In this document: positions 1-64,000 of the stretch, piece by piece
How positions within the stretch are numbered: position 1 is the first letter of the stretch
Layout of the letters: every line of letters starts with the position of its first letter
Source of the DNA: a virus
Virus record (IMG/VR): IMGVR_UViG_3300037521_000114
Location: 37,195-101,194 of that record
Direction: 5' to 3' (one strand)
DNA length: 64,000 nt
Made by a program: the position numbers and the translations under genes
The notes under the pieces: model-generated
Databases searched by the model: none
Seen by the model: only the letters and a program-made list of their open reading frames with translations
What the model was told of the DNA's origin: nothing

Positions 1-681
1 TTTTCTAATCTTATCTTCACTAATTCCTGAACGATCTCCTGTTCGAAGAAAATGATCAAGTCCTTCAACATCAACTGGTTGCAATCCAAAGGCTTGAGCA
101 TCAGCTTCAACCATCTTCATAATATCTGTTGCAGTCTTAGCATAGTCACCTCTTGCAGCCATGTCAACCTCGAAAGCACTTGATGCTCTTACATTACCTT
201 GTTCATCAAGAGTACTCAGATTTGAAGGATCATTGAAAATGAAAGCATTAGGATTTTTGATTTTAAATTCTCGTGCTGCTTCTCTACGCTTCTCAACTTC
301 TTTCTGAGCGTTCCAAAACTTGTGTCCTCTAATTGCGGTAACTTGACCTGCAACTGCTTTTGCGGCACGTCCCCAATCTCCACCATACTGATCCTGAACA
401 AGCGTATCAATACCTTGCATCCCTTCTTTAATAATACGATTCTTACTTTCCAAGTCATCTAAACCAACTTGTTGTTGAGTAAGTGCATCCTTCTGTGCAA
501 GAGCACCTGCATAACCTACATCGAAAGCAGTTTGCCTACGATCAAGCTCTGCTGTCATCGTGTCAATAGGAATAGGATTAAAGAAAGATTGAGATTGGAT
601 ATTAGTAGGTCCTTGGTAAGCAGATACTCCGCTTCCTCCAAATCTTCTACCACCATATCCTCCTGTATATTGATTAGGCAT
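1..681 (-). CDS. Glycine-rich virion/cargo-type protein, N-terminal part (runs off window)
   Basis: An open frame starts at 681 on the minus strand and stays open to position 1, so at least 227 residues are present and the C-terminus lies outside the window. The N-terminus is glycine- and glutamine-rich (MPNQYTGGYGGRRFGGSG), followed by a helical, charged region. It lies 17 bases downstream of the 572-residue cargo-type protein and probably shares its transcript. In crAss-like phages the genes after the stabilization protein encode capsid cargo proteins and then a giant virion RNA polymerase, so this may belong to that set. I see no catalytic motif in the visible part. The function is inferred from position only. 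Confidence 0.6.
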   Translation of the reverse strand, partial: MPNQYTGGYGGRRFGGSGVSAYQGPTNIQSQSFFNPIPIDTMTAELDRRQTAFDVGYAGALAQKDALTQQQVGLDDLESKNRIIKEGMQGIDTLVQDQYGGDWGRAAKAVAGQVTAIRGHKFWNAQKEVEKRREAAREFKIKNPNAFIFNDPSNLSTLDEQGNVRASSAFEVDMAARGDYAKTATDIMKMVEADAQAFGLQPVDVEGLDHFLRTGDRSGISEDKIRK

Positions 682-698
682 GATTTTGCGTTTTAAGA

Positions 699-2417
699 TT
701 ATCCACTTACTCGTAGATTCGGATTGTTAAACTGGATACGTGCAGGATCAGTTACTCCGAAGAATCTCCGACCAAACGTTGGGTCGTCTTGTTGAAATCC
801 AAAGTCCTTATCTGCCATTCTCATGTTAATCAGTTGATCATACTGACCAGAAGCTATACGATCCTGACCGTACTGAGTAATTGCACCTGCTACACCTGAG
901 ATTTGCTGACCACGACGACCAGCGTTAATCAGTTGGTTCTCACGTTCAAGCTGTTCTCTCATCATAGCACTACGCAGGTTCGTCTGATCTGCTTGTGATC
1001 TCTGCTGTGCATTAAACATATTGGTAGCCTGTTTGATCTGAGCGTTCTTGTTAGCTTGAGCTTCCTGACTTGCAGTAAACTGTTGTCCTGCAATTCCTTG
1101 AGTAGCTGTAGCACCTGCAATAGTAGTCTGAGTAAGACCTTGTTGAGTTCCACGACTTCTTGCAACAGAACGTATCTGAGCTTGTGATCTGTCACGCTCA
1201 CGTTGAATCTGTTCACGAGAACGAGAATAGTCCACCAATCGAGGAGCGATCTGCTGTGCAGTTACATCTTCAATATTTTCACCGGCAGGAAGATCAAGTT
1301 GTCTGTTAGCAAGAATGTTTCCAAGTCCTGTTGCTGCTGCTCCCCACCAAGGAACTCTTGATTGAAACATATCAAAGCCTTGCTGTTGACCTGCTGCTCC
1401 TGCACCTGTCTGAGCTACTGCTCCTGCACGAGTTTGAGGAAGTGAATCAGGAGTAAATCCAAGACCTGCATCTTGTCCTAACTGATTGTTCCTAAAAATA
1501 TCTCCTGTATTGATACTTCCAGCTCCGACAGAAGCAGCAGCTTGAGCAGGTTTACCTGAAGGAGAAGTTTTAGAACCACGATACGTAAGACCGAGTTTAT
1601 CAGTAGCAGTTAGTCCATCATATCCTCCTAGTCCACCATCAAAACCTAAAGGTTCATCTCCTTGAACTTGAGGGAAATTAAGATTAGCTCCTTGGAAGTT
1701 TCCTAAACTACCATCTGGTTGACCTTGAGCCTGACCTTGACCTTGACCGAGACCAAGACTTGCACGACCCGGACGAGTTTCATCAATACCTAAACTCGCA
1801 CGACCAGGACGAGTGTTATCAACAAATCGACCAGCTTGAGCTTGTGCTCCTCTCTGAAGAGGATCAAGTGGACTACGACCTTGAATCAGATCATAAGGAC
1901 TTACGTTAAGTTGAGGATTACTAAAGTCTCCTGCCTGATACGCTCCGGTAGGTGCATTGAAAGGTGTACCTTGAAAAGCTCCAAGATAATCTTGCGTCTT
2001 ATCTCCAAAGTACTGAGAATATGGATAAGCAGGTTGTCCATAAGGAATCTGATTGAATCCACCACCTTGATACTTAGGAAGTTTACCACCTTTAGCAAAT
2101 AGAGACTGACCAGCAATCTGTGGACCTTGTTGATTACCCTGAGGTTGACTCGGAGGAGTGAGGAGACTTGAGACTGATTGAGTCTGTCTCTTGGTCAACT
2201 TACCACCGTCAACAAATGTCTGAACCGCTTCCTGTTGGAATTGCTGATCCTTCTGTTGCTTGACAGCTCGTGCTTGTTCCTGTTCCTCTTGCAGTCCAGT
2301 AAGCTCTTGATTCATAGCTTCCATAGCAAGTACATCTCCCTTGTCGAAATTCTCTCCAAGACGAGGCTTGTACTTATTCATAATGCTCTTTGCTCTACTT
2401 GCGTATGTCTGTGCCAT
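699..2417 (-). CDS. Gln/Gly-rich cargo-type virion protein (572 aa)
   Basis: 572 residues. An N-terminal helical stretch (about 1-60) is followed by two short GG-K-L motifs, near residue 72 (FVDGGKLTKRQ) and near 109 (FAKGGKLPKYQGGG). A long low-complexity Gln/Gly/Ala/Pro region follows. It includes a tandem duplication near residues 200-220, where TRPGRASLG appears twice. The C-terminal 200 residues are Gln/Arg-rich and probably helical. The GG-x-L motif is shared with the neighbouring 1103-residue protein, so the two look like members of one virion family. In crAss-like phages proteins of this type and place are packed inside the capsid and ejected. No enzyme motif is visible. The start is the first ATG, 4 bases after the upstream stop. 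Confidence 0.75.
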   Translation of the reverse strand: MAQTYASRAKSIMNKYKPRLGENFDKGDVLAMEAMNQELTGLQEEQEQARAVKQQKDQQFQQEAVQTFVDGGKLTKRQTQSVSSLLTPPSQPQGNQQGPQIAGQSLFAKGGKLPKYQGGGFNQIPYGQPAYPYSQYFGDKTQDYLGAFQGTPFNAPTGAYQAGDFSNPQLNVSPYDLIQGRSPLDPLQRGAQAQAGRFVDNTRPGRASLGIDETRPGRASLGLGQGQGQAQGQPDGSLGNFQGANLNFPQVQGDEPLGFDGGLGGYDGLTATDKLGLTYRGSKTSPSGKPAQAAASVGAGSINTGDIFRNNQLGQDAGLGFTPDSLPQTRAGAVAQTGAGAAGQQQGFDMFQSRVPWWGAAATGLGNILANRQLDLPAGENIEDVTAQQIAPRLVDYSRSREQIQRERDRSQAQIRSVARSRGTQQGLTQTTIAGATATQGIAGQQFTASQEAQANKNAQIKQATNMFNAQQRSQADQTNLRSAMMREQLERENQLINAGRRGQQISGVAGAITQYGQDRIASGQYDQLINMRMADKDFGFQQDDPTFGRRFFGVTDPARIQFNNPNLRVSG

Positions 2418-2421
2418 GATG

Positions 2422-5400
2422 TTATGCTGTTAGATCATCGTTATCACTAAATATATATCCGTTCCATGCTACTTCACCTATCTCAGTCAAGCCTACAGCA
2501 GACTGTTTGCTTGTCCCAACAGGATTACCTTTTGCATCGACAGGGATTCCTCCTTGAGGACCATTGTGAGATTGTCCATTACTGTAATCCACAATCATAG
2601 GATTCATAGCATTACCTTGTCCTTGATCCATCAGACCACCTCCAAATTGATATGTCTCAAAGGTAGCACCGTAATCAATATTTTCTTGTGGATCAAACTG
2701 AGCAGCTAAAGCAGAAGCCGTTTCACGTTTCTGAGCAGATGCTTCTTCACGACCCTGAGCTTCTACAAGTTCATCCTCTGCTCTATTTTTACGAACAGCA
2801 CCTACAATAGCATCTGTAGCATATCCTGCACCAATAAGAATAGGTCCAACTATTGTTCCAATAGGAGGAATTACACTGATGACACCACCGACTGATTTCA
2901 GAATCTTACCTGCATTATCTCCAAGCCAACTTCCAAAGGAAAGTTCGGGTAGATAACCAAGTAATTGTCCTCCGTCTTGATAGACAGGATAAGAACCTTC
3001 TGTTTGTTCTTGAGAAAGGTTTCCTATAAAACCATCATATTGTTCTTGAGAAAGTTGTCCACCATTTTCAAATCTTGGTCCACTCTGAGGTGCATATATA
3101 GGAGAAGTAAACGCATTATTAGATTGACCTTGTTGAGCTTGTAAAGCACCGGGAATCCCTCCTAATGGTTGTCCTGATGGTTGTCCTGATCCTGCTCGTT
3201 GACCTTGTAACTGCTGTGCTTGTAGTAATTGGCTCTGTCCCATCTGATTCAGAGTAGCATCTGTAGCAGCGTTAGCAGCACCTTGACCATCATCTCGTCT
3301 TGAATTGAGATACTGATTAAGATTCATACCACCTTGTTGCTGTTGCATATACTGACCAATTCCTAATCCACCCATAGCAGCCATATCAAATCCACCATAC
3401 TGACCACCAACAACATTAGCACCTGCAAGACTTCCAGAACTTGCTCCCATCATAGCACTACCAATACCTGAAATATCAGAAGGATTGATGTTACTTAAAA
3501 AACCTGAAGCACCTTCTCCAATAGCTCCACCAAAGGTTCCACCTGCTCCACCGTATGCACTCAGAGCAGCACCACCGATATTCATTGCAAGTGCTCCCCA
3601 ATCTGGATCAGGGAGATCGAGATACTTTAGATTTTCAAGGTCTTCATGTCGTCCTGCAAGTTGTCCAGTATTAAGGGTTCTTGCGAACTGATCTTTTCCA
3701 AATGTTTCTCCACCCCACTGATATTGAGGAAGTTTACCACCGTTTGCTTTCTTTTCAATACCTTCTTGATAGCCTCTCCACGCTTCAGTATTCTTATAAT
3801 TCTTTGCAAAGAATTTTGCTCTTTCAGAAGAAGACATTTTAATTGCATTTCCAGCACCTATAACCTGATCACCTACTTGGTTCTGAGGAACCTCTCTCAT
3901 TGTAGAGTCCTGATTCATAATTACTCGTGGAGCAACGTAATTACCATAGCTTCCCAGCAAGTGACTTTGAGAGCCTCCGGGAATCGGTATTTGAAGGTTT
4001 GGATCAGGGTTGTAAATTCTATCAACGAAAGGAACATTCCTGTTAGCGTTGAATGTAGAATCCATTTGTGCAGAAGTTAGTTCACCACCATCCTGAAAGG
4101 TGTGTGCTGCATGTTGCTCTCTGGTGTGACCCATAGCTTTAGCAGCAGCATCAAACTTCTTCTTCTCTGGTGCTGAGAGGTCTAAGTATCCACCATCCTG
4201 ATGTCGTACAAGTTTACCTCCACAACCTAAAGCAGGAAGTGGAAGTTCTGGATTCCTTCCCAAAGGAGTACTGTCTCCTGCGAGATAACCACCATGCTTC
4301 TGCTGCGGTAGATTCTGTGCAAGTTGCTCCTGTTGTTGTTGTGCTGCTCGATTTTGATTCTGCTTATGGTGCATACCATCAGGAGGTAATAGTGGGAGTG
4401 TAGCTATTTGTTCCTCTGTCAGGAACCTTTTTCCTTTACCAATATTTAACTCAAGAGGTATAGTAGTCTTAACTTGCTCACCAAATGCGTGTAACCTATT
4501 CCATTTTCCTCCTTCTTTTCCTTTCTGAGATTGAATATAACCACTGTTATTCCAGATGTCTCTCATCTCACTTACTGTCGCACCTTCTTTTAATCCTGCT
4601 TTATTCTGAGAAGGATTGAAATCATAATCATCTGATATTACAATTTCACCTTTTTCATTTCTGTAAACTTGAACATTACCTGTAAACTGAGATAGTGAGA
4701 GTTCAGTATTTTTCAATATCTCCTTCATCCCTCTACCCTTAATTTCCTGTAAAGCAGCATCAGAACTTACTGCCTGATTGATCAGTTCATCATCAGAATA
4801 ATCTCTGTAATCAAGTGAACCACCTTTACCACTGAGAAGATTCCTTGCTATGACATCCCTGTAAGTCATCTTCTCTTTCCGAGTGATGAACTTTTCAGTG
4901 ATAGGTCTTGCTGAATTTTCGTCTTGGATTCCATGTCCAACAGCAGCAACGTGAGCCATATATCTTGGATAACCTCTGACAGCAGCAGGGAGTCTCAATG
5001 CTCCTATATTTGATCTACTTTCCGCTTCTGTAGCTTCTCTCTGTTCTGCTTCTGTTACAGCAGTTCCTAATGGAGTCATTTCTCCCTCAACCATTTTCTC
5101 TACTTCAACAGGTTTCATTACTTCCTGTAATTCAGTAGGTACATCTTCCACAATTTGATCCGTAATCCTTTCATTCATGAAACTACTATACTCCTTCAAA
5201 GCAACTTTACTTGTAACACGCTTTGGTTCAGCATCCGGTGAGGACTTGAACATTAAGTTTCCACTATCATCTTTGAAGTAATCGTAGTCCTTGTAAGCCT
5301 TGTTACTTCTGAAGTCTGATCCTTTTACAGCAGGTGATATTCTTTCAAAATCGAGAATATCATTTGTCTCTACACGAGTAGCATCTATAGCAGTAGTCTC

Positions 5401-5733
5401 AGGAGTAAATTCTGGACGTTGAGGAATAGATCGTTGTCCACCTACAAGAGGTCCTTGAGTAGGAGCTTGTGGATCAACTCTTGGATCAAACTGAGGAGTA
5501 TAGGTAGCAGGGTTACTTGGATCAAGAGGACTATTAAATCGTCGTTGTTGTTGTTGAGTAGGTACACCACCAGCGAGAGGTCCTAATGTAGGATCATCAG
5601 GTTGAGCTGTTCGATGAAACTCAGGAATATACTGGTCAGCAAGATTACCACCATCTTGAAATATATGTGCAGCGTGTTGTTCAATAGTATGACCCATAGC
5701 TGCTGCGTCTTGTGCAAATCGTGACTTTGGCAT
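2422..5733 (-). CDS. Large repeat-bearing cargo-type virion protein (1103 aa)
   Basis: 1103 residues with a duplicated motif: MGHTIEQHAAHIFQDGG near residues 13-29 and MGHTREQHAAHTFQDGG near 530. At least six short GG-x-L boxes follow (for example NGGKLPQYQWGG, ENGGQLSQEQ, QDGGQLLGYL). A Gly/Ala-rich stretch lies near 700-800. A hydrophobic segment (about 950-990, rich in Gly, Ile, Val and Pro) could insert in a membrane. The end carries the pattern GGIPVDAKGNPV, then EVAWNGYIFSDND, which I recognise as a recurring tail of large virion proteins in Bacteroidota phages. Its position after the stabilization protein matches the cargo proteins of crAss-like phages. A role in ejection is inference. 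Confidence 0.78.
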   Translation of the reverse strand: MPKSRFAQDAAAMGHTIEQHAAHIFQDGGNLADQYIPEFHRTAQPDDPTLGPLAGGVPTQQQQRRFNSPLDPSNPATYTPQFDPRVDPQAPTQGPLVGGQRSIPQRPEFTPETTAIDATRVETNDILDFERISPAVKGSDFRSNKAYKDYDYFKDDSGNLMFKSSPDAEPKRVTSKVALKEYSSFMNERITDQIVEDVPTELQEVMKPVEVEKMVEGEMTPLGTAVTEAEQREATEAESRSNIGALRLPAAVRGYPRYMAHVAAVGHGIQDENSARPITEKFITRKEKMTYRDVIARNLLSGKGGSLDYRDYSDDELINQAVSSDAALQEIKGRGMKEILKNTELSLSQFTGNVQVYRNEKGEIVISDDYDFNPSQNKAGLKEGATVSEMRDIWNNSGYIQSQKGKEGGKWNRLHAFGEQVKTTIPLELNIGKGKRFLTEEQIATLPLLPPDGMHHKQNQNRAAQQQQEQLAQNLPQQKHGGYLAGDSTPLGRNPELPLPALGCGGKLVRHQDGGYLDLSAPEKKKFDAAAKAMGHTREQHAAHTFQDGGELTSAQMDSTFNANRNVPFVDRIYNPDPNLQIPIPGGSQSHLLGSYGNYVAPRVIMNQDSTMREVPQNQVGDQVIGAGNAIKMSSSERAKFFAKNYKNTEAWRGYQEGIEKKANGGKLPQYQWGGETFGKDQFARTLNTGQLAGRHEDLENLKYLDLPDPDWGALAMNIGGAALSAYGGAGGTFGGAIGEGASGFLSNINPSDISGIGSAMMGASSGSLAGANVVGGQYGGFDMAAMGGLGIGQYMQQQQGGMNLNQYLNSRRDDGQGAANAATDATLNQMGQSQLLQAQQLQGQRAGSGQPSGQPLGGIPGALQAQQGQSNNAFTSPIYAPQSGPRFENGGQLSQEQYDGFIGNLSQEQTEGSYPVYQDGGQLLGYLPELSFGSWLGDNAGKILKSVGGVISVIPPIGTIVGPILIGAGYATDAIVGAVRKNRAEDELVEAQGREEASAQKRETASALAAQFDPQENIDYGATFETYQFGGGLMDQGQGNAMNPMIVDYSNGQSHNGPQGGIPVDAKGNPVGTSKQSAVGLTEIGEVAWNGYIFSDNDDLTA

Positions 5734-5823
5734 AATATTTTTTATTAGGTCCTAAGTACCAATAATGTAAAAATACTCCATAATCTAATACGCAACAATC
5801 AATCAATCAAAAACTTTCTAATG

Positions 5824-8800
5824 TCAACTATTAGATATTGTAACGGAAGTTTGCATATCATGTATTACAAGTCGCTTGTCTGCATTGTCATTTAAGTAAG
5901 CGAACTTGGCGAATATATGAGTGTCACGCATACGTGAATAACGATTATCGAGAACTGGTCCTTGTACACCTTGATGAGACTCATACAGTGCTCTTGGAAT
6001 AGTATATCGCCATGTACGCATCCTACGCTTGATGTTCTGTCCAGATATGAGTTCAATCTCTCCTGTGTGCTGATAATCATTCCACATGGTAATGTGATCG
6101 AAAGTATCACGAGTATCTACATTATCGACAAACGATTCTGTTAACCACTCAAAATTATTGAAGATGCCGATCTCAGTTACCGAAGGGTTAATAAGAAATG
6201 TTATGGAAATCTCTCTGTAATTTCCATAGATCATACCTCTTGCTCCTGCAAAATCATTATGCCTGTGAAACTGATGAAATGAACCACTGGTTCCGAGAAC
6301 TTTCTCAAGATAGTTGATTACATAAAATGGTTGATTGTCTGTAAAGGTGACAAACGATTGAGTCATTTCATTGTATACGAGTCCAAAATGCTCAGTGTTA
6401 TCCACGATATAAACTTCCCTGTATTCAGGATCATAGTATAAGTGCATAGCTCCATCAATAGTAATGGTCATGTCCTTAGCTTCCACGATATTCTCTCTAA
6501 ACCAAGCACTCATACCTCTCATCATGGAAATCTCTTCCGGACCTTTGGTGTGTTGGAACATGGACTGATTGATCACATCAACCCAATAGAGAGCGTTAGG
6601 TGTCTGAAGTAAATGTCTCCAATGGGAACATCCCATGTTAGTCTTACCGTAGTCATATCGGTCTAAGATACCAGTTGAACCAAGAACTATTTGAGCACCT
6701 GTATCTGTTGATGAAACCAATGCTCTCTCGTTTACACTCAGTAAACCAAATGCTTTCGGTTGAAAGAATAAAAGTTGATTACCCATTGTTTCCAATACAG
6801 TCAAGGGACCAAATTGAGGATCAACTTCTATAAAGGAATCTGTACGGAACCTGAGCCAACTGTCAGAAGCCTCACCATTGATCTTCTTGTCGGAGGCATA
6901 CACTCGTGTATCAATATCTGAGAGTGGTCTCCAATCAAAGGGTCTTGGAATGAATATGATAGTATCATTCTCTTTCGAGTAAACAGTATTATATCTGTAA
7001 AGGTCTTCGAATTGGAAGAGTATATTAGTATAAAGACCTTCTGATATTTCTCCGTCAGCCCATATCCCTGCTTCATCATGCAGGAAGATTGCTTCGTATT
7101 GACCACTCTGTTCAGTGTAAGGCTCGTCAACTCTTAGACCAGCATTTATACTTGATTCACATGGAAATGAAATAACATCCGGTAATACACCACTGGTTAA
7201 TGCTTCTTCATTCTGACGAGCGTTCCACATATATTCGAACGCTACCAGATAAGTATCACCACCTCTGGCTTCAGCAACTACATCAAATATACCATTTTCA
7301 TCATGAACATCACTACAAGAAATATACTGACTTACACTTCTTGCATTGTAATCAGTTCCTCCATATTGAGTAGTAAATACATTACGCCTGTAATTTAGAA
7401 TAGGGATTCCAGTATTGTAATCGTCCTCTTTCTCGTAGTAAAACCCACTGGTAAATAGAAAACATATTCCCTTGTCAGTGAAATTGGTAAGATTATTTAT
7501 AGAGTAACTGTTACCTGAACCAAAATTCTTAGCAATATCTGACTGAAGAATCATTTGACCTTCAAGAACATCTGCGAAACTATCACTATGAAATTCATTT
7601 CCTGACACAGCACTTCCAGCAGGTGTTTGTTGAGCTGATAAACCAGAGGGATCATCGTACTTGTAGTACTTGAGGCGATCATCAGGAGTCGTATCCTGAT
7701 ACAGACTTCCGAGTACTGTACCTATAACCTGAATAAAATCAGTTCCTTTTGTTGAAAGGTTTTTATTGAATGAAATCTCAGGAGAGTGAAACTGTACTGT
7801 AGAATTAGTACTATTTGCTGCTCCCCATTCCTGATGAAAGAAACTACCACTTGCACCAGTAACAGGCATACCTATACCTTGAGCAAGAATACTTCTATCA
7901 TTACCACTACGTTTAACTCTTACAATTTCAAAACTCTCTGCCCCATCAGGTATATTCTTGATAGTAAACTCAACATATAAAGGATATGCAAGTAATTCAG
8001 GTATGTCATTAGTAAACGCATAGTATGGAGAAGCAGGAGTTTGATCCGTACTCATGGAAGGCATCCGGATGTCAGCTATCCATTTAACAAAAGATGCACG
8101 TCCTTTCAAATCAAAGAATACAATCCCAAAGCGATAGGTTTCATCCCTTTGAAAACTCACTCTTTCACCAGCGTTCCATGTAGATTTATAACTATTAAAA
8201 CGTCGTTGATCACCTACAAGTATTCCACCACCGTAATTATTATAATTACCACCATTGGTAATGTCAACACTCAATGCACTTGCATACGCCTCTCTGCGAA
8301 TCCTGTACTCTACGTTAGGACCCTCTCCACCAACAGTTTCACCATCAGATTGATACATGAATCGCCAAGTATGATCTCCATCATTATCGAGATCATTGAA
8401 CTGGTTGATAGCATCGAACTCTTCATCAATAAGGTCCCATGTAGCAACAACAGGAACACCGGAAGCTGTTACATTTCCACTATCGTCTATCTCATAATAA
8501 CTTACAAGATCACTATCGTAGATTCTTGCTACCTGCGAACCTTGAGTAGCAGCACCGTAAATAGCGTTATAGTTAAAAGTAAGTGAGTCGTCTTCCCATC
8601 CAGAATACCGATAGGCTCTTGCATCGTAGTCAACATCAAAATCTTCAACGATTACATTTCCTGCAAACAAAATGTTATCTTTTGTTTCGATAACCTCTGC
8701 GGAGAACAAAGTAGTTTGCAGCAATCTAAGTTCATTAAGAGTATAACTTCCAAAGGATTCTCCGGTATCAATAAACTGATATGTTCCTGCACCGGGAATA

Positions 8801-9714
8801 CTTTCTTCTTTAACAATACGAAGCTCAGGTTCAAGATTGAGTGCACTATAATGTATGGCTACAACACGAATCCTTGTGTAGTGGTCCGATTCAACTACAA
8901 TTTCATTGACAGTTGATTTGCCTGTATTTACATCAATTTCCGAACCCTTGTAGTCTCTATCAATAAATCCAAAATCACTACTCTCACTGAGGTTAATAAG
9001 ATTACTTACAGGAGAAAATACAGTTTCACCACCGTTAAGAGTATAAAGCTGGTAAGCATACTGGACTCTTCCAGACTTGAGATTTCCCGAACCCATATCA
9101 ATGAGTGTAGGTTTAGTAATTTCAACATCACCGAGAACTTCAAGTCGATCCGTAGGAATACTTGTAAGATCATTGGTGTCTTCATCATAAACTATATTTA
9201 TATACCGAAGTCGATTATATCCATCTACCCAATAGACTTTCTGAACGTACTGATTCTCATATCTTCCAACACATTGAATAGGATATTCTGTAGAAAAACT
9301 GAGTGCGTTTCTGTATATCCAACTTCCTCCGTTTATTTCATAATCAGGAAGAGGACTCAGTACCATAGTTCCTGTAAGAGCTTCAAGGTCTGCGATAGGA
9401 ACTTTAATAATAAAATCATTGTTTGCAGCAGGATCAGGTGGACCTGAAACATTCTCTGTGATAAATAATATGATGTTGTCTCTGAGAATACAGTATCCTA
9501 CAATCGTAACAGGAATACTTCCTCCGGTTCCATTGACGTTGGATATATCAAGACGTTCGATAGTTCCTGCCATGTCTTCAAGAGCACCACTACTCACACC
9601 GTCCTGAGTCAGGATACGAACATTATTCGCTCCATAGTAATGACGGTTGTCATACTTGTTCTTGGATGAATCCCTGTCCATCCCTGCTGAAAATTCATTA
9701 CTAAGTACTGCCAT
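5824..9714 (-). CDS. P22 gp10-like tail stabilization protein, crAss-like (1296 aa)
   Basis: 1296 residues, beginning MAVLSNEFSAGMDRDSSKNK. An N-terminus speaking of a Gly-Met-Asp/Asn-Asp motif and many short beta strands is typical of the long podovirus tail-stabilization proteins. In crAss-like phages a protein of this kind forms the tail hub or muzzle. It starts one base before the end of the 245-residue P22 gp4-like gene (TAATG), so the two are translationally coupled. The same adjacency is seen in crAss-like genomes. No signal peptide or membrane segment is visible. The assignment rests on length, N-terminus and neighbour, and was not confirmed by alignment. Confidence 0.72.
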   Translation of the reverse strand: MAVLSNEFSAGMDRDSSKNKYDNRHYYGANNVRILTQDGVSSGALEDMAGTIERLDISNVNGTGGSIPVTIVGYCILRDNIILFITENVSGPPDPAANNDFIIKVPIADLEALTGTMVLSPLPDYEINGGSWIYRNALSFSTEYPIQCVGRYENQYVQKVYWVDGYNRLRYINIVYDEDTNDLTSIPTDRLEVLGDVEITKPTLIDMGSGNLKSGRVQYAYQLYTLNGGETVFSPVSNLINLSESSDFGFIDRDYKGSEIDVNTGKSTVNEIVVESDHYTRIRVVAIHYSALNLEPELRIVKEESIPGAGTYQFIDTGESFGSYTLNELRLLQTTLFSAEVIETKDNILFAGNVIVEDFDVDYDARAYRYSGWEDDSLTFNYNAIYGAATQGSQVARIYDSDLVSYYEIDDSGNVTASGVPVVATWDLIDEEFDAINQFNDLDNDGDHTWRFMYQSDGETVGGEGPNVEYRIRREAYASALSVDITNGGNYNNYGGGILVGDQRRFNSYKSTWNAGERVSFQRDETYRFGIVFFDLKGRASFVKWIADIRMPSMSTDQTPASPYYAFTNDIPELLAYPLYVEFTIKNIPDGAESFEIVRVKRSGNDRSILAQGIGMPVTGASGSFFHQEWGAANSTNSTVQFHSPEISFNKNLSTKGTDFIQVIGTVLGSLYQDTTPDDRLKYYKYDDPSGLSAQQTPAGSAVSGNEFHSDSFADVLEGQMILQSDIAKNFGSGNSYSINNLTNFTDKGICFLFTSGFYYEKEDDYNTGIPILNYRRNVFTTQYGGTDYNARSVSQYISCSDVHDENGIFDVVAEARGGDTYLVAFEYMWNARQNEEALTSGVLPDVISFPCESSINAGLRVDEPYTEQSGQYEAIFLHDEAGIWADGEISEGLYTNILFQFEDLYRYNTVYSKENDTIIFIPRPFDWRPLSDIDTRVYASDKKINGEASDSWLRFRTDSFIEVDPQFGPLTVLETMGNQLLFFQPKAFGLLSVNERALVSSTDTGAQIVLGSTGILDRYDYGKTNMGCSHWRHLLQTPNALYWVDVINQSMFQHTKGPEEISMMRGMSAWFRENIVEAKDMTITIDGAMHLYYDPEYREVYIVDNTEHFGLVYNEMTQSFVTFTDNQPFYVINYLEKVLGTSGSFHQFHRHNDFAGARGMIYGNYREISITFLINPSVTEIGIFNNFEWLTESFVDNVDTRDTFDHITMWNDYQHTGEIELISGQNIKRRMRTWRYTIPRALYESHQGVQGPVLDNRYSRMRDTHIFAKFAYLNDNADKRLVIHDMQTSVTISNS

Positions 9715-10451
9715 TATCTACCGCTATTATTGTGTAAGATAAGTCTCTCGCTATCAGAAGAATAAATGAATGAAGAATCATGAAAGTCCGTGTGAGTTTT
9801 AAGTCTTAGGAACCTGTTCTTAATGCTCTCCATTTCATCAATAGAGGGAATTTGTGCCTTCGTACCAGCAGCACCGATATACCATCCTCGATCTTGCTCA
9901 AGTTTCTGGTACTTTTGTCCACTGAGATGATCTTGGAAATAAAGTCTAAATCCTATTCTCTCAGCAACGTATGCCTGTACAGCCATGACGAACTTAATGT
10001 CATCAGGAATCATAGGCATACCTAATGAGTTTGTAGGAAATGCTTTGTAATGCAATTCTACCTGTCCTTCTTTAAAGGATGTGAAGATGTAGTTATTATT
10101 AAGCGTGTACGAGTATTGAGATTCTCTTACAAATGTCTGGTCCATGTCTCTTAAAAAGGAACTTGACTTACAGATCATTGGCATCTTTGTATCGTAATCT
10201 CTTGCGAGATATACACTGAAAAGATCATTTGGAAGCTCTCCTCTGTAATTGGTGACTTCGATAGGGTTTGGCATAGTGTCACTTCCATCGGAAATCTTAT
10301 CAACGAATTGTTGAGGAGCACCGATAAGAGCCATCACATCCCATATCCATTCGATCACTTCATCGTATTTGACTTCCAAATCAAATCCGTAATCTCGATA
10401 GACACGCTCGATAATATAAGCTACATCAACATATTTGCCATTTAAGCTCAT
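9714..10451 (-). CDS. P22 gp4-like tail tubular / head-tail joining protein (245 aa)
   Basis: 245 residues, beginning MSLNGKYVDVAYIIERVYRD. A mostly helical N-terminal half (regions near 10-50 and 150-175, including VAERIGFRLYFQDHLS) surrounds a beta-rich middle. This resembles the small tail accessory proteins that join the portal ring to the tail in P22-like and crAss-like podoviruses. Its stop overlaps the start of the stabilization protein by one base, which is the usual pairing of these two. A structural role in the tail is likely. The exact ring position cannot be told from sequence. Confidence 0.65.
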   Translation of the reverse strand: MSLNGKYVDVAYIIERVYRDYGFDLEVKYDEVIEWIWDVMALIGAPQQFVDKISDGSDTMPNPIEVTNYRGELPNDLFSVYLARDYDTKMPMICKSSSFLRDMDQTFVRESQYSYTLNNNYIFTSFKEGQVELHYKAFPTNSLGMPMIPDDIKFVMAVQAYVAERIGFRLYFQDHLSGQKYQKLEQDRGWYIGAAGTKAQIPSIDEMESIKNRFLRLKTHTDFHDSSFIYSSDSERLILHNNSGR

Positions 10452-10463
10452 CGTTGACTGTTT

Positions 10464-10736
10464 TTACATTAGTGGTGTATCGACAAAGGCGAACATTTTC
10501 TGATCATCCTCAGTCGGTTTAACTTCATCGAAAGGATTCTCAGTAGTGACGTATTCCTTGTGTTCGTCAATATACTCAGCATCCTCTTCATCAGCAGGTT
10601 TCCCGTACTTGGTTTCGGTAACGATATAACCACCTTCGACCTTACGGACTTCCTTGCTGTGGCTTAAACCGTTCTTTTCCCAAGACTTACGAAAACTGAC
10701 AGTTGTTTTACCGTCTTTTCCGGTTTCTTTGGTCAT
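10464..10736 (-). CDS. Small acidic protein of the tail block (90 aa)
   Basis: About 90 residues from MTKETGKDGKTTVSFRKSWE. It is charged, with the acidic C-terminal half ending FVDTPLM. Two starts are possible: the ATG at 10736, one base after the upstream TAA, or the ATG at 10754, which would overlap the upstream gene by 17 bases and add MSERIN. I chose 10736 because it leaves almost no overlap. A frame extending to 10823 exists but would overlap a better-supported gene. I do not recognise the family. Its place between a conserved ring-region protein and the gp4-like protein suggests a virion assembly role. Confidence 0.6.
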   Translation of the reverse strand: MTKETGKDGKTTVSFRKSWEKNGLSHSKEVRKVEGGYIVTETKYGKPADEEDAEYIDEHKEYVTTENPFDEVKPTEDDQKMFAFVDTPLM

Positions 10737-10737
10737 G

Positions 10738-11253
10738 TTAATTCTTTCGCTCATAGCGTCTGACTTTAGGGTTCTGTTCGTAATAATCGACTTCATTGTC
10801 ATCATTCTTAATAACCTCGGCAAGAAGTCGTTTGTTCGCTCTGGTCATTGTTAATGAGTATGCAGTATTGTTGATAGTTAAACAAGTTGACTTATCCCAA
10901 AACCACTTCACATTGAATCCATTAAAGTGTTTATTCAAGTGGAATACAAGTTGTTTACGCTTCTTAGCTTCATCATCTCGTGCCCACAACTCCTTCGTTG
11001 ATTTCCAATCAGGTCTTAAATATCGCTTATCAATGTCACCTTCAGGAGTCATTGCTACAACAACCTTCTGTTTTCTTATCCCTACATCACCCAACGAGGG
11101 CATGTGGAAGTCTTTTCCCTCTAACATGATACTTTGTATCACTTGATCAGCAAAGTTCTCCCATACACGCTTAAATTGTGTGTAAGGAACAGGTTTAGTA
11201 ACACTATGTTTATAGAACCTGTAAATATCTCTAAGCCCTTGCTTCTCCTGCAT
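10738..11253 (-). CDS. Conserved tail-region protein with HU/IHF-like features (171 aa)
   Basis: 171 residues. The N-terminal 75 residues follow the pattern of proteins annotated as IHF/HU-like in crAss-like genomes: an aromatic helix (QFKRVWENFADQVIQSIML), then EGKDFHMPSLGDVGIRK, in which the Gly-Lys, Pro and Leu-Gly spacing recalls the beta arm entry of HU. The rest is basic and ends in charged residues. It overlaps the upstream 237-residue gene by 23 bases. It could bind DNA at the portal vertex or could simply be structural. The HU similarity is weak and should be tested by profile search. Confidence 0.55.
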   Translation of the reverse strand: MQEKQGLRDIYRFYKHSVTKPVPYTQFKRVWENFADQVIQSIMLEGKDFHMPSLGDVGIRKQKVVVAMTPEGDIDKRYLRPDWKSTKELWARDDEAKKRKQLVFHLNKHFNGFNVKWFWDKSTCLTINNTAYSLTMTRANKRLLAEVIKNDDNEVDYYEQNPKVRRYERKN

Positions 11254-11944
11254 CTAATGTATCGGTTGAATCATTAACTACGTCACTCGGCACAGCAGAC
11301 TGCGGAGCCATGCGACCTTTGACAATCATTTCTTCAAGCATATTTCTCATTGCCATGCTAATAGGATATCTTCCATTGTCAGAATAAAGACTATCTCCAT
11401 TCTGATCTTTGAACATCGCCACTTGAGTAGGGTTCTGGAATACTCCGATAGCATCAATGAATTGAATAGGTTTATGATAGATACTATTACTGATCAGGTA
11501 AATCTTGCTATCCAATATGAAAGCGTATATTTCATTTTTATTGAAACGTCCGTTCCCTGAATAGATAGCACGATCATAGCTGACAAGGTTGAACTTGTGA
11601 GACTTTCTCTCAGCAGGTCCAATCCTTGTAAACGTACCTTCATAGTTCCTGCGATCTACTGTCTCAGGAATTTCGAGGAGTGTTCTAAGCAGATATTTCT
11701 CAGACAGAATATCAGGATGTATCGACGAATCCACTTGTTCAGTTTCGAGTGCTCCGAGTGACTGAGTGAATACATCATCTATCACTCTAAGATTCTTATC
11801 GAACTTCTGCTTCAACAGCATAGCTCTGGTACTATGTATCAGAGACTTAATCTGATCCATCGAGATATTATCGTCATCACCAATCTTACCCCTGATAGAC
11901 TCGAAGATGCTGTATGCTATATCATTTAGTGTTACGTGGTACAT
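11231..11944 (-). CDS. Putative neck/ring structural protein (237 aa)
   Basis: 237 residues, beginning MYHVTLNDIAYSIFESIRGK. It has a helical N-terminus (about 1-70, with the DDDNIS then RAMLLKQKF pattern) and a beta-rich centre. Proteins of this shape, placed beside the ring and tail genes, are common in crAss-like and other Bacteroidota phages and form the collar between portal and tail. The C-terminal 25 residues are low-complexity and acidic. Upstream, at 11956-12237, is a small helical protein that probably shares the transcript. The structural call is from pattern and context only. Confidence 0.6.
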   Translation of the reverse strand: MYHVTLNDIAYSIFESIRGKIGDDDNISMDQIKSLIHSTRAMLLKQKFDKNLRVIDDVFTQSLGALETEQVDSSIHPDILSEKYLLRTLLEIPETVDRRNYEGTFTRIGPAERKSHKFNLVSYDRAIYSGNGRFNKNEIYAFILDSKIYLISNSIYHKPIQFIDAIGVFQNPTQVAMFKDQNGDSLYSDNGRYPISMAMRNMLEEMIVKGRMAPQSAVPSDVVNDSTDTLDAGEARA

Positions 11945-11955
11945 CGTTTTATAAT

Positions 11956-12237
11956 TTAAAAATCAATCATAAATTCCGTATGACAGATATTATTTATCTG
12001 TTGAGCTACATCCCTTGCCTCTTCGGTAGTGAAGAAGTTCACGTTCTCATAATCATCAGAATCAAAGTAGTCAACTAAAATTCGGACAAGATACCTGAGA
12101 ACTCTAAACTTCATCATTGGACAGTCAAGTTCATCTGTCCCTAACCGTTGAGCGTGAGCAAGACCACTTCCGTACTCTACATAGGCGTTCCTAATATTGT
12201 AGAGATAACCGTTTATTTCATCTGCCGTTGCTGCCAT
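11956..12237 (-). CDS. Small helical protein upstream of ring protein (93 aa)
   Basis: 93 residues, predicted almost entirely helical. It has one central Cys-Pro (DELDCPMMKFRVLRYLVRIL) and an acidic C-terminus. It is spaced 11 bases before the ring-type protein and 6 bases after the 143-residue gene, so all three are probably one operon. Small helical proteins of this kind precede ring proteins in many Bacteroidota phages. I do not know the function. A role in neck assembly is inferred from position. Confidence 0.6.
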   Translation of the reverse strand: MAATADEINGYLYNIRNAYVEYGSGLAHAQRLGTDELDCPMMKFRVLRYLVRILVDYFDSDDYENVNFFTTEEARDVAQQINNICHTEFMIDF

Positions 12238-12243
12238 TAGGTT

Positions 12244-12675
12244 TTAAGTGTTTAGGTCGTCCTTAACCTCTTCAGCTTCTTCAATTTTCAAAGGAGCTTT
12301 TTCAGTTGCAGGTTTTCCGTTTGAAATAATTCCGAGAGCTTTCCAGCTTCTCATTTCTTTTACTGATACTTTCAAACCTTTCAGCTTGTTAAGTGCGAAC
12401 GCTGGAAATACAATATCTACCTCAACGTCCAAGAGTTTCCGCATTTCTTTTGAAAATGCTTCAGGGTCAGCAATCTGGAAACGCTCAGGATTGTCCTCGG
12501 AAGGTTTTCCGTTCTCCTTTACGTACTCATCACGCATCTTTTGAAACTTGGTAATAGCCTTCTCAACTTCGTCAAATGTCTCAGCTAAATCCCATGCGAG
12601 TTGTGCATCGTCAAACTTAGTTTCGACAAGGGTTTTCAGTGCTTCTTCATTAGCCACTAATACTTCTAATTTCAT
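12244..12675 (-). CDS. Hypothetical small protein downstream of the giant fibre (143 aa)
   Basis: 143 residues, mixed helix with charged stretches. The middle contains VDIVFPAFALNKLKGLKVSV and the C-terminus is acidic. It starts 24 bases after the stop of the 2,822-residue fibre and is followed closely by the 93-residue gene. Many fibres are followed by a small assembly chaperone, but this fibre already carries its own S74 chaperone, so that role is not required. I do not recognise the family. Confidence 0.6.
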   Translation of the reverse strand: MKLEVLVANEEALKTLVETKFDDAQLAWDLAETFDEVEKAITKFQKMRDEYVKENGKPSEDNPERFQIADPEAFSKEMRKLLDVEVDIVFPAFALNKLKGLKVSVKEMRSWKALGIISNGKPATEKAPLKIEEAEEVKDDLNT

Positions 12676-12699
12676 AATACTTTTTGTTTTTTGTTAATA

Positions 12700-15600
12700 C
12701 TAATTGTTATTTAATTGTGCTCTAAGATCGTCAATTTCCGCTTTTAATTGCTGGATCGCACGATGATAATATGGAAGAATATTAAATTCATCCATACCAT
12801 AACGATCAATCTTTTCGATAAACGGGAACATATCCGGAATCACTTCCATACCTTCCTGTGCAATCCATCCAATAGCCTTTTTATTATCTGCTTTCCATGT
12901 AAAACTTTTCGGGTCGAACCTCATCAACGCATCCAGAGCATCTACCTCGAACGGTTTAATGTCTTTTTTATTCCGTATATCAGAGGTAGTATAAGAAACC
13001 TGACCTGATGTTGTATTGTACCTCATGTAATATGTACCTGTTGCACTCGCAAGAGTTCCCATGTAAATATCCCCGGTAGATGTAATCGAGAAGTCACCTG
13101 ATGCTAAGGTAGTGAAAGATGAACTGGTGTGAATCTGGAATATACTTAGTCCAGCATCCCATCCCACTACAACATTGGTACTACCATTGTACCTGAAGTG
13201 TATCCTTGAGTCCTGACTTGAAGCAGACTGTAGATAAATGAGAGCAGTAGATGTAAGAGCATCAAGAGTAAAAGTTGCTGATGTACTACCCCACATAGTA
13301 AATATATTGGTATCAAACTGATAATAAGGAGCTGTTCCAAGAGTACCGCCTGTACCAATATCTACAACAAAGGCTGATGTACTGTCATCCCATCCATAAG
13401 TACAGACAATACCTCCTGCTTGTTGAGCAAGACGAATCCTTATATCCTCAGCAGTTCCTTCAGAACGCATATAGAATATTCCATCCGACTGTGCTGCAAA
13501 TGCTTCGTAATAGGTTCCGGTATTATTTGCTCTTAGTCCAACAGTAAATACTGAATCGTGACTTGCAGTAGTAAGCTGACGACAACTAAGCTGTACAATA
13601 GGTAGCCATGATGTTGCGGCATTATAAACTCTTAATTGAAGTTGAGCAAAGTTGGTTGTTACATTACTCACAGAAGTATTATAGATATATAAGTTAGCAG
13701 TATTTACAGCCGTTGCACTGTAAGCAGTATTATCATTGGTCTCAAAAAACACTTTACCTGCATTGGTCATCTTGAACCTACTTGCTGATAGAGTTCTTCC
13801 TACTCCTGTTGGATAAGCACCACCAGCAGCAAGAATAAAAGCGTCTAAAGCATCATCAAATCCAAAGATGTATTTTGTAGTACCTGCTTCACGAAGCATT
13901 AAACTAAGGTCTCCTCCATTGTTTCTGAACCAGTATGTTGAATCGTAATCTATAGATAGAACATTTTCGTAATCAGTTGTGCCTCCACCTCTGAGCATAA
14001 TATTAAATCGAGCCTGTTGTGTAGTTGCACTGGTTCCCTGTACTGCTAAAACGCAATAGTTATTCTTACCAACTCCGGCAGTACATTGTAGAGATATAGC
14101 TGTGTAATCATTTAATCCTTCGTTACCGGGAGTTCTTGAAATAACAAGTGTTCTATTTGGTAATGATGTTGGATAATCTACCCATGCTGAATATGCGTAA
14201 TTATTGAACATTGCAATAGCTACATCACCAGCATCAGGTTGTACATAAAATTTTACAGTTGCATTGGAAGCTAAACCTACACCTATATTACCTGCATAGG
14301 TAATTCCATTGGCATCAGTTGTCCACTGAGTTGCAACGGCTCCAATAGCAGCAAAAATTGCACTTGATGCTGCAATATGATCAGCATCGTTAGTAAGAGT
14401 TGTCTCGATGGTATCAACACCTGTTCCTGCTGAGAGAGATAATGTATTAACTTCTAACTCTGTTCCATCAAACTCCATGTTAGCATTGGTCGTAAGCTGA
14501 CCTGAAGCTGCTGTATAAATAACTCGACCACTTGTTGATAGTCCGGAAACCTTTAGAGTAGGAACAGTAAATGCTCCTGAAAAATATCCTACTGCTGCGG
14601 TATAAAGGAAGTCTGTACCACCACCGTTCATATATGGAACCTCACCACTGAGTCCAAGAGCAAGAGTCTGAGTTGAAAATGACAGATTCGCTTGCATATA
14701 TGTCTCAATCTGAGTAACAGTAGCCTCTGTCAGGATTCCTGAACTTTGTCTGAGCCACGTATCTGTACCTGAGATTGCACCACCGGGAGTTTGACTTGTA
14801 ATGATTGATGCCTGAGCTACTTGACCACCATCACCTGTACTTGTTACCTGTCCTGTATGGTTCGGGTGAGTGTAATCATTAAAGTTCAGATTTGCATTTA
14901 AGTAATTATCAAGTTGTCCAAGAGCAATTTCATACAAAGTTCCACTATCCTCCATCAATAAATTCTCAGACCCAACTACTGAAGCCTTTGGACCCTGAGC
15001 AGTGATTGCAGTAGAGTTAAGTGACTGTGCCCCATCACCAACTGAATCTACTTGACCACTGTGATTCGGGTGAGTATATGCTTGAGCAGCTACATAATCA
15101 ACAACTGCTCCGGATGTCGGTAAAGCACTATCGAGGTCTGTTATTGTAGTTTGGATAGCATCAATAATAGCTGCACTTGATGAAAGTTTTAACGATCCTA
15201 ATATTGCATCTACGGTTACAGTTAAATCTCCTGTTACAGTAAGTAAACTTCCACTAAATGTAAGGTTTCCACTCGTAGCTAAAGCACCTGTTGCTACAGC
15301 AGAGGTAACAACTTCTGGTTGTGTGGCAGCAGCCAATGCTGGAATAGTCACATTTGCAGCATACAAGACTCCCATTTCATACCTAAGAGCTGATACATAA
15401 TCAAAGTCATCAGTTGTCGAGTTCACGTATGGTATCTGATACTGTGCTCCAAATGATATTCCCGGAGGTAATGCAGCGAGAGCATCAAATACGGCTCCGG
15501 ACGTTGGTAAGTGCGTGTCATCATTTGTCAGGGAAAGTTCGATTGTATCAACTTGCTGACCACCTGTAAACTTGAATGATCCGGTGGTAGTGAGTGCTGA

Positions 15601-18600
15601 TACTGTAACTCCTCCTGTCACACTAAGTAGAGTTCCACTGAAAGTAAAGTTTATACTTGTTGCAAAAGCTCCTGTAGCTACTGTTGAAAGGATTGGTTGA
15701 GCAGTAGAAGCTGCTGCGAGAGATGAAACAGTTATTCCACCTACAACGTTCAGGACTCCTGTAGTATAATGGAGAGAAGAACTGTAATCAAAGTCGGTTC
15801 CACCCGCATTTACATAAGGAATCTGACCTACTGTACCTACAGTAAGGCTGCTTATCAGAGAAGAAAGGAGAACTGATCCGTTTACTGTGTCAGTAAATTG
15901 AAGTTCACTTGCACTTTCATCAATATATGTGTTGGTATCATTGAAATATAGAGTGGCAACAGTCGGAGAATCAGTAAATTCAAGTGCTGTTACTCCTGCA
16001 TTTACTTGAGGAATCTGTAACGCTGCTCCTATATATGATGCAGGAGTATCTGTAAGAGCTAAGAATGTAGTTACACCTGTACCTCCTGCTCCACCACCTG
16101 CACTTGTATTTGGAAGTTTGCCTCTAAGGTCTTCAGTATCATAAAGTACCCAAAGATCATTCTTATATGTGAAGGTAAACCTTGCAATCAGGAATCCTAC
16201 TCCTTGAAATATTGATGGAATAGTATATACTGCATAATTTGCAGGGTCTTGAACTGCTGTATCAGGAGTATTAAACGAATAAGTATCTACAGGCAAGTTC
16301 ATCATCAACTGAGATGGTTCTCCTGCTGAGTTTACTACACCCCAAACTACAAATGAGAATGAAGTATTATTCATACTGACTCCAAGTGCAGTGTCAAGCT
16401 GTGTATTTAGATTACTTATAGCTACATAAGGTGTTGTATCATGATTTACTACATGAATATGACCTGATACTTCAAGATCAAATGCGTCAAATGGTTGAGG
16501 GTGCATCTGAAAGATTGATCCACTTGTCACTGTCAGCCACACATCATCAGGAGTAGGACCAGTATCAACAGTTACCACACCTTCTGTACCAGTATCCCAT
16601 TGAGAATCAAAGCGTCTTAATTTAGCTCCGATGTGAGCCAAGTGACCTTGACCAGCAGTGTCCTGAAGGTGATCATTAAAGTTCTGATTCCTTAAAGGTC
16701 CATCGGTTCCTGTTGTAGTTGCTGATTGAAGAACAATCTGAGCAACTTTAATATGCTCTACTATTGGAAATCCAACTGTACTGAGTGTTAGAGCCTTAGT
16801 AGATTCAAGAATATAAACATAATTGGTTATAGGATCATCATCATCTCCGGCAGTAAGGATTATATCAATAGTTGAACTGGTATCCACCAGATGAAAACCA
16901 TCTTCAAATAGATAAGTCAGCCAATCATTTCCCTCTTGGTCATCAAGATGTCCTGTTATAACTCCTCCTGCTTCTGTTACTACGAACGAAAATGACTCCC
17001 TGATTGTACCGTTATGGAAATTATCGAAGGTATCATTGAAACTTCGTGTAAGTGATACAAATACTTCACCGTCAGGAGCAGTACTATTATCAACAACACC
17101 ACCGACAGATATGTTATACGATGGGAACTCAGGTCTTACATTGGTCAATTCTCCGGGAGTTTCAGATACATATAATTGATCTCCAAGAAGCCATGTTTCA
17201 CCAACTGAACCACCACTACCATCACCACCTCTTGCACGTCCAAATCTGGTAGCAAGACCGACCTCACCATCAGGAATATCCATAGTGGCTACCATAATGG
17301 TTCCCTCTACGCCTATCCATACAGATGCGTCTGTTTTCTGTACTGTAGGTAATATGAGACTACCTACCAAGAAACCTGCTTTAGGTCTTAAAACAGTGAG
17401 ATTATCAAGTTGTCCTCCTGTGTCATTGTAGATAAGAAGGAATATTTCTTGTCCAACCTGCAATACTGGACCTAATCCGGTGTCAATATTGAGGGTATAT
17501 TCGTTATCATTCCACCAAACGAGACCTTCCAGAACGCCTACAATAGCAGAACCTTGTTTAAATAGAAGTGATTCTACTGCACCTTTCTTACCTGTACCAA
17601 TATCTAAGGTTGTACCATCCCAAGTGAGATCAGTACTTGTTCCTAACGCACCTGTAGCAACTGCGGTTGTAACGAGTTGTGCTATTGAAGATGCTGCAAT
17701 AGCTGAGACATTGATATTTGGAGCATTAAATACTCCGGTTGTATAATGAAGTGAAGGAGAGTAGCTAAAATCAGTTCCCCCTGCGTTCATATAAGGCATT
17801 TGTCCAACAGTCCCAAGACTGAGTAGTTGAGACAGTTCAGCAAGTGTTTTTGTGCCTGTTACTCCATCTGTAAATTCAAGATTATTCGACCCATCTTTGA
17901 TAATGGTAGTGCTTCCGTCGATTACGAGTCCACCTGTGGCATTTATAGAGCCTGTGGTTATGATGTTTGTTCCATTGAAAAGGAAAGCTGCACTGTACAG
18001 GAAGTCATCTCCACCAGGATTCATATAAGGAACCTGTGTGGTAGTTCCGTAAGAAGCAAGTCCTAAAGATGCTACGCTTCGTTTGGTAAGTAATCCTGTA
18101 CTATCGTCAATACCAAGAAAATGATCTTCGGTATCATCTGAACCAAGTGTGGGTGCAAAAATTTGACCTGTTTGATTAAATTCCAACATAGTACCTGCAC
18201 CATTTACATACATCTGTAATGTAGCATTTGCAGGTGTTGCATTATATGCCCAAATCAATCCTCCATAAGTACCGTTTGATTGTCCAAATAGGAATCTGGA
18301 CTGTCCGGTTAAATGACCAACTGTTAAATCTGTCCTTGATGTCCCTGTAGCATAGTTGAAAGCTGTTCCAACCTGAAGAGAATTTCCTACAAATAGATCA
18401 TGATCAGTAGTAACAGGACGAGAGTTTGCTCCTACATCTAATGTCAATGAAAATTCTCCATGAGCACTAAATGTCTTTTCTCCTGTAACAGTCTGATTTG
18501 TTGTAACAGTCACATAATCTGTAATAACAGAAGCAGCGATTGCAGCAGTTATTACATCATCGTTTACTAAGGCATCGGCTGCACCTGTGAGTGCAGTATC

Positions 18601-21168
18601 CTCAATATGAACGACTTTTGCTCCTGTTGCTAAGAACAGTTGCATGATCTGAGCCGATGTATTAGCTATAAATGTATCAGTATCTACATCAGAAGCATCA
18701 ATATTACTAACAGTTAAAAGACCACCTACCCAAGTGAAACCTGATGTGTAGAAAAAGTTGTTTGGACCTGAGTTCATGATCGGTATCTCTCCTGCTAATC
18801 CGAAAAGGACTTGTGTAGGTAAAGCGTCAAACACTGCTCCGGAAGTTGGCAAATGAGTGTCGTCATCTGTTAGAGTGGTTTCAATAGTATCAACAGTAGC
18901 TCCTGTGGTGAGTTGTAATGAGCCTCCTGTAAAGGTTCCTGCTGAAATATCAAGTGTTACTACGAGATTAGAGTTCAATGCAGTCAGTGTAGTACCATCG
19001 TAATACAGTTTGTTATCCTTTATCAACTGTCCGGTCACTAAATCACTGAGTACCAGTAGAGGTGTAGTAGGTGCGATCAGTGCTGCAACGTAGATATTCG
19101 ATACCTTGAGTATGCTTGAGTCATATATCAACCCTGTTGAATATGAGAAATTTGATGCTCCATCAGAAAATGGAATCTTACCAATGCTTCCTATACTGAT
19201 TACACTGTTAGGTCCGGGAACCCATTCTCCTCCATTCCACGTCAATACTTCAGATAGATTCGGTGCAACAGTGCTTGTATCAACATCAGAATGAGTGTCG
19301 ATTGATCCGTCAGCAGAAATTTTAAGGGTGTTTAAATCTACTGCAACATCAACTTCATCAATAGCATCTTGGACATTTGTTGCTGCAAGACCTGAACCTG
19401 AGTTATCATAGCTTACATCAGCAGCAATAGCACCTCCGGGAGCAGCTTCCCAATAAGTACCGTTGAACGTAAGAACGTCATTGAGAGAAAGAGAGGTAAT
19501 GTTTACATCAGCATTATCATTTAATACTTTTATAGGAGGAACTCGTACAAATGTATTGTGAAGATTTCCAACATATACATCAAACGTTTTTGCTGGTCCT
19601 TCTGTACCTAATTTTGTACAAAGAATGTGAGCACGGAATCTGGTAGTAGCTGGTATTATTATCTCTTCTCTTAGAGTACCAGATACATTGATATTGTATC
19701 TCTGAACAGAACTCATGTTTCTAATATCACTCTTCAATACAGCAAGAGGACGTACACCGAGATCACCAACTGGTTCTGATAGTATTCCGGAATCAGTAAC
19801 TACACCTGCTGAATCAGCAAGATAAATTTCTACAGTAATTATCTCATTTGCTCTACCATCATCTACCTCTACCTCAACTCTTCCGTTATAAGTACCTGCA
19901 AAAAATCTTTGAGGAAGTGGAAACGCATCACTGAGAAAGTCACTTGGAAGAGGAAGAGTCTGATTATCATCGACTATTACACTGAGTTGAACACTTCCGA
20001 CAGTACCTTTATCTTCTAATTTTACTGCATAAAAGGTTGCAGCACCCGATGCTGCATCTCCTGTAAACCATTGATTCTGATGTACGATACCAGCAAGATT
20101 CAGTTCACTTACACCAATAGGATAGATCGTGGAAACGAATATAACTCCGTCAGAATTACCCTCTACTGCAACGATACCTATTGCAAATGGATTATCAACA
20201 GGTTCAACATTGGTCATCTCTCCGAAACTAACAGGATCGACCCACAAAAGGTCTCCAACTGTCCACGCTGAAGTATCTACACTTTTGACATATCCGTATG
20301 TAACGAGCTTGAATTTCCCTGTGACACCACTGACAGCAGTAGTATTCAGTCCAAATGGAATACCTTTACGTAGGTCTCCTGCTCTCGGTCTGCTTACTTT
20401 CAGGAAATCAGGATCGGGAATATGTGTCCCAACAACCATATAAACCTTTGGAGTTGACGCTGGTACAGGTGTTAATGTCTCATCAATGACGTTTATAAAT
20501 ACCTCTTGTCCAAGATTTTGAACCTGTCCGTCGGTAGTTGGAGGTAAATAATAGGTATCAGTACCCGGATCGTAGTTTACTGTTGCAACAAATGTAAATT
20601 CTAATCCGGTTTCTCCACCGTTTACAGTAGCATATCTACCTGCTTGACCAGTATAATCACTTGGAGTATCGTCCAGTTCAAGAAAACTCTTAGCGTAAGT
20701 CAATGCAACTTCATCTATAGCGTCCTGAACATTGGTAGAAATCATTGGAAAAGATGGAGCAAATGTAACAAGTGCAGCAGCATAATCTGCATATTCACCT
20801 ACCACATCTCCTATACGACCAAAGACTGAATCTACAGGAAAATCTATAAGAGCGTGTATATCTCCGTGATAATACTTCTGTGTGTTTGAATCATAGTGGA
20901 GAACGTCATTATTCCCTCTAACCTTATCAACATCAATGAGTTCAATGAGTCTATTTACTCCGGAATAATTAGGAGTAGAAGGAGTTTCCAATAGAATTAT
21001 ACCGTCAGTAGGAACTTGTTCTGGAAGAGGTATTGGATCACTTACCTGAACGATCCCATCTGTCCCAACAAGAACTCCGGGAGAAGGTGTTACTTCCGGA
21101 AGCACAATCAAAGGCGTTGATCCTACAGGTGGAGTTCCTGCTCCACCACCGAGTTCTATGATAGCCAT
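12700..21168 (-). CDS. Giant tail fibre with C-terminal peptidase S74 (2822 aa)
   Basis: About 2,822 residues from MAIIELGGGAG. The ATG at 21168 is chosen because it starts just after the upstream stop at 21170, whereas a longer frame would overlap it by 41 bases. The body is an array of imperfect beta-rich repeats of roughly 80-100 residues. One recurring box is DDTHLPTSGAVFDAL (at least four versions). Another is QMPYMNAGGTDFSYSPSLHY (at least five versions). The last 100 residues are a peptidase S74 intramolecular chaperone, with TTSDIRNKKDIKPFEVDALD supplying the Ser/Lys pair used for self-cleavage after trimer folding, and IGWIAQEGMEVIPDMF downstream. It lies between the lysis cassette and the ring genes and probably determines host binding. 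Confidence 0.9.
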   Translation of the reverse strand: MAIIELGGGAGTPPVGSTPLIVLPEVTPSPGVLVGTDGIVQVSDPIPLPEQVPTDGIILLETPSTPNYSGVNRLIELIDVDKVRGNNDVLHYDSNTQKYYHGDIHALIDFPVDSVFGRIGDVVGEYADYAAALVTFAPSFPMISTNVQDAIDEVALTYAKSFLELDDTPSDYTGQAGRYATVNGGETGLEFTFVATVNYDPGTDTYYLPPTTDGQVQNLGQEVFINVIDETLTPVPASTPKVYMVVGTHIPDPDFLKVSRPRAGDLRKGIPFGLNTTAVSGVTGKFKLVTYGYVKSVDTSAWTVGDLLWVDPVSFGEMTNVEPVDNPFAIGIVAVEGNSDGVIFVSTIYPIGVSELNLAGIVHQNQWFTGDAASGAATFYAVKLEDKGTVGSVQLSVIVDDNQTLPLPSDFLSDAFPLPQRFFAGTYNGRVEVEVDDGRANEIITVEIYLADSAGVVTDSGILSEPVGDLGVRPLAVLKSDIRNMSSVQRYNINVSGTLREEIIIPATTRFRAHILCTKLGTEGPAKTFDVYVGNLHNTFVRVPPIKVLNDNADVNITSLSLNDVLTFNGTYWEAAPGGAIAADVSYDNSGSGLAATNVQDAIDEVDVAVDLNTLKISADGSIDTHSDVDTSTVAPNLSEVLTWNGGEWVPGPNSVISIGSIGKIPFSDGASNFSYSTGLIYDSSILKVSNIYVAALIAPTTPLLVLSDLVTGQLIKDNKLYYDGTTLTALNSNLVVTLDISAGTFTGGSLQLTTGATVDTIETTLTDDDTHLPTSGAVFDALPTQVLFGLAGEIPIMNSGPNNFFYTSGFTWVGGLLTVSNIDASDVDTDTFIANTSAQIMQLFLATGAKVVHIEDTALTGAADALVNDDVITAAIAASVITDYVTVTTNQTVTGEKTFSAHGEFSLTLDVGANSRPVTTDHDLFVGNSLQVGTAFNYATGTSRTDLTVGHLTGQSRFLFGQSNGTYGGLIWAYNATPANATLQMYVNGAGTMLEFNQTGQIFAPTLGSDDTEDHFLGIDDSTGLLTKRSVASLGLASYGTTTQVPYMNPGGDDFLYSAAFLFNGTNIITTGSINATGGLVIDGSTTIIKDGSNNLEFTDGVTGTKTLAELSQLLSLGTVGQMPYMNAGGTDFSYSPSLHYTTGVFNAPNINVSAIAASSIAQLVTTAVATGALGTSTDLTWDGTTLDIGTGKKGAVESLLFKQGSAIVGVLEGLVWWNDNEYTLNIDTGLGPVLQVGQEIFLLIYNDTGGQLDNLTVLRPKAGFLVGSLILPTVQKTDASVWIGVEGTIMVATMDIPDGEVGLATRFGRARGGDGSGGSVGETWLLGDQLYVSETPGELTNVRPEFPSYNISVGGVVDNSTAPDGEVFVSLTRSFNDTFDNFHNGTIRESFSFVVTEAGGVITGHLDDQEGNDWLTYLFEDGFHLVDTSSTIDIILTAGDDDDPITNYVYILESTKALTLSTVGFPIVEHIKVAQIVLQSATTTGTDGPLRNQNFNDHLQDTAGQGHLAHIGAKLRRFDSQWDTGTEGVVTVDTGPTPDDVWLTVTSGSIFQMHPQPFDAFDLEVSGHIHVVNHDTTPYVAISNLNTQLDTALGVSMNNTSFSFVVWGVVNSAGEPSQLMMNLPVDTYSFNTPDTAVQDPANYAVYTIPSIFQGVGFLIARFTFTYKNDLWVLYDTEDLRGKLPNTSAGGGAGGTGVTTFLALTDTPASYIGAALQIPQVNAGVTALEFTDSPTVATLYFNDTNTYIDESASELQFTDTVNGSVLLSSLISSLTVGTVGQIPYVNAGGTDFDYSSSLHYTTGVLNVVGGITVSSLAAASTAQPILSTVATGAFATSINFTFSGTLLSVTGGVTVSALTTTGSFKFTGGQQVDTIELSLTNDDTHLPTSGAVFDALAALPPGISFGAQYQIPYVNSTTDDFDYVSALRYEMGVLYAANVTIPALAAATQPEVVTSAVATGALATSGNLTFSGSLLTVTGDLTVTVDAILGSLKLSSSAAIIDAIQTTITDLDSALPTSGAVVDYVAAQAYTHPNHSGQVDSVGDGAQSLNSTAITAQGPKASVVGSENLLMEDSGTLYEIALGQLDNYLNANLNFNDYTHPNHTGQVTSTGDGGQVAQASIITSQTPGGAISGTDTWLRQSSGILTEATVTQIETYMQANLSFSTQTLALGLSGEVPYMNGGGTDFLYTAAVGYFSGAFTVPTLKVSGLSTSGRVIYTAASGQLTTNANMEFDGTELEVNTLSLSAGTGVDTIETTLTNDADHIAASSAIFAAIGAVATQWTTDANGITYAGNIGVGLASNATVKFYVQPDAGDVAIAMFNNYAYSAWVDYPTSLPNRTLVISRTPGNEGLNDYTAISLQCTAGVGKNNYCVLAVQGTSATTQQARFNIMLRGGGTTDYENVLSIDYDSTYWFRNNGGDLSLMLREAGTTKYIFGFDDALDAFILAAGGAYPTGVGRTLSASRFKMTNAGKVFFETNDNTAYSATAVNTANLYIYNTSVSNVTTNFAQLQLRVYNAATSWLPIVQLSCRQLTTASHDSVFTVGLRANNTGTYYEAFAAQSDGIFYMRSEGTAEDIRIRLAQQAGGIVCTYGWDDSTSAFVVDIGTGGTLGTAPYYQFDTNIFTMWGSTSATFTLDALTSTALIYLQSASSQDSRIHFRYNGSTNVVVGWDAGLSIFQIHTSSSFTTLASGDFSITSTGDIYMGTLASATGTYYMRYNTTSGQVSYTTSDIRNKKDIKPFEVDALDALMRFDPKSFTWKADNKKAIGWIAQEGMEVIPDMFPFIEKIDRYGMDEFNILPYYHRAIQQLKAEIDDLRAQLNNN

Positions 21169-21169
21169 A

Positions 21170-21949
21170 TTAGTAGTAAAGTTTACTACCATTCTTAACC
21201 ATGTCGTCAAGAACGATAAGCATATTTATAAGTTCTTCGGTCTTGGCTATAAAAGCAGAGGTTTCGATTGCTGTCAGATACGCTCCCATGAGATCAGTTT
21301 CCATGATTTTCCACAGAGCATCACTGTCCTGACAGTCGCACCATGCTGGAATTTGTCGATATTTATCGTACACAGCGACTTTCACCTGACCATAAACGAG
21401 AATGGTGACTTCGAGAAGTTGAGTTACTTCAGTAGCACCAAGCTGATCTTCACCAGTATAAGTGACATTGTACTCAAGCGCATACAGACCATCTTCAAGC
21501 AACTCATCAGCTCCATCACCAAGTAAATCTGATGTAATGGTAAAAACCAGTTCAGATTGATCTGTAAACGGTCCAGTATTCAGAGCATATAAATCAACTT
21601 GATCTTTAACCTGTGCTGTATTTGAAACTCCTGTAACAGTTGTGTCAAGTGTGATAGCAGTAATCTCAGTCACTTTTGCAGTAACTTGTTGGAGTTCCAT
21701 TGTTCCACTGAGAGCAGCAGCCGATGTAGCTATAAATCGTTCACCAACTAAACCATTTGCAGCACCTATACCAATAAAAAAAGCAGTATTTCCATTGTTA
21801 TTTACAATCTGATATAGAGTGTTTGTTACAGTAGGAGCAGTTGCTACAAGATTTGGAACAATCGAATAGTCGTAGTTGCTGGTATCTGTCAGAACAATAG
21901 CTTTGTTATCGTTCTGCTCTTGATATCCTAAAGACATTGTAAGGTCCAT
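21170..21949 (-). CDS. Beta-rich virion protein upstream of the giant fibre (259 aa)
   Basis: 259 residues. The N-terminal half contains a compact beta domain (about 45-110, with NTLYQIVNNNGNTAFFIGIG and VGERFIATSAAALSG) of a type inserted in many phage tail proteins. The centre is more beta strand, and the C-terminal 60 residues are helical with a Cys-Asp-Cys pair (PAWCDCQDSDALWKIMETDL). It ends one base before the giant fibre starts, so coupled expression is likely. It could be an adaptor that attaches the fibre. I do not recognise a named family. Confidence 0.62.
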   Translation of the reverse strand: MDLTMSLGYQEQNDNKAIVLTDTSNYDYSIVPNLVATAPTVTNTLYQIVNNNGNTAFFIGIGAANGLVGERFIATSAAALSGTMELQQVTAKVTEITAITLDTTVTGVSNTAQVKDQVDLYALNTGPFTDQSELVFTITSDLLGDGADELLEDGLYALEYNVTYTGEDQLGATEVTQLLEVTILVYGQVKVAVYDKYRQIPAWCDCQDSDALWKIMETDLMGAYLTAIETSAFIAKTEELINMLIVLDDMVKNGSKLYY

Positions 21950-21961
21950 CTTATTTAAGTT

Positions 21962-22612
21962 TTAACGATTAAAATTAAATAACGTACTAAGATTGATACC
22001 TATCTTCACAGCATAGACATTCTGATCACCCTGTCGTCTGTACTGAAAGCCGTAAATTCGGTTATATTTCACCAAATCATAGTCTATTCCAAAGGTAAAG
22101 AATTTATCATTACCACCTGCTATTGCAGATAGATAGTGTCCGGTGACATATTTAGGTACTTTTATCGTCGTTATAATAGGCTTATACACAGGCTTTTCCG
22201 TAACCGTTTCGATTGTCCGGATCACGGTGCGATAATCCCACTCAATTTTTAGGTCTTCAATGGCTCCCTTTACCATAATATCAACCCACACATTGATCTC
22301 CTTTTCCCTGACAAGCGAATCCCTGTAATGGGTGATCGTAGTATCTCTCTCGTCTATTTCGGCTGTCGGGGTACTGGTAGTACTTTCGATCTTAGTAATG
22401 TAAACTGTGTCAGTTTTGGTTACAACAGGCTCCATTGGAAGATTTTCAATGGAATCAACGAAAGTGATAAAAGCATTTAAAGAGTCTACAACAGTTTGAT
22501 TGACAATGACTTTTCCTTCAGGGAGAGGTTTAAATTTGTACACAATCCATCCTCCTACTAACATACCGATAAGTAGAAAAAAGAAAAGTCCTATTGCACT
22601 ACTCCTTCTCAT
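21962..22612 (-). CDS. Membrane-anchored periplasmic protein, spanin-like (216 aa)
   Basis: 216 residues. Residues 6-26 form one N-terminal transmembrane segment (IGLFFFLLIGMLVGGWIVYK) with the rest predicted outside the cytoplasm. The middle is Thr/Glu-rich with PVYKPIITTIKVPKYVTGHY. The end is a run of amphipathic strands (FFTFGIDYDLVKYNRIYGFQ) ending in aromatic residues, similar to outer-membrane-facing strands. It overlaps the holin-like gene by 14 bases and lies two genes from the endolysin. A role in disrupting the outer membrane at lysis is the simplest reading. A full spanin assignment is inference. Confidence 0.55.
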   Translation of the reverse strand: MRRSSAIGLFFFLLIGMLVGGWIVYKFKPLPEGKVIVNQTVVDSLNAFITFVDSIENLPMEPVVTKTDTVYITKIESTTSTPTAEIDERDTTITHYRDSLVREKEINVWVDIMVKGAIEDLKIEWDYRTVIRTIETVTEKPVYKPIITTIKVPKYVTGHYLSAIAGGNDKFFTFGIDYDLVKYNRIYGFQYRRQGDQNVYAVKIGINLSTLFNFNR

Positions 22613-22844
22613 TCACCTCGATCTCTTTTTGTTTCGTTTTATTCCATCCTGAGCCTGTAAGTAGAGCAGCAAGACCACCTACGAATATTCCTATTCCGGA
22701 CCACTCTACCGTTTCACCTTTAAATGTCTGTATAACTACATGAACCATAATGCCTATAATTGCGAGAGCGACTGAAATTGAAATTATAGTTAAACTAAAT
22801 CTCATCGCTGATCCTTTGACTATCGCTTTAGGTTTTGTTCTCAT
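22599..22844 (-). CDS. Holin-like small membrane protein (81 aa)
   Basis: 81 residues with two hydrophobic segments (about 15-37 and 48-63), a short basic N-terminus (MRTKPKAIVKGSAMR) and a charged C-terminal tail. That layout is typical of two-segment holins. It overlaps the M15 endolysin by four bases (ATGA), and the membrane-anchored spanin-like gene follows. An internal Met at residue 14 could give a shorter form starting at the first segment, as in dual-start holins. That is a possibility only. Confidence 0.6.
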   Translation of the reverse strand: MRTKPKAIVKGSAMRFSLTIISISVALAIIGIMVHVVIQTFKGETVEWSGIGIFVGGLAALLTGSGWNKTKQKEIEVNEKE

Positions 22845-23338
22845 GGTACATATAGTTCAACGTGTGGACGGTCATAAAAGTTGTTATCTGCAAGATCACC
22901 ATCCTTATCCCAATTCCCTCCCCACCGGACTTTATGAGTAATAACTCCTTGCAGAAACAAGAAGTCACCAGCCATGACCAGAGATGCTGCAATATATGTG
23001 AGATGTGGTATATCCCAAATGAGTTCAGGTTTATCTGGTACATACACGCAGAAATCTACTGCAAGAGATGGGTTGTGATTATGCTTTCCTACGATAGCGT
23101 AACCATCAATATTGGTCTTCTTCAGTTTAGGTTTAGTCAGTTTCCACCGTCCATCAATAAATTCTCTACCTGATTTGTAGAGTTCATGTTGTCTCTCAAC
23201 AGGTCGGTATCCCTCTGTGAGGGTAAAATCTACGAGACAATACTTTAATACCCAGTCTATAACTGTTTGTAGATCAGTATGTAAAGTGTCGAATTGTATC
23301 TTCGATCTGTTGCCTAAACTATGTGGTAGTAAGCTCAT
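22841..23338 (-). CDS. Endolysin, peptidase M15 family (165 aa)
   Basis: 165 residues, the usual length for M15 L-alanyl-D-glutamate or D-Ala-D-Ala peptidases used as phage endolysins. The visible zinc-site pattern is TLTEGYRPVERQHELYKSG, then HNHNPSLAVDFCVYV (the His...Ser...Asp motif), then RWGGNWDKDGDLADNNFYDR and PHVEL (the final His ligand). There is no signal peptide, so export depends on the holin-like neighbour that overlaps its end. It cleaves cell-wall peptides at the end of infection. Its start overlaps the upstream one-TM gene by four bases. Confidence 0.88.
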   Translation of the reverse strand: MSLLPHSLGNRSKIQFDTLHTDLQTVIDWVLKYCLVDFTLTEGYRPVERQHELYKSGREFIDGRWKLTKPKLKKTNIDGYAIVGKHNHNPSLAVDFCVYVPDKPELIWDIPHLTYIAASLVMAGDFLFLQGVITHKVRWGGNWDKDGDLADNNFYDRPHVELYVP

Positions 23339-23652
23339 GGTTTCTGACGATTAACTTGTGCAATATACTGCTTCACCTCATCAAGCATATCCTTGATCTC
23401 AGCTCTTGTCACATAGGTTTCCTTGATGTCCCGAATATCATGGGTATTGGCATTTATAACCAATACCTTATCGTTCGCAAAATCAATGTGATTATCGAAT
23501 TTTACAGCTACGATTGCCAGTTCAATTTGCAAGACTTCTGTATTATCGTTCAGCTCCTTTACTCGTCCTAATGCTACAGTCATAATCGACAACAATACCG
23601 ACAGCAATACCGTATTGACCCATCGTGAGATGTTTTCTTTTTTCACATTCAT
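23335..23652 (-). CDS. One-TM coiled-coil protein of the lysis cassette (105 aa)
   Basis: I start this at MNVKKENISR (23652). The longer frame from 23700 would begin inside the terminator hairpin and adds an unlikely leader. Residues 12-28 are hydrophobic (VNTVLLSVLLSIMTVAL), and the remainder is a charged helix likely to form a coiled coil. It directly precedes the endolysin with a four-base overlap. Small one-TM proteins with a coiled coil in this place may be holins, antiholins or inner-membrane spanins. Sequence alone does not separate these. Confidence 0.58.
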   Translation of the reverse strand: MNVKKENISRWVNTVLLSVLLSIMTVALGRVKELNDNTEVLQIELAIVAVKFDNHIDFANDKVLVINANTHDIRDIKETYVTRAEIKDMLDEVKQYIAQVNRQKP

Positions 23653-23672
23653 GGTAGTGTAAAATTGAATAT

Positions 23673-23708
23673 AGAAAAAAAGGGAACATGGGATTTCCAT
23701 GCTCCCTT
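23673..23708 (-). terminator. Rho-independent terminator before the lysis cassette
   Basis: Read on the minus strand, an 11-base stem (one mismatch) with a five-base loop between 23707 and 23681 is followed by a run of seven T. It lies between the stop of the 432-residue gene (23734) and the lysis cassette start (23652). It should end most capsid-operon transcripts here, so the lysis, fibre and tail genes would rely on read-through or their own promoter. Confidence 0.8.
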
Positions 23709-23733
23709 TATTATGAAAGGTTGTCGCCTACTA

Positions 23734-25032
23734 TTAGGTTACGTTCCCAACTTGAGCAGAACCGATTCCCCACAGGGTTACGATGATCTGGTCAAGAGCC
23801 AAAAGACCGAGACTGTCGGCTTCCGCAGTATTGGATACCAGTGTTCCATCTCCGTTCACGTCCACGTCCCATGCAACCATGATAGTCTTGGGAGACTCGG
23901 TTGGAGTTCCCTGAGCAGCCTTGAGGTTATGCTCATGCTCGATAACGAGCGTATCGTACCATGTAGTACCAATTCCATCAGTACGATTCACAACACCTGC
24001 TTCAGGGAAGCCTCTGTAAATGAACTCGTCAGACTGAAGTTCTCCTTCAAGATTGGCAATATACTGTCCTGTTCCGACTCCGGGAAAAGCTGCGGTGGTA
24101 GTGATGATCGAAGGACCAGCGTTGGCAAAGTCAATCTGAGTGCTCCAAAAGCAAACATTTGACCAGTAGTAACCTGCTTTGAACTCACGATCTACACCGA
24201 GAAGTTTCACACCATAACCAGCAGCTAAGGCAGTAGCAGTAGCTACGATAGCCACAGCAGCCTCGGCAGCAACAATAGTGTCACCCTGAAATGCTTGGGA
24301 AAGAACTGCGGTTTCACTTGCAGCGTCGATTGACACGACCTTATACAGAACTGCTGTAAGAACAGTGTCGTCCGGACCAACGAGATCGCCAACTGAAAGA
24401 ACAGCGTCGATGGCAGTTGCAGCAAGAATTACCTTACTCCCCTTTGTAAAGGTAACTGTACCTGTACCAGTTGCAGCAGTCCTTGCTCCACCGTTGGTCA
24501 TTCCAAAAGTGATATCCTGTTCAGTTTCACGAGAGTAGTTAGCAATCAGACTTGCAACAAGTCCAAGAGCAATAGCCTCCTGAGTATAACTTGCAGCCAG
24601 AGAGTTCGACTTATAAAAGCCTTCCTTGATTTTTTGCTGCATGAAACCAGCAGTGGTCTTGTCAAGGATGTTCAACCTGATGGTGTAGATGTTGGTAGCG
24701 GCTCCATCAATCGAACCGGAAACACCGTTCCATCCAACATAATCAAGTTGTTGAGTCTCCTTTGCAGTGGGAGTCAGATTGTAATGCTTCACCATGTAAG
24801 GAAGAATGATATCGGAATGAATGAGCTTGGTCCCACTCCTTTGAATGAACTTGAATCCTAATGCTGCTTCAGCAGCAGTAGTTGCGTTGTTAAGAACAAC
24901 GTTTCCGGGAGTTGTAATGACAACTTCACCATCTGCAAGTTGAGTGTAGACGTTGATTAACTCATCTACGACAGCACCCCTTGAAGGGTCTTTTCCGATA
25001 AAAAGTTGAGTTACGTTTCTAATTGTGTCCAT
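23734..25032 (-). CDS. Virion structural protein after the neck genes (432 aa)
   Basis: 432 residues, beginning MDTIRNVTQLFIGKDPSRGA. It is Ala/Thr/Gly-rich and mainly beta strand, with an inserted-looking Ala-rich domain near 190-290 (TGTGTVTFTKGSKVILAATA onward). The sequence around 290-345 has aromatic-rich strands (REFKAGYYWSNVCFWSTQID). It is the last gene before a strong terminator and belongs to the packaging/capsid operon. Possible roles are a head auxiliary protein, a head fibre or a tail component. I do not recognise the family well enough to choose. Confidence 0.6.
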   Translation of the reverse strand: MDTIRNVTQLFIGKDPSRGAVVDELINVYTQLADGEVVITTPGNVVLNNATTAAEAALGFKFIQRSGTKLIHSDIILPYMVKHYNLTPTAKETQQLDYVGWNGVSGSIDGAATNIYTIRLNILDKTTAGFMQQKIKEGFYKSNSLAASYTQEAIALGLVASLIANYSRETEQDITFGMTNGGARTAATGTGTVTFTKGSKVILAATAIDAVLSVGDLVGPDDTVLTAVLYKVVSIDAASETAVLSQAFQGDTIVAAEAAVAIVATATALAAGYGVKLLGVDREFKAGYYWSNVCFWSTQIDFANAGPSIITTTAAFPGVGTGQYIANLEGELQSDEFIYRGFPEAGVVNRTDGIGTTWYDTLVIEHEHNLKAAQGTPTESPKTIMVAWDVDVNGDGTLVSNTAEADSLGLLALDQIIVTLWGIGSAQVGNVT

Positions 25033-25066
25033 TGTATATGAGTATTAAGTTAAACTAAAAATATTT

Positions 25067-26062
25067 TTATTCCTGTTGTTCTTGTATAGTACTGATCTGA
25101 AATCCTTTCTCATCCTGAAGTGCAGCGTAGGCAAGTTTAACAGCCTTATCTACAATTGCACGATGTATAATCGGATCAAGTTCACAATTAAGTCCTGTGT
25201 GATAATCTACAAACCAAATTCCATCTATAGTATCGTCTGTACCAGCATATACCACATCACTTGTCTCAGGAACAATGATCGCTCTTGGTTTCCGATCAAT
25301 GTGCAGATGTATAGTCGTGAGGGTAAATGTCCCATCAGTTATATACTCATGTTCTTTTGAGGATTCGTCTGCACTGTCGATCCTCCAAATCTTTCTGATG
25401 TTTGGCTTCTTGTAAGGATTGTCCTTATTTATACTGTAGAAGTCATCATCTATTGGGTCTACTTCAATATCAGTAATCGCATTTCCTGCAATTTTATCAA
25501 AGTAGAAATTACCTGCTATCAAAGCAATGTCTGCTCTTTCATTACGGACCTTGAGAACAGGATCAGCAACAATGAGTGTTCCAGCTACTCCTGCTTCACT
25601 TGTATCTACAGGAGTTTGAGATGATACTGTAAGACTACCCGTTGCAACCTTTTTAACAACATATTCTATATTATTAGCAGTAGTTGTAGCACCTGTAACA
25701 GTTATCACATCTCCTTCACGAAATCCAGCAGTTACGAATCCGTTTGCACTATCTTGAATAACATTGGGTCCTGATACAAAACTGAGAGTAGCACCCCCTA
25801 TAGAAACCTGTAGGGGGGTACTAAACCCGTTTGGATAGTTACCAGCAGTAAATGTCGAAAGGGGAATGACCTGCCTCAGACGAGACATAGCTTTCTTATT
25901 CTTCTCATCATAAGCACTGGACTCAAGTATGTCATAGACAAGCTGTTCCTGTGATCTGGTAAGAAATGTAGAAATCTCTTTCGGTACATATCCCGGAGCA
26001 TCAAAGTTGGTTATGCGATCATATCCAACGTCAAACTCATATTTCATTTGTTCTGCGGTCAT
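25067..26062 (-). CDS. Neck/ring-type structural protein with inserted beta domain (331 aa)
   Basis: 331 residues. The N-terminal 80 residues are helical (SRSQEQ-type region, actual residues STFLTRSQEQLVYDILESSA). Residues about 85-165 look like a separate small beta domain (GFREGDVITVTGATTTANNI, then LTVSSQTPVDTS) of a kind found inserted in many phage virion proteins. The original fold then resumes to a helical C-terminus (DPIIHRAIVDKAVKLAYAAL). Its place two genes after the capsid suggests a head-tail connector or ring protein. The insertion boundary is my reading of composition, not an alignment. Confidence 0.62.
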   Translation of the reverse strand: MTAEQMKYEFDVGYDRITNFDAPGYVPKEISTFLTRSQEQLVYDILESSAYDEKNKKAMSRLRQVIPLSTFTAGNYPNGFSTPLQVSIGGATLSFVSGPNVIQDSANGFVTAGFREGDVITVTGATTTANNIEYVVKKVATGSLTVSSQTPVDTSEAGVAGTLIVADPVLKVRNERADIALIAGNFYFDKIAGNAITDIEVDPIDDDFYSINKDNPYKKPNIRKIWRIDSADESSKEHEYITDGTFTLTTIHLHIDRKPRAIIVPETSDVVYAGTDDTIDGIWFVDYHTGLNCELDPIIHRAIVDKAVKLAYAALQDEKGFQISTIQEQQE

Positions 26063-26068
26063 GCTATT

Positions 26069-27034
26069 TTATTTAGCAAGGTCAATCTGATTCTTTATGC
26101 GTAAATACTCATCTTGATGTTTGTCATCCTTGAGCCACTGAATACACTGATGAAGACTCTTTCCGAGAGGAACACCATCGACAGTTTCGATGTTAGTTCC
26201 TACCATCCTGAGTGATCCTGTTTTCAGACCTCTGTGTACCAGAAGTTTGAAGTCATAATTACCAGCATCCTCAATTACCTCAACAACTCCTGCAAGATCA
26301 TTGTCGATCAAATCCTGAATATCAGAATAGTAAGTATCCTTATTAGAGTTTTCACTCGGACGCTTACTCTTGGCGTTCTCAAGATAATAGACTGTGAGGA
26401 AGTCAAACATTGTGTCTCCTGAAGAATCAATCTTCGAGAGGTACTTGTAAGCCTTCTTCATCAAGTCAGCCTTCCTGATCTTATCAGTAAATTGCTGTCC
26501 TTCATGCTGTAAGGCAATCCGGTAAGTACCACTTGCAAGTCTCTTATCCCACTCAGGAGCTACAATACCTCCATCAGGTTGTGAGTTTAACATCAGTACT
26601 TTATACTGCAAATACTGTATCGGATCACTTAGGTCAAGAGTCATCAAGATCGTTTTATCAGTTACGATATCATCGGTCTTTCTGACGATTACCCTGAAAT
26701 CGTGCCAGAAGTTGTCCTTCTTACGGTACGGATTCAGGTCTCCTCCTTCGAGATCAAGATCAGAATTATTTTCAAAGAACTCTCTTTCTTCAACTGTCAA
26801 GGGATTCTTCAGTCTACCTGTGTCCTTGTCAATAGGAACCTGAATACCAATACTGGTGTGATCATACATGAACGATCCAGAGTGTCCATCGGGAAGCCAC
26901 TTCCCCGAACGGAGAATGGGCTTCACGTGAACCTTGGTATTTGGTAGATGAAAAATCTTCTTTTCTTCCTTAACTTCTTGTGCTGCAACAGGTTGTTTAA
27001 CAGTTGCAACGGCTTCTTCTTCTTTTTTAGCCAT
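26069..27034 (-). CDS. Conserved structural protein after the capsid gene (321 aa)
   Basis: 321 residues. An acidic, Glu/Val-rich leader of about 30 residues is followed by a folded region with PNTKVHVKPILRSGKWLPDG and several helix-strand alternations up to DEYLRIKNQIDLAK. It follows the capsid gene by 47 bases and precedes the ring-type protein by 6 bases. Genes in this place in crAss-like phages encode virion parts of unknown role. I do not recognise a catalytic motif. Confidence 0.6.
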   Translation of the reverse strand: MAKKEEEAVATVKQPVAAQEVKEEKKIFHLPNTKVHVKPILRSGKWLPDGHSGSFMYDHTSIGIQVPIDKDTGRLKNPLTVEEREFFENNSDLDLEGGDLNPYRKKDNFWHDFRVIVRKTDDIVTDKTILMTLDLSDPIQYLQYKVLMLNSQPDGGIVAPEWDKRLASGTYRIALQHEGQQFTDKIRKADLMKKAYKYLSKIDSSGDTMFDFLTVYYLENAKSKRPSENSNKDTYYSDIQDLIDNDLAGVVEVIEDAGNYDFKLLVHRGLKTGSLRMVGTNIETVDGVPLGKSLHQCIQWLKDDKHQDEYLRIKNQIDLAK

Positions 27035-27081
27035 TTTTCTTCTTCTTTAAATATGTGAAAGAACTACCCTGTCACCCTCAC

Positions 27082-28566
27082 TTAGAGGATGATAGGCTTA
27101 TAAGTTGCAGTACGTGTGGGATCGTAAACGATAGCTCCACCAGTGTACGCCCTGTGCTCGGTCCAAGCATCCTTAGGATTACTCATAATCCGGTTGGTCT
27201 GACCGATAGTGAAAGGATCTCTCAGTCCAGGCTCATAACCACGGATGTCTCCAAACTTGGCAAGAGCAACTTTCTGAATGTTAGGCTTTCCATCGGAAGT
27301 TCCCATGTTCAGGATTTCGTAAACACGACTCTCGGCAAGTCCTTGTCCACCGGGGAAATAAATCTTGTTACGAGCGAAGTCATCTTTCAGAGCATCGTGA
27401 ACAATGTTCACCTTGATCCCGTTGGGACCGATATACTCTAAGAACTGACCACGGAATCCCATTGGAGCCATTGCTCCGGTAACTCCTTTTCCACCGGAAT
27501 AAATCCTGTAGTTGTCCCTTGCAGGAGTGTACAGTGAGGTGTAATTTTCGAGAGCCTCATGGAATTGATACATTCCCCATTCTCCTGTCAAGACAGTCAC
27601 TTCACGTTGTCCCATCACAATCTTACCAACGGTAAGGTCAAGGAGCATTTCAGTGAATTTCTTGATGTCAAAGGAGTTATAGGTATTGTAGTTGGCAGCT
27701 TCCATTTGCTGCTTGATACCTGCACCCATTTGCAGAATACGACCCGATTTACCACGTTGAACGTACTTGCCGTCCTTGGTTTTGTTGGTCGTAGAATACA
27801 TGATCATGTGATTGATCTCATCCTGATACTGCATTTCCAGCTCGTATGAACGGTAGTCCATCCAAGTAGTCATCATCTTCTTCGATACTGGATCGACCCA
27901 AGAGAATTTTACTGGACGCTCGATCATGTTGCCGGGAATGGTATCCTGCATACGGATCATGGTAAAGGCGTTCATCATTTTGTAAGGGAACGTGTAATGT
28001 ACACCTCCACCTTTCACGGACAATTCTTGCTCCACAGGAGAGAAGTCCTTTGAGAAACGTTTTCCCGGTACGAGTTCATCGTAAGGAACAAAGAGATCAG
28101 GGTCTCCTGTGTTCAGCTTACATCTGTATCTCCAAAGTCCACCGACATTTACAGGGTCCGCAAGAACCAGAATCGGATATACTTCAAGACGCTCACCGAC
28201 AATCTGGTTCACATCAGTAAAGTATGCTTCAAAGAAAAACAGGTAAAACTCTCCGTAATTCAGACCTGCTTGTTGTGTAGCAGTCAAAGCAGTACCAGCC
28301 TCATCCAAAGAAGCCTTTGCAATAGGAATGTTTTTCTTCCCATTAGTGGTTATGTCCCAAGTAAAATCATCATCACTCGGAAGAGTGAGAGTAGGGAACT
28401 GATTAAGATAAGCGTTTACAGTAGCACCAAGATTCGCTTGATGAATCATGGTAGCAACTTTAGACGCTTGTTGAGGCTCAATACCGAACCTGTAACCCAA
28501 GTGTGACTTGGTTACGAGACCAGTGATGTCCTCGGATTCATAAAGTTGAAATGGTGAAATTCTCAT
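27082..28566 (-). CDS. Major capsid protein, crAss-like HK97-fold family (494 aa)
   Basis: 494 residues, matching the usual length of crAss-like capsid proteins. It begins MRISPFQLYESEDITGLVTK. Recognisable stretches are NAFTMIRMQDTIPGNMIERP, WMDYRSYELEMQYQDEINHM and the loop MGQREVTVLTGEWGMYQFHE, typical of this capsid family and its HK97-like core. It lies between the acidic scaffold-like protein and conserved neck genes, which supports the call. It forms the icosahedral shell. Identification is by recognition of the family, not by a search. Confidence 0.85.
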   Translation of the reverse strand: MRISPFQLYESEDITGLVTKSHLGYRFGIEPQQASKVATMIHQANLGATVNAYLNQFPTLTLPSDDDFTWDITTNGKKNIPIAKASLDEAGTALTATQQAGLNYGEFYLFFFEAYFTDVNQIVGERLEVYPILVLADPVNVGGLWRYRCKLNTGDPDLFVPYDELVPGKRFSKDFSPVEQELSVKGGGVHYTFPYKMMNAFTMIRMQDTIPGNMIERPVKFSWVDPVSKKMMTTWMDYRSYELEMQYQDEINHMIMYSTTNKTKDGKYVQRGKSGRILQMGAGIKQQMEAANYNTYNSFDIKKFTEMLLDLTVGKIVMGQREVTVLTGEWGMYQFHEALENYTSLYTPARDNYRIYSGGKGVTGAMAPMGFRGQFLEYIGPNGIKVNIVHDALKDDFARNKIYFPGGQGLAESRVYEILNMGTSDGKPNIQKVALAKFGDIRGYEPGLRDPFTIGQTNRIMSNPKDAWTEHRAYTGGAIVYDPTRTATYKPIIL

Positions 28567-28599
28567 TTTTGCTTTTTTAGGAGCTTGTTAATACTAAAT

Positions 28600-29844
28600 T
28601 TATAGTCGCCTGAAGGCTTTTTCAAACTCATCAAGCTCATCCTCGTTTAATTTCGGCATTACAGTTTTACCTGCAACTGTTTTTTCTCTCGACTCGAACG
28701 CAGTACGAAACTCGTCCGTTGCTTTGGTTTTCTGAACCTTTGCGATTTTCGAGAAGTCAGGTTTCATCTGACCATCGTCATCTATATTAAAAAGACCGAG
28801 TCCATGATAGTAATGTATCATCATCTCAAAAGCATCAGGATTCTTACTCCTTGTCAGTGTTACAGGGTTGAGAGGATTACCATTTGCATCTTTTGCAATA
28901 GGTACAGTCATCGACTGCATAATCTTCTCTCTGGTTGGTTTCGTCAATTTAATTCCGGGAATAATCTCCGGAGTTGTTTCAACCTGTCGCTTCATCCTTG
29001 CAACACGCTGACGAATACCATCTTGACGAGCTTGTTCCTGTTGTTGTACTCCCTGTTCAAGATCATCAATTTTCTTCTTGAATCCACTTGAAACTCCTTT
29101 GAGAGCTTTCTTTGCTTTCGACCCAAGGTTCTCAAGAGCCTTGTAACCTTCAATCTCTTCAGCAATCTCTTCAGTAGAGAATCCTCTCATTGACAGAGAT
29201 GTACTTACAACTTCTTCTTGAAGTTTTTCGTCCTCAGCGACCTCATCCTCAGTTAATTTCGAGTACCTTTCAAAGTTGCGTTTCGCAATAGTGTACTCGT
29301 CAACTGGAAGACCCTTCTCTTTAGCTTCATATAGAGTCCTGTCCTCATCGGTTAGCGATTGCTTGAAGTTTTCTACACCTGCTTTGACCTGTTCACGAAC
29401 AGATATAATTGAAAGTTCTTTCAATGCAGCAGCTTCATCTCCATCGTTTCTTTCCTTTAAAGTAGCCCAATCTTCTTCATTAAAATCAAGAAAGACTCCC
29501 TCGTTGGCTCTGTCTCGTGCGAAGGCTAAATAAGGCGAAGAAGAAGAAGAATCGCTCGAACCACTACCGGAGGGAGTCTTAGTCTTTTTAGTTTCTTCTG
29601 TTTCAGTCTTTTCAATGAACGCTTCCGGTTTATCCGGATCAATAGTTTCCGATGGCGTATCGTCAATCTCGAATGTTCCATCTTCATAAATTGAGGCTAC
29701 CTCTTCTTCAGGTTTCTTCTCAACTTTTGGTTTCTCTTCAACAGTCTCTACTGCTGGTAATTCTTCTGTGTTGACTTCGATTAACCCGTCGCCAACATTC
29801 AGGTCAAAGAGTTGATCTCTTTGGTCTTCGCCTTGTTTCGCCAT
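28600..29844 (-). CDS. Scaffold-like acidic protein between portal and capsid (414 aa)
   Basis: 414 residues, strongly acidic in the first 110 (many Glu and Asp, with TETEETKKTKTPSGSGSSDS), then mostly charged helix with coiled-coil character (EEEVVSTSLSM region to QEQARQDGIRQRVARMKRQ). The order portal, acidic helical protein, capsid is the usual scaffold position. Such proteins guide capsid assembly and leave or are cleaved before packaging. No protease motif is visible. The call is mainly positional. Confidence 0.65.
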   Translation of the reverse strand: MAKQGEDQRDQLFDLNVGDGLIEVNTEELPAVETVEEKPKVEKKPEEEVASIYEDGTFEIDDTPSETIDPDKPEAFIEKTETEETKKTKTPSGSGSSDSSSSSPYLAFARDRANEGVFLDFNEEDWATLKERNDGDEAAALKELSIISVREQVKAGVENFKQSLTDEDRTLYEAKEKGLPVDEYTIAKRNFERYSKLTEDEVAEDEKLQEEVVSTSLSMRGFSTEEIAEEIEGYKALENLGSKAKKALKGVSSGFKKKIDDLEQGVQQQEQARQDGIRQRVARMKRQVETTPEIIPGIKLTKPTREKIMQSMTVPIAKDANGNPLNPVTLTRSKNPDAFEMMIHYYHGLGLFNIDDDGQMKPDFSKIAKVQKTKATDEFRTAFESREKTVAGKTVMPKLNEDELDEFEKAFRRL

Positions 29845-29881
29845 TTTCTTCTTCCTTTATACAAAATTAGATTTATAAAAT

Positions 29882-29902
29882 ACCTAACACAACTTGTTAG
29901 GT
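29882..29902 (-). terminator. Weak hairpin between portal and scaffold genes
   Basis: A perfect seven-base inverted repeat (ACCTAAC / GTTAGGT) with a seven-base loop lies in the 80-base gap between the portal stop and the scaffold start. On the minus strand it is followed by ATTTTAT, a poor T-run. It may be an attenuator or a messenger-processing site rather than a true terminator. Confidence 0.35.
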
Positions 29903-29924
29903 GTAATTCTTAATTCCTTATAGC

Positions 29925-32366
29925 TTATTTAGCAGTTTTTACAGGTTTTTGCATCGCTTTTTTCTTGTCAATTACCTCAGTTGCCTTATTGTGACGTACC
30001 GTTTCGGAGTGTTTTTGACCTTCAAGAGTATATTTACGATCCATTTCTTCCCAATCTTTCTTGAGTTTTTCTATGGTTTCACGAGCCTTATTAGCAGTAT
30101 CATCGTTCTCTGCGGAGTCTGCCTGAATCTGAGCGACTGTAATACTGGTTTCACTCTTGATTAGAGTCTCCTGCATCTTCTGCTCACGATCAGCTTGCTT
30201 GCTCTGAGCCTCAGCTTGAACAGCTTGCTGCTGAACTTCTATCTGCTGCTGTTGAGCTTGTTGTGCAGTCTGTTCAGCTTGTTCTTCGTAAGCCTCAATT
30301 TTTCTCCGTATGCTTGACATTGACTCGGAGAGGTAAATATCCATGAGACCGCTAAAGTTAATCTTGTCGTTCTGAAGTCCTGCCTGAGCAAGCTGTTTCA
30401 TGGTTGCAACCAGTTCAGCATCATTGGTAGCATTGGAAATCATGATACCGTAATCAGCTTCATTGAATTGCTGACCATCAATCTCAGTAATTACAGAAGC
30501 CATTTCATCCGAGATGTACTGCAATTTCTCATGAGATTTGTTTCTCCAAGCATACTTCGCTGTCTCAAGAAGAGTCTCAAGTACACGCAACTTCGTATTG
30601 TCGTGCATCATAAACCACTTCTCAGTGATGTGAGAGGACTGAGTAACAGCTCTTTCAATACCTCCGACAGTCTCACGATTCTCAATTTGTCCCTGTCTTT
30701 GCTGGTTTACACCAGCGATCTCACCAAGCTCTTGTTTGATAAATCCGAGCATCATTACGTGTTGCTGAATATAGGAACCCATCTCAAGATCGAGAACCTT
30801 TGAGTTCTGGTTCATCTGACCTGCAAGTTTCCCTGTAGCAGCACCTTTGTTACCTTCTTTAAATGGGTCTTCAATCGCCCATCCAAGTATCTCAGCATAA
30901 TACATCCACTTATCCATGTCCCAACCATCAGGGATTCTGGACGTGTCCATGACAGAAATCTTCCCTTTAGATTTTGCAAAGGCAAGTTCAGTTCTGTACA
31001 TGAATACATTATATAGGTACTGATAAGGTTTCATTCGATCCATAAGCGAACGAGATTGGGAGGTGTTAGTGTTATAGATCGTTCCAACATAACCGCTACC
31101 ACCTGCTGATTTGTTTCCCATTCTCCGGAATTGGATCGGTCTTGGTCCCCATTTAACATAAATGTCCTCTGCGATACGGGTTCCTTCCCACCATTCGTTG
31201 ATCCAGAACCACTCAATTTTCTCTCCAAGTTGCTCATTGACTTTATAGTTTTCATCTACAAGTTTTTTCTGAAGTTCGTTCTCTTCGTCGTACCATGAAA
31301 CCTCACCAACTTTACGCATGGAAACCCAAACGGTTTTTACTACACGAACTTCTCCGTTATCATTATATGCAGCAATGTTTCTTGTAGCAGTATCATCAGG
31401 ATCAAACATAGCATAATCCCAATCTTGTCCCTGTTGTCCATCAATATCTCCTATAATTTTGACAGGATTTTCTACAGGACGAAACACATCATAGTGAATC
31501 ATATTGGAGTTTTTCTCTCCTCCGGTCACTCCTTTTTCAATTTGGTCGATCTGAGTAGAAGTGAGATAATCATAGTAATTGTCTATGACCCAACGGATTG
31601 GTTGATATGTATCTTCAATAATGATGTCAGCATCTTCAACCTGATATGATTGTCCTGTACGAATAATTGTGAGAGTGAGAGGATCAACTTTACGTACAAT
31701 AGGTTCTCCACCTACAATATCAATATTGTAAACTTCTGTTCCTCCTACTAAAGCATCTTCGAATCCACGGTTAAATTTGAGTTGAAGCTCCTGCTCCTTC
31801 CAGAGATACTGAAGATACTGAGTGGCTCTGCGTTCACGAAGGTCCTGAGTTTCATACTTATTCCACTTGGTCATCTTCTCAAGCTCTGCTGCCATTTGCT
31901 CCTCATCGTACTCCTCTGCTTGAATTGCTTGAACAACTATATTGTCAATCATAGTTCGCTGACCCTGTTCCTTCTCAGAAATAGCATCAGGATTGGTAAC
32001 GGTAATACGCCAATCAAATCTGCGTTTGTATTCCTCACCAATAAGTAGATCAATCTTAGGATTTGCAATCGGATAGTTCTGCATCTTAGCAGGGAAGGTT
32101 GCACCTTTAATTCCCCACGGGTTGACAGCTTGTTCAATATCTCTCTCGTCAAGAATATCAGCACGAAGATTATAATTCGTTAGCATTGTCCGTTTATCTT
32201 GAACTATGTCAGTGTCACTGTTATAAGAAAGATCAATTGAGGCTTCGATACAATCTATCACAAATTGTTTTCCCTTGGCTGTTGTCTTTTTCTTCTGAAA
32301 AGGAAAATGAGCTGTCCGTTTTAAGGTTGCTCCTATCCCTCCGGAACCACTTGTGTTATAAGCCAT
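29925..32366 (-). CDS. Portal protein, crAss-like (813 aa)
   Basis: 813 residues, in the size range of crAss-like portals. The N-terminus is low complexity and then contains the family-like region NLRADILDERDIEQAVNPWG, followed by IANPKIDLLIGEEYKRRFDW. A long alpha-helical stem domain and clip region follow. The C-terminal 150 residues are Gln/Ala/Lys-rich coiled coil (EEQAEQTAQQAQQQQIEVQQ), as in portal barrels. It forms the dodecameric ring through which DNA enters and leaves. It is placed directly after the terminase with a 20-base gap. Confidence 0.85.
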   Translation of the reverse strand: MAYNTSGSGGIGATLKRTAHFPFQKKKTTAKGKQFVIDCIEASIDLSYNSDTDIVQDKRTMLTNYNLRADILDERDIEQAVNPWGIKGATFPAKMQNYPIANPKIDLLIGEEYKRRFDWRITVTNPDAISEKEQGQRTMIDNIVVQAIQAEEYDEEQMAAELEKMTKWNKYETQDLRERRATQYLQYLWKEQELQLKFNRGFEDALVGGTEVYNIDIVGGEPIVRKVDPLTLTIIRTGQSYQVEDADIIIEDTYQPIRWVIDNYYDYLTSTQIDQIEKGVTGGEKNSNMIHYDVFRPVENPVKIIGDIDGQQGQDWDYAMFDPDDTATRNIAAYNDNGEVRVVKTVWVSMRKVGEVSWYDEENELQKKLVDENYKVNEQLGEKIEWFWINEWWEGTRIAEDIYVKWGPRPIQFRRMGNKSAGGSGYVGTIYNTNTSQSRSLMDRMKPYQYLYNVFMYRTELAFAKSKGKISVMDTSRIPDGWDMDKWMYYAEILGWAIEDPFKEGNKGAATGKLAGQMNQNSKVLDLEMGSYIQQHVMMLGFIKQELGEIAGVNQQRQGQIENRETVGGIERAVTQSSHITEKWFMMHDNTKLRVLETLLETAKYAWRNKSHEKLQYISDEMASVITEIDGQQFNEADYGIMISNATNDAELVATMKQLAQAGLQNDKINFSGLMDIYLSESMSSIRRKIEAYEEQAEQTAQQAQQQQIEVQQQAVQAEAQSKQADREQKMQETLIKSETSITVAQIQADSAENDDTANKARETIEKLKKDWEEMDRKYTLEGQKHSETVRHNKATEVIDKKKAMQKPVKTAK

Positions 32367-32386
32367 GATATGTAGTTTTTATAAAA

Positions 32387-34573
32387 TTATGAAATTTTTA
32401 GCTTATCAGTCTTAATAAAATCCATTATTGTTTTAGAGTCATATTTACTTGGACCAGTAATATGACGGTTAAAAAATGGATCACCAGTTATCTGTTCGAC
32501 TTTCTTATCTCTCACGTAACGCTTGAACTGTAAGCGATCCTCACGATATATCATAAGCAATATTAGAGATGATATATCATCGAAGTTATCCTGTGGATTC
32601 CATCCAATAATTTCTTTTAAAAGAGGTATCGAACGGATTTTGTCCAGATTCGTTACCTCTGATCCTTCCTCTTCTCCGTAAGCAGTAGCACTCATCCATT
32701 CTACTGCACGTTGCAGTCCGTATAAGATAACAGGAGTGGAGCCGTAAGTTCCTTTACTATTATTCCCAAACGTATTAGCCTTGCTAATGCCTTTATCTTT
32801 AAGGATTTCCGGTTCATCAATAAGTAGATGAAGCTGTGCTCTGTTGTACAGATACCCGTAAATACCTTTCTTATTTCTTTCGTAATTGGCTGTCGCATTG
32901 TAATATTTCAGAATCCTGCGACAAGTTTCAAAGAATTGATCTGCGGTTGCAGGTCTGCCTTTGTAATGACAGACAATTCTATCGGTAAGTAAATCCATTA
33001 CAATGATGGAACCCACCGAGTTAGTGGTGGATTCATCATCATCATAAGGGTCAATAGCAGCTATATAACGACCAAATTGAATTTCACCTGCTTCGTTAGT
33101 TATAGGCTGCTCATATATTTCAATAACTCCCGGTTTCTTGTTATCCTTGATAGGATATTCACGCAAGGGAATACCAGTAGTATTATATTCAAATTTTATA
33201 CGTTGGCTAAGAGGATCAACAATAAGGTCAGCCAACCAAATACTATCAACAAATTTGCTCTGGTTTGTGAGAATGTGTGATAGCCGAGCTGATGCCCTGA
33301 CCGTATCGAACATAGTCCCCTGTACCCTGAGGAACGCTTCTGAAGGGGTCTTTGGCTGCTGTGTAATGAATTTATTGTAAGCGGCACGAGAACCTCTTCT
33401 ACGTTTTTCTCGCTTCTCATCAAGCGAAAGCTCTGCAATTTGTCTGTGTGAGTTACCTTCCTTATCCACATAAGGAAGGACTTCCTGTTTTTCCTTGCCA
33501 TTGATGTAGTGTTTTATTGTCCTACTACCGGGATAGTACCACATGTCATCTATAAACCATCCGCAATCTCCGGTTGCGTTTTCATCGTAAATATTTTCGT
33601 AAGCCTTTAATCCGTAGGAACTTGGATCATAAAACATCTCTGCAAAATCCTTCGTACCTCTTTCCATATCACCACCTGTTCCCCATATCAAAGGGATTCC
33701 AGTCATAATCTCTCCATCTCGAAACGTTGGTTCAGAGATGGTATAAGCAGTCAGGAGGTGTTCAAATTTACCAGCTTCTTCAAATCCCATAACGTCGATG
33801 GATTCTCCAATGGATTTGAATGGGTTATCCTTAAACGATACCGCTTGAACTTCAGACATATATCCATCTTCCACGTCGATTCCTGTCGCAGGATCACGCA
33901 TGATAAAAGAGGCTCGGAAGTGATCTCTCTTGGATAGTTTTCCTTGTTTCTTCCCCCAATCAGTAATCCTGTTAAGATGGTTGATCGAAAAATGGATACC
34001 ATCAAGCGTGACTTTATAATGCCCTTTCTCGTAGGCTGCGAGAATATTGGTTGATGCTGGAACGAAATTGTAATTGTACGCATATACTCCTGATGAAACT
34101 TGATAAGTAAATCCTTTACGTCGAGACTTCGCAATAATCATTCCCTGTTTGATATTCTGTTTATAGGGTCCTTCTGCTGCACATTGCTCGAACTCGTTGA
34201 ACCAGTAGAAGTTATGATCTAAAAATCGTGGAAGGGTGATGATCTTTCGGTTCTCTCCGACTTTTTCCGCACCTGTATTAGGGTCAATCGGTCTTGCTTT
34301 GATGAGACAAAAGTTGAGGTAAAAGTAGTGTCTTCCTGTAACACGTACACCTCCCACGCTATACCCATTGAGAACTCTATATTCTTGTTCATCCCAATAA
34401 TCGTTGTAGTCTTTTGATCCGTATGGAGCATCAGTGTAGTAGCCATGTCTAAGGAAATGTCTCCCTTCTTCCTGAAACACAGCACTATTGATGAACTTCA
34501 GGTAGTCCTGATTAGAGTTTCGAATCGGATTCTGAAACTCTTCTCCCCACGGTTTAGCTACAATTATACTCAT
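32387..34573 (-). CDS. Terminase large subunit (728 aa)
   Basis: About 728 residues from MSIIVAKPWGEEF. The start at 34573 is preferred because it lies just after the upstream stop at 34578, whereas an earlier Met would overlap that gene. The ATPase half shows the phage-type Walker A (IIAKSRRKGFTYQV, near residue 150) and a Walker B with catalytic acid (SIDVMGFEEAGKFEH). The nuclease half shows an RNase H-like strand with acidic residues (RYIAAIDPYDDDES) and a later acidic position. It packages the genome into the prohead through the portal encoded next. Confidence 0.92.
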   Translation of the reverse strand: MSIIVAKPWGEEFQNPIRNSNQDYLKFINSAVFQEEGRHFLRHGYYTDAPYGSKDYNDYWDEQEYRVLNGYSVGGVRVTGRHYFYLNFCLIKARPIDPNTGAEKVGENRKIITLPRFLDHNFYWFNEFEQCAAEGPYKQNIKQGMIIAKSRRKGFTYQVSSGVYAYNYNFVPASTNILAAYEKGHYKVTLDGIHFSINHLNRITDWGKKQGKLSKRDHFRASFIMRDPATGIDVEDGYMSEVQAVSFKDNPFKSIGESIDVMGFEEAGKFEHLLTAYTISEPTFRDGEIMTGIPLIWGTGGDMERGTKDFAEMFYDPSSYGLKAYENIYDENATGDCGWFIDDMWYYPGSRTIKHYINGKEKQEVLPYVDKEGNSHRQIAELSLDEKREKRRRGSRAAYNKFITQQPKTPSEAFLRVQGTMFDTVRASARLSHILTNQSKFVDSIWLADLIVDPLSQRIKFEYNTTGIPLREYPIKDNKKPGVIEIYEQPITNEAGEIQFGRYIAAIDPYDDDESTTNSVGSIIVMDLLTDRIVCHYKGRPATADQFFETCRRILKYYNATANYERNKKGIYGYLYNRAQLHLLIDEPEILKDKGISKANTFGNNSKGTYGSTPVILYGLQRAVEWMSATAYGEEEGSEVTNLDKIRSIPLLKEIIGWNPQDNFDDISSLILLMIYREDRLQFKRYVRDKKVEQITGDPFFNRHITGPSKYDSKTIMDFIKTDKLKIS

Positions 34574-34577
34574 ATCA

Positions 34578-35126
34578 TTATCCTCGTCTTTCAGGTGGTA
34601 ACTCTCGCTGTCCAATCTCAGTACGTCCTCGAAGCTGCATAGTATCAGTGAGTTCTTTTTCTACCTCGTCCCTAAGTATTTTGAGAGATTTAACCATATC
34701 ACCCATTGATTTTATATTGGCAATAAAATTCTTAGCTGCAACTCCATTCTCGTCTTCATCAAAATTAGGTTCTCTAAAATAATCTCGAAGTTTTGTGAGT
34801 CCAATCTCGACATCATTGAGAAGTTGCATTGAAAGAGTTGTCTGAAGCTGCTGATACGTAGTGATAGCTTCCATTATCTTGGAATCAGGCTTCCATTCTC
34901 GTTCACCAAAGATATCAAGTCTAACTTTAGATTCTCGTGTGTCGATGTGATAATTCCGATATATTGACTGGTAATCACAAGAATGATAAACGTAAGCAAG
35001 CTCCGAGAGTGCCTTATCTTTCTTAGTTGAACGATCCCGATTCCAGATTACTTTGAACTCCTTGATCATTAACGCTTCCGGAGAGATTGTTAGGACTCCT
35101 CTTTCTATACTTATTAGATTTTTCAT
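34578..35126 (-). CDS. Conserved protein before the terminase, possible small terminase (182 aa)
   Basis: 182 residues, beginning MKNLISIERGVLTISPEALM. The central part, FKVIWNRDRSTKKDKALSEL followed by AYVYHSCDYQSIYRNY, is a pattern I recognise from crAss-like phages, where it sits beside the terminase. The C-terminal half is helical and charged. It overlaps the upstream HU/IHF-like gene by 104 bases in another frame, which is unusually long. A small-terminase role is possible from position but there is no clear DNA-binding motif. Confidence 0.6.
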   Translation of the reverse strand: MKNLISIERGVLTISPEALMIKEFKVIWNRDRSTKKDKALSELAYVYHSCDYQSIYRNYHIDTRESKVRLDIFGEREWKPDSKIMEAITTYQQLQTTLSMQLLNDVEIGLTKLRDYFREPNFDEDENGVAAKNFIANIKSMGDMVKSLKILRDEVEKELTDTMQLRGRTEIGQRELPPERRG

Positions 35127-35346
35127 TCTCTGGTTTTAAATATCGTTTTCTACCTTCCTTTACTCTGAATACTCCAAACTTAAATAGTCGTATTGTATCG
35201 AAGATCAGGTTCTTACGATCTCCTTTACTCATCTGCTGTGCAGTAAACCTGAAGAATGAAGCAGTTATTTCATTAACCTGTTTAACCGAAAGGTCCTCTT
35301 TTTCAGCAATCCCACGGATAGTATCTCGTGTACGCTTACTCTTCAT
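35023..35346 (-). CDS. HU/IHF-like DNA-binding protein (107 aa)
   Basis: 107 residues. The first 65 match the HU/IHF core: a two-helix N-terminus (IRGIAEKEDLSVKQVNEITA, SFFRFTAQQM) followed by the strand region LIFDTIRLFKFGVFRVKEGR, where Gly-x-Phe is the usual turn. The remaining 40 residues are basic, Asn/Ser-rich and encoded in the 104 bases shared with the next gene. IHF-like subunits are a known feature of crAss-like genomes. It probably bends DNA during packaging or in transcription control. Confidence 0.72.
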   Translation of the reverse strand: MKSKRTRDTIRGIAEKEDLSVKQVNEITASFFRFTAQQMSKGDRKNLIFDTIRLFKFGVFRVKEGRKRYLKPENEKSNKYRKRSPNNLSGSVNDQGVQSNLESGSFN

Positions 35347-35644
35347 TTTTATCCTTCTTCATTTCCTTGACATCCTCCTTGAGCTTCTTGGTAGTAGTAC
35401 CCAAAGAGGTTTGGATCATTGCCACATACATCATGCTTCCTTCAATCACAACCTCATGACGGACAGTGGTTTTACCCTTTTGTTTTTCACGCTTCCCGAA
35501 CAATTCTACAAGATTTTTCGAAGCCTTCTCAAGTTCCTTGGGTGTTCCTTTGTACACCTTGACCGTTGTCAGAGATTCCTGAGAATCTAAATGAAATTTC
35601 TTTATGTTGGAGAAACCTGAATTTATATTTTTGATTGATTTCAT
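35336..35644 (-). CDS. Hypothetical basic protein overlapping the wHTH gene (102 aa, start uncertain)
   Basis: 102 residues if the ATG at 35644 is used, but that overlaps the upstream winged-helix gene by 116 bases. An in-frame GTG within VKVYKGTPKELEKASKN would reduce the overlap to roughly 30 bases and may be the real start. The C-terminal half (VRHEVVIEGSMMYVAMIQTS, then a Lys-rich helix) is the best-looking part. It ends 11 bases into the HU/IHF-like gene. I do not recognise the family. Confidence 0.5.
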   Translation of the reverse strand: MKSIKNINSGFSNIKKFHLDSQESLTTVKVYKGTPKELEKASKNLVELFGKREKQKGKTTVRHEVVIEGSMMYVAMIQTSLGTTTKKLKEDVKEMKKDKNEE

Positions 35645-35924
35645 CTTTTGTAAGTAAACCGTGTTGACGTAATTCCTTATAAATATTATAGAGATTAGCT
35701 TTGGAAATACCTACCGACATTGCGATTTCCTCTTTGACCTTATAATCAAACAGTTGTGATTCATCACCACCATTCTTATTGATCAAGTGAAGCTGATAGA
35801 GCATGGCTCCAAAGACATCACGCTCTCTTTTTCGCAACTGGTTAAATGGAGCAAATACTATCAGCACTTCGATGAGTTGGTGAAAGTACTTCTCCGGTTC
35901 AGTCTTAATATTAAATTTTAGCAT
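35529..35924 (-). CDS. Winged-helix DNA-binding protein (131 aa)
   Basis: 131 residues. Residues about 30-105 form a winged helix-turn-helix: FGAMLYQLHLI, then VKEEIAMSVGISKANLYNIY as the helix-turn-helix and KELRQHGLLTKDEINQKYKF as the recognition helix end and wing. It likely acts as a repressor or activator, perhaps of the nearby packaging genes. Its start overlaps the previous stop by one base. The C-terminal 35 residues lie in the overlap with the next gene and may be partly unstructured. Confidence 0.7.
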   Translation of the reverse strand: MLKFNIKTEPEKYFHQLIEVLIVFAPFNQLRKRERDVFGAMLYQLHLINKNGGDESQLFDYKVKEEIAMSVGISKANLYNIYKELRQHGLLTKDEINQKYKFRFLQHKEISFRFSGISDNGQGVQRNTQGT

Positions 35925-36319
35925 CAGTTAAGAATGATATTATTCAGTCTACTTTTGCTAAATGGGTGGATGAGAATAGCCTCTGCATCTTCTTGCTTTG
36001 CAGCTCTGGAAGCCATAATAGTATTTGTTAGGAGTGTCGTACCAAGCAGCATGAAATCAGCAAGAATCTTTCCAACAAAATCAGACTCTACATCATCTGC
36101 TGCATACGCTGAATCCATACGCATACTCTTCTTATAAACACTTCCAAGCGTCTTTGAGAGAATCTCAAATACAAGCATAATGCGTTCAGTATCTTCTTCT
36201 TCGCCAATAAAATACTCAACCTTATACCCGAAGATTGGAGGAAAGGCTTTCTCAAGAAGTTCCGCAATCTGTGAAACCATCTCATTATTCCTGTTTTCTA
36301 TTACCCTCATCTTACCCAT
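35924..36319 (-). CDS. Hypothetical protein of the pre-terminase cluster (131 aa)
   Basis: 131 residues, mostly alpha-helical, beginning MGKMRVIENRNNEMVSQIAE, with an aromatic stretch in the first half (FPPIFGYKVEYFIGEEEDTE). The second half includes GKILADFMLLGTTLLTNTIM, which is hydrophobic but probably a buried helix rather than a membrane segment. It is coupled to the winged-helix gene by a one-base overlap. Two starts are possible, residues 1 and 4. The function is unknown. Confidence 0.6.
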   Translation of the reverse strand: MGKMRVIENRNNEMVSQIAELLEKAFPPIFGYKVEYFIGEEEDTERIMLVFEILSKTLGSVYKKSMRMDSAYAADDVESDFVGKILADFMLLGTTLLTNTIMASRAAKQEDAEAILIHPFSKSRLNNIILN

Positions 36320-36338
36320 TTAACAAATGTACGACATT

Positions 36339-36731
36339 TTAAGATTCCCTTGGTTTACCAACTTTCGGGATAACAATTTCAGGTGCTTTTTCACCAGCAG
36401 CTTTCTCAGCTTCCTCTCGCTGAGTTGCAATCAGAGCTTCTCGTTCCTTATGAATCTTCATAGCCTCAGCCTGTTCGATTGCCTCAAGTTCTTCAACCTT
36501 GGGAATCATGTCACGCCATTTAACCTTCGCATCATAATAACGAATGTTAAGCTCAAGCTCCTCGACTTGAAGACGCTTGAGTTCAACATTCTCTCGGAGA
36601 CCCTTCTTGTAAGCGGAAAGTCTCACTGACTCTTCCTTCTTGAACCGCTTCATTGCAGCCTCCTGCTGTGCAGGGGTCATTTTCATTTCTACAGTTTTAC
36701 CTGCTTCTTTCACTTCTTCTTCTCCACTCAT
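36339..36731 (-). CDS. Charged coiled-coil protein (130 aa)
   Basis: 130 residues, almost wholly charged helix with heptad-like spacing (ENVELKRLQVEELELNIRYY and the Glu/Ala-rich region after it). A short acidic N-terminus and a more flexible end (KAPEIVIPKVGKPRES) flank the helix. It sits between a zinc-ribbon protein and the 131-residue protein in one closely spaced operon. It may be a structural adaptor or a regulator. I do not recognise the family. Confidence 0.6.
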   Translation of the reverse strand: MSGEEEVKEAGKTVEMKMTPAQQEAAMKRFKKEESVRLSAYKKGLRENVELKRLQVEELELNIRYYDAKVKWRDMIPKVEELEAIEQAEAMKIHKEREALIATQREEAEKAAGEKAPEIVIPKVGKPRES

Positions 36732-36749
36732 AACAATTTTTGTTAGTGT

Positions 36750-37004
36750 TTAATAATTATATTTATTAGCCTTCGTTTCTATTTTTTTATTCTGATAGTT
36801 CTTGGCATTTTCTCCCTTGAAGTACGGAATCGTTATGGGACCTTTCTCCTTAACAACAGGACGTTGATTACCACAACCTTTACAGCTCGCTTCGTCAGCT
36901 TCAAGTTTATTAGTTATCTCATCATACTTGAATCTAACGTGCGCTATTAGCTCCTCGATTCCATAATACTCACAGTCGATGTCATCACATTTAAATGTCG
37001 GCAT
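36750..37004 (-). CDS. Small zinc-ribbon protein (84 aa)
   Basis: I take the start MPTFKCDDIDCEYYG (37004). The longer frame from 37172 reads unlikely residues and overlaps a better gene. Cys pairs CDDIDC and CKGCG form a four-cysteine zinc ribbon separated by a helical segment (IEELIAHVRFKYDEITNKLE). The C-terminus is basic. It overlaps the upstream gene by 14 bases. It may bind nucleic acid or a host protein. Confidence 0.65.
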   Translation of the reverse strand: MPTFKCDDIDCEYYGIEELIAHVRFKYDEITNKLEADEASCKGCGNQRPVVKEKGPITIPYFKGENAKNYQNKKIETKANKYNY

Positions 37005-37353
37005 TGGTTTTTGCGTTTTTAATGTAAATTTTCCATTTATGAATTTCCTTATTCCTCTGAATACGAGGATTCTCTTGACGAGCCTTGAACTCCTTGGATA
37101 CCTTCTGTGAATAGGAACTGATACGAGCATCAATATCCTCCACAGGAAACAGTCGTTCGGTAAACGATTCATATCCGTATTTATTTATAGTCATAAACCT
37201 TACACGTACCTCTTTCCCATCAGAGTACACACCTGCTGTCTTCCAAGTACTCAAGAATTTAGCGTAGAATCTCACAAGCCTATCCAAGTAGATAAGTTTA
37301 CAAACGAGGTCTTGATGTACACCTCCATTGATAAGTTTGAAAACTTTGAGCAT
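36991..37353 (-). CDS. Hypothetical basic protein after the terminator (120 aa)
   Basis: 120 residues, beginning MLKVFKLINGGVHQDLVCKL. The first half is beta/helix mixed with a basic region, and the second half is charged helix (SSYSQKVSKEFKARQENPRI). It is the first gene after the minus-strand terminator at 37.4 kb, so its transcript probably starts in the short interval 37,354-37,482. The function is unknown. Confidence 0.58.
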   Translation of the reverse strand: MLKVFKLINGGVHQDLVCKLIYLDRLVRFYAKFLSTWKTAGVYSDGKEVRVRFMTINKYGYESFTERLFPVEDIDARISSYSQKVSKEFKARQENPRIQRNKEIHKWKIYIKNAKTNADI

Positions 37354-37394
37354 AACAAATAGTGTTTGTCAAAGCTAATGAAAAATATTATATG

Positions 37395-37421
37395 AAAAAA
37401 CCCCCTTCAGGACGAAGGAGG
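37395..37421 (-). terminator. Rho-independent terminator after the fibre-like gene
   Basis: On the minus strand, the stem CCTCCTTC / GAAGGGGG (one G-T pair) has a five-base loop and is followed by six T. It lies 60 bases past the stop of the 343-residue fibre-like protein and just before the packaging cluster. It separates the small rightmost fibre unit from the terminase operon. Confidence 0.85.
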
Positions 37422-37482
37422 CTTTGATCATGACAAAAGATGTATTATGACAAAAGTAGAATGTATTGTAAATGTACGAAAA

Positions 37483-38514
37483 TTATGTGGTTCTCACGGT
37501 TGCTGCATCAATTAACGTACTCCAATATCCAGTATCACCATTATAAAAGAGTGAGAGTGTCCAGTATTTATCTGCCTCAGGATTGGTAACAGTCTCATTA
37601 AGAAGAAGAGTTCCTAATGTACCTGCACGTACCTTTACCTGAACATCAAAGGTAGTTCGTCCTTCACCACTCAGTCTCATATCTATATATAAAAGTCTAC
37701 TTACACCAGCAGTCTCAAAATTGATCAAATTAAAATCATAGTCTGTATCACTATCTTCAACATCAACACTTACATCAATTAAGAAGTAATCACATAATGG
37801 AATATTATAAGCAACAGTTCTTCCAACCGAGACTGAGGAAACATCAGTGTACGTTTCTGTCACACCGGGAGCAACATTTGTACTTAACAATCCTGAAGCA
37901 TTAACAGTTACTTGTCGTTGTCCTGATCCTGCAAGAGAAAGTAATGTAAAACCAGAAGCAGTTAATCTAAGTAAATCTGTAGCTGCATCGAATATTCCTT
38001 CAATATTGGTTATAGCAAAAGCAAGAGGACTTAAATCAAGACCTATTGACCATCTATAAGTCACATTATCATAGAATCGGATTTGTCCATCATTAGCAAC
38101 TCTACTTTGAATTTCAATATATCCTGCACCCGGATATAGTGTTCTGAATACTGCAATACTTGCTAATGAACCATCATTTTTAACATAAAGTACACCTTCT
38201 TCAACAGTGAGATCACCTGCGGTCAGCTTCACACTATTATTGATGTCCATCCCATCAGTATCAGTCAGCCTGAATAGAGTCGTTGCTCCGACAAGGCTCA
38301 CTCGGAAAATACCATTGTGCATGGTCATCTCGCTCGTACCAGTAGATAACTCAAGATCACCAACGAGTGTAGAAAGACCTGTTACATGAAGGTCTTCACC
38401 AGCCTGTAGTCTACCTGATGCAATAATATCATACCGTGTACCACCAGTAAAGGATGTAACTATATTACCACCAACAGATTCAATTCCTCCAAATATCGTT
38501 TTTCTAACTAGCAT
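37483..38514 (-). CDS. Fibre-like virion protein (343 aa)
   Basis: 343 residues, dominated by beta strands with fibre-like repeats near 30-120 (TGLSTLVGDLELSTGTSEMT, LTAGDLTVEEGVLYVKNDGS). It has a strand-rich C-terminal domain from about 215 (ETYTDVSSVSVGRTVAYNIP onward) that could be a receptor-binding or trimerisation head. The first part resembles segments of the giant fibre. It overlaps the 154-residue gene by 11 bases and is followed by a strong terminator. A head or tail fibre is the likely identity. Confidence 0.62.
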   Translation of the reverse strand: MLVRKTIFGGIESVGGNIVTSFTGGTRYDIIASGRLQAGEDLHVTGLSTLVGDLELSTGTSEMTMHNGIFRVSLVGATTLFRLTDTDGMDINNSVKLTAGDLTVEEGVLYVKNDGSLASIAVFRTLYPGAGYIEIQSRVANDGQIRFYDNVTYRWSIGLDLSPLAFAITNIEGIFDAATDLLRLTASGFTLLSLAGSGQRQVTVNASGLLSTNVAPGVTETYTDVSSVSVGRTVAYNIPLCDYFLIDVSVDVEDSDTDYDFNLINFETAGVSRLLYIDMRLSGEGRTTFDVQVKVRAGTLGTLLLNETVTNPEADKYWTLSLFYNGDTGYWSTLIDAATVRTT

Positions 38515-38968
38515 AGCTCATGATTTTTGCGGTGAAAGTGAAGTGTAACGTATTACCACTATTGTTGGTAACTCGCATTATGAGTTCAGCACCAACAACC
38601 AGAAACTCAATATCAATATTTTGTGGTTGAGAAGCTGAAGTATAGGTACATTCTCTGGTCCAGATGAGTTGTGGCTTATTAACGTGCTCAGAAGAGTTAT
38701 TGACCTCTAAGGTTCCTACCTCATCCTGATTCGGACTGATAGCAGAGGATGTAGGAAACTTCCCTTTATAATCAATGAAAACAGCATCAATATCTTTCGA
38801 CTGTCCAAGAGTAATGTCAGTAGAGACTCCAAATGTAATCTCAGGTACTTCTACTCCTCTGGTAAGGTTATTGATCTCATCCACTATCATATTGAGCTGA
38901 AGACCTTTAGCATCAAAGGTATCATCAGGTGTAGCGTATGGGTAATTTACATTTCTAAATTTATCCAT
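38504..38968 (-). CDS. Small beta-rich protein coupled to the fibre-like gene (154 aa)
   Basis: 154 residues, beginning MDKFRNVNYPYATPDDTFDA, with a helix near 25-40 and then a beta-sandwich-like run to the end (QPQNIDIEFLVVGAELIMRV, NSGNTLHFTFTAKIMSYAS). It overlaps the fibre-like gene by 11 bases, so it is probably a partner such as an adaptor or base of that fibre. I do not recognise a named family. Confidence 0.58.
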   Translation of the reverse strand: MDKFRNVNYPYATPDDTFDAKGLQLNMIVDEINNLTRGVEVPEITFGVSTDITLGQSKDIDAVFIDYKGKFPTSSAISPNQDEVGTLEVNNSSEHVNKPQLIWTRECTYTSASQPQNIDIEFLVVGAELIMRVTNNSGNTLHFTFTAKIMSYAS

Positions 38969-39186
38969 GATTCATATAGTTTTGTCGAAGTTACAAAATA
39001 ATCGGTTTCACGTCAACTGGTTATGGTGACATAGAGGGGTATGATGATACAGACTGGTCGATCATCCCATAAGCAAAGGTATTGATTATCTTAAATATTA
39101 GTGCTAACTTCGTCAGCGATACACACGGAATTAAAACCCATACTTTTTTTTCTTTATGTCACTTTCTTTGTTTGGAAGAATAGTTT
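38969..39186. other. Non-coding gap between the fibre unit and the membrane-protein gene
   Basis: 218 bases without a convincing gene. It should hold the promoter for the minus-strand fibre unit, but I see no clear promoter consensus. An A-rich tract (on the minus strand) lies near 39,145. No strong hairpin was found. Confidence 0.4.
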
Positions 39187-39624
39187 CTACTTCAAATAAT
39201 ACTTCTGAGATTCTCCTGTCTCATAATCATGAACAGAGATGAACTGCCTGTTATCAGCAGGATTAGACCTGATCTGAAACACTACAAAGTAATCGAACAC
39301 AAAAGCAAGTTGTACACCTTCCGCAGTCTCCCTGATATCAACATCGTGGTCTATGCCGTTCTCATCCGTTATTTGCCTGAGAATCGTACTGTCTGTGTTA
39401 TCCGTCATGAGTCTGAGTAAATCCCACGTAAATTCTTGGCTATGAATGAGATCATGAATCTGATGACTCATAACTGAGTCATTATCTATGAGTTCTCGCC
39501 TGTGCTCTGGATATTGAACAATAACTTTTGCTTTTTTGAATACCGTCACAAGACTCACTCCAAAAAGAAGTATGAGGATGGTACTTACTGTACCTATAAT
39601 CTTTATGAGGTCTTTGATTTTCAT
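39187..39624 (-). CDS. Single-TM membrane protein (145 aa)
   Basis: 145 residues. Residues 7-30 form an N-terminal membrane anchor (LIKIIGTVSTILILLFGVSL), followed by a soluble domain with helix and then strands (VQLAFVFDYFVVFQIRSNPA). It is the rightmost minus-strand gene, next to the switch to plus-strand transcription. It may act early at the membrane. I do not recognise the family. Confidence 0.6.
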   Translation of the reverse strand: MKIKDLIKIIGTVSTILILLFGVSLVTVFKKAKVIVQYPEHRRELIDNDSVMSHQIHDLIHSQEFTWDLLRLMTDNTDSTILRQITDENGIDHDVDIRETAEGVQLAFVFDYFVVFQIRSNPADNRQFISVHDYETGESQKYYLK

Positions 39625-39802
39625 AAGGGTAAGTTACGCCTTTTTTTAAAATAAATTTTTCTTTCAGCACGACAGCTCCGACTCTTTTCTCTGAGGAGAA
39701 TAATTTTTTTATTTCAACTCGCAAGTGCTGACTATCTTAGCAAATACCCACACTAAGTTTTGGAGTTGGCTCACGCCCCCTCCAAATATAATACTGCGTA
39801 TT
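39625..39802. promoter_or_regulatory. Divergent promoter region with operator-like inverted repeat
   Basis: 178 bases separating minus-strand and plus-strand transcription. A seven-base inverted repeat (TTTGGAG at 39759-39765, CTCCAAA at 39780-39786) directly precedes TATAAT (39787-39792), 11 bases before the first plus-strand ATG. If this is the minus-10 box the leader would be very short. A longer A/T-rich tract near 39,640-39,720 could serve the minus strand. The reading is tentative because Bacteroidota promoters use a different consensus. Confidence 0.4.
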
Positions 39803-40090
39803 ATGAAGATGAAAGTCATCGAAATTGGCAGCACTGAATCCGAAGCCGGAAACATTGCTGTCAAAATACGTGCTGATATTATCACTACGACTGTCGTCGG
39901 TGATAATAAGCAGCAGGTCACTTACTATCTTAGCACACAGGCTAAGACAGTAAGCGTCAAGGTTGACGATTTCGTTGAAATCGACCTTGATCTCTACACC
40001 ATCGTGATTCGTAACTACGAATACACTGATGATGCAGGAGACCTGCAAGTTGCTCCTCTTAAATGGCTCGTTCCGAAGCCAGTTAAGTAG
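39803..40090 (+). CDS. First plus-strand early protein (95 aa)
   Basis: 95 residues from MKMKVIEIGSTESEAG. A longer frame to 39725 adds a poor leader. The protein is strand-rich (GNIAVKIRADIITTTVVGDN, then TVSVKVDDFVEIDLDLYTIV) and ends with a proline-rich tail. Several opposite-strand frames here are shadows. It is the first gene of the plus-strand region, immediately upstream of the first structured RNA interval. The function is unknown. Confidence 0.6.
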   Translation: MKMKVIEIGSTESEAGNIAVKIRADIITTTVVGDNKQQVTYYLSTQAKTVSVKVDDFVEIDLDLYTIVIRNYEYTDDAGDLQVAPLKWLVPKPVK

Positions 40091-40280
40091 TCGCATCCAG
40101 CGCGTGGTCTGCATTGCAAGGCAATGACAGTCCCGGCAGTTGCAACTCACTGTCGTGAGTAATCAAGAGTTGCATTCTCGTGTATTTGCATAGTCTTTCC
40201 CATCCTATTTGACCACAGTGATGGTAACTATGTAAATGCGCTCATTATAATTAACATAGCGTTTATGTTGATTACCCTCT

Positions 40281-40343
40281 CGTTTGAGCGAGTATAAACC
40301 AGTGTGATTAAGCTCAAAGCGTCAATGTATTTATCATACATTG
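40281..40343 (+). repeat. RNA helix module, copy 1
   Basis: TTTGAGC (40283-40289) pairs with GCTCAAA (40312-40318), and flanking CG/CG bases extend the stem past one bulge. It is followed directly by a second hairpin, CAATGTA (40323-40329) with TACATTG (40337-40343). Copy 2 at 40630 keeps the first helix and replaces the second by different but fully paired bases. Confidence 0.65.
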
Positions 40344-40627
40344 GGTTCACAAATAGTACATTCAGCCTAATCAATGCTCATAGTAGCCTCTTGTAAGGTT
40401 GGATGTGCTTATTACACGCCAATGTGTTGAAGGACGTTACACATTGGGCATTTACCTAACTCTTAGTGGATTGTACATTAAGCTAAGAGGACAGCCAGAG
40501 GGTTGGAAGTGCACATTCAATGTCCCAGAACCTGAGCAACGCTGATAAAAGGCTCATTTACTCCTGTACCTTACAATTACTACCAGACGCAGGTTGCAAG
40601 TTATCTGGCAGGAGTATTTTTATTACT

Positions 40628-40687
40628 CGTTTGAGCGAGAATACAGTCCTTAGGCTCAAAGCGTTATCAATTCACATAGAATTGATA
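40628..40687 (+). repeat. RNA helix module, copy 2
   Basis: TTTGAGC (40630-40636) pairs with GCTCAAA (40654-40660), preceded by the same ATTAC-x-CTCG context as copy 1. A nine-base hairpin TATCAATTC/GAATTGATA (40665-40673 and 40679-40687) follows. It ends 25 bases before the lipoprotein start, so it could also act on that gene's translation. Confidence 0.65.
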
Positions 40688-40712
40688 GGTGGAACCAATA
40701 CAATCTGTTATT

Positions 40713-40961
40713 ATGAGTAGATTTATATTCTTCGTCCTTGTGGCGATAGCAATGGTAGCTTGCGAGCCACCAAAGAGTCAGCAAAGAACCAGAGCTGTTG
40801 TTCTTGACTCAGTTGACAAACAGCTTAGTACTGGTCATCATCAGTACAAACTCTCATACATTAGCTACGGTGTAGTTGATTATGAGTTTAGTTATTTCCA
40901 ATATGAGATTGGTGATACAATCTTAGTTCTTGATAAGTTTAGAGGAAGGGATATCCGATGA
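40713..40961 (+). CDS. Small lipoprotein (82 aa)
   Basis: 82 residues from MSRFIFFVLVAIAMVACEPP. A short basic start, a hydrophobic core and VAC-E form a lipoprotein signal with the lipidated Cys near residue 17. The earlier Met at 40689 would add residues before the signal and is less likely. The mature part is a small beta-rich domain. Early phage lipoproteins often block superinfection or modify the envelope, and outer-membrane spanins are also lipoproteins. Its early position away from the lysis genes favours the first. The role is inference. Confidence 0.7.
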   Translation: MSRFIFFVLVAIAMVACEPPKSQQRTRAVVLDSVDKQLSTGHHQYKLSYISYGVVDYEFSYFQYEIGDTILVLDKFRGRDIR

Positions 40962-41116
40962 TAGATAAGATGTTTATCAGGGAGAAGGAATCATTCTTTA
41001 TTCCCTTTCCTCATATCGGAGCTGTACTTGGAATCAAATACAATGTATCTGATTTCCAAATACGTAACTATGGAACTCGTGAAATCATTGATTACGAGAG
41101 AATCTTCTATAACTGA
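40958..41116 (+). CDS. 52-residue early protein
   Basis: A short frame beginning MIDKMFIREKESFFIPFPHI and ending YERIFYN, coupled to the lipoprotein by a four-base ATGA overlap and to the next gene by a one-base overlap. It is rich in aromatic residues and probably a compact domain. The tight coupling on both sides is the evidence that it is real. The function is unknown. Confidence 0.6.
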   Translation: MIDKMFIREKESFFIPFPHIGAVLGIKYNVSDFQIRNYGTREIIDYERIFYN

Positions 41117-41250
41117 TGATTGTAACTGTCAATTACTGTCCTAAATGCGGTAATAACACCGCTAAGGATGGTATTTGTGGTTCAAGGAACTGCAAATACA
41201 ATGCTAAACATATTCAAGCATTAAATCTTGTTAAAGAAAGGCAATTATGA
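41116..41250 (+). CDS. 44-residue zinc-ribbon peptide
   Basis: A frame beginning MIVTVNYCPKCGNNTAKDGI with CPKCG and a second pair in CGSRNC, giving four cysteines spaced as a small zinc ribbon. The start overlaps the previous stop and the end overlaps the next start by four bases. It could bind nucleic acid or a host factor early in infection. Confidence 0.65.
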   Translation: MIVTVNYCPKCGNNTAKDGICGSRNCKYNAKHIQALNLVKERQL

Positions 41251-41468
41251 TCTACGGAGAATACAATGAACAGCGTCAATCACCATTCACATATAAGAAC
41301 TATGTGGATCGTGGTTGGGCGAACGGTGGTGTTGAGTACTGCAAGTGCAGTCGGGAACACGATGCCAAGGAAGAGCATGATAATAGCTCTTATCGTGGTA
41401 GAGGAACAGATATTATCACGATTTGCCATACTTGCAAGTCATTCATCCATACTGATATGGGTGACTAA
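41247..41468 (+). CDS. Small Cys/His protein (73 aa)
   Basis: 73 residues, beginning MIYGEYNEQRQSPFTYKNYV. A Cys-x-Cys (CKCSREHD) and a Cys-x2-Cys (CHTCKS) flank a His/Asp-rich loop, consistent with one zinc site. ATGA coupling to the previous gene decides the frame over an alternative frame at 41266. It is the last gene before structured region B. The function is unknown. Confidence 0.62.
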   Translation: MIYGEYNEQRQSPFTYKNYVDRGWANGGVEYCKCSREHDAKEEHDNSSYRGRGTDIITICHTCKSFIHTDMGD

Positions 41469-41474
41469 GAAATA

Positions 41475-42115
41475 GAGGTTTACTTGTCGCACATTCCTCT
41501 CTAAATATGTGGTGTAGACTATCCAGTAAGCTACTGGCGTATCAGAGAAGATACAGTACTAAAAACTCCATGCTGAGCAAACATGTAAAACTGCTCTGAT
41601 ACATTGGGTCGTGTTTAGCAAGTGGAATCATTCACAGTGCACACGATATGATTGTGTAACCGATGAAACAGACCTGCAAAGTTTGTTGATTGATAGGCGT
41701 GGGCAATACGAGGACTTAGAGCCTTGGGCGTTAGTTGATACGCCAATAATGGACAGCGTAAGAGTGGGAATATTACACGAACCACTACACAATCTCCTTT
41801 AACAGATAGTAATGACCATAACTATTTGTTGGCATAAGCCATAAACTAAATCAATGGTCGTATGTAATACCAACTTCAGGTGTTCCCTTTATTGCTTTAG
41901 GGATGTAAATCCAAACCGAGGGTTAGCAGCCCAAAAAACCTGAGACAACAGGTGAAAAAACAAAGAAGACACAGTTGCAGGAACATCAGTCTGATGGATA
42001 ACAGCCTGTTAATGATCGTCGTGTCCGATCACTTTGAACACAATGGGCAGGGAGTAGGGTGGATAGGTTTGCAAATAGCCTATGGATTACCTTCTCTGCC
42101 GTTGTGTTCATTTAA
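41475..42115 (+). ncRNA. Long structured non-coding region B (candidate large RNA)
   Basis: About 640 bases with no credible gene and many perfect stems. CCAGTA/TACTGG (41523/41532) has a three-base loop. GTATCAGAG (41539-41547) pairs with CTCTGATAC (41594-41602). GGCGT/ACGCC (41727/41740), TCGTGT/ACACGA near 41,610-41,645 and ATGACCAT/ATGGTCGT near 41,812-41,860 also pair. A final 74-base hairpin begins with GAACACAA (42036-42043) paired to TTGTGTTC (42102-42109) and includes GGCAGGGAG/CTTCTCTGCC. A short frame at 41611-41802 is not convincing. The motif ACATTGGG occurs here once and in region A twice. The RNA class is unknown to me. Confidence 0.6.
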
Positions 42116-42132
42116 CCTATAAATTGATAATT

Positions 42133-42285
42133 ATGGTTATAAGATTTATCTTAGTATTTGTCGTCATATTTGGTATTCTAAATTGGGCGATGGGGGAACT
42201 TGATCTCGCCTTAGTAGGAGGTCTATTAGTAGCAGGAGGTGTAACATACCTCATAGAATTTAGCGATAACAGTGCTAAAGAATAA
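42133..42285 (+). CDS. Small two-TM membrane peptide (50 aa)
   Basis: 50 residues from MVIRFILVFVVIFGILNWAM with a second hydrophobic stretch (LALVGGLLVAGGVTYLI). A longer frame to 42082 lies inside the last hairpin of region B and is unlikely. Small membrane peptides of this kind in early regions may alter the host envelope or block other phages. I do not recognise it. Confidence 0.6.
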   Translation: MVIRFILVFVVIFGILNWAMGELDLALVGGLLVAGGVTYLIEFSDNSAKE

Positions 42286-42290
42286 ATATC

Positions 42291-42491
42291 ATGGGAGCAT
42301 ACTTACCAGTAAGAGAAGGTTGCCCTAGATGTCATGGTGAAGGATATATTCCTGAGTATAAGCACATTGATGATGGTATTTGTTTCAGATGCAGAAATGT
42401 AAGTGCATCTGATATAAAATCTCATGCTCATTTTAATGAGCTTGCTGATGCTCATAAGAAAAGACATGACAAATTATTTGATAGTGATTAG
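42291..42491 (+). CDS. DnaJ-type zinc-finger small protein (66 aa)
   Basis: 66 residues. CPRCHGEGYIPEY matches the Cys-x2-Cys-x-Gly-x-Gly repeat of DnaJ-like zinc fingers, and a second pair CFRCRN completes one site. A charged helix follows. It starts 5 bases after the membrane peptide. The function is unknown, perhaps interaction with a host protein or RNA. Confidence 0.65.
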   Translation: MGAYLPVREGCPRCHGEGYIPEYKHIDDGICFRCRNVSASDIKSHAHFNELADAHKKRHDKLFDSD

Positions 42492-42494
42492 GGC

Positions 42495-42532
42495 GTGAAA
42501 ATCGTGCGTTCTCCCTTCGGGGAGAGGTTCAC
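42495..42532 (+). other. Two-part hairpin with TTCG loop
   Basis: An outer stem GTGAA/TTCAC (42495-42499 and 42528-42532) encloses CTCCC-TTCG-GGGAG (42511-42524), a very stable tetraloop hairpin. It lies in the 59-base gap between two early genes and has no T-run, so it is more likely an RNA processing or translation control site than a terminator. Confidence 0.55.
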
Positions 42533-42550
42533 TTAATAAACTGTAGCAAA

Positions 42551-42838
42551 ATGAAGAAACGTAAACTTGGTGACAAGATAAATCGAGGATTTGTCGCTGT
42601 CGTACTCATACTTGGTAGTATTATGATCATACGCTTCGTAGTAGGAGTTGTGAAATATGATGTTGAACGCATTGAATGGAGACCAGAGTATGAAGGTGGT
42701 CATGACAGTGACAACTTCACTCTTTATCCTGAGACTCAGGATGATCTCGGTGAGACCGCTAACGGACTCGATGTGCCTCGCTCAATCGTTGATACGACTG
42801 TAGATGAGGCGTATGTAAATGGATTCTTTAAAGAATAA
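42551..42838 (+). CDS. Single-TM early protein (95 aa)
   Basis: 95 residues, beginning MKKRKLGDKINRGFVAVVLI, with one N-terminal hydrophobic segment (about 14-32) and an acidic outside domain. The charged start indicates cytoplasm-in orientation. It belongs to the run of small early membrane proteins. The function is unknown. Confidence 0.58.
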   Translation: MKKRKLGDKINRGFVAVVLILGSIMIIRFVVGVVKYDVERIEWRPEYEGGHDSDNFTLYPETQDDLGETANGLDVPRSIVDTTVDEAYVNGFFKE

Positions 42839-42841
42839 GCC

Positions 42842-43264
42842 ATGACACTCGGAGATGCGTTGATTACCGAGCTAAAGATCAAGATGAGTCTTGATTATAA
42901 GATATTGCTTGATCTTGAAGTAAAATCTCGTCAGACAGGACATCGTGATTATTACAAGTACAAGAAATATCGTGGTATTATTGAAAGAAGTTATCCTGCG
43001 TTCAGGTATATCGAAGAAACATATCAACGATGTGGATCAGCATGTAAAGATAGTGAACCAACAAATACTGGTGATCATAGATATCATCCGGGTTCAAACT
43101 TACATAAGAGAATGATTTTAAGAGGTTTGTATCCAATGTCTGATGATAAAATATCTATGCACTATGCGGTTACAAATACAACACTTACAAAACCACATAT
43201 TGACATAGTTTTACGTGATATATCATTAGTTGATTATGCTGGTGACGAATTTGATAACTTTTAA
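42842..43264 (+). CDS. Hypothetical early protein (140 aa)
   Basis: 140 residues. It has a helical N-terminus with basic Tyr-rich stretch (GHRDYYKYKKYRGIIERSYP), then a loop with single Cys residues and a C-terminal strand-helix part (KPHIDIVLRDISLVDYAGDE). It starts 3 bases after the previous stop. No family is recognised. Confidence 0.55.
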   Translation: MTLGDALITELKIKMSLDYKILLDLEVKSRQTGHRDYYKYKKYRGIIERSYPAFRYIEETYQRCGSACKDSEPTNTGDHRYHPGSNLHKRMILRGLYPMSDDKISMHYAVTNTTLTKPHIDIVLRDISLVDYAGDEFDNF

Positions 43265-43278
43265 AGATAATAATGACT

Positions 43279-43346
43279 GGATCAGTAGCTCCCTCACTGT
43301 TGGGGTGTGTAAGATGTGGCAATCTTTCGTTAGGGACTGCTGATCC
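43279..43346 (+). ncRNA. Compact 68-nt structured RNA with 15-bp closing helix
   Basis: GGATCAGTAG (43279-43288) pairs with CTGCTGATCC (43337-43346), with one G-T. A single bulged C (43289) is followed by TCCCT (43290-43294) paired with AGGGA (43332-43336). The 37-base interior contains a second hairpin AAGAT/ATCTT and a weaker CAC/GTG, so a three-way junction is possible. There is no T-run. It lies between two early genes. The RNA class is unknown. Confidence 0.65.
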
Positions 43347-43373
43347 TTTCTACTAAAAGAAAGGACATAAATT

Positions 43374-43796
43374 ATGGCAGGAGCATTTTTATCAATATTA
43401 TTCATTTTATGGATAGCTAACGGCTTTTTCAACAGTGTTGAATGGTTACATACTAAGTCTCCAAGAGGCAGACGTGAAGAGAGAGAACGAGTGGCTGATC
43501 ATGAAAAGAGAATGAAAATGACAGGTGAACTCAAAGCTCTCAAAAAACGGAGAGATGAACTTAACAAAGATTATGCTGAGTGGAAGAGTAAACCAGAGAT
43601 TCTTTACATAAAAGGAGTTCGTAGAGAATTTATCAGAGAATCTTCTGAGAATATGGACAAGATACTTGCAAAGTATAACAAGAGAATCCATGAACTCGAA
43701 ACAATACTACATCCTAAACCAGAATATTATCCAGAAGACCCAAGTTTCAGAGGTGCTCCTGATCGTGATATTCCCGGAATGTATTGGAATCAATAA
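43374..43796 (+). CDS. TM-anchored coiled-coil protein (140 aa)
   Basis: 140 residues: an N-terminal TM segment (about 3-20, AGAFLSILFILWIANGFF), then a long charged helix (LKALKKRRDELNKDYAEWKS) and a flexible proline-rich tail. It starts 27 bases after the compact structured RNA. It may position a partner at the membrane early in infection. No family is recognised. Confidence 0.58.
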   Translation: MAGAFLSILFILWIANGFFNSVEWLHTKSPRGRREERERVADHEKRMKMTGELKALKKRRDELNKDYAEWKSKPEILYIKGVRREFIRESSENMDKILAKYNKRIHELETILHPKPEYYPEDPSFRGAPDRDIPGMYWNQ

Positions 43797-43830
43797 AGAA
43801 TTAACGATTCTGTTTATTTGTTTAGGTGAA

Positions 43831-43868
43831 AAAATGCCTGAGTTCCTGAGGGGGAGCTTGGGCATTTT
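43831..43868 (+). terminator. Terminator-like two-part hairpin
   Basis: AAAATGCC (43831) pairs with GGCATTTT (43861-43868), enclosing AGTTCC/GGAGCT. It is followed by CATAT and ends in its own T-rich strand. It lies in the 125-base gap after the TM-coiled-coil gene. A true terminator or an attenuator is possible. Confidence 0.6.
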
Positions 43869-43921
43869 CATATAGCTTAAACAATATCAAAATACTATTA
43901 AGTTTTACCTAAACTAAACAA

Positions 43922-44548
43922 ATGAAAAATCCCTTTAAACAAAAGAAAAAAGAAATGGAGACAGAACCTAACAGATTCTCTGGTAGAATGGAGAGCAACA
44001 AATTCGCTGGTAAGCGTAAGTATCAAATCAGAATAGGTTTACCAGAGAAAACTCTGATCAAGCTCAAGGATTTACACGAAATGTTACAATGTGACCCTGA
44101 CGAGCATGGGTATGTAGTTACAACCTTCAAAGAGATGCAGGAGCTTACTGAAATAGACTTGGTGCTGGTTAGCATCATGACTGGTAATGGTATGATCCTG
44201 AAGCGTCCTACAGGTGGTAGTCCCAAGTTTATGTATAAGTGGGATACTATTGAACCCAGTATAGATATGGCTGTAAAGCTGCTTGAAAAGAGAATTGATA
44301 ACAATCAGAGTAATAAACCTGAAGGTATAATCTCTGAGTCTCAACCTGAATCCCTAATTCCTGAGAAAGAGGATGACTATGAACCGGGATTACGTATTCC
44401 TGAACTCTCTGGTGAGTTTGATCCAAGCATCATTGTGGACTCTAAAGTTGCAGGTGATGTAATGACAATGCACGTCAATCTCAAGAAACTTGGGATCAGT
44501 GAAACAGATGTGTTAAATGCTGTACTGGCAATAAGTAGCAATAAGTAG
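43922..44548 (+). CDS. Hypothetical early protein (208 aa)
   Basis: 208 residues with a basic N-terminus, a region of short strands and helices (RIGLPEKTLIKLKDLHEMLQ, then MTGNGMILKRPTGGSPKFMY) and a C-terminal part that may be a second small domain (TMHVNLKKLGISETDVLNAV). A linker rich in Glu/Pro separates them. It is the first gene after the terminator-like hairpin. I do not recognise the family. Confidence 0.55.
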   Translation: MKNPFKQKKKEMETEPNRFSGRMESNKFAGKRKYQIRIGLPEKTLIKLKDLHEMLQCDPDEHGYVVTTFKEMQELTEIDLVLVSIMTGNGMILKRPTGGSPKFMYKWDTIEPSIDMAVKLLEKRIDNNQSNKPEGIISESQPESLIPEKEDDYEPGLRIPELSGEFDPSIIVDSKVAGDVMTMHVNLKKLGISETDVLNAVLAISSNK

Positions 44549-44577
44549 ATTATAAACACTAAACAAAAAGCGAAAGT

Positions 44578-44916
44578 ATGAAGAAATTTCAAAAAGTATT
44601 AAGTAGGAATGGTGACTCTGTAATGAAAGACAGAGCAGGTAATATCACCAAATTGGCTGAGATGGCACAAGTTGCTATGGTCAATGGTCTTGAGAAACGC
44701 AAGATCGAATTGGAAATGGAAAAGACCTCACTTCTGGACATGAGTCCTGATAATAGGTATTCTCTTAAACCCGGAGCAGACTTCAAAGCTGATAATTGGG
44801 TAAATGATTACCAGCATGTGAATGTAGAACTGATCAACATTGAGATTGAACTCAAGGTTGCTCAAGCTACCAATCTGGACCTGTTCAGTGATGGACCTGA
44901 AGAAACTGCTGACTAA
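44578..44916 (+). CDS. Helical early protein (112 aa)
   Basis: 112 residues, mainly charged helix (MAQVAMVNGLEKRKIELEME), with an acidic C-terminus. Its stop shares one base with the start of the next gene (TAATG), so the two are coupled. No family is recognised. Confidence 0.55.
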   Translation: MKKFQKVLSRNGDSVMKDRAGNITKLAEMAQVAMVNGLEKRKIELEMEKTSLLDMSPDNRYSLKPGADFKADNWVNDYQHVNVELINIEIELKVAQATNLDLFSDGPEETAD

Positions 44917-45473
44917 TGAGTACTCAGAAAAATACAGTATATCTCTCTAAGTCTAACCACTCTAACCCTGATCAAGTGATGAGGGTTAGAGATTGGTTAA
45001 ATCAGAAGGGATTTACTGTAATTGAGCATAGAGGCGGTGAATATGATGAATCTTTATTACGGAAGGCACGAATGATGATAATGGTCGGCTGTAATAGGAT
45101 TGAGAAAGGATTAACTGCTGTTGGGAAAGGTCAATACGGACAACTGAAATGCCGTGTTAATCATGGTTTGGTACAAAATTATTATGTCTCTGGTCAAATA
45201 TATGGGAACATTGTTCTCAGGAAAGTATTAGTACATAAGATAGCAGACGTAGATAATTGGACTCATAATTATGGGACTCTCCGTGTTAAAATGGAAACTA
45301 CCATAAGGATTTCACCAAGCCATGATCCTGAATCTGAGAAGAACCCTGATTCTGAACCTGTTGTAAAAGTTACTGATAGACATGCTGACCATATAGTTGA
45401 TAGAATGGAAGGTGAGCTTGTGGAACAGCTTAAACAACGAATACATCTTGCTTGTATAACCCTCTTTAAATAA
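44916..45473 (+). CDS. Rossmann-like TIR/deoxyribosyltransferase-type protein (185 aa)
   Basis: 185 residues. The first 75 follow the strand-helix-strand order TVYLSKSN, then PDQVMRVRDWLNQKGFTVIE, then RKARMMIMVGCNRIEKGLTA with GKGQYGQL. That resembles TIR or nucleoside 2-deoxyribosyltransferase folds. I cannot see a sure catalytic Glu, so activity is uncertain. The rest is strand-rich with a charged tail. In an early phage gene such a fold could act in nucleotide signalling or counter-defence, but this is speculation. Confidence 0.5.
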   Translation: MSTQKNTVYLSKSNHSNPDQVMRVRDWLNQKGFTVIEHRGGEYDESLLRKARMMIMVGCNRIEKGLTAVGKGQYGQLKCRVNHGLVQNYYVSGQIYGNIVLRKVLVHKIADVDNWTHNYGTLRVKMETTIRISPSHDPESEKNPDSEPVVKVTDRHADHIVDRMEGELVEQLKQRIHLACITLFK

Positions 45474-45496
45474 CTAATCCTCAAGGGGGTTGGTTA
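45471..45496 (+). other. Ten-base-pair hairpin at a gene end
   Basis: TAACTAATCC (45471-45480) pairs throughout with GGGTTGGTTA (45487-45496), with two G-T pairs and a six-base loop. It begins at the stop codon of the 185-residue gene. No T-run follows at once, so it may stabilise the messenger end rather than terminate. Confidence 0.55.
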
Positions 45497-45551
45497 CTAT
45501 ACTACCAGCTCCTTTGTTTTTACTACACCTAAGCAAATCAGGAGATGCAGA

Positions 45552-45863
45552 ATGAACCAGAACAAGAAAATTGCCATAGTTGTGCAGTATTATGGCGATC
45601 CGACGAAAATCGTAGATGACCACGATTCAGAACCTATTTACCTGACTCAGATAAACGAGAGAAGGTTCAAAGATATATTTGAAGCCATTCGGTTCTTACA
45701 AGAATGTAATAGTCCCATTACCGTAGTTGATGAGATATTACCTCTTCCAAAAAGACCTAAAGGCTTCAAATTTATTTTACCCGAAAGAAACATCAAGATT
45801 AAACATCAAGCAGATAATGCACTTGACTCTAAATTTGATTTTGATGCAATGGATTGGGGATAG
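45552..45863 (+). CDS. Hypothetical early protein (103 aa)
   Basis: 103 residues, beginning MNQNKKIAIVVQYYGDPTKI. A strand-turn-helix first half includes INERRFKDIFEAIRFLQECN. A basic, Pro/Lys middle and an acidic end follow. It is followed by structured region C. No family is recognised. Confidence 0.55.
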   Translation: MNQNKKIAIVVQYYGDPTKIVDDHDSEPIYLTQINERRFKDIFEAIRFLQECNSPITVVDEILPLPKRPKGFKFILPERNIKIKHQADNALDSKFDFDAMDWG

Positions 45864-45868
45864 AATTT

Positions 45869-46032
45869 AGATTGTGGTTCCAATCTGCACAGGGGATAGT
45901 CAAGTTAATGGTTGCAATCCCAAAAGACCACTCTTTACATTTGATACAGTTAGGCAGGAATTAACGCTGCCTTATGAACCGAGATAGGACTGAATGGTGT
46001 AAATGAAGTTGATTAAATACCTTGACTATCCC
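45869..46032 (+). ncRNA. Structured non-coding domain C (closed by a 12-bp helix)
   Basis: GGGATAGTCAAG (45893-45904) pairs perfectly with CTTGACTATCCC (46021-46032), enclosing about 116 bases. Inside, AGGCAG/CTGCCT forms a hairpin near 45,951-45,972, and TTTACA/TGTAAA pair at longer range. A small hairpin AGATTG/CAATCT (45869-45885) lies just before. The domain ends six bases before a tRNA-like fold. The gap 45,864-46,190 holds no credible gene. Confidence 0.6.
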
Positions 46033-46038
46033 TTCTTC

Positions 46039-46121
46039 GGGGCGGACGGTGACATATATAGTTACGCAGGAAATGATGATTTTCAGCTATGTATATGAGA
46101 GTTCAATTCTCTCTCGCTCCA
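46039..46121 (+). tRNA. tRNA-like element with atypical D arm, identity uncertain
   Basis: A seven-base acceptor GGGGCGG (46039-46045) pairs with TCGCTCC (46114-46120), followed by A and no encoded CCA. The T arm GAGAG-TTCAATT-CTCTC (46097-46113) is canonical and directly adjoins the acceptor. The next arm (GTGAC-ATATATA-GTTAC) has no GG loop, so the D arm is abnormal. If T33 is placed in ATGATGA the anticodon would be GAT (Ile), but stem support is weak. It may be a degenerate tRNA or a tRNA mimic. Confidence 0.45.
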
Positions 46122-46190
46122 CTACGTTACCATAGATAGGTAATGTTATTTCCATATAAATTCTTAATAACTCACTAAATTCAAAAGATT

Positions 46191-46697
46191 ATGAGTAAGA
46201 TCAATGTTGCCGCATGGCAAGAGAAAGAGGGTAATACACTCTCAGATGACAAGTTGATTCGTATCAACGACAACAAACCCGAATTTGGAAGCGTGATGGT
46301 ATCGTCGCAGGTTCGTGAGTTCACTCCTGGTGGATTTACTAACAAGCGTACCAAAGTTGCTTTCATTACTGGTCGGATGGATGACCTGAAAGAGATGATC
46401 AAAGATCACAAATTGAAGAACGGCAGTGATTTCAATGCTATCTTCGGTGAGCACAAGATTGTCACAGTTGAGAAGCTGGAAACTCAGGTTGGACCGAAGG
46501 ATGGATTCTCTGAGAAGATGAATCCAACCACAGGTGAAATTCTGACTCAGGATGGTGTAACCATCGTGCGTAGGTCATATCTGGTTGGAGAAACCAGTCC
46601 GATGGTTGACATTCTGCTCGAACATGATCGTGACGAAGTTGCTGCCGATCCTGCTGTAAAGGAGTTTGACGCTGCTATGCAGACGGGCAAGAAGTAG
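46191..46697 (+). CDS. Hypothetical protein before the DNA polymerase (168 aa)
   Basis: 168 residues, beginning MSKINVAAWQEKEGNTLSDD. It is strand-rich (SQVREFTPGGFTNKRTKVAF) with a charged helix and an Asp/Ala-rich C-terminus. It is followed by a strong terminator and then the DNA polymerase. The start follows a tRNA-like element and a five-base hairpin. I do not recognise it. Confidence 0.58.
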   Translation: MSKINVAAWQEKEGNTLSDDKLIRINDNKPEFGSVMVSSQVREFTPGGFTNKRTKVAFITGRMDDLKEMIKDHKLKNGSDFNAIFGEHKIVTVEKLETQVGPKDGFSEKMNPTTGEILTQDGVTIVRRSYLVGETSPMVDILLEHDRDEVAADPAVKEFDAAMQTGKK

Positions 46698-46728
46698 TAA
46701 TTGTCAACAATTCTCAGTAATTTTGATA

Positions 46729-46769
46729 GGAGGCATCTCGCAAGAGGTGCTTCCTTTTCTGTTTTTTTT
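46729..46769 (+). terminator. Rho-independent terminator before the polymerase gene
   Basis: An 11-base stem GGAGGCATCTC / GAGGTGCTTCC (two G-T pairs) with a GCAA loop is followed by TTTTCTGTTTTTTTT. It lies between the 168-residue gene and the polymerase start at 46792, only 23 bases away, so the polymerase probably has its own promoter inside or beyond this site, or is expressed by read-through. Confidence 0.85.
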
Positions 46770-46791
46770 AATCATTAAATGGTCGTGTATT

Positions 46792-48690
46792 ATGGAACAA
46801 GACAAGATCGTATGGGTCTATGACCTTGAGCAATTTGAAAACTTTCATTCAGCGACATTTGTAAACAGAGATAACAAGAAGGATCACAGAGTATTTTACA
46901 TTCACGAGAGCAAAGATCAGCGACAAGATTTATATGATTTTCTACAGGATGAGGTATCAGGACTAATCGGATTCAATAATGTGAACTATGATTACCCATT
47001 ACTACATTACTTCATTCATTTGATGGATGCTTACAATGGAACTGCAACACTACCAGTAGAAAGATTTCTCGAACAGATGTACTTTGAATCACAAAGAATC
47101 ATTAAAGAAGAGTATTCAGCTATACCACATTGGAAAGTACACATACCACAACTTGACTTATTCAGGATACATCACTTTGATAATAAGAGCAAGAGAACTT
47201 CTCTGAAGGCTGTAGAAATAGCCATACAGTATCCCAATGTCCAAGATATGCCATTCGAGCATGACCATTGGGTAACAGAGGATGAGATTTTAGATATTCT
47301 CAACTACAATATGAACGATGTTCAAGCTACTCTCGCATTTTATTTGCTGAGTACAGACATGGTTGATCTAAGGAAATTACTATCGAAGACATATAACATA
47401 AATGTCAGGAACGCCAATGATCCCAAAATTGGACAAGAGATATTCGGTAGAGAGATTGCACGTAAGAAACAGGTGCATTACAATAGAATAAAGGATATGC
47501 GGACATATAGGCGTAGTATCGACCTCGGTAAGTGTCTGTTACCGTACATAGCCTTTAGCAACAAAGAATTTCAGGACTTACACAAGTTCTTCAAAGAGAC
47601 TACGATTTATACCACCTATAAACCATTTGAAAAGAGTGTTATTTACAAAGGATTCAAGTATGATTATGGTGTTGGAGGTATTCACGGTTGTATTGACTCA
47701 GGAGTGTATGAGAGTACTGATACTCACATGATTCTTGACATAGATGTAGCAGCATATTACCCTGCTCTCGCAATACAGAATGGATTTTATCCTCAACACC
47801 TCGGACGAACGTTTGTCGAGGTGTATAAGGAGTTATTTGATACAAGGATGGAAGCCAAGCGGACAGGTAACAAACCCGTCAATTCAGGCTTAAAACTTGC
47901 GTTAAATGGAGTGTATGGTAAGAGCAACGACCAATACTCCTTGTTTTATGACCCCATGTACACTATGAGAGTGACTGTTAATGGTCAATTACTACTGACC
48001 ATGTTAGCAGAATGGATGGTGGATGAAATTAAAGACATCACCATGATTCAGGCAAATACCGATGGTATCACAATTAAGATACCTCGTGATCAGTATGATG
48101 CTGTCATGGCTATTTGTAGAGATTGGGAGATTAAGACAGGAATGATACTTGAGTATGGAGAATATAAAAAGATGATAATCAGAGATGTAAATAACTATCT
48201 CGCACAAACTGTCGATGGATACGTTAAACCTAAAGGATGCTTTGAGATAATTCCCATGCAAAATGGAGCAGTTGCTTATAATAAGAACTGGTCAATGCGT
48301 GTGGTTCCCAAAGCTATCCACGCCTTCTATCTTGAAGGAATACCTATTGCAGATTTCATTCATAAACACGAGCAAATATATGACTTCGGAATTGGATTTA
48401 GAGCGAGAAAGAGTTGGGACATTATCTATACTCATATTGAAAATAACGTTAAAGTCCGAGACAAGCAACAGCGTACTCTTAGGTATTATGTTTCCACCAC
48501 AGGTGGTTCAGTCACAAAACAAAACGAGGATGGTAGGGTTATCTCGCTGGAATCCGGAAGGGCTGTAACTATCTTTAACAGAGCATATCACATACCTTTT
48601 GAAGATTATAATATCGACTACTCGTATTACATCAAGGAAGCGAATAAGATCAAATATGCTGTCGATGACGGTCAAACAAAACTATTCTAA
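46792..48690 (+). CDS. Family B DNA polymerase with 3'-5' exonuclease (632 aa)
   Basis: 632 residues from MEQDKIVWVYDLEQF. The ATG at 46792 is chosen because the longer frame reads through the terminator. Exonuclease motifs: YDLEQF (Asp/Glu near 10), GFNNVNYDYPLL and LNYNMNDVQATLAF. Polymerase motifs: A is DIDVAAYYPAL (near 316), B is KLALNGVYGKSN (near 368), and C is QANTDGITI (near 422), in which NTDG replaces the usual DTDS. It copies the phage genome. The size is small for a family B enzyme, and the finger/thumb insertions seem short. Confidence 0.9.
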   Translation: MEQDKIVWVYDLEQFENFHSATFVNRDNKKDHRVFYIHESKDQRQDLYDFLQDEVSGLIGFNNVNYDYPLLHYFIHLMDAYNGTATLPVERFLEQMYFESQRIIKEEYSAIPHWKVHIPQLDLFRIHHFDNKSKRTSLKAVEIAIQYPNVQDMPFEHDHWVTEDEILDILNYNMNDVQATLAFYLLSTDMVDLRKLLSKTYNINVRNANDPKIGQEIFGREIARKKQVHYNRIKDMRTYRRSIDLGKCLLPYIAFSNKEFQDLHKFFKETTIYTTYKPFEKSVIYKGFKYDYGVGGIHGCIDSGVYESTDTHMILDIDVAAYYPALAIQNGFYPQHLGRTFVEVYKELFDTRMEAKRTGNKPVNSGLKLALNGVYGKSNDQYSLFYDPMYTMRVTVNGQLLLTMLAEWMVDEIKDITMIQANTDGITIKIPRDQYDAVMAICRDWEIKTGMILEYGEYKKMIIRDVNNYLAQTVDGYVKPKGCFEIIPMQNGAVAYNKNWSMRVVPKAIHAFYLEGIPIADFIHKHEQIYDFGIGFRARKSWDIIYTHIENNVKVRDKQQRTLRYYVSTTGGSVTKQNEDGRVISLESGRAVTIFNRAYHIPFEDYNIDYSYYIKEANKIKYAVDDGQTKLF

Positions 48691-48692
48691 TT

Positions 48693-49118
48693 ATGAAAGA
48701 ACTGATTATTACTTCCATCCTATTGGGTGGTATGTTAGGCTGGATTTTGCATTTATATGACAAGAAAACCAGAGCTAAAAAGAAACAAGAGATGTTCGAT
48801 TACATTGAATTTGAGAGAGCACGAGCTGACAATCCTTTAATCAAACAGCTTCATATTGATCAAGCTAAAAGAGACAGGAGTCTGGAAGAATCAAGGCATA
48901 TACTTGAGTTATCAGGAAAGTGTACTGATCTGGTAATCAAGTATGGTAAAGAGCTTCCAGATGAAGATTATGAGTTTATTATGCTCTACGAAGGGTTGAC
49001 TGCTTTTCTCCCGATTGCTATTAAACCATTTCTTCAACCGTGGGACTATATTTATTGTCCGGGTTATAGAAAGATTTATAAATATCCACGAGAAGAACGA
49101 TTAACTCCAAGAATATGA
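48693..49118 (+). CDS. Single-TM protein after the polymerase (141 aa)
   Basis: 141 residues. It has an N-terminal hydrophobic segment (about 4-20, LIITSILLGGMLGWILH), a basic stop-transfer Lys/Arg cluster and a helical cytoplasmic-type domain (FIMLYEGLTAFLPIAIKPFL). It starts 2 bases after the polymerase stop. It may anchor replication at the membrane. That is inference from position. Confidence 0.58.
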   Translation: MKELIITSILLGGMLGWILHLYDKKTRAKKKQEMFDYIEFERARADNPLIKQLHIDQAKRDRSLEESRHILELSGKCTDLVIKYGKELPDEDYEFIMLYEGLTAFLPIAIKPFLQPWDYIYCPGYRKIYKYPREERLTPRI

Positions 49119-49327
49119 AAATGGAAGCTAAAGTGATTTACTCAGCAAGATGTTCAGCTTGTGATACACCTCTACCTAATTTAGACGTTAGAGAGTGTCA
49201 CGAATGCAACTCGATCTTTATAAGAAATACTATTATTTTAAGAAACCCCTTTAGAAAGCGAAAAAATGAAAGAAAAATCAACTCAAAAGCAGATCAGGAA
49301 ACTGACAAATCAACTCAACCGTTGTAG
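49115..49327 (+). CDS. Zinc-ribbon small protein (70 aa)
   Basis: 70 residues, beginning MKMEAKVIYSARCSACDTPL. Two Cys pairs (CSAC and CHEC) form a zinc ribbon, and the C-terminal 30 residues are basic. It overlaps the previous gene by four bases. A second frame starts within its end at 49266. It may bind nucleic acid. Confidence 0.62.
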   Translation: MKMEAKVIYSARCSACDTPLPNLDVRECHECNSIFIRNTIILRNPFRKRKNERKINSKADQETDKSTQPL

Positions 49328-49391
49328 AGGCAATGGACGAATGGCATTTGAACTGAGTCAACGTATTGAAACTCTCGAAAACACGAAATAA
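49266..49391 (+). CDS. 41-residue helical peptide
   Basis: A frame beginning MKEKSTQKQIRKLTNQLNRC, a single basic helix. It overlaps the end of the zinc-ribbon gene by 62 bases and the next start by one base (TAATG). The coupling at its end is the main evidence. It may be a leader or a small regulator. Confidence 0.45.
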   Translation: MKEKSTQKQIRKLTNQLNRCRGNGRMAFELSQRIETLENTK

Positions 49392-49570
49392 TGGATGTTA
49401 AAATCTTAAAGGAAACCGAAGATTCACTGTATGTTGAATGGACAGATGGTATGCTAGGTTTTGGTCAGCTTGTCGTCAAATACGATGATAAAGGTGGTTA
49501 TATTATTGACGCTGAACATCTAGCATTAAGAACAGTGATTGAGATTATTCATGCAGTAGCAGAATTATGA
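49391..49570 (+). CDS. 59-residue early replication-region protein
   Basis: A frame beginning MDVKILKETEDSLYVEWTDG, strand-rich then helical (HLALRTVIEIIHAVAEL). The start is coupled to the previous stop and the end overlaps the next start by four bases. It is too short for a confident family. The function is unknown. Confidence 0.55.
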   Translation: MDVKILKETEDSLYVEWTDGMLGFGQLVVKYDDKGGYIIDAEHLALRTVIEIIHAVAEL

Positions 49571-49788
49571 TCAAAGAAGAGAAACATCAGGATGGAACTT
49601 GGAATACCTCAAGGTATCACTACAAGGACAGATTGCTTCTCGTGAAATCCAGACGAAACCGAGGAATGAAATGTCACATATTTCATCCTAACTCTGACAC
49701 TGAAATTGATTTTACAATGAGATGGAGATTCATAACAGTTAGCAAACTTTTAAATACAGTAAAAACCAAAATTGATAAACGTGGATAA
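49567..49788 (+). CDS. Basic 73-residue protein
   Basis: 73 residues, basic and strand-rich (RYHYKDRLLLVKSRRNRGMK), likely nucleic-acid binding by charge. It is coupled at both ends: ATGA with the previous gene and overlap with the helicase start. No family is recognised. Confidence 0.55.
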   Translation: MIKEEKHQDGTWNTSRYHYKDRLLLVKSRRNRGMKCHIFHPNSDTEIDFTMRWRFITVSKLLNTVKTKIDKRG

Positions 49789-51094
49789 TAGAGAAAAATT
49801 ACAACAAGCAGCAAACAACGCCTTTATCAAGGCAGGTGGTAAAGGAACCATCTGTCTTGAGACAGGCTCCGGAAAAAGTAAAGTAGCGATTGACTTCATT
49901 AAAGAAAATGATGATGTACGTGAAATTTTAATTACTTCTCCGAGGACAAACCTTAAGAAAAACTGGCACGATGAGCTGGTTAAGTGGGGTTTAGAGCCTT
50001 GGAGAGATGGTCTATGGTCATTTGGAACAAGGCAATTGCATATTGTAATTGAAAATGTCCAGACTGCATACAAATGGACAGACAGGAAGTTTGATCTCAT
50101 TATTGGTGACGAGATTCACACAATGATGACAGCAGAATATTCCAAACTGTTTGAACGTACAAAATCAAAGTATTTAATGGGTCTTACTGCTACTCATGAT
50201 ATGACAGACGAGAACGACAAAGAGCTGTATTATAAGCAGTTTTGTCCTGTCATATTCGAGTACTACAACTCTGCTGAAGATGGACTAATTAACAAGACTC
50301 GATTCTTTATCGTGAACCATACCCTGAGTAATGATGACGAAGTCGTTATCACTCGGAAGGTGAAAGGTAAAGATGTCAAGGAAGTTATGGGTGAACTTGC
50401 GTATTATGAGTATATGACTGAGCGTATGAAATATGGTCAGCAACGCATGATGCAAGAGGGATCACAAGATTGGTTCGCTGATGCAAGAGAATGGTTTTGG
50501 AATGGTAAAGGGACACCTGCTCAGAAGGGTGCTTCTGCGATCTATTTGAACGCTATTAAAGCAAGAAAAACATTTCTGCTTAATGTGCCTTCAACTGCTC
50601 GTATAGCAGCTAAGATATCTGACGGTATCCGTAAAGCCATACCTGAATCCAAAGTACTTATATTCTCTGAACTTACAGCACAGGCAGATAAGATTTCTGC
50701 TGCTACAGTTCACTCACATCACGATAAGAAAGTCAATGCACAACATATTGCAGACTTTAATAATGGTGATTTGCGTCAACTTGGTAGCTGTAATTCGCTC
50801 ACACTTGGGTTGAATCTTGTAGGTGCAACTCATGCAGTATTAGAGAGTTATATTGGCTCAGCCACTCAGAGTAAACAGAAGAAGGGAAGGCTGGACAGAC
50901 TTGCGGCTGATGATCACGCTGATTTTTGGATACTCCGTGTACCCAATACTCAGAGTGATACTTGGTACAAGAAAATGACTAAGAAGTTTGATTTGAGTGA
51001 AGCTATGTATCTCTCAAGTGATTTTATTTTACGTGACGATTTCGATTATGAAAAATCTGAAATTAAAACAAAAGTCGCAAACACTAACCCTTAG
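49781..51094 (+). CDS. SF2 DNA helicase (about 437 aa)
   Basis: The start is either GTG at 49781 or TTG at 49772; no ATG fits. The Walker A is CLETGSGKSKVAIDF (near 30), motif Ia LITSPRTNLKKNW, Walker B LIIGDEIHTMM (DEIH form, near 100), motif III GLTATHDM, and motif VI in the second lobe QKKGRLDRLAA. The two RecA-like lobes are of normal length. It is a SNF2/DEAD-like translocase that probably works in replication or recombination, as in crAss-like phages. Confidence 0.85.
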   Translation: MDNREKLQQAANNAFIKAGGKGTICLETGSGKSKVAIDFIKENDDVREILITSPRTNLKKNWHDELVKWGLEPWRDGLWSFGTRQLHIVIENVQTAYKWTDRKFDLIIGDEIHTMMTAEYSKLFERTKSKYLMGLTATHDMTDENDKELYYKQFCPVIFEYYNSAEDGLINKTRFFIVNHTLSNDDEVVITRKVKGKDVKEVMGELAYYEYMTERMKYGQQRMMQEGSQDWFADAREWFWNGKGTPAQKGASAIYLNAIKARKTFLLNVPSTARIAAKISDGIRKAIPESKVLIFSELTAQADKISAATVHSHHDKKVNAQHIADFNNGDLRQLGSCNSLTLGLNLVGATHAVLESYIGSATQSKQKKGRLDRLAADDHADFWILRVPNTQSDTWYKKMTKKFDLSEAMYLSSDFILRDDFDYEKSEIKTKVANTNP

Positions 51095-51218
51095 TATAGA
51101 CCCTGATGACAGGGTCACAACAGAACTCGCTGGTGGTTTAATTACCATCAGTGAGCTTCTACTGTTAGAAGAAGAAGATGTGCGACTTCAGTACAAACAT
51201 CTTAATTTGAAATTATGA
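51048..51218 (+). CDS. Small protein overlapping the helicase end (56 aa)
   Basis: 56 residues from MKNLKLKQKSQTLTLSIDPD, overlapping the helicase end by 47 bases in another frame and the next start by four bases. It has a short strand-turn part and an acidic Leu-rich helix (ISELLLLEEEDVRLQYKHL). The last coupling supports it. The function is unknown. Confidence 0.5.
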   Translation: MKNLKLKQKSQTLTLSIDPDDRVTTELAGGLITISELLLLEEEDVRLQYKHLNLKL

Positions 51219-51823
51219 TTGATCAGAGATACCTGACAATTTATAAGCAGTATCAACCAGCTATGACATTCAGAGAGTTCATACTGCTTATTCTTGTTTA
51301 TGAGGAAAAGTACGATTTCTTAGTGATCGCTCATGGTGACAATTTCATAGAGTTTACTCACGCTATCAGACAGTTAGAGAGTAGTGGACTCATAAAGTGG
51401 CATGGTGAGAATCCTGAAGAAGTTATCCTGCGTAAGGCAGGAGAGGATTTATTTAAAAAACATGTTGGAAAGAAGAAAAAGATATTTACAGCAAAAGAAG
51501 TAGGACAATGGTTCCAGTCTTGGCGAGAGATATTCCCAGAGGGTGTTAACTCCGGTGGTTATCGTTATCGTGGTGATAAGGCTGAAGGACTCAAAAAAAT
51601 GATTAAATTTGTCAACGACAATGACTATACAGTAGAACAGATATTCCAAGCTACAAGAGACCACGTAGAAAGATTTTCCTTTAAAGGTTACGCATATATG
51701 CAACAAGCACATTTCTTCATTTACAAGCAAGGTGTAGGATCGAATCTCGCAAATGAGTGCGAAAGTCTAAGTGAACGTAAACCTAAAAAGGAAGGAGAAC
51801 AGTATGGCAGATCAGTCGTCTAG
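51215..51823 (+). CDS. Winged-helix replication-region protein (202 aa)
   Basis: 202 residues. Residues about 15-75 look like a winged helix (FIEFTHAIRQLESSGLIKWH, followed by a wing). A second helical part has EVGQWFQSWREIFPEGVNSG and ends with a charged tail. It overlaps the DnaB-like helicase gene by 20 bases. A helicase loader or replication organiser is plausible by position but I cannot show it. Confidence 0.55.
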   Translation: MIDQRYLTIYKQYQPAMTFREFILLILVYEEKYDFLVIAHGDNFIEFTHAIRQLESSGLIKWHGENPEEVILRKAGEDLFKKHVGKKKKIFTAKEVGQWFQSWREIFPEGVNSGGYRYRGDKAEGLKKMIKFVNDNDYTVEQIFQATRDHVERFSFKGYAYMQQAHFFIYKQGVGSNLANECESLSERKPKKEGEQYGRSVV

Positions 51824-52757
51824 AATCCTACCAACCATATCCTTAGAAGACGCAGCTCGTAAAGAGTTACTCTACATGAAGGGTCGTATGGAAGGTAACA
51901 TCAAATCCCTCAAGACACCGTGGAAGAAATTCAATAAAGCGGGTATGGATGGTCTTGAATGGGGATCAATCATAACGATTGCAGGTATGTCAGGGAGTGG
52001 TAAAACAGCAATTCTCAATGAGTTAGAAACAGGTTTGTTTGAACTCAACCCAAACGAGAATTTCGCAGTACTATCATTCAATTTTGAAATGGTCGCAAGA
52101 AGATTAGTAGGCAGAAAGATTTCCAAGAAATTAAAAAGAACCACAACGCAACTCTACAACGCAGATTTAGATACTCCAAGCGCAAATATGACAAAGGATG
52201 TTTATCAGAAAGCAGTAGATTATGCAAAAAGCATTAAGGACTTACCCTTGTGGTATGTTGACATTCCCGGTACAGTACAAGAGATATGTAATACTGTAGA
52301 GTATTTTGCTATGGGAATGGAAGAAAATGTCGATAAGGCAGTCCTTGTCACGCTTGACCATTCGATTTTGGTCAAGAAGTTTGGTGAACAGAACCAGTTA
52401 CAAACTCTTTATGAGTTGGCTGCTATGTTCAATGGACTAAAGAAAAAAATCAAAGCATCGTTTGTTATTGTGAGTCAGTTAAATAGGGGCATTGAAAATG
52501 TAGATAGAATACAGAACAAGAACCTTCACTACCCACAAAAAAGCGATGTATTCGGGGCAGACGCATTGTACCAGTATAGTGACATATTTCTGGTTACTCA
52601 CCGTCCTGAAATGTTGAATCTCAGAGCGTACGGACCTTCTGATCTTGAAGTTAAGGATGTAGTTTATTGGCATTTCCTAAAACTCAGAGAAGGAGAACCA
52701 TTTATCGCTAAGATGAGAAACAACCTGAAATACAATCAAATCTTAGATTATGATTGA
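51804..52757 (+). CDS. dnaB: DnaB-like replicative helicase (317 aa)
   Basis: 317 residues from MADQSSRILPTISLEDAARK. The Walker A is ITIAGMSGSGKTAILNEL (near 65), Walker B-type VLVTLDHSILVKKFG, and a later KASFVIVSQLNRGIENVDRI matches the DnaB-family RecA core (motif H3/H4). The N-terminal DnaB domain is absent, so the protein is a core helicase only. The gene is followed by a P-loop ATPase, SSB and primase, which is a replisome order. Confidence 0.82.
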   Translation: MADQSSRILPTISLEDAARKELLYMKGRMEGNIKSLKTPWKKFNKAGMDGLEWGSIITIAGMSGSGKTAILNELETGLFELNPNENFAVLSFNFEMVARRLVGRKISKKLKRTTTQLYNADLDTPSANMTKDVYQKAVDYAKSIKDLPLWYVDIPGTVQEICNTVEYFAMGMEENVDKAVLVTLDHSILVKKFGEQNQLQTLYELAAMFNGLKKKIKASFVIVSQLNRGIENVDRIQNKNLHYPQKSDVFGADALYQYSDIFLVTHRPEMLNLRAYGPSDLEVKDVVYWHFLKLREGEPFIAKMRNNLKYNQILDYD

Positions 52758-52782
52758 TGTCAAACCAAGTAATTTTTAAAAC

Positions 52783-53466
52783 ATGAGCGAGATTATTGCG
52801 GTAGTCGGTCAAACCGGCACTGGTAAGTCAACTTCAATTAAGAATCTTAACCCTAAGGAGACTGTTATCATTGGTATCATTGAGAAACAGCTTCCTTTTC
52901 GGGGATGGAAGAAGGACTTCACCACTGGAATCCAGCAAGGCGGTAATTTATTGGTAAGTCATGATTCAGCTCAGATCGTAAAAGTTCTGAAGTATATTAG
53001 TGCAAGCAGACCTGAAATTAAGCAGATTGTTATTGATGATTTTCAGTACATTATGAGTACTGAGTTCATGAATAGAGCTGCTGAAACAGGATGGCAGAAG
53101 TTCACTGATATTGCGAAGCACGTTTGGGATGTAATAAGCACCGCAAAGAGTCTCAGAGAAGACCTTAAAGTGTTCATCCTAAGCCATGATGAGATTATTA
53201 CCGAGAACTTTGCACCAAAGCGTAAGATTAAAACAATCGGAAAACTATTAGACGATAAAATTACACTCGAAGGATTATTTACCATAGTGCTTTTTACAGA
53301 TGTTCAGAAAAATAAGGATAAAGAAGGATTAGAATATAGTTTTATTACTCAGAATGATGGTACGACCACAGCGAAATCACCAGATGGAATGTTCGAGACT
53401 CTCAATGTCCCAAACGACCTTGCTGCTTTAATCAGTAAGATCAATGCGTACTACGAGGGCGATTAA
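52783..53466 (+). CDS. P-loop ATPase, Sak4/AAA_24-like recombination protein (227 aa)
   Basis: 227 residues. Walker A is VVGQTGTGKSTSIKNL (near 7-20) and Walker B is IKQIVIDDFQYIM. Later LKVFILSHDEIITENFAPKR looks like a sensor. This pattern fits the small ATPases placed beside SSB in many phages (Sak4-like, RecA-fold, annealing accessory). It probably loads or handles single-stranded DNA in recombination. The family name is from recognition only. Confidence 0.68.
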   Translation: MSEIIAVVGQTGTGKSTSIKNLNPKETVIIGIIEKQLPFRGWKKDFTTGIQQGGNLLVSHDSAQIVKVLKYISASRPEIKQIVIDDFQYIMSTEFMNRAAETGWQKFTDIAKHVWDVISTAKSLREDLKVFILSHDEIITENFAPKRKIKTIGKLLDDKITLEGLFTIVLFTDVQKNKDKEGLEYSFITQNDGTTTAKSPDGMFETLNVPNDLAALISKINAYYEGD

Positions 53467-53498
53467 CCTTATTTTCTAACAATGTAAATTTTAAATCA

Positions 53499-54284
53499 AT
53501 GGGATTTAATTCAAATGCGTCAGATAAACCAGTTTTCAAAGAGATTAAACTCTATACAGGTTTACATAACCTGAAGGTCGTAGCTATCAATCCAACCAAA
53601 TCTGAGTTGGAGAAGATGGGTTATAAACCTCAAAATGATCCGGTTTACCTCACTGAAGAGGAAAAAGTGACGAAGCTCAGATTGGATTTTCACCTGCTTG
53701 GTACTGCTCCTAACGGAGACAATATCATGACCAAGGTGGCTTTCTTTCTTGAGAATCAGCACAGAGTCAATAAAGACGGTACTAAGAGTGAGTTCATAAA
53801 TGACTTTGGTCGGACTGCTTGGAGTATTGAAGGAGATATTGAGAACCCTCCTACAGGTCTGACATGGTTCAAGCATGAGACTGCTCGACGGTCTTATGTA
53901 GGTGAAGCTGATGTTCATCTGTTCCTCGTGAACTGGTTGAATATTGGACCAGAAGATGAAGCAAAGCTGGAAAAATACCTCTCTTTATTTGAGGAGGATT
54001 ACAGTGAACTTCTTGGACTTCTCGGAGGAAACAGTGACAACGAGATTCGTGTCCTGTTGACCGTGAGGGACAGCAAATACCAAAGTGTCTATAACAGGTA
54101 CTTTGATCGTGCTTCCAACAAGAGGACTAACTATTGGGACTCCCATATCAAGAGTCAAACTGCCAATGGTTATGCCTTGAAGGAAGATTACAGCAACTCC
54201 CTGCATTTTCAGGAGTGGGTTGAAGCACCAACCTCACCTGAGGCAGGAGCAGGAGCACCGAAGAAGGAAGACGACCCGTTTTAG
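53499..54284 (+). CDS. ssb: Single-stranded DNA-binding protein (261 aa)
   Basis: 261 residues. The C-terminus is GAGAPKKEDDPF, the acidic Asp-Asp-Pro-Phe tip that SSB uses to bind partner proteins. The body is strand-rich (KLRLDFHLLGTAPNGDNIMT). Helix and loop segments follow, longer than cellular SSBs, as in many phage SSBs. It lies between the P-loop ATPase and the primase, which fits. The oligonucleotide fold was not aligned. Confidence 0.72.
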   Translation: MGFNSNASDKPVFKEIKLYTGLHNLKVVAINPTKSELEKMGYKPQNDPVYLTEEEKVTKLRLDFHLLGTAPNGDNIMTKVAFFLENQHRVNKDGTKSEFINDFGRTAWSIEGDIENPPTGLTWFKHETARRSYVGEADVHLFLVNWLNIGPEDEAKLEKYLSLFEEDYSELLGLLGGNSDNEIRVLLTVRDSKYQSVYNRYFDRASNKRTNYWDSHIKSQTANGYALKEDYSNSLHFQEWVEAPTSPEAGAGAPKKEDDPF

Positions 54285-54295
54285 TATAATTTGAT

Positions 54296-55330
54296 ATGGC
54301 ATTTTCTACACCTGACAGTAAACTTACCAAGGAAAATATTCTCAAGAAACTTGATAGCTATCAGCTATTTAAGGCTTACTGCAAGAATTTTGTAGCTCTT
54401 GATAAGATGTTCAAAAGTGAGTTTCGTAAGGATAGTAAACCATCGTGCCATATCATCGTATGGGAAGGAGACCTTCTATATAAAGATTTTGGAGATAAAG
54501 GATACCGTATATTTGATTACATCGGACGTAAGCATGACACTGATTTTTTAGGAGCATTGAAAATTGTGAACAAAGACTTTAATTTGGGTCTTGGTTCTAC
54601 CTCAATGAGTAGTCCCTCTCTGGTAACTCCGGAGAGGGCTACTTTTGATATAGATCAATTTGAACGTAAACCTACAATTATTGATGTCAAGAAACGTAGA
54701 TGGACAAGTGCAGACAGAGCATATTGGGCACAGTATGAAATACCGCCAAAGCTCCTATTGTATCATAAAATCTACTCTATTGAAGCCTACATGATTGACA
54801 GTAAATTTCAGGATAATGTATCCTATCGTGTCAATCCCTACCAACTTGTCTATGTAATGGATTACTATTGGCACGATGGTATATTCCGAAGGAAGTTATA
54901 CTTTCCTCAGAATACAGGTAGAAATAGATTCATATCCAATGTCGATAATACTATAGTACAGGGATGGACTCTCCTTCCAAAGAACGGAAGTGACATTCTC
55001 TTCGTAACCAAGAGTTATAAGGATATTTTGACCTTTAACTTACATGGTTATTGGGCGATAGCTCCCAATAGTGAACAATCGTTTATACCAGAACAAGTAA
55101 TGGATAAACTGAAGCAAAGATTCAGTAACATATTTGTGTGGTTCGATAACGATGAGAGTGGTATAGATGGTGGCAAATCCTTTGCAAAAAGATTTAAGCT
55201 GATTTCTACTCATAATCCTATTGGTGAACCTAAAGACCCTTCTGATTACGTGAAAGAATATGGCTCGAAAGAGTTTGATACACTTGTAACTCAATTCTTA
55301 GATGAACGACATAATAGTTATCGTCCGTGA
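54296..55330 (+). CDS. Toprim DNA primase (344 aa)
   Basis: 344 residues. The N-terminal part has SEFRKDSKPSCHIIVWEGDL and DLLYKDFGDKGYRIFDYIGR, similar to the CHC2-type domain of phage primases, but the usual zinc Cys set is absent. The C-terminal Toprim domain has ILFVTKSYKDILTFNLHGYW, then the Asp-x-Asp centre FVWFDNDESGIDGGKSF. It makes primers for the replisome encoded by its neighbours. It overlaps the resolvase by 29 bases. Confidence 0.8.
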   Translation: MAFSTPDSKLTKENILKKLDSYQLFKAYCKNFVALDKMFKSEFRKDSKPSCHIIVWEGDLLYKDFGDKGYRIFDYIGRKHDTDFLGALKIVNKDFNLGLGSTSMSSPSLVTPERATFDIDQFERKPTIIDVKKRRWTSADRAYWAQYEIPPKLLLYHKIYSIEAYMIDSKFQDNVSYRVNPYQLVYVMDYYWHDGIFRRKLYFPQNTGRNRFISNVDNTIVQGWTLLPKNGSDILFVTKSYKDILTFNLHGYWAIAPNSEQSFIPEQVMDKLKQRFSNIFVWFDNDESGIDGGKSFAKRFKLISTHNPIGEPKDPSDYVKEYGSKEFDTLVTQFLDERHNSYRP

Positions 55331-55796
55331 CTTTGAGTATAGGTATTGTTTAGCAAAGAAGACAAGAAAGACAGGGAATCCTAAGTGGTGGACTATCAAT
55401 GGTCAAGGACTATATAGTGCTACCCTACATTTCCGAGCCAGAGATAAGCTAACAAAGTATTTCCACAAGTATCTATCAAAATATATCAAGCGACAGATTT
55501 CCAGAGAACAAATTATCGAGCTTAACAATCACATTTTTCCCGGCTCATCCTTAAAACTATCCATTTCCTTAGACATTTACGACATACGTAGAGGCAAGAT
55601 GCCTGACGTGAGTAATCTATGGTTATGGACCAAATGGTTTGAGGACGCTTTGCAGGAGTCACGAATAATTCCGGACGATAATCCGGACTATGTACAGGAA
55701 AGCGGACGCACTCGCTATCATTTCGTTGATAGTCAAGAGGAGCGTAGACTCGTTTTCAAATTGAGACTTATAGATATTAACAAAAAAACCTTATGA
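55302..55796 (+). CDS. rusA: RusA-like Holliday junction resolvase (164 aa)
   Basis: 164 residues. The centre has KMPDVSNLWLWTKWFEDALQ followed by SRIIPDDNPDYVQESG, matching the Asp...Asn...Lys...Asp-Ala pattern and second Asp pair of RusA endonucleases. The N-terminus is a strand region. It resolves recombination junctions before packaging. It overlaps the primase gene by 29 bases and the ubiquitin-like gene by four bases, so it shares their transcript. Confidence 0.72.
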   Translation: MNDIIVIVRDFEYRYCLAKKTRKTGNPKWWTINGQGLYSATLHFRARDKLTKYFHKYLSKYIKRQISREQIIELNNHIFPGSSLKLSISLDIYDIRRGKMPDVSNLWLWTKWFEDALQESRIIPDDNPDYVQESGRTRYHFVDSQEERRLVFKLRLIDINKKTL

Positions 55797-56578
55797 TCAT
55801 GAGGAAAGCAATATTGAAATTGACCACCCAAAAAGACCTGATCAATCATCAAACCGATGCAAGAACATTCGGTGAGCTGAAAAAAGAAATGAAGCAGGTC
55901 AAATGGAGTGGAATGAGGGTAGTGGAACGTTCCACTAAAGCTACTCTTCAGATGGACGATGCTACTCTCCCACAGGGAGATTTCGTCCTGTTTCTTGTAC
56001 CTGAGAAGGTCAAGAGTGGAAAGAAAACCAGTGGTGGTACTGAGGAACTCAGCAAGAATATTGAAGAGTGTTCCTACAATGAGTGTAGGAGTCACATGAG
56101 CTGGTTGAACCGGAACAAGGATGCAAATCTGGATATGTCCGGTGGTACTGCTTCCCTTCAGATGCAGTTGAGCAAGTATTACAAGAAGAATCCTGCTGGT
56201 ACATCTGCTACTAAGAAAGTAGCTCCAAAAGCAGCTCCTAAAGCTGAGGCTAAGAAGCCTGTAGCAAAGAAGCCTGAACCTGCTCCTGAAGCTGTTCCTG
56301 AAATGAGCAAGAAGGAGAAGAAAGCTGCTAAAAAGGCTGCGAAAGCTGCTAAAAATCAGCAAGAAGAAGCTCCTGTACCAACCGATCCTATCGAGATCAT
56401 TGAAGCATCTCGTGAGAAGATCAACAAGGCTGTTGATCAGATCGTGCTGGAATTGATTGAGAATGGTGGAACTGTACCTGCTGTACTTCAGTACACTGAG
56501 GATGATCTCAACAAAGAGATGAATAAAATCCACAATGCACTGAGAACCAGTAGGACTAATGCAGTTTACATCCAGTAG
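55793..56578 (+). CDS. Ubiquitin-like protein precursor with Gly-Gly and C-terminal extension (261 aa)
   Basis: 261 residues. Residues about 4-75 fit a beta-grasp ubiquitin-like domain: strand RKAILKLTT, helix TFGELKKEMKQV, then strands ATLQMDDATLPQGDFVLFLV. Right after it, residues 75-85 read SGKKTSGGTEE, placing Gly81-Gly82 at the position of the ubiquitin tail. The rest is a Cys-bearing helical part (about 90-125) and a Lys/Ala-rich tail (about 150-200) with an acidic end. A second SGGT occurs at 116-119. The JAB gene downstream could cleave after Gly82. No similar fold was checked by search. Confidence 0.6.
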   Translation: MIMRKAILKLTTQKDLINHQTDARTFGELKKEMKQVKWSGMRVVERSTKATLQMDDATLPQGDFVLFLVPEKVKSGKKTSGGTEELSKNIEECSYNECRSHMSWLNRNKDANLDMSGGTASLQMQLSKYYKKNPAGTSATKKVAPKAAPKAEAKKPVAKKPEPAPEAVPEMSKKEKKAAKKAAKAAKNQQEEAPVPTDPIEIIEASREKINKAVDQIVLELIENGGTVPAVLQYTEDDLNKEMNKIHNALRTSRTNAVYIQ

Positions 56579-56600
56579 AAGTTGTTTGTGGTTTTTACAT

Positions 56601-56641
56601 GAAGGGGTGTGAGGGAGTGATCCTTTGCACCTCTTCCTTTT
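56601..56641 (+). terminator. Attenuator-like hairpin between Ubl and E2 genes
   Basis: GAAGGGGTG (56601-56609) pairs with CACCTCTTC (56628-56636) through nine pairs (one G-T) and is followed by CTTTTAAAT. It lies in the 75-base gap between the ubiquitin-like gene and the E2-like gene. If it terminates part of the transcripts, modifier would be made in excess of enzymes. Confidence 0.65.
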
Positions 56642-56653
56642 AAATAGATAGCT

Positions 56654-58687
56654 ATGAACATAGATCAAAACGAAAGACCTGAAGAAGGACCTGATGAAGA
56701 GGAAATTACTGATCATCAAGCTGTTGCTGATGTACTTAGTAATGGAGAAACTTATGAGAATCTTACTTTAGATGGTTTAAGAGAAGTTGTAGAGGATGTT
56801 TTAGGAGAAGCAGATGAGGAAGTTGTACAAGAAATGGCTCAAGTTGAAAGGATTTTAGATGCTTCTGATACAGCAAGAGTATCACGGATTGATACGTCAA
56901 TGATTCCACCGGGAATGAGTGTAGAAGATTATGTAGAACATTATCGAGCTACAGGAACTCTTATTACTGAATCCACTGCTATTCCATCATCTTATCAAGG
57001 TAGTTCTACTGACGCAACTAATGTGTCATCACCTACTCAGACAACTGATGCAATAGCACTTGATGAGGAACTGGCTCAAACTATCGGTAGATTGGTTGAT
57101 GAGGGTACAGTTGTAATTGATCCAGAGGAAGGTGCTGCTGTCATATTAGGTGGAGAGGAACAAAAACCTGAACCACCAAAAGATGAGACTCCCAAGCAGA
57201 GGAGAGCAAGACAGCGTAAGGAAAATCCTGATCATTACAAGCAGGTTGCAACCCTTCATCTTGCTGATAAGCATATTCGTCAGAAAATGCAACTCAGGCA
57301 AAAGACCAGAGTAATGATTAGTGATGGTACTGTGAAGCCTAATGAACTGTTTATCACTACCAATGGGATTATATTCTCAACAAGTGATGAGATTACTTTC
57401 AACAATCCTAATATGACACAGCACACTATCATATTTGACAAGAACTTTAATGAGATTTCTTCTGTACGAAGTAAATCACATCGCTTTAAGCGAGTGTACC
57501 TGAAGCAGATAGGTCTCGATAATGTTCGTGCAAATCCTAATATTCATAAAGGAGTTGTCGTTGAAAGAGATGTGTTTATGGAATCCAAAGGTCGGAAATT
57601 GAAAATTATCCGAAGAAAAGATATGCCTTTCCATAGTATTATGCAATGCAGGAAAATTATCGTAAAAGGTTTTGAAAGAGCAGAGAGAAGTATCAACTGG
57701 TTAGTATCAAGTTTAAGGAATGTTTTCCCGGAAGAAGACTTTGATGTATTCTATCCGGTAAGCAACCATGATACTGAAGTTATGTTCACTATTATGATGC
57801 GTTTCAGAGATATTGAAATAACAAATTCGATTGAACTGACACATCAGATTGGTGATATGATTGTCAAGATGTATGGTACTTGTTATCCTACAAAAGAAGG
57901 TGTTAGGGTAGCAATGTCATCAGGTGTATATGGAACCAGAATGACATTCGATATAACAGATGCTATTTCAAAATATCAACATTCTCACCTTCCTTCAGCA
58001 CTGAACAACTTTAATAGTTTCTGTACAGGAGAACAATATTATGGATCAGACGGAATGTTAGATAACATGACATTTGAATCACTTCTGTATCGTCTTGGTG
58101 AGCTTGTCAGGTGGGAATCCCTTGAGGGTGGACCACACATGAGGATGGAGAATATTTCATTACTTGGAAATAGGTTTAGTCTAAAAAGCGATTTTAGTCG
58201 TAAAGACGGATACACAAAAAGGCTTATTCATGTTATCAAAGAGAAGCCTGAAGGATTCGATGTATTTGCAAGCTGCTTCTCTATCTATAATGATAAGGGT
58301 GTAGTACGTTTTAGAGCTGATAAACCAAGATTTTACTCGACATTTATTAAAACTATTGGTAAGCAGAATATCAAGAATATTCATGCTTCCTCAGGTATGG
58401 ATTTATATTCTTATGATGAATCTACTAATGTTTTCAAGATGATTAAATCACGAAGGGTAAATAGTCCGAAAGAAATGCGTAAAAAGGCAATCGCTAATTT
58501 ACAATCCTTTCAGCCTATCTATATGAATGGAAAGTATAATCGTATAATACTTGATAGTACTGATTCTGAAGACCTTATAAATCAATTAAATTTGTGCCCT
58601 CATCCTAATACGATGGATGATATTGCGAACCATATACTGTTTAAATTAACTGAAAAATTAAATGAGCATGGGAAAACCAGCGAATAA
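56654..58687 (+). CDS. E2-like protein with His-Ser-His and active-site Cys (677 aa)
   Basis: 677 residues. Residues 1-190 are acidic and low complexity. Residues about 330-510 contain a likely UBC/RWD-type core: helix GFERAERSINWLVSSLRNVF, strands EVMFTIMMRFRDIEITNS, then YQHSHLPSALNNFNSFCTGE, in which H443-S-H445 and C457-x-G match the His-x-His...Cys-x-Gly signature of prokaryotic E2-like proteins. RWESLEGGPHMRMENI follows. The remaining 170 residues are strand-rich. The Cys would carry the modifier thioester. It overlaps the JAB gene by 26 bases. The E2 call is by motif and operon context and needs structure prediction. Confidence 0.6.
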   Translation: MNIDQNERPEEGPDEEEITDHQAVADVLSNGETYENLTLDGLREVVEDVLGEADEEVVQEMAQVERILDASDTARVSRIDTSMIPPGMSVEDYVEHYRATGTLITESTAIPSSYQGSSTDATNVSSPTQTTDAIALDEELAQTIGRLVDEGTVVIDPEEGAAVILGGEEQKPEPPKDETPKQRRARQRKENPDHYKQVATLHLADKHIRQKMQLRQKTRVMISDGTVKPNELFITTNGIIFSTSDEITFNNPNMTQHTIIFDKNFNEISSVRSKSHRFKRVYLKQIGLDNVRANPNIHKGVVVERDVFMESKGRKLKIIRRKDMPFHSIMQCRKIIVKGFERAERSINWLVSSLRNVFPEEDFDVFYPVSNHDTEVMFTIMMRFRDIEITNSIELTHQIGDMIVKMYGTCYPTKEGVRVAMSSGVYGTRMTFDITDAISKYQHSHLPSALNNFNSFCTGEQYYGSDGMLDNMTFESLLYRLGELVRWESLEGGPHMRMENISLLGNRFSLKSDFSRKDGYTKRLIHVIKEKPEGFDVFASCFSIYNDKGVVRFRADKPRFYSTFIKTIGKQNIKNIHASSGMDLYSYDESTNVFKMIKSRRVNSPKEMRKKAIANLQSFQPIYMNGKYNRIILDSTDSEDLINQLNLCPHPNTMDDIANHILFKLTEKLNEHGKTSE

Positions 58688-59870
58688 TAAAAAAGAGAAG
58701 GTTGAATATCCCCTGTATGAGATGGAAGAAAAAGGTAAATTGATTTTGCCACCTGAAATCTTATCACAGATTACATTCCTTCATTCCCATGTTGGGAGAA
58801 CGGAGTGGTCAGGGATGCTATTGTATGATGTGATCAATGGTAATCCTTCAAAGCCTGAAACTTTCGAGCTTGAGGTAAAACACATTTTCCTGATGGACAT
58901 TGGTTCAGCAGCTTATACCGAATATGAAGCAGATGGTGACATTGTGGACATCTATGACAACATTCCTGAAGCAATGGAATGGAAGACAGGTCATGTTCAC
59001 AGTCATCATGATATGACCACATATTTCTCTACTACAGATATGGGTGAACTTCACGATAACGTGGATAAGCACAACTATTATCTGTCTCTGATCGTGGCTT
59101 TCAACGGCAGTTATACTGCTAAAGTTGCGTTCCTGAGTGACATGGAGACTACATCCAAGATGACTTTCAAGGATGATTCTGGTAACATCAAGAGTTTCAA
59201 GCAGAAGAAAATGGAGAGGCACATGGTTGTTATCAACATGAGGATTCTGTTTGCTGAACTTGGTGGATTCTTTTCTGCTCGTTTAACTGAACTTGTTGCA
59301 AAAGAAGAAGCAGCAAAGGAGGCAGCAGAAAAGGCAGCAGAAAAGGAAAGAACGAAAGCTGGTTATAAATATGGAGGATATGGTGGTCAACACAATAGTC
59401 ATTTCCATAATCAGAATATGGATGAACTTCCACGTCATTCTATCGGGAGTAAAATCATTCCTGACAAAATGACATCTTGGGAGATCGAAAACCTGACAAA
59501 AAGCATATTGATGCTTGAGGCTCATCCAGCAGGAAACGTCTATTCAATTCTGCATCAGGTGGCTCGTGAGGATCAGAATATGGACCTTTATCCAGACTAT
59601 TTAATGTGTAATGCCGAAGCTATAATTGATGAGTATTTTGATGATCCTTTAGCTGACGATGAATATGCTATCGTCATAAAAGAATGTATCATGTGTATCA
59701 AGAAATACGAAGGCGTTGTTGCTCTTGCACCGATTACCACAGTAATTTGTGAATCTCTCGCTGTAATTGCTCAAGGATACGAGGAAGGCGGTGTGCGTGA
59801 GGTTGACCAAGAGGATGAAGGAAGCATAGCAGCACAACTGGAAAAAGCAGAAAAGGAGCTTAAATTATGA
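58662..59870 (+). CDS. JAMM/JAB metalloprotease, deubiquitinase-like (402 aa)
   Basis: 402 residues. The JAMM site is complete: Glu48 in RTEWSGMLLY, His113 and His115 in GHVHSHHDM, Ser123 and Asp126 in YFSTTDMGEL. The N-terminal 200 residues are the JAB core, the middle is a Lys/Ala/Glu-rich linker with a Gly/His segment (YGGYGGQHNSHFHNQNMDEL), and the last 150 are a helical domain. Phage tail JAB proteins exist, but this one lies in the replication region beside E1- and E2-like genes, so removal or processing of a ubiquitin-like modifier is favoured. Two Met starts (residues 1 and 3) are possible. Confidence 0.85.
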   Translation: MSMGKPANNKKEKVEYPLYEMEEKGKLILPPEILSQITFLHSHVGRTEWSGMLLYDVINGNPSKPETFELEVKHIFLMDIGSAAYTEYEADGDIVDIYDNIPEAMEWKTGHVHSHHDMTTYFSTTDMGELHDNVDKHNYYLSLIVAFNGSYTAKVAFLSDMETTSKMTFKDDSGNIKSFKQKKMERHMVVINMRILFAELGGFFSARLTELVAKEEAAKEAAEKAAEKERTKAGYKYGGYGGQHNSHFHNQNMDELPRHSIGSKIIPDKMTSWEIENLTKSILMLEAHPAGNVYSILHQVAREDQNMDLYPDYLMCNAEAIIDEYFDDPLADDEYAIVIKECIMCIKKYEGVVALAPITTVICESLAVIAQGYEEGGVREVDQEDEGSIAAQLEKAEKELKL

Positions 59871-60556
59871 TAGATGTAAAACAATCAAGATTCCGTGATG
59901 CTTCGTGGTTTGAGAAACTATCGAAGTACACGGTTCCTATCATTATTGGAGGCGTGGGAGGAATAGGTAGCTGGTTGACTCTTTACCTTTCGAGGATGAT
60001 GGGACCAGACAGCTACCTTATTCTCTACGACTTTGATAAAGTAGAGGAAATAAACATGGCTGGACAACTGTTCAGGATTCAGGATATAGGTTTGCTGAAA
60101 GTTGCTGCTGTAAAAGATGTAGTAGCAGCGTTCAGTGGTTACGATAAGATCGTAGCACAACCTGATCGGTATGATGAGGATTCCCTGAGGAGTCCTGTCA
60201 TGTTCTCCTGTTTCGATAACATGAAAGCGAGAAAGGTAATGTTCGAGAATTGGTTACAGGAAGCTGAGAAGTATCCTGAATCCATATTCATCGACGGTAG
60301 GTTAAACGCAGAGCAATTCCAAGTATATTATGTTACTCTTGAATGGGCAAAAAAGTATTCCGACACTTACCTTTTTGATGATGCAGAGGTCGAGGACGCA
60401 GCGTGTAGTTATAAGCAAACCAGTCATTTTGCTGCCTCCATCGCTGCGAAAATGGTCCAAGGATTCACGGGGTTTCTTGATGATACTTACGAACTCCCGT
60501 TTCGGTACGAAGAGATCGGACCATTGTTCTTAACAGAAATTGATAATGGAAGCTAA
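59867..60556 (+). CDS. ThiF/E1-like ubiquitin-activating enzyme (229 aa)
   Basis: 229 residues. The nucleotide site is IIIGGVGGIGSWLTLYLSRM (28-45), acidic residues in LILYDFDKVEEINMAGQLFR (Asp55, Asp57, Asn63, Arg70) and Lys78. A second strand has SCFDNMKARKVM (Asp117). The catalytic cysteine is probably Cys180 in EVEDAACSYKQTSHFAASIA, which matches the Cys-rich crossover loop of E1-like enzymes. It is short, so it lacks separate catalytic and ubiquitin-fold domains. It would adenylate the Gly end of the Ubl. It overlaps the JAB gene by four bases. Confidence 0.85.
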   Translation: MIDVKQSRFRDASWFEKLSKYTVPIIIGGVGGIGSWLTLYLSRMMGPDSYLILYDFDKVEEINMAGQLFRIQDIGLLKVAAVKDVVAAFSGYDKIVAQPDRYDEDSLRSPVMFSCFDNMKARKVMFENWLQEAEKYPESIFIDGRLNAEQFQVYYVTLEWAKKYSDTYLFDDAEVEDAACSYKQTSHFAASIAAKMVQGFTGFLDDTYELPFRYEEIGPLFLTEIDNGS

Positions 60557-61328
60557 GGATATTTGCAACATTCGTGACAGTGTCTATAATGGGTCACATG
60601 CGATAGATTCCGAGATTGGATTTAATATTCATGACGGATATTACCCTTTGCCTCGTATTAAGACACAGTACGATTCATCAAAGAACCCTTATTTTAGAAC
60701 TGCCTGTCAAAGTCAATATGGAGGATCACGAATTACTGATAACGTATATTACCAAATAAGTGGTCCGGGACAATCCATGAAATATAAGAAGACAAGACGC
60801 TATAGTGATGCAAAATTTGTCAACTTCTATTTCGGATTTTTTACTGCATTGGGAATTACTCAACTTGATTATCTTCCAACAACTATGCTTGGTTCAACAG
60901 AACACATGATGTTTGGAGAACCAGACGTTTTCTGTATAGGAGTAGTTAAAGTAGGTGCACCTATTGATGTTAAATTGACGTATCAAAATCATGCTCGTCG
61001 AAGTAGTCGTTACGTGTATCATTCAACCAGTTATGAAATAAAGATAAACTACAAGGATATTATTATTCTTGTTTCTGAAGAAAAATTACGAAGAGCAGCT
61101 TTTGCAAAGACATATTACACAGCAACCGTAAGAAAAGCAATTTTAGGAAATTTATTGAAACTTCAACGTAAACATGGAATGGCATTTGAAGATGTCCCTG
61201 ACGCATATCTGAAGAATTTCGTAAAAAGTTCTAAGTCAATTAGAACGAACTCCTTAGTTGAAACCTTGACTATCGGTAGAGATATTAAGGAGAATGTATT
61301 TTCTAACCTTAATAAATTAGCAGTATGA
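60546..61328 (+). CDS. Hypothetical protein coupled to the E1-like gene (260 aa)
   Basis: About 260 residues from MEAKDICNIRDSVYN, preferring the ATG at 60546 over a TTG at 60540. It overlaps the E1-like gene by 11 bases, so it is translated with it. The sequence is basic and strand-rich in the middle (VFCIGVVKVGAPIDVKLTYQ) with a helical C-terminus. I see no E3, RING or ligase motif. It may be a partner, substrate receptor or an unrelated replication protein. The function is unknown. Confidence 0.55.
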   Translation: MEAKDICNIRDSVYNGSHAIDSEIGFNIHDGYYPLPRIKTQYDSSKNPYFRTACQSQYGGSRITDNVYYQISGPGQSMKYKKTRRYSDAKFVNFYFGFFTALGITQLDYLPTTMLGSTEHMMFGEPDVFCIGVVKVGAPIDVKLTYQNHARRSSRYVYHSTSYEIKINYKDIIILVSEEKLRRAAFAKTYYTATVRKAILGNLLKLQRKHGMAFEDVPDAYLKNFVKSSKSIRTNSLVETLTIGRDIKENVFSNLNKLAV

Positions 61329-62389
61329 CAGAACAAGAGTATCGCGCACTTGACCGTGTGAGCTATTCGTCACTCTCTAAGTTAGCAAGTTCACCACAGG
61401 CTTACAAAGCAGGTGTTGAGGGTCAGAAGGAAGAAACTTCCTACATGACTCTCGGCACTGTGGTGGACATGCTGCTAACTGACAAAAAGAGATTTGACGA
61501 TGAAGTTTACGTGATGACAGCAGACAAACCTTCTGCTGAGACAATGCTAATGTATTGTAATACTTTAGCTGAGACAGGCGACTCAATAAAAGCCTATCAA
61601 GCATCAGGATATAAGATTAGTCCTAATGCAGTATCAACTAAATTTGATAAAGAAGGCAGAGCATATTTTGACGCATTACTTGACGCAAAAGGAAAATTGA
61701 TTATTGACGCAGATGGAATGTTTACAGCAAATCAAATTGTAGCAGAGCTTACCTCAAACTTATTTACTAAAGGATATTTTCTACCAACCAGATCACCAGA
61801 TATTGAACTCAAATTCCAAGTCCCAATCCTATGGGAAGTTCAGACTAAATCTCTTATTGATCCTGAAGAGATAGTAACTACCGAACTCAAGAGCCTTCTT
61901 GATGTGGTGTTTATTGATCATAGAAAAGGATTAGTGCTTCCTGTTGATTTAAAGACAGGTGGAGAAGGTTTCATGAAATCCTATTGGAGATACCACAGGT
62001 ATCTACAGGGAGCTATGTACACTGATGCTGTAAGAGGTAGGAGGTGGCAGAGACATGATGAAGCTGAACGTGAATACGAAGTAGAACCCATGAGGTTTGT
62101 CTTCGCTGACACAAATCTGATACATCCTCCTGTAGTATGGTGTATGAGCCAATTAGATGTTCTCGGAGGAAAAGAAGGAATACCATATCTTGCACTACGA
62201 CCAGGAATTTCAGCAGGTGGAAAAGATGAAATGGTATGGGTTCCTACCGACAGAATAAAACGCAAAGGATATTTACAACTGATTGCAGAATTAGATTGGC
62301 ACACTAAAATGGACCAGTGGCGTTACTCTTACGACACCTATCAAAAGAATGGTGAAATGGAGATTGACGCATTTGAAATAAGAATTTAA
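61325..62389 (+). CDS. PD-(D/E)XK exonuclease, RecE/Cas4-like (354 aa)
   Basis: 354 residues. The N-terminus VSYSSLSKLASSPQAYKAGV is a hallmark of this exonuclease family. The nuclease core is near 200: TELKSLLDVVFIDHRKGLVL then PVDLKTGGEGFMKSYWRYHR, giving Asp...Asp-x-Lys with a following Tyr/Arg helix. It resects double-stranded ends for recombination with the SSB and Sak4-like ATPase upstream. It is coupled to the previous gene by a four-base overlap. Confidence 0.8.
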   Translation: MTEQEYRALDRVSYSSLSKLASSPQAYKAGVEGQKEETSYMTLGTVVDMLLTDKKRFDDEVYVMTADKPSAETMLMYCNTLAETGDSIKAYQASGYKISPNAVSTKFDKEGRAYFDALLDAKGKLIIDADGMFTANQIVAELTSNLFTKGYFLPTRSPDIELKFQVPILWEVQTKSLIDPEEIVTTELKSLLDVVFIDHRKGLVLPVDLKTGGEGFMKSYWRYHRYLQGAMYTDAVRGRRWQRHDEAEREYEVEPMRFVFADTNLIHPPVVWCMSQLDVLGGKEGIPYLALRPGISAGGKDEMVWVPTDRIKRKGYLQLIAELDWHTKMDQWRYSYDTYQKNGEMEIDAFEIRI

Positions 62390-62401
62390 AACCCTTTCCC
62401 A

Positions 62402-63175
62402 ATGTTTAGAGACAAGATAAAAGTCGGTACTCACGCTGTCATAAATGTTATGACAGTTGATGCGAGGAGACTGTATCTTGATACTTCCAACATTGCGTTC
62501 ATGAACACTGAAATGGACGAAACTAATAGTCACATTACAGCTATTTCATTTGAAAACAAGGTAATCCTGAGACAAGGAGACAAGATTCAAATGAAACTCG
62601 GTACAGTTAATACTGTATATGAGGTAGCTTATATGGTTATTGAAAAAAAGGGCAAATCTGTAGTCGTCTATAGTGCACTACCGACAAAGACTGAATTGTT
62701 TTTACTTCCTGCTATTGGAAAGACCCAAAAGCAACTGAAGTTTAATACTTACTTTGTCAATGCACAACTTGATTATTCTCATGAGTTCTTATGTCTAACG
62801 TACAGATTTACAGGGACAGAGACTTATAAGGAGTTCGAGAATTATATGGTTACGGACCCTCTATGTACCTTCCATCTTGAACATGGTAAATACCAAGTAA
62901 CATATATGTTTAAGATCCCTTTGAAGTTTAACGCAGATGTGTTATCTTTCGTAGAAGGAAGATACTCCAAGTTCTCTAAGGCGTTGATTGATCGCATACG
63001 AAGATTTCATGGTACAGAAAGTAGTAAGCCTATGCTTGAAATTATCCGCAAGGATAAAGACCTGAAGGCTAATATGGAAAGATATTTAGGAATGGAATTA
63101 CCTGCCACGAGTGAACTTGCATCAAAACCAGATATTAAAACAGAAATATATCAGCCTTATGACAGATCAAAGTAA
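62402..63175 (+). CDS. Hypothetical strand-rich protein (257 aa)
   Basis: 257 residues, starting MFRDKIKVGTHAVINVMTVD. Two strand-rich halves (residues about 30-95 and 105-170) are followed by a helical basic end (EGRYSKFSKALIDRIRRFHG). It lies between the exonuclease and the DUF932-like gene. No catalytic motif is visible. It may be a nucleic-acid partner of the recombination set. Confidence 0.55.
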   Translation: MFRDKIKVGTHAVINVMTVDARRLYLDTSNIAFMNTEMDETNSHITAISFENKVILRQGDKIQMKLGTVNTVYEVAYMVIEKKGKSVVVYSALPTKTELFLLPAIGKTQKQLKFNTYFVNAQLDYSHEFLCLTYRFTGTETYKEFENYMVTDPLCTFHLEHGKYQVTYMFKIPLKFNADVLSFVEGRYSKFSKALIDRIRRFHGTESSKPMLEIIRKDKDLKANMERYLGMELPATSELASKPDIKTEIYQPYDRSK

Positions 63176-63935
63176 TTATTATCAATTGATGGAGCGTCGT
63201 GCATTAGGTGCTCCAATTCCGGCTCGTACAGACACTTACAGTCCTGTCAGCCATGCTGAAATTATTGAGGCAATGAAATCTCGACTCACACACAATAACC
63301 TTAGTATTGAGAAAAATAGAGTTTACTCTAATTCTCAAGGTACTCGTGTTGTTGGATTTTTTGATGTCATAGATGGTAGTGAACTCGGTAAGGAACATGG
63401 TATGCAGATGATGCTCGGCTATCGCAACTCTTATGACAAGTCAATGTCAGTTGCATTTGCCGCAGGAGCAACAGTATGGATTTGTGAGAACGGTTGTATC
63501 TCAGGTGATTTACTTGCATTTCGCAGGAAACATACTGGAACCGTTGCGTCTGAACTTGCTGATAAGATACAAACTGGTATCGACAGAATGAGAGATGATT
63601 TTGGAAGACTTCTGATTGAAGTGGATATTATGAAGAACTATTCTCTGACTCCACGACAGAAAGCTGAAATCTTAGGAGTAATGTATTTCGAGAGGAACAT
63701 TGTTTCTCCTACTCAACTCTCTATTGTAAAACATGAGTTGAAACACAGTCATAATTTTAAGGAGGATAATGCTTGGAGCCTTTACAACAATGTAACGGAG
63801 TCCTTAAAGCGTTCTCATCCTATAAGTATTATTCCTGATCACATCAAAGTTCATGGTTTCATGAAGGAGATGTGCGGAATGAGTACTGTTGGATCATTAC
63901 CTGAGACAGATGTTGAATCCACAGTTGAAGGATAA
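63159..63935 (+). CDS. DUF932-like phage protein (258 aa)
   Basis: About 258 residues from MTDQSNYYQLMERRALGAPI, taking the ATG at 63159. A longer frame overlaps the previous gene more. The pattern HAEIIEAMKSRLTHNNLSIE, then GMQMMLGYRNSYDKSMSVAF and AAGATVWICENGCISGDLLA, is what I recognise as the DUF932 family, common in phages and plasmids near replication genes. Its biochemical role is unknown. It overlaps the previous stop by 17 bases. Confidence 0.68.
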   Translation: MTDQSNYYQLMERRALGAPIPARTDTYSPVSHAEIIEAMKSRLTHNNLSIEKNRVYSNSQGTRVVGFFDVIDGSELGKEHGMQMMLGYRNSYDKSMSVAFAAGATVWICENGCISGDLLAFRRKHTGTVASELADKIQTGIDRMRDDFGRLLIEVDIMKNYSLTPRQKAEILGVMYFERNIVSPTQLSIVKHELKHSHNFKEDNAWSLYNNVTESLKRSHPISIIPDHIKVHGFMKEMCGMSTVGSLPETDVESTVEG

Positions 63936-64000
63936 GTTTTTGGAATTGTTGGGGAAGGAGTGGTTCAAAAGGATGGAGAGCTACTTGAACGGTGATGACT
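63910..64000 (+). CDS. Partial gene at right edge, possibly uracil-DNA glycosylase
   Basis: A frame starts at MLNPQLKDKFLELLGKEWFK (63910) and stays open to the window end, 30 residues in all. It overlaps the DUF932-like gene by 26 bases. The start resembles the N-terminus of family 1 uracil-DNA glycosylases, which crAss-like phages encode, but 30 residues are not enough for a firm call. Confidence 0.45.
   Translation, partial: MLNPQLKDKFLELLGKEWFKRMESYLNGDD

What the first reader, a model, noticed from the sequence alone, without database searches (positions are those of the whole stretch)
55793..60556. Complete ubiquitin-like conjugation cassette (Ubl, E2-like, JAB, E1-like) inside a phage replication module
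Seen: four consecutive genes carry a beta-grasp-like N-terminus, a His-Ser-His...Cys-x-Gly E2-type signature (H443, H445, C457), a full JAMM site (E48, H113, H115, S123, D126) and a ThiF nucleotide site with Cys180. Known: prokaryotic Ubl/E1/E2/JAB sets exist in CBASS (Cap2/Cap3), Bil and PRTRC loci, and JAB and E1 homologs occur in phages. Inference: this phage modifies host or phage proteins with its own modifier during replication. A set with all four parts next to SSB, primase and RusA in a crAss-like phage is unusual and may be undescribed.
Basis: partly seen in the sequence, partly recalled or inferred. Interest (0 to 1): 0.93.

Follow-up and report, generated by a model that had tools for sequence, protein, structure and literature searches.

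The report
Phage-encoded ubiquitin-like tagging cassette
Many phages of the crAss-like kind carry, beside their DNA-copying genes, a four-gene set that looks able to mature, activate, attach and remove a small ubiquitin-like protein tag, a set not named as such in any record or paper I could search.

Summary
Four adjacent or overlapping genes (55793-60556) encode a ubiquitin-fold protein, a protein with an invariant active-site-like cysteine, a JAMM peptidase and an E1. The same order, Ubl - E2-like - JAB - E1, recurs in about 110 distinct phage loci, including cultured phages (crAss001, DAC15, Flavobacterium Fpv1), beside the primase in 87 of 90. The Ubl glycine (117/118), E2-like Cys457 (118/118), the JAMM residues and E1 Cys180 (109/109) are conserved. 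AlphaFold gives a clear ubiquitin fold, and 13 Ubls end only 1-5 residues after the glycine, as Ub/SUMO precursors do. The weak link is the E2: its predicted order (helix, four strands, His/Cys loop, helix) is that of E2s, and divergent members carry HPH...GLMC, but neither Foldseek nor profile searches tie it to known E2s. The nearest known operon is PRTRC (same order), yet its family models are not met. The cassette appears phage-specific; I found no description in the open papers searched. Targets are unknown. In some relatives lacking it, the same slot holds an amide-ligase cassette. Verdict: a real, new variant of prokaryotic Ubl conjugation, not a member of PRTRC, Bil or CBASS.

The parts
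55793..56020 (+). Ubiquitin-fold (beta-grasp) domain of the Ubl precursor, residues 1-76, ending in the invariant glycine (KVKSG, Gly76; codon 56018-56020); likely true start 55799
   Evidence: AlphaFold beta-grasp, pLDDT above 90; Foldseek PDB hits to ubiquitin, ISG15, NEDD8, DIX; Gly in 117 of 118 homologues
56021..56578 (+). C-terminal tail of the Ubl precursor: two helices (res 95-132, helix-extended-helix look), K/A/P/E-rich disordered linker, C-terminal helices; predicted to be cut off after Gly76
   Evidence: AlphaFold secondary structure; tail length varies 1-252 aa among homologues, 13 of them 1-5 aa
56654..58687 (+). E2-like protein, 677 aa; N-terminal part mostly lineage-specific, much of it disordered
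57629..58141 (+). E2-like core (res 326-496): helix, four-strand meander, Y441-x-H443-S-H445 ... C457-x-G459 loop, helix 471-486, E488-S489-L-E-G492-G-P494
   Evidence: AlphaFold pLDDT mostly above 90; C457 118/118, H445 119/119
58662..59870 (+). JAB/JAMM metalloprotease (E48, H113, H115, S123, D126); overlaps the E2-like gene by 26 bases
   Evidence: residue conservation; sub-threshold Prok-JAB match in relatives (E 2e-4 to 7e-4); profile match to PRTRC protein A over HSHxxMxAxFSxTD
59867..60556 (+). E1-like ThiF-fold adenylyltransferase, 229 aa (GxGGIG 29-34, D55, D57, N63, Q67, K78, D117, catalytic-type C180); ATGA overlap with the JAB gene
   Evidence: PF00899 46.7 bits, cut-off 28.1; UBA5 best solved relative; C180 109/109
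60540..61328 (+). Gene Y, 262 aa, overlaps E1; a similar-sized gene sits here in crAss001 (gp75) and others, but the profile finds it in only 14 loci; membership in the cassette doubtful
53499..54284 (+). Context: SSB-like protein upstream
   Evidence: relative present in 63 of 90 loci
54296..55330 (+). Context: DNA primase, present beside the cassette in 87 of 90 loci
   Evidence: phrog_12622 9.8e-37
55302..55796 (+). Context: RusA-like resolvase directly upstream
   Evidence: phrog_1682 3.1e-7
61325..62389 (+). Context: exonuclease VIII-like gene downstream
   Evidence: phrog_412 2e-18

Best explanation
A phage-encoded ubiquitin-like protein conjugation system of a new family. Most likely steps: the JAB metalloprotease trims the Ubl precursor after Gly76, removing the tail; the E1 adenylates the exposed glycine and loads the Ubl on Cys180 as a thioester; the Ubl passes to Cys457 of the E2-like protein, whose Ser-His loop, Asn391 and Glu488 assist; the E2-like protein, probably without a separate E3, attaches the Ubl to proteins at the phage replisome (SSB, primase, helicase, Sak4) or to host proteins met there; the JAB also removes it. 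Shown: gene order and co-conservation, ubiquitin fold, invariant glycine, short-tailed precursors, JAMM and E1 signatures, invariant Cys457. Inferred: every reaction, the E2 assignment, the replisome targets.
For: Four genes in fixed order in 91 loci exactly and about 110 counting split or duplicated genes. Ubl: AlphaFold and Foldseek ubiquitin fold; Gly76 is the only invariant column, 117/118; 13 Ubls stop 1-5 residues after it (KSG-K, KSG-NE, KSG-VNV), the form of Ub/SUMO precursors. E1: PF00899 above cut-off, UBA5 as best PDB relative at 5e-11, Cys180 109/109. JAB: complete JAMM set conserved. E2-like: C457 118/118; AlphaFold order helix, four strands, His/Cys loop, helix; divergent homologues L197/L198 (hhalign 1.1e-9 to the family) carry FIHPHVSTIRRNAGLMC(Q/L)GT, close to the E2 HPN...C pattern. 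Same operon order as PRTRC, where the gene in the equivalent position is Prok-E2_D. Replication neighbourhood: primase 87/90, Sak4 70, helicase 69, exonuclease 65, SSB-like 63, UDG 58.
Against: No E2/UBC/RWD structure found by Foldseek for the 677-aa model (best PDB E 0.16; in BFVD only its own family is clear); no Pfam or NCBIfam E2 match; profile comparison with PRTRC protein B is not significant (E about 0.02, no better than against the phage JAB). No Pfam Ubl family match among the 95 Ubl members in the table shown. The E1's best named families are ThiS adenylyltransferases, compatible with sulfur transfer. No E3-like gene. No experimental data.
Confidence: 0.72

Rival explanations
1. Sulfur-carrier pathway: the ThiF-like enzyme activates the Ubl as a thiocarboxylate that donates sulfur (to a nucleotide, tRNA or cysteine precursor), with the JAB freeing or recycling the carrier, as in CysO/Mec+; the 677-aa protein would be the sulfur acceptor enzyme, not an E2.
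For: Best named relatives of the E1 are ThiS adenylyltransferases (PRK08644 2.7e-16). JAB + ThiF + Ubl sets without E2 occur in sulfur assimilation operons (PMC1779556).
Against: The Ubl ends -KSG, not -GG, with no ThiS/MoaD family match in the table shown. No rhodanese, SirA, thiazole, molybdopterin or cysteine-synthase gene is among the annotated neighbours read; they are replication genes. An invariant Cys in a helix-four-strand-loop-helix protein stays unexplained.
Confidence: 0.1
2. The E2-like protein is a second processing or deconjugating cysteine enzyme (hydrolase or thioesterase) or a scaffold, and transfer runs straight from E1 or does not occur.
For: Fold search finds no E2; conserved N391, H445, C457, E488 could form a Cys-His-Asn/Glu site.
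Against: His and Cys lie usually 12-20 residues apart in one loop, preceded by a four-strand meander and followed by a helix: E2-like, and not the layout of Ubl proteases known to me (family layout from general knowledge). Position between Ubl and JAB matches the E2 of PRTRC. HPH...GLMC in L197/L198.
Confidence: 0.12
3. Same chemistry, other purpose: counter-defence. The cassette, or its Ubl as a decoy, interferes with host Ubl-based immunity (CBASS Cap2/Cap3, Bil) or modifies host defence proteins. (A question of purpose, so it overlaps with the best explanation.)
For: Bacteria carry Ubl-like defence systems; the E1 has weak PADLOC matches to E1-E2 and BilD models.
Against: Fixed place among replication core genes in about 90 loci rather than in a variable accessory region; wide conservation over divergent phages; weak matches are expected for any E1.
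Confidence: 0.15
4. A divergent PRTRC system carried by phages (a question of ancestry, so it overlaps with the best explanation).
For: Identical order Ubl-E2-JAB-E1; JAB profile match 2e-6 to PRTRC A; E1 profile match 1e-19 to PRTRC ThiF; two of the three plasmid hits of the E1 are PRTRC ThiF genes.
Against: No PRTRC family model is met; no ParB, E, F or DUF2016 seen; the Ubl and E2-like profiles do not match PRTRC C and B; the E1s are scored better by ThiF models than by PRTRC_ThiF.
Confidence: 0.2

Closest known systems
PRTRC system (Iyer 2006 operon type 6d; Prok_Ub, Prok-E2_D, JAB protein A, PRTRC ThiF)
   Same: Four-part set in the same order, Ubl then E2 then JAB then E1; on mobile replicons; Ubl ends in Gly; C-x-G around the E2 cysteine; HSH...FSxTD JAB motif
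   Different: PRTRC adds ParB, protein E and helical protein F; its JAB has an N-terminal DUF2016 domain; its E2 lacks the upstream His and has a downstream His; its Ubls mostly end at the Gly; the phage set sits in the replication module and meets none of the PRTRC family models tested
Bil (BilABCD) anti-phage system
   Same: Ubl, E2, JAB, E1 as separate genes; BilC matures the Ubl (PMC11354881)
   Different: BilA has two Ubl domains; BilD has two adenylation halves and a Cys domain, the phage E1 is a single 229-aa unit; Bil protects bacteria, this is in phage genomes
CBASS type II Cap2/Cap3
   Same: E1/E2 chemistry plus JAB protease (general knowledge)
   Different: Cap2 is an E2-E1 fusion acting on the CD-NTase, with no separate Ubl gene; no CD-NTase seen here
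Phage lambda tail assembly proteins I and K
   Same: Phage Ubl-fold protein beside a JAB protease (PMC1779556)
   Different: No E1 or E2; structural (tail) module
ThiF/ThiS and MoeB/MoaD sulfur carriers
   Same: Short ThiF-type E1 and a beta-grasp partner
   Different: No -GG end, no sulfur genes, extra E2-like and JAB genes

Membership tests
Prokaryotic Ubl conjugation system (general) | Beta-grasp modifier with activatable C-terminal glycine | tested here: met
   (after removal of a tail)
Prokaryotic Ubl conjugation system (general) | E1 with nucleotide site and conserved Cys | tested here: met
   PF00899 above cut-off; C180 109/109
Prokaryotic Ubl conjugation system (general) | JAMM protease with E, HxH, S, D | tested here: met
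   Pfam Prok-JAB cut-off itself not reached
Prokaryotic Ubl conjugation system (general) | Covalent Ubl-protein adducts | not testable with these tools
   needs biochemistry
E2 / UBC superfamily | Invariant catalytic cysteine | tested here: met
   C457 118/118
E2 / UBC superfamily | Helix, four-strand meander, active-site loop, helix | tested here: met
   predicted secondary-structure order only
E2 / UBC superfamily | Fold match to solved E2/RWD structures | tested here: not met
   Foldseek PDB, no E2 among the top 50; full-length model with disordered N-terminus, so a core-only search is still owed
E2 / UBC superfamily | HPN motif before the cysteine | tested here: inconclusive
   SH invariant, HSH usual; HPH in L197/L198
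PRTRC | Gene order Ubl-E2-JAB-E1 | tested here: met
PRTRC | TIGR03736 PRTRC_ThiF cut-off 144.75 bits | tested here: not met
   33.6 bits
PRTRC | Prok-E2_D (PF14460) and Prok_Ub (PF14454) | tested here: not met
   no Prok-E2_D match in 94 members (full list); Prok_Ub not matched by the window protein nor among the families listed for 95 members
PRTRC | DUF2016 N-terminal domain on the JAB | tested here: not met
   present in PRTRC A, absent in the phage JABs scanned
Bil | Tandem-Ubl BilA, two-part E1 with Cys domain | tested here: not met
   single beta-grasp, 229-aa E1, BilD model only 14 bits
CBASS type II | E2-E1 fusion beside CD-NTase | tested here: not met
   separate short E1; neighbours are replication genes
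ThiS/MoaD sulfur-carrier system | -GG terminus, ThiS family match | tested here: not met
   KSG end, no match listed
crAss-like phages | TerL, portal, capsid relatives | tested here: met

The most novel reading that the evidence does not exclude
A dedicated viral ubiquitin-like system that regulates the phage replisome: phages carry their own full modifier cycle to tag replication proteins, and the genomic slot after the primase is a 'protein-ligation slot', filled in some relatives by a different amide-ligase/cyclotransferase cassette doing an analogous job.
Probability: 0.3. Interest if true: 0.92.

Novelty: new variant of a known kind. Interest (0 to 1): 0.82.

Why it matters
Known bacterial Ubl systems are mostly read as host defence or plasmid functions; a complete, conserved set as part of a virus's own replication core would be a new role and would make the question 'what are Ubls for in prokaryotes' testable in cultured phages (crAss001, DAC15, Fpv1) of abundant gut and aquatic bacteria. 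It also gives about 110 natural variants of each component, including modifiers with long and with very short tails, for studying how E1-E2-Ubl cascades arose.

Tried and rejected
Direct family assignment by Pfam, NCBIfam, PHROGs and PADLOC: only the E1 is recognised with a known function. Filing as PRTRC: rejected on family models and missing partners. Homology of the E2-like core to PRTRC protein B by hhalign: aligns the cysteine motif but E about 0.02, not better than against the phage JAB, so not claimed. E2-like core as a JAB-fold duplicate because of its HSH: rejected on predicted topology. Bacterial genome scan for relatives of the E1: 3 contigs in MAGs only. Prok-E2_D search in 200 genomes of one phylum: nothing rang anywhere, uninformative. 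Gene Y as a fifth member: not found by profile beyond 14 loci. SAP/HeH-like reading of the Ubl tail: a look only; no Pfam support.
Full report
What is there. Four ORFs on the + strand, 55793-56578, 56654-58687, 58662-59870 and 59867-60556, the last three overlapping (E2-like/JAB by 26 bases, JAB/E1 by ATGA), so probably a translationally coupled unit. The window is 37195-101194 of a 101,194-base virus record with one ThiF-family gene. TerL, portal and capsid match phage head and packaging families, and TerL and capsid have their named relatives in crAss-like phages.

How wide. tblastn finds the E1 in 78 and the JAB in 74 deposited phage records, among them crAss001, PhiCrAssBcn isolates, Kehishuvirus, Kolpuevirus and 29 Flavobacterium psychrophilum phage records; the crAss001 E2-like protein and E1 also find DAC15/17. 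Deposited names are 'thiamine biosynthesis protein', 'metalloprotease domain' or 'hypothetical', once 'E1 enzyme family protein'. IMG/VR scans gave 214 E1 and 87 E2-like relatives, the best 80 of each kept. Reduced to distinct E1s, 91 loci read exactly UBL-E2-JAB-E1; with split or duplicated genes about 110 do. A scan of 84,980 bacterial and archaeal species genomes found only three short MAG contigs, two of those genomes also having the E2-like gene; I take these for phage contigs binned with bacteria. Within the sensitivity of the pattern scan the family is viral.

Ubl. AlphaFold with 95 homologues gives a beta-grasp for residues 1-70 at pLDDT above 90, then two helices (95-132), a disordered stretch and C-terminal helices. 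Foldseek's PDB list is ubiquitin-fold proteins: DIX, ubiquitin, ISG15, NEDD8, Bacteroides ubiquitin (target TM about 0.6-0.7 for the small ones; best E 7e-4). Gly76 is the only invariant column, 117/118, mostly as K-x-K-S-G. Tail lengths run 1 to 252 residues; 13 homologues stop 1-5 residues past the glycine. In cr106_1 an HNH endonuclease gene follows directly after an ORF that stops two residues past the glycine, and the tail is a separate ORF. These are the marks of a precursor cut after Gly.

E1. Pfam ThiF 46.7 bits (cut-off 28.1); best solved relative UBA5, 5e-11. Invariant or nearly so: GxG, D57, N63, Q67, K78, D117, R122, R145 and C180. The Arg of the usual 'RQ' motif is Gly (104/110), a difference from PRTRC ThiF seen by eye.

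JAB. The JAMM residues are conserved throughout. The profile matches PRTRC protein A over HSHxxMxAxFSxTD at 2e-6.

E2-like. C457, H445, N391, G459, E488, S489, G492, P494 are nearly absolute in 119 sequences. The model has helix 326-355, strands 363-368, 376-390, 396-413, 416-429, then the His/Cys loop, then helix 471-486: the order of an E2. But Foldseek finds no E2 in the PDB, nor do sequence profiles. Two divergent phages (L197, L198), recovered through the primase, have an 84-aa Ubl ending SG-VK/SG-IK and an E2-like protein with FIHPHVSTIRRNAGLMC(Q/L)GT; hhalign ties both to the families (E 6e-7 and 1e-9). That motif is close to HPN...C of E2s. I put the E2 assignment at about 0.75.

Context. 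In 90 distinct long loci with the four genes, primase is present in 87, Sak4 in 70, helicase 69, exonuclease 65, SSB-like 63, UDG 58; usual order helicase-Sak4-SSB-primase-(UDG or RusA)-UBL-E2-JAB-E1-exonuclease. Two crAss-like genomes lack the cassette by profile: CrAssphage ZA (Intestiviridae) and Cellulophaga phi14:2 (Steigviridae). In phi14:2 the slot holds gamma-glutamyl cyclotransferase, ATP-grasp, COOH-NH2 ligase, class-II amidotransferase and Amidoligase_2 genes; the same genes follow the primase in L194, L269 and L270, and no locus had both cassettes (small numbers).

Comparison. PRTRC plasmid operons read ParB-E-C(Ubl)-F-B(E2)-A(JAB)-ThiF, the same core order; Iyer et al. 2006 describe them as type 6d, with an E2 lacking the usual histidine and a JAB with an extra N-terminal domain (PMC1779556; that 6d equals PRTRC is my reading). 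The phage set fails each PRTRC model tested. It works like such a system; it is not filed as PRTRC, Bil or CBASS.

Novelty. No paper in the open library joins 'crAss-like phages' with 'ubiquitin-like', and a wider search gave only Neurospora crassa and the like; Yutin 2021, the crAss001 paper and the crassvirus structural atlas do not mention ubiquitin in their main text. Subscription papers and preprints could not be searched.

Limits. Alignments are mostly from metagenomic phage contigs and counts are of distinct proteins, not independent events; the E2 fold, all chemistry and the targets are unproven.

Noticed in passing
L185 (Cellulophaga phage phi14:2) 22025-27669; also L194, L269, L270: Relatives lacking the Ubl cassette carry a GGACT / ATP-grasp / COOH-NH2 ligase / class-II amidotransferase / Amidoligase_2 cassette in the same place after the primase (three of the five genes seen in L269, whose contig ends); a possible non-homologous replacement.
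   Followed up: partly
L158 9064-9366, L146 8230-8683, L064 5558-5817: Group I introns (Rfam RF00028) at or near split JAB genes; in L158 and L146 the second JAB piece starts at the JAMM motif (just after HSHN).
   Followed up: partly
L002 (Fpv1) 5710-8002: JAB gene split by an HNH-type endonuclease gene on the opposite strand at residue about 111, next to the catalytic HSH; FpV4 matches in one piece. Rfam finds no intron there at the gathering score.
   Followed up: partly
L005 (cr106_1) 3740-4943: HNH endonuclease gene directly after an ORF that stops two residues past the Ubl glycine, separating modifier and tail into two ORFs.
   Followed up: no
window 59867-60556: The Arg of the E1 'RQ' motif is Gly in this family (104/110) while another Arg (R145 in DGRL) is invariant; a possible shifted active-site arginine.
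   Followed up: no
window 63111-63935: DUF932 gene (Pfam 3.6e-10) close downstream of the cassette.
   Followed up: no
L003 7563-8711, L005 7500-8708: In crAss001 and cr106_1 the E1 carries an N-terminal extension of about 150-170 residues absent from the window's E1.
   Followed up: no
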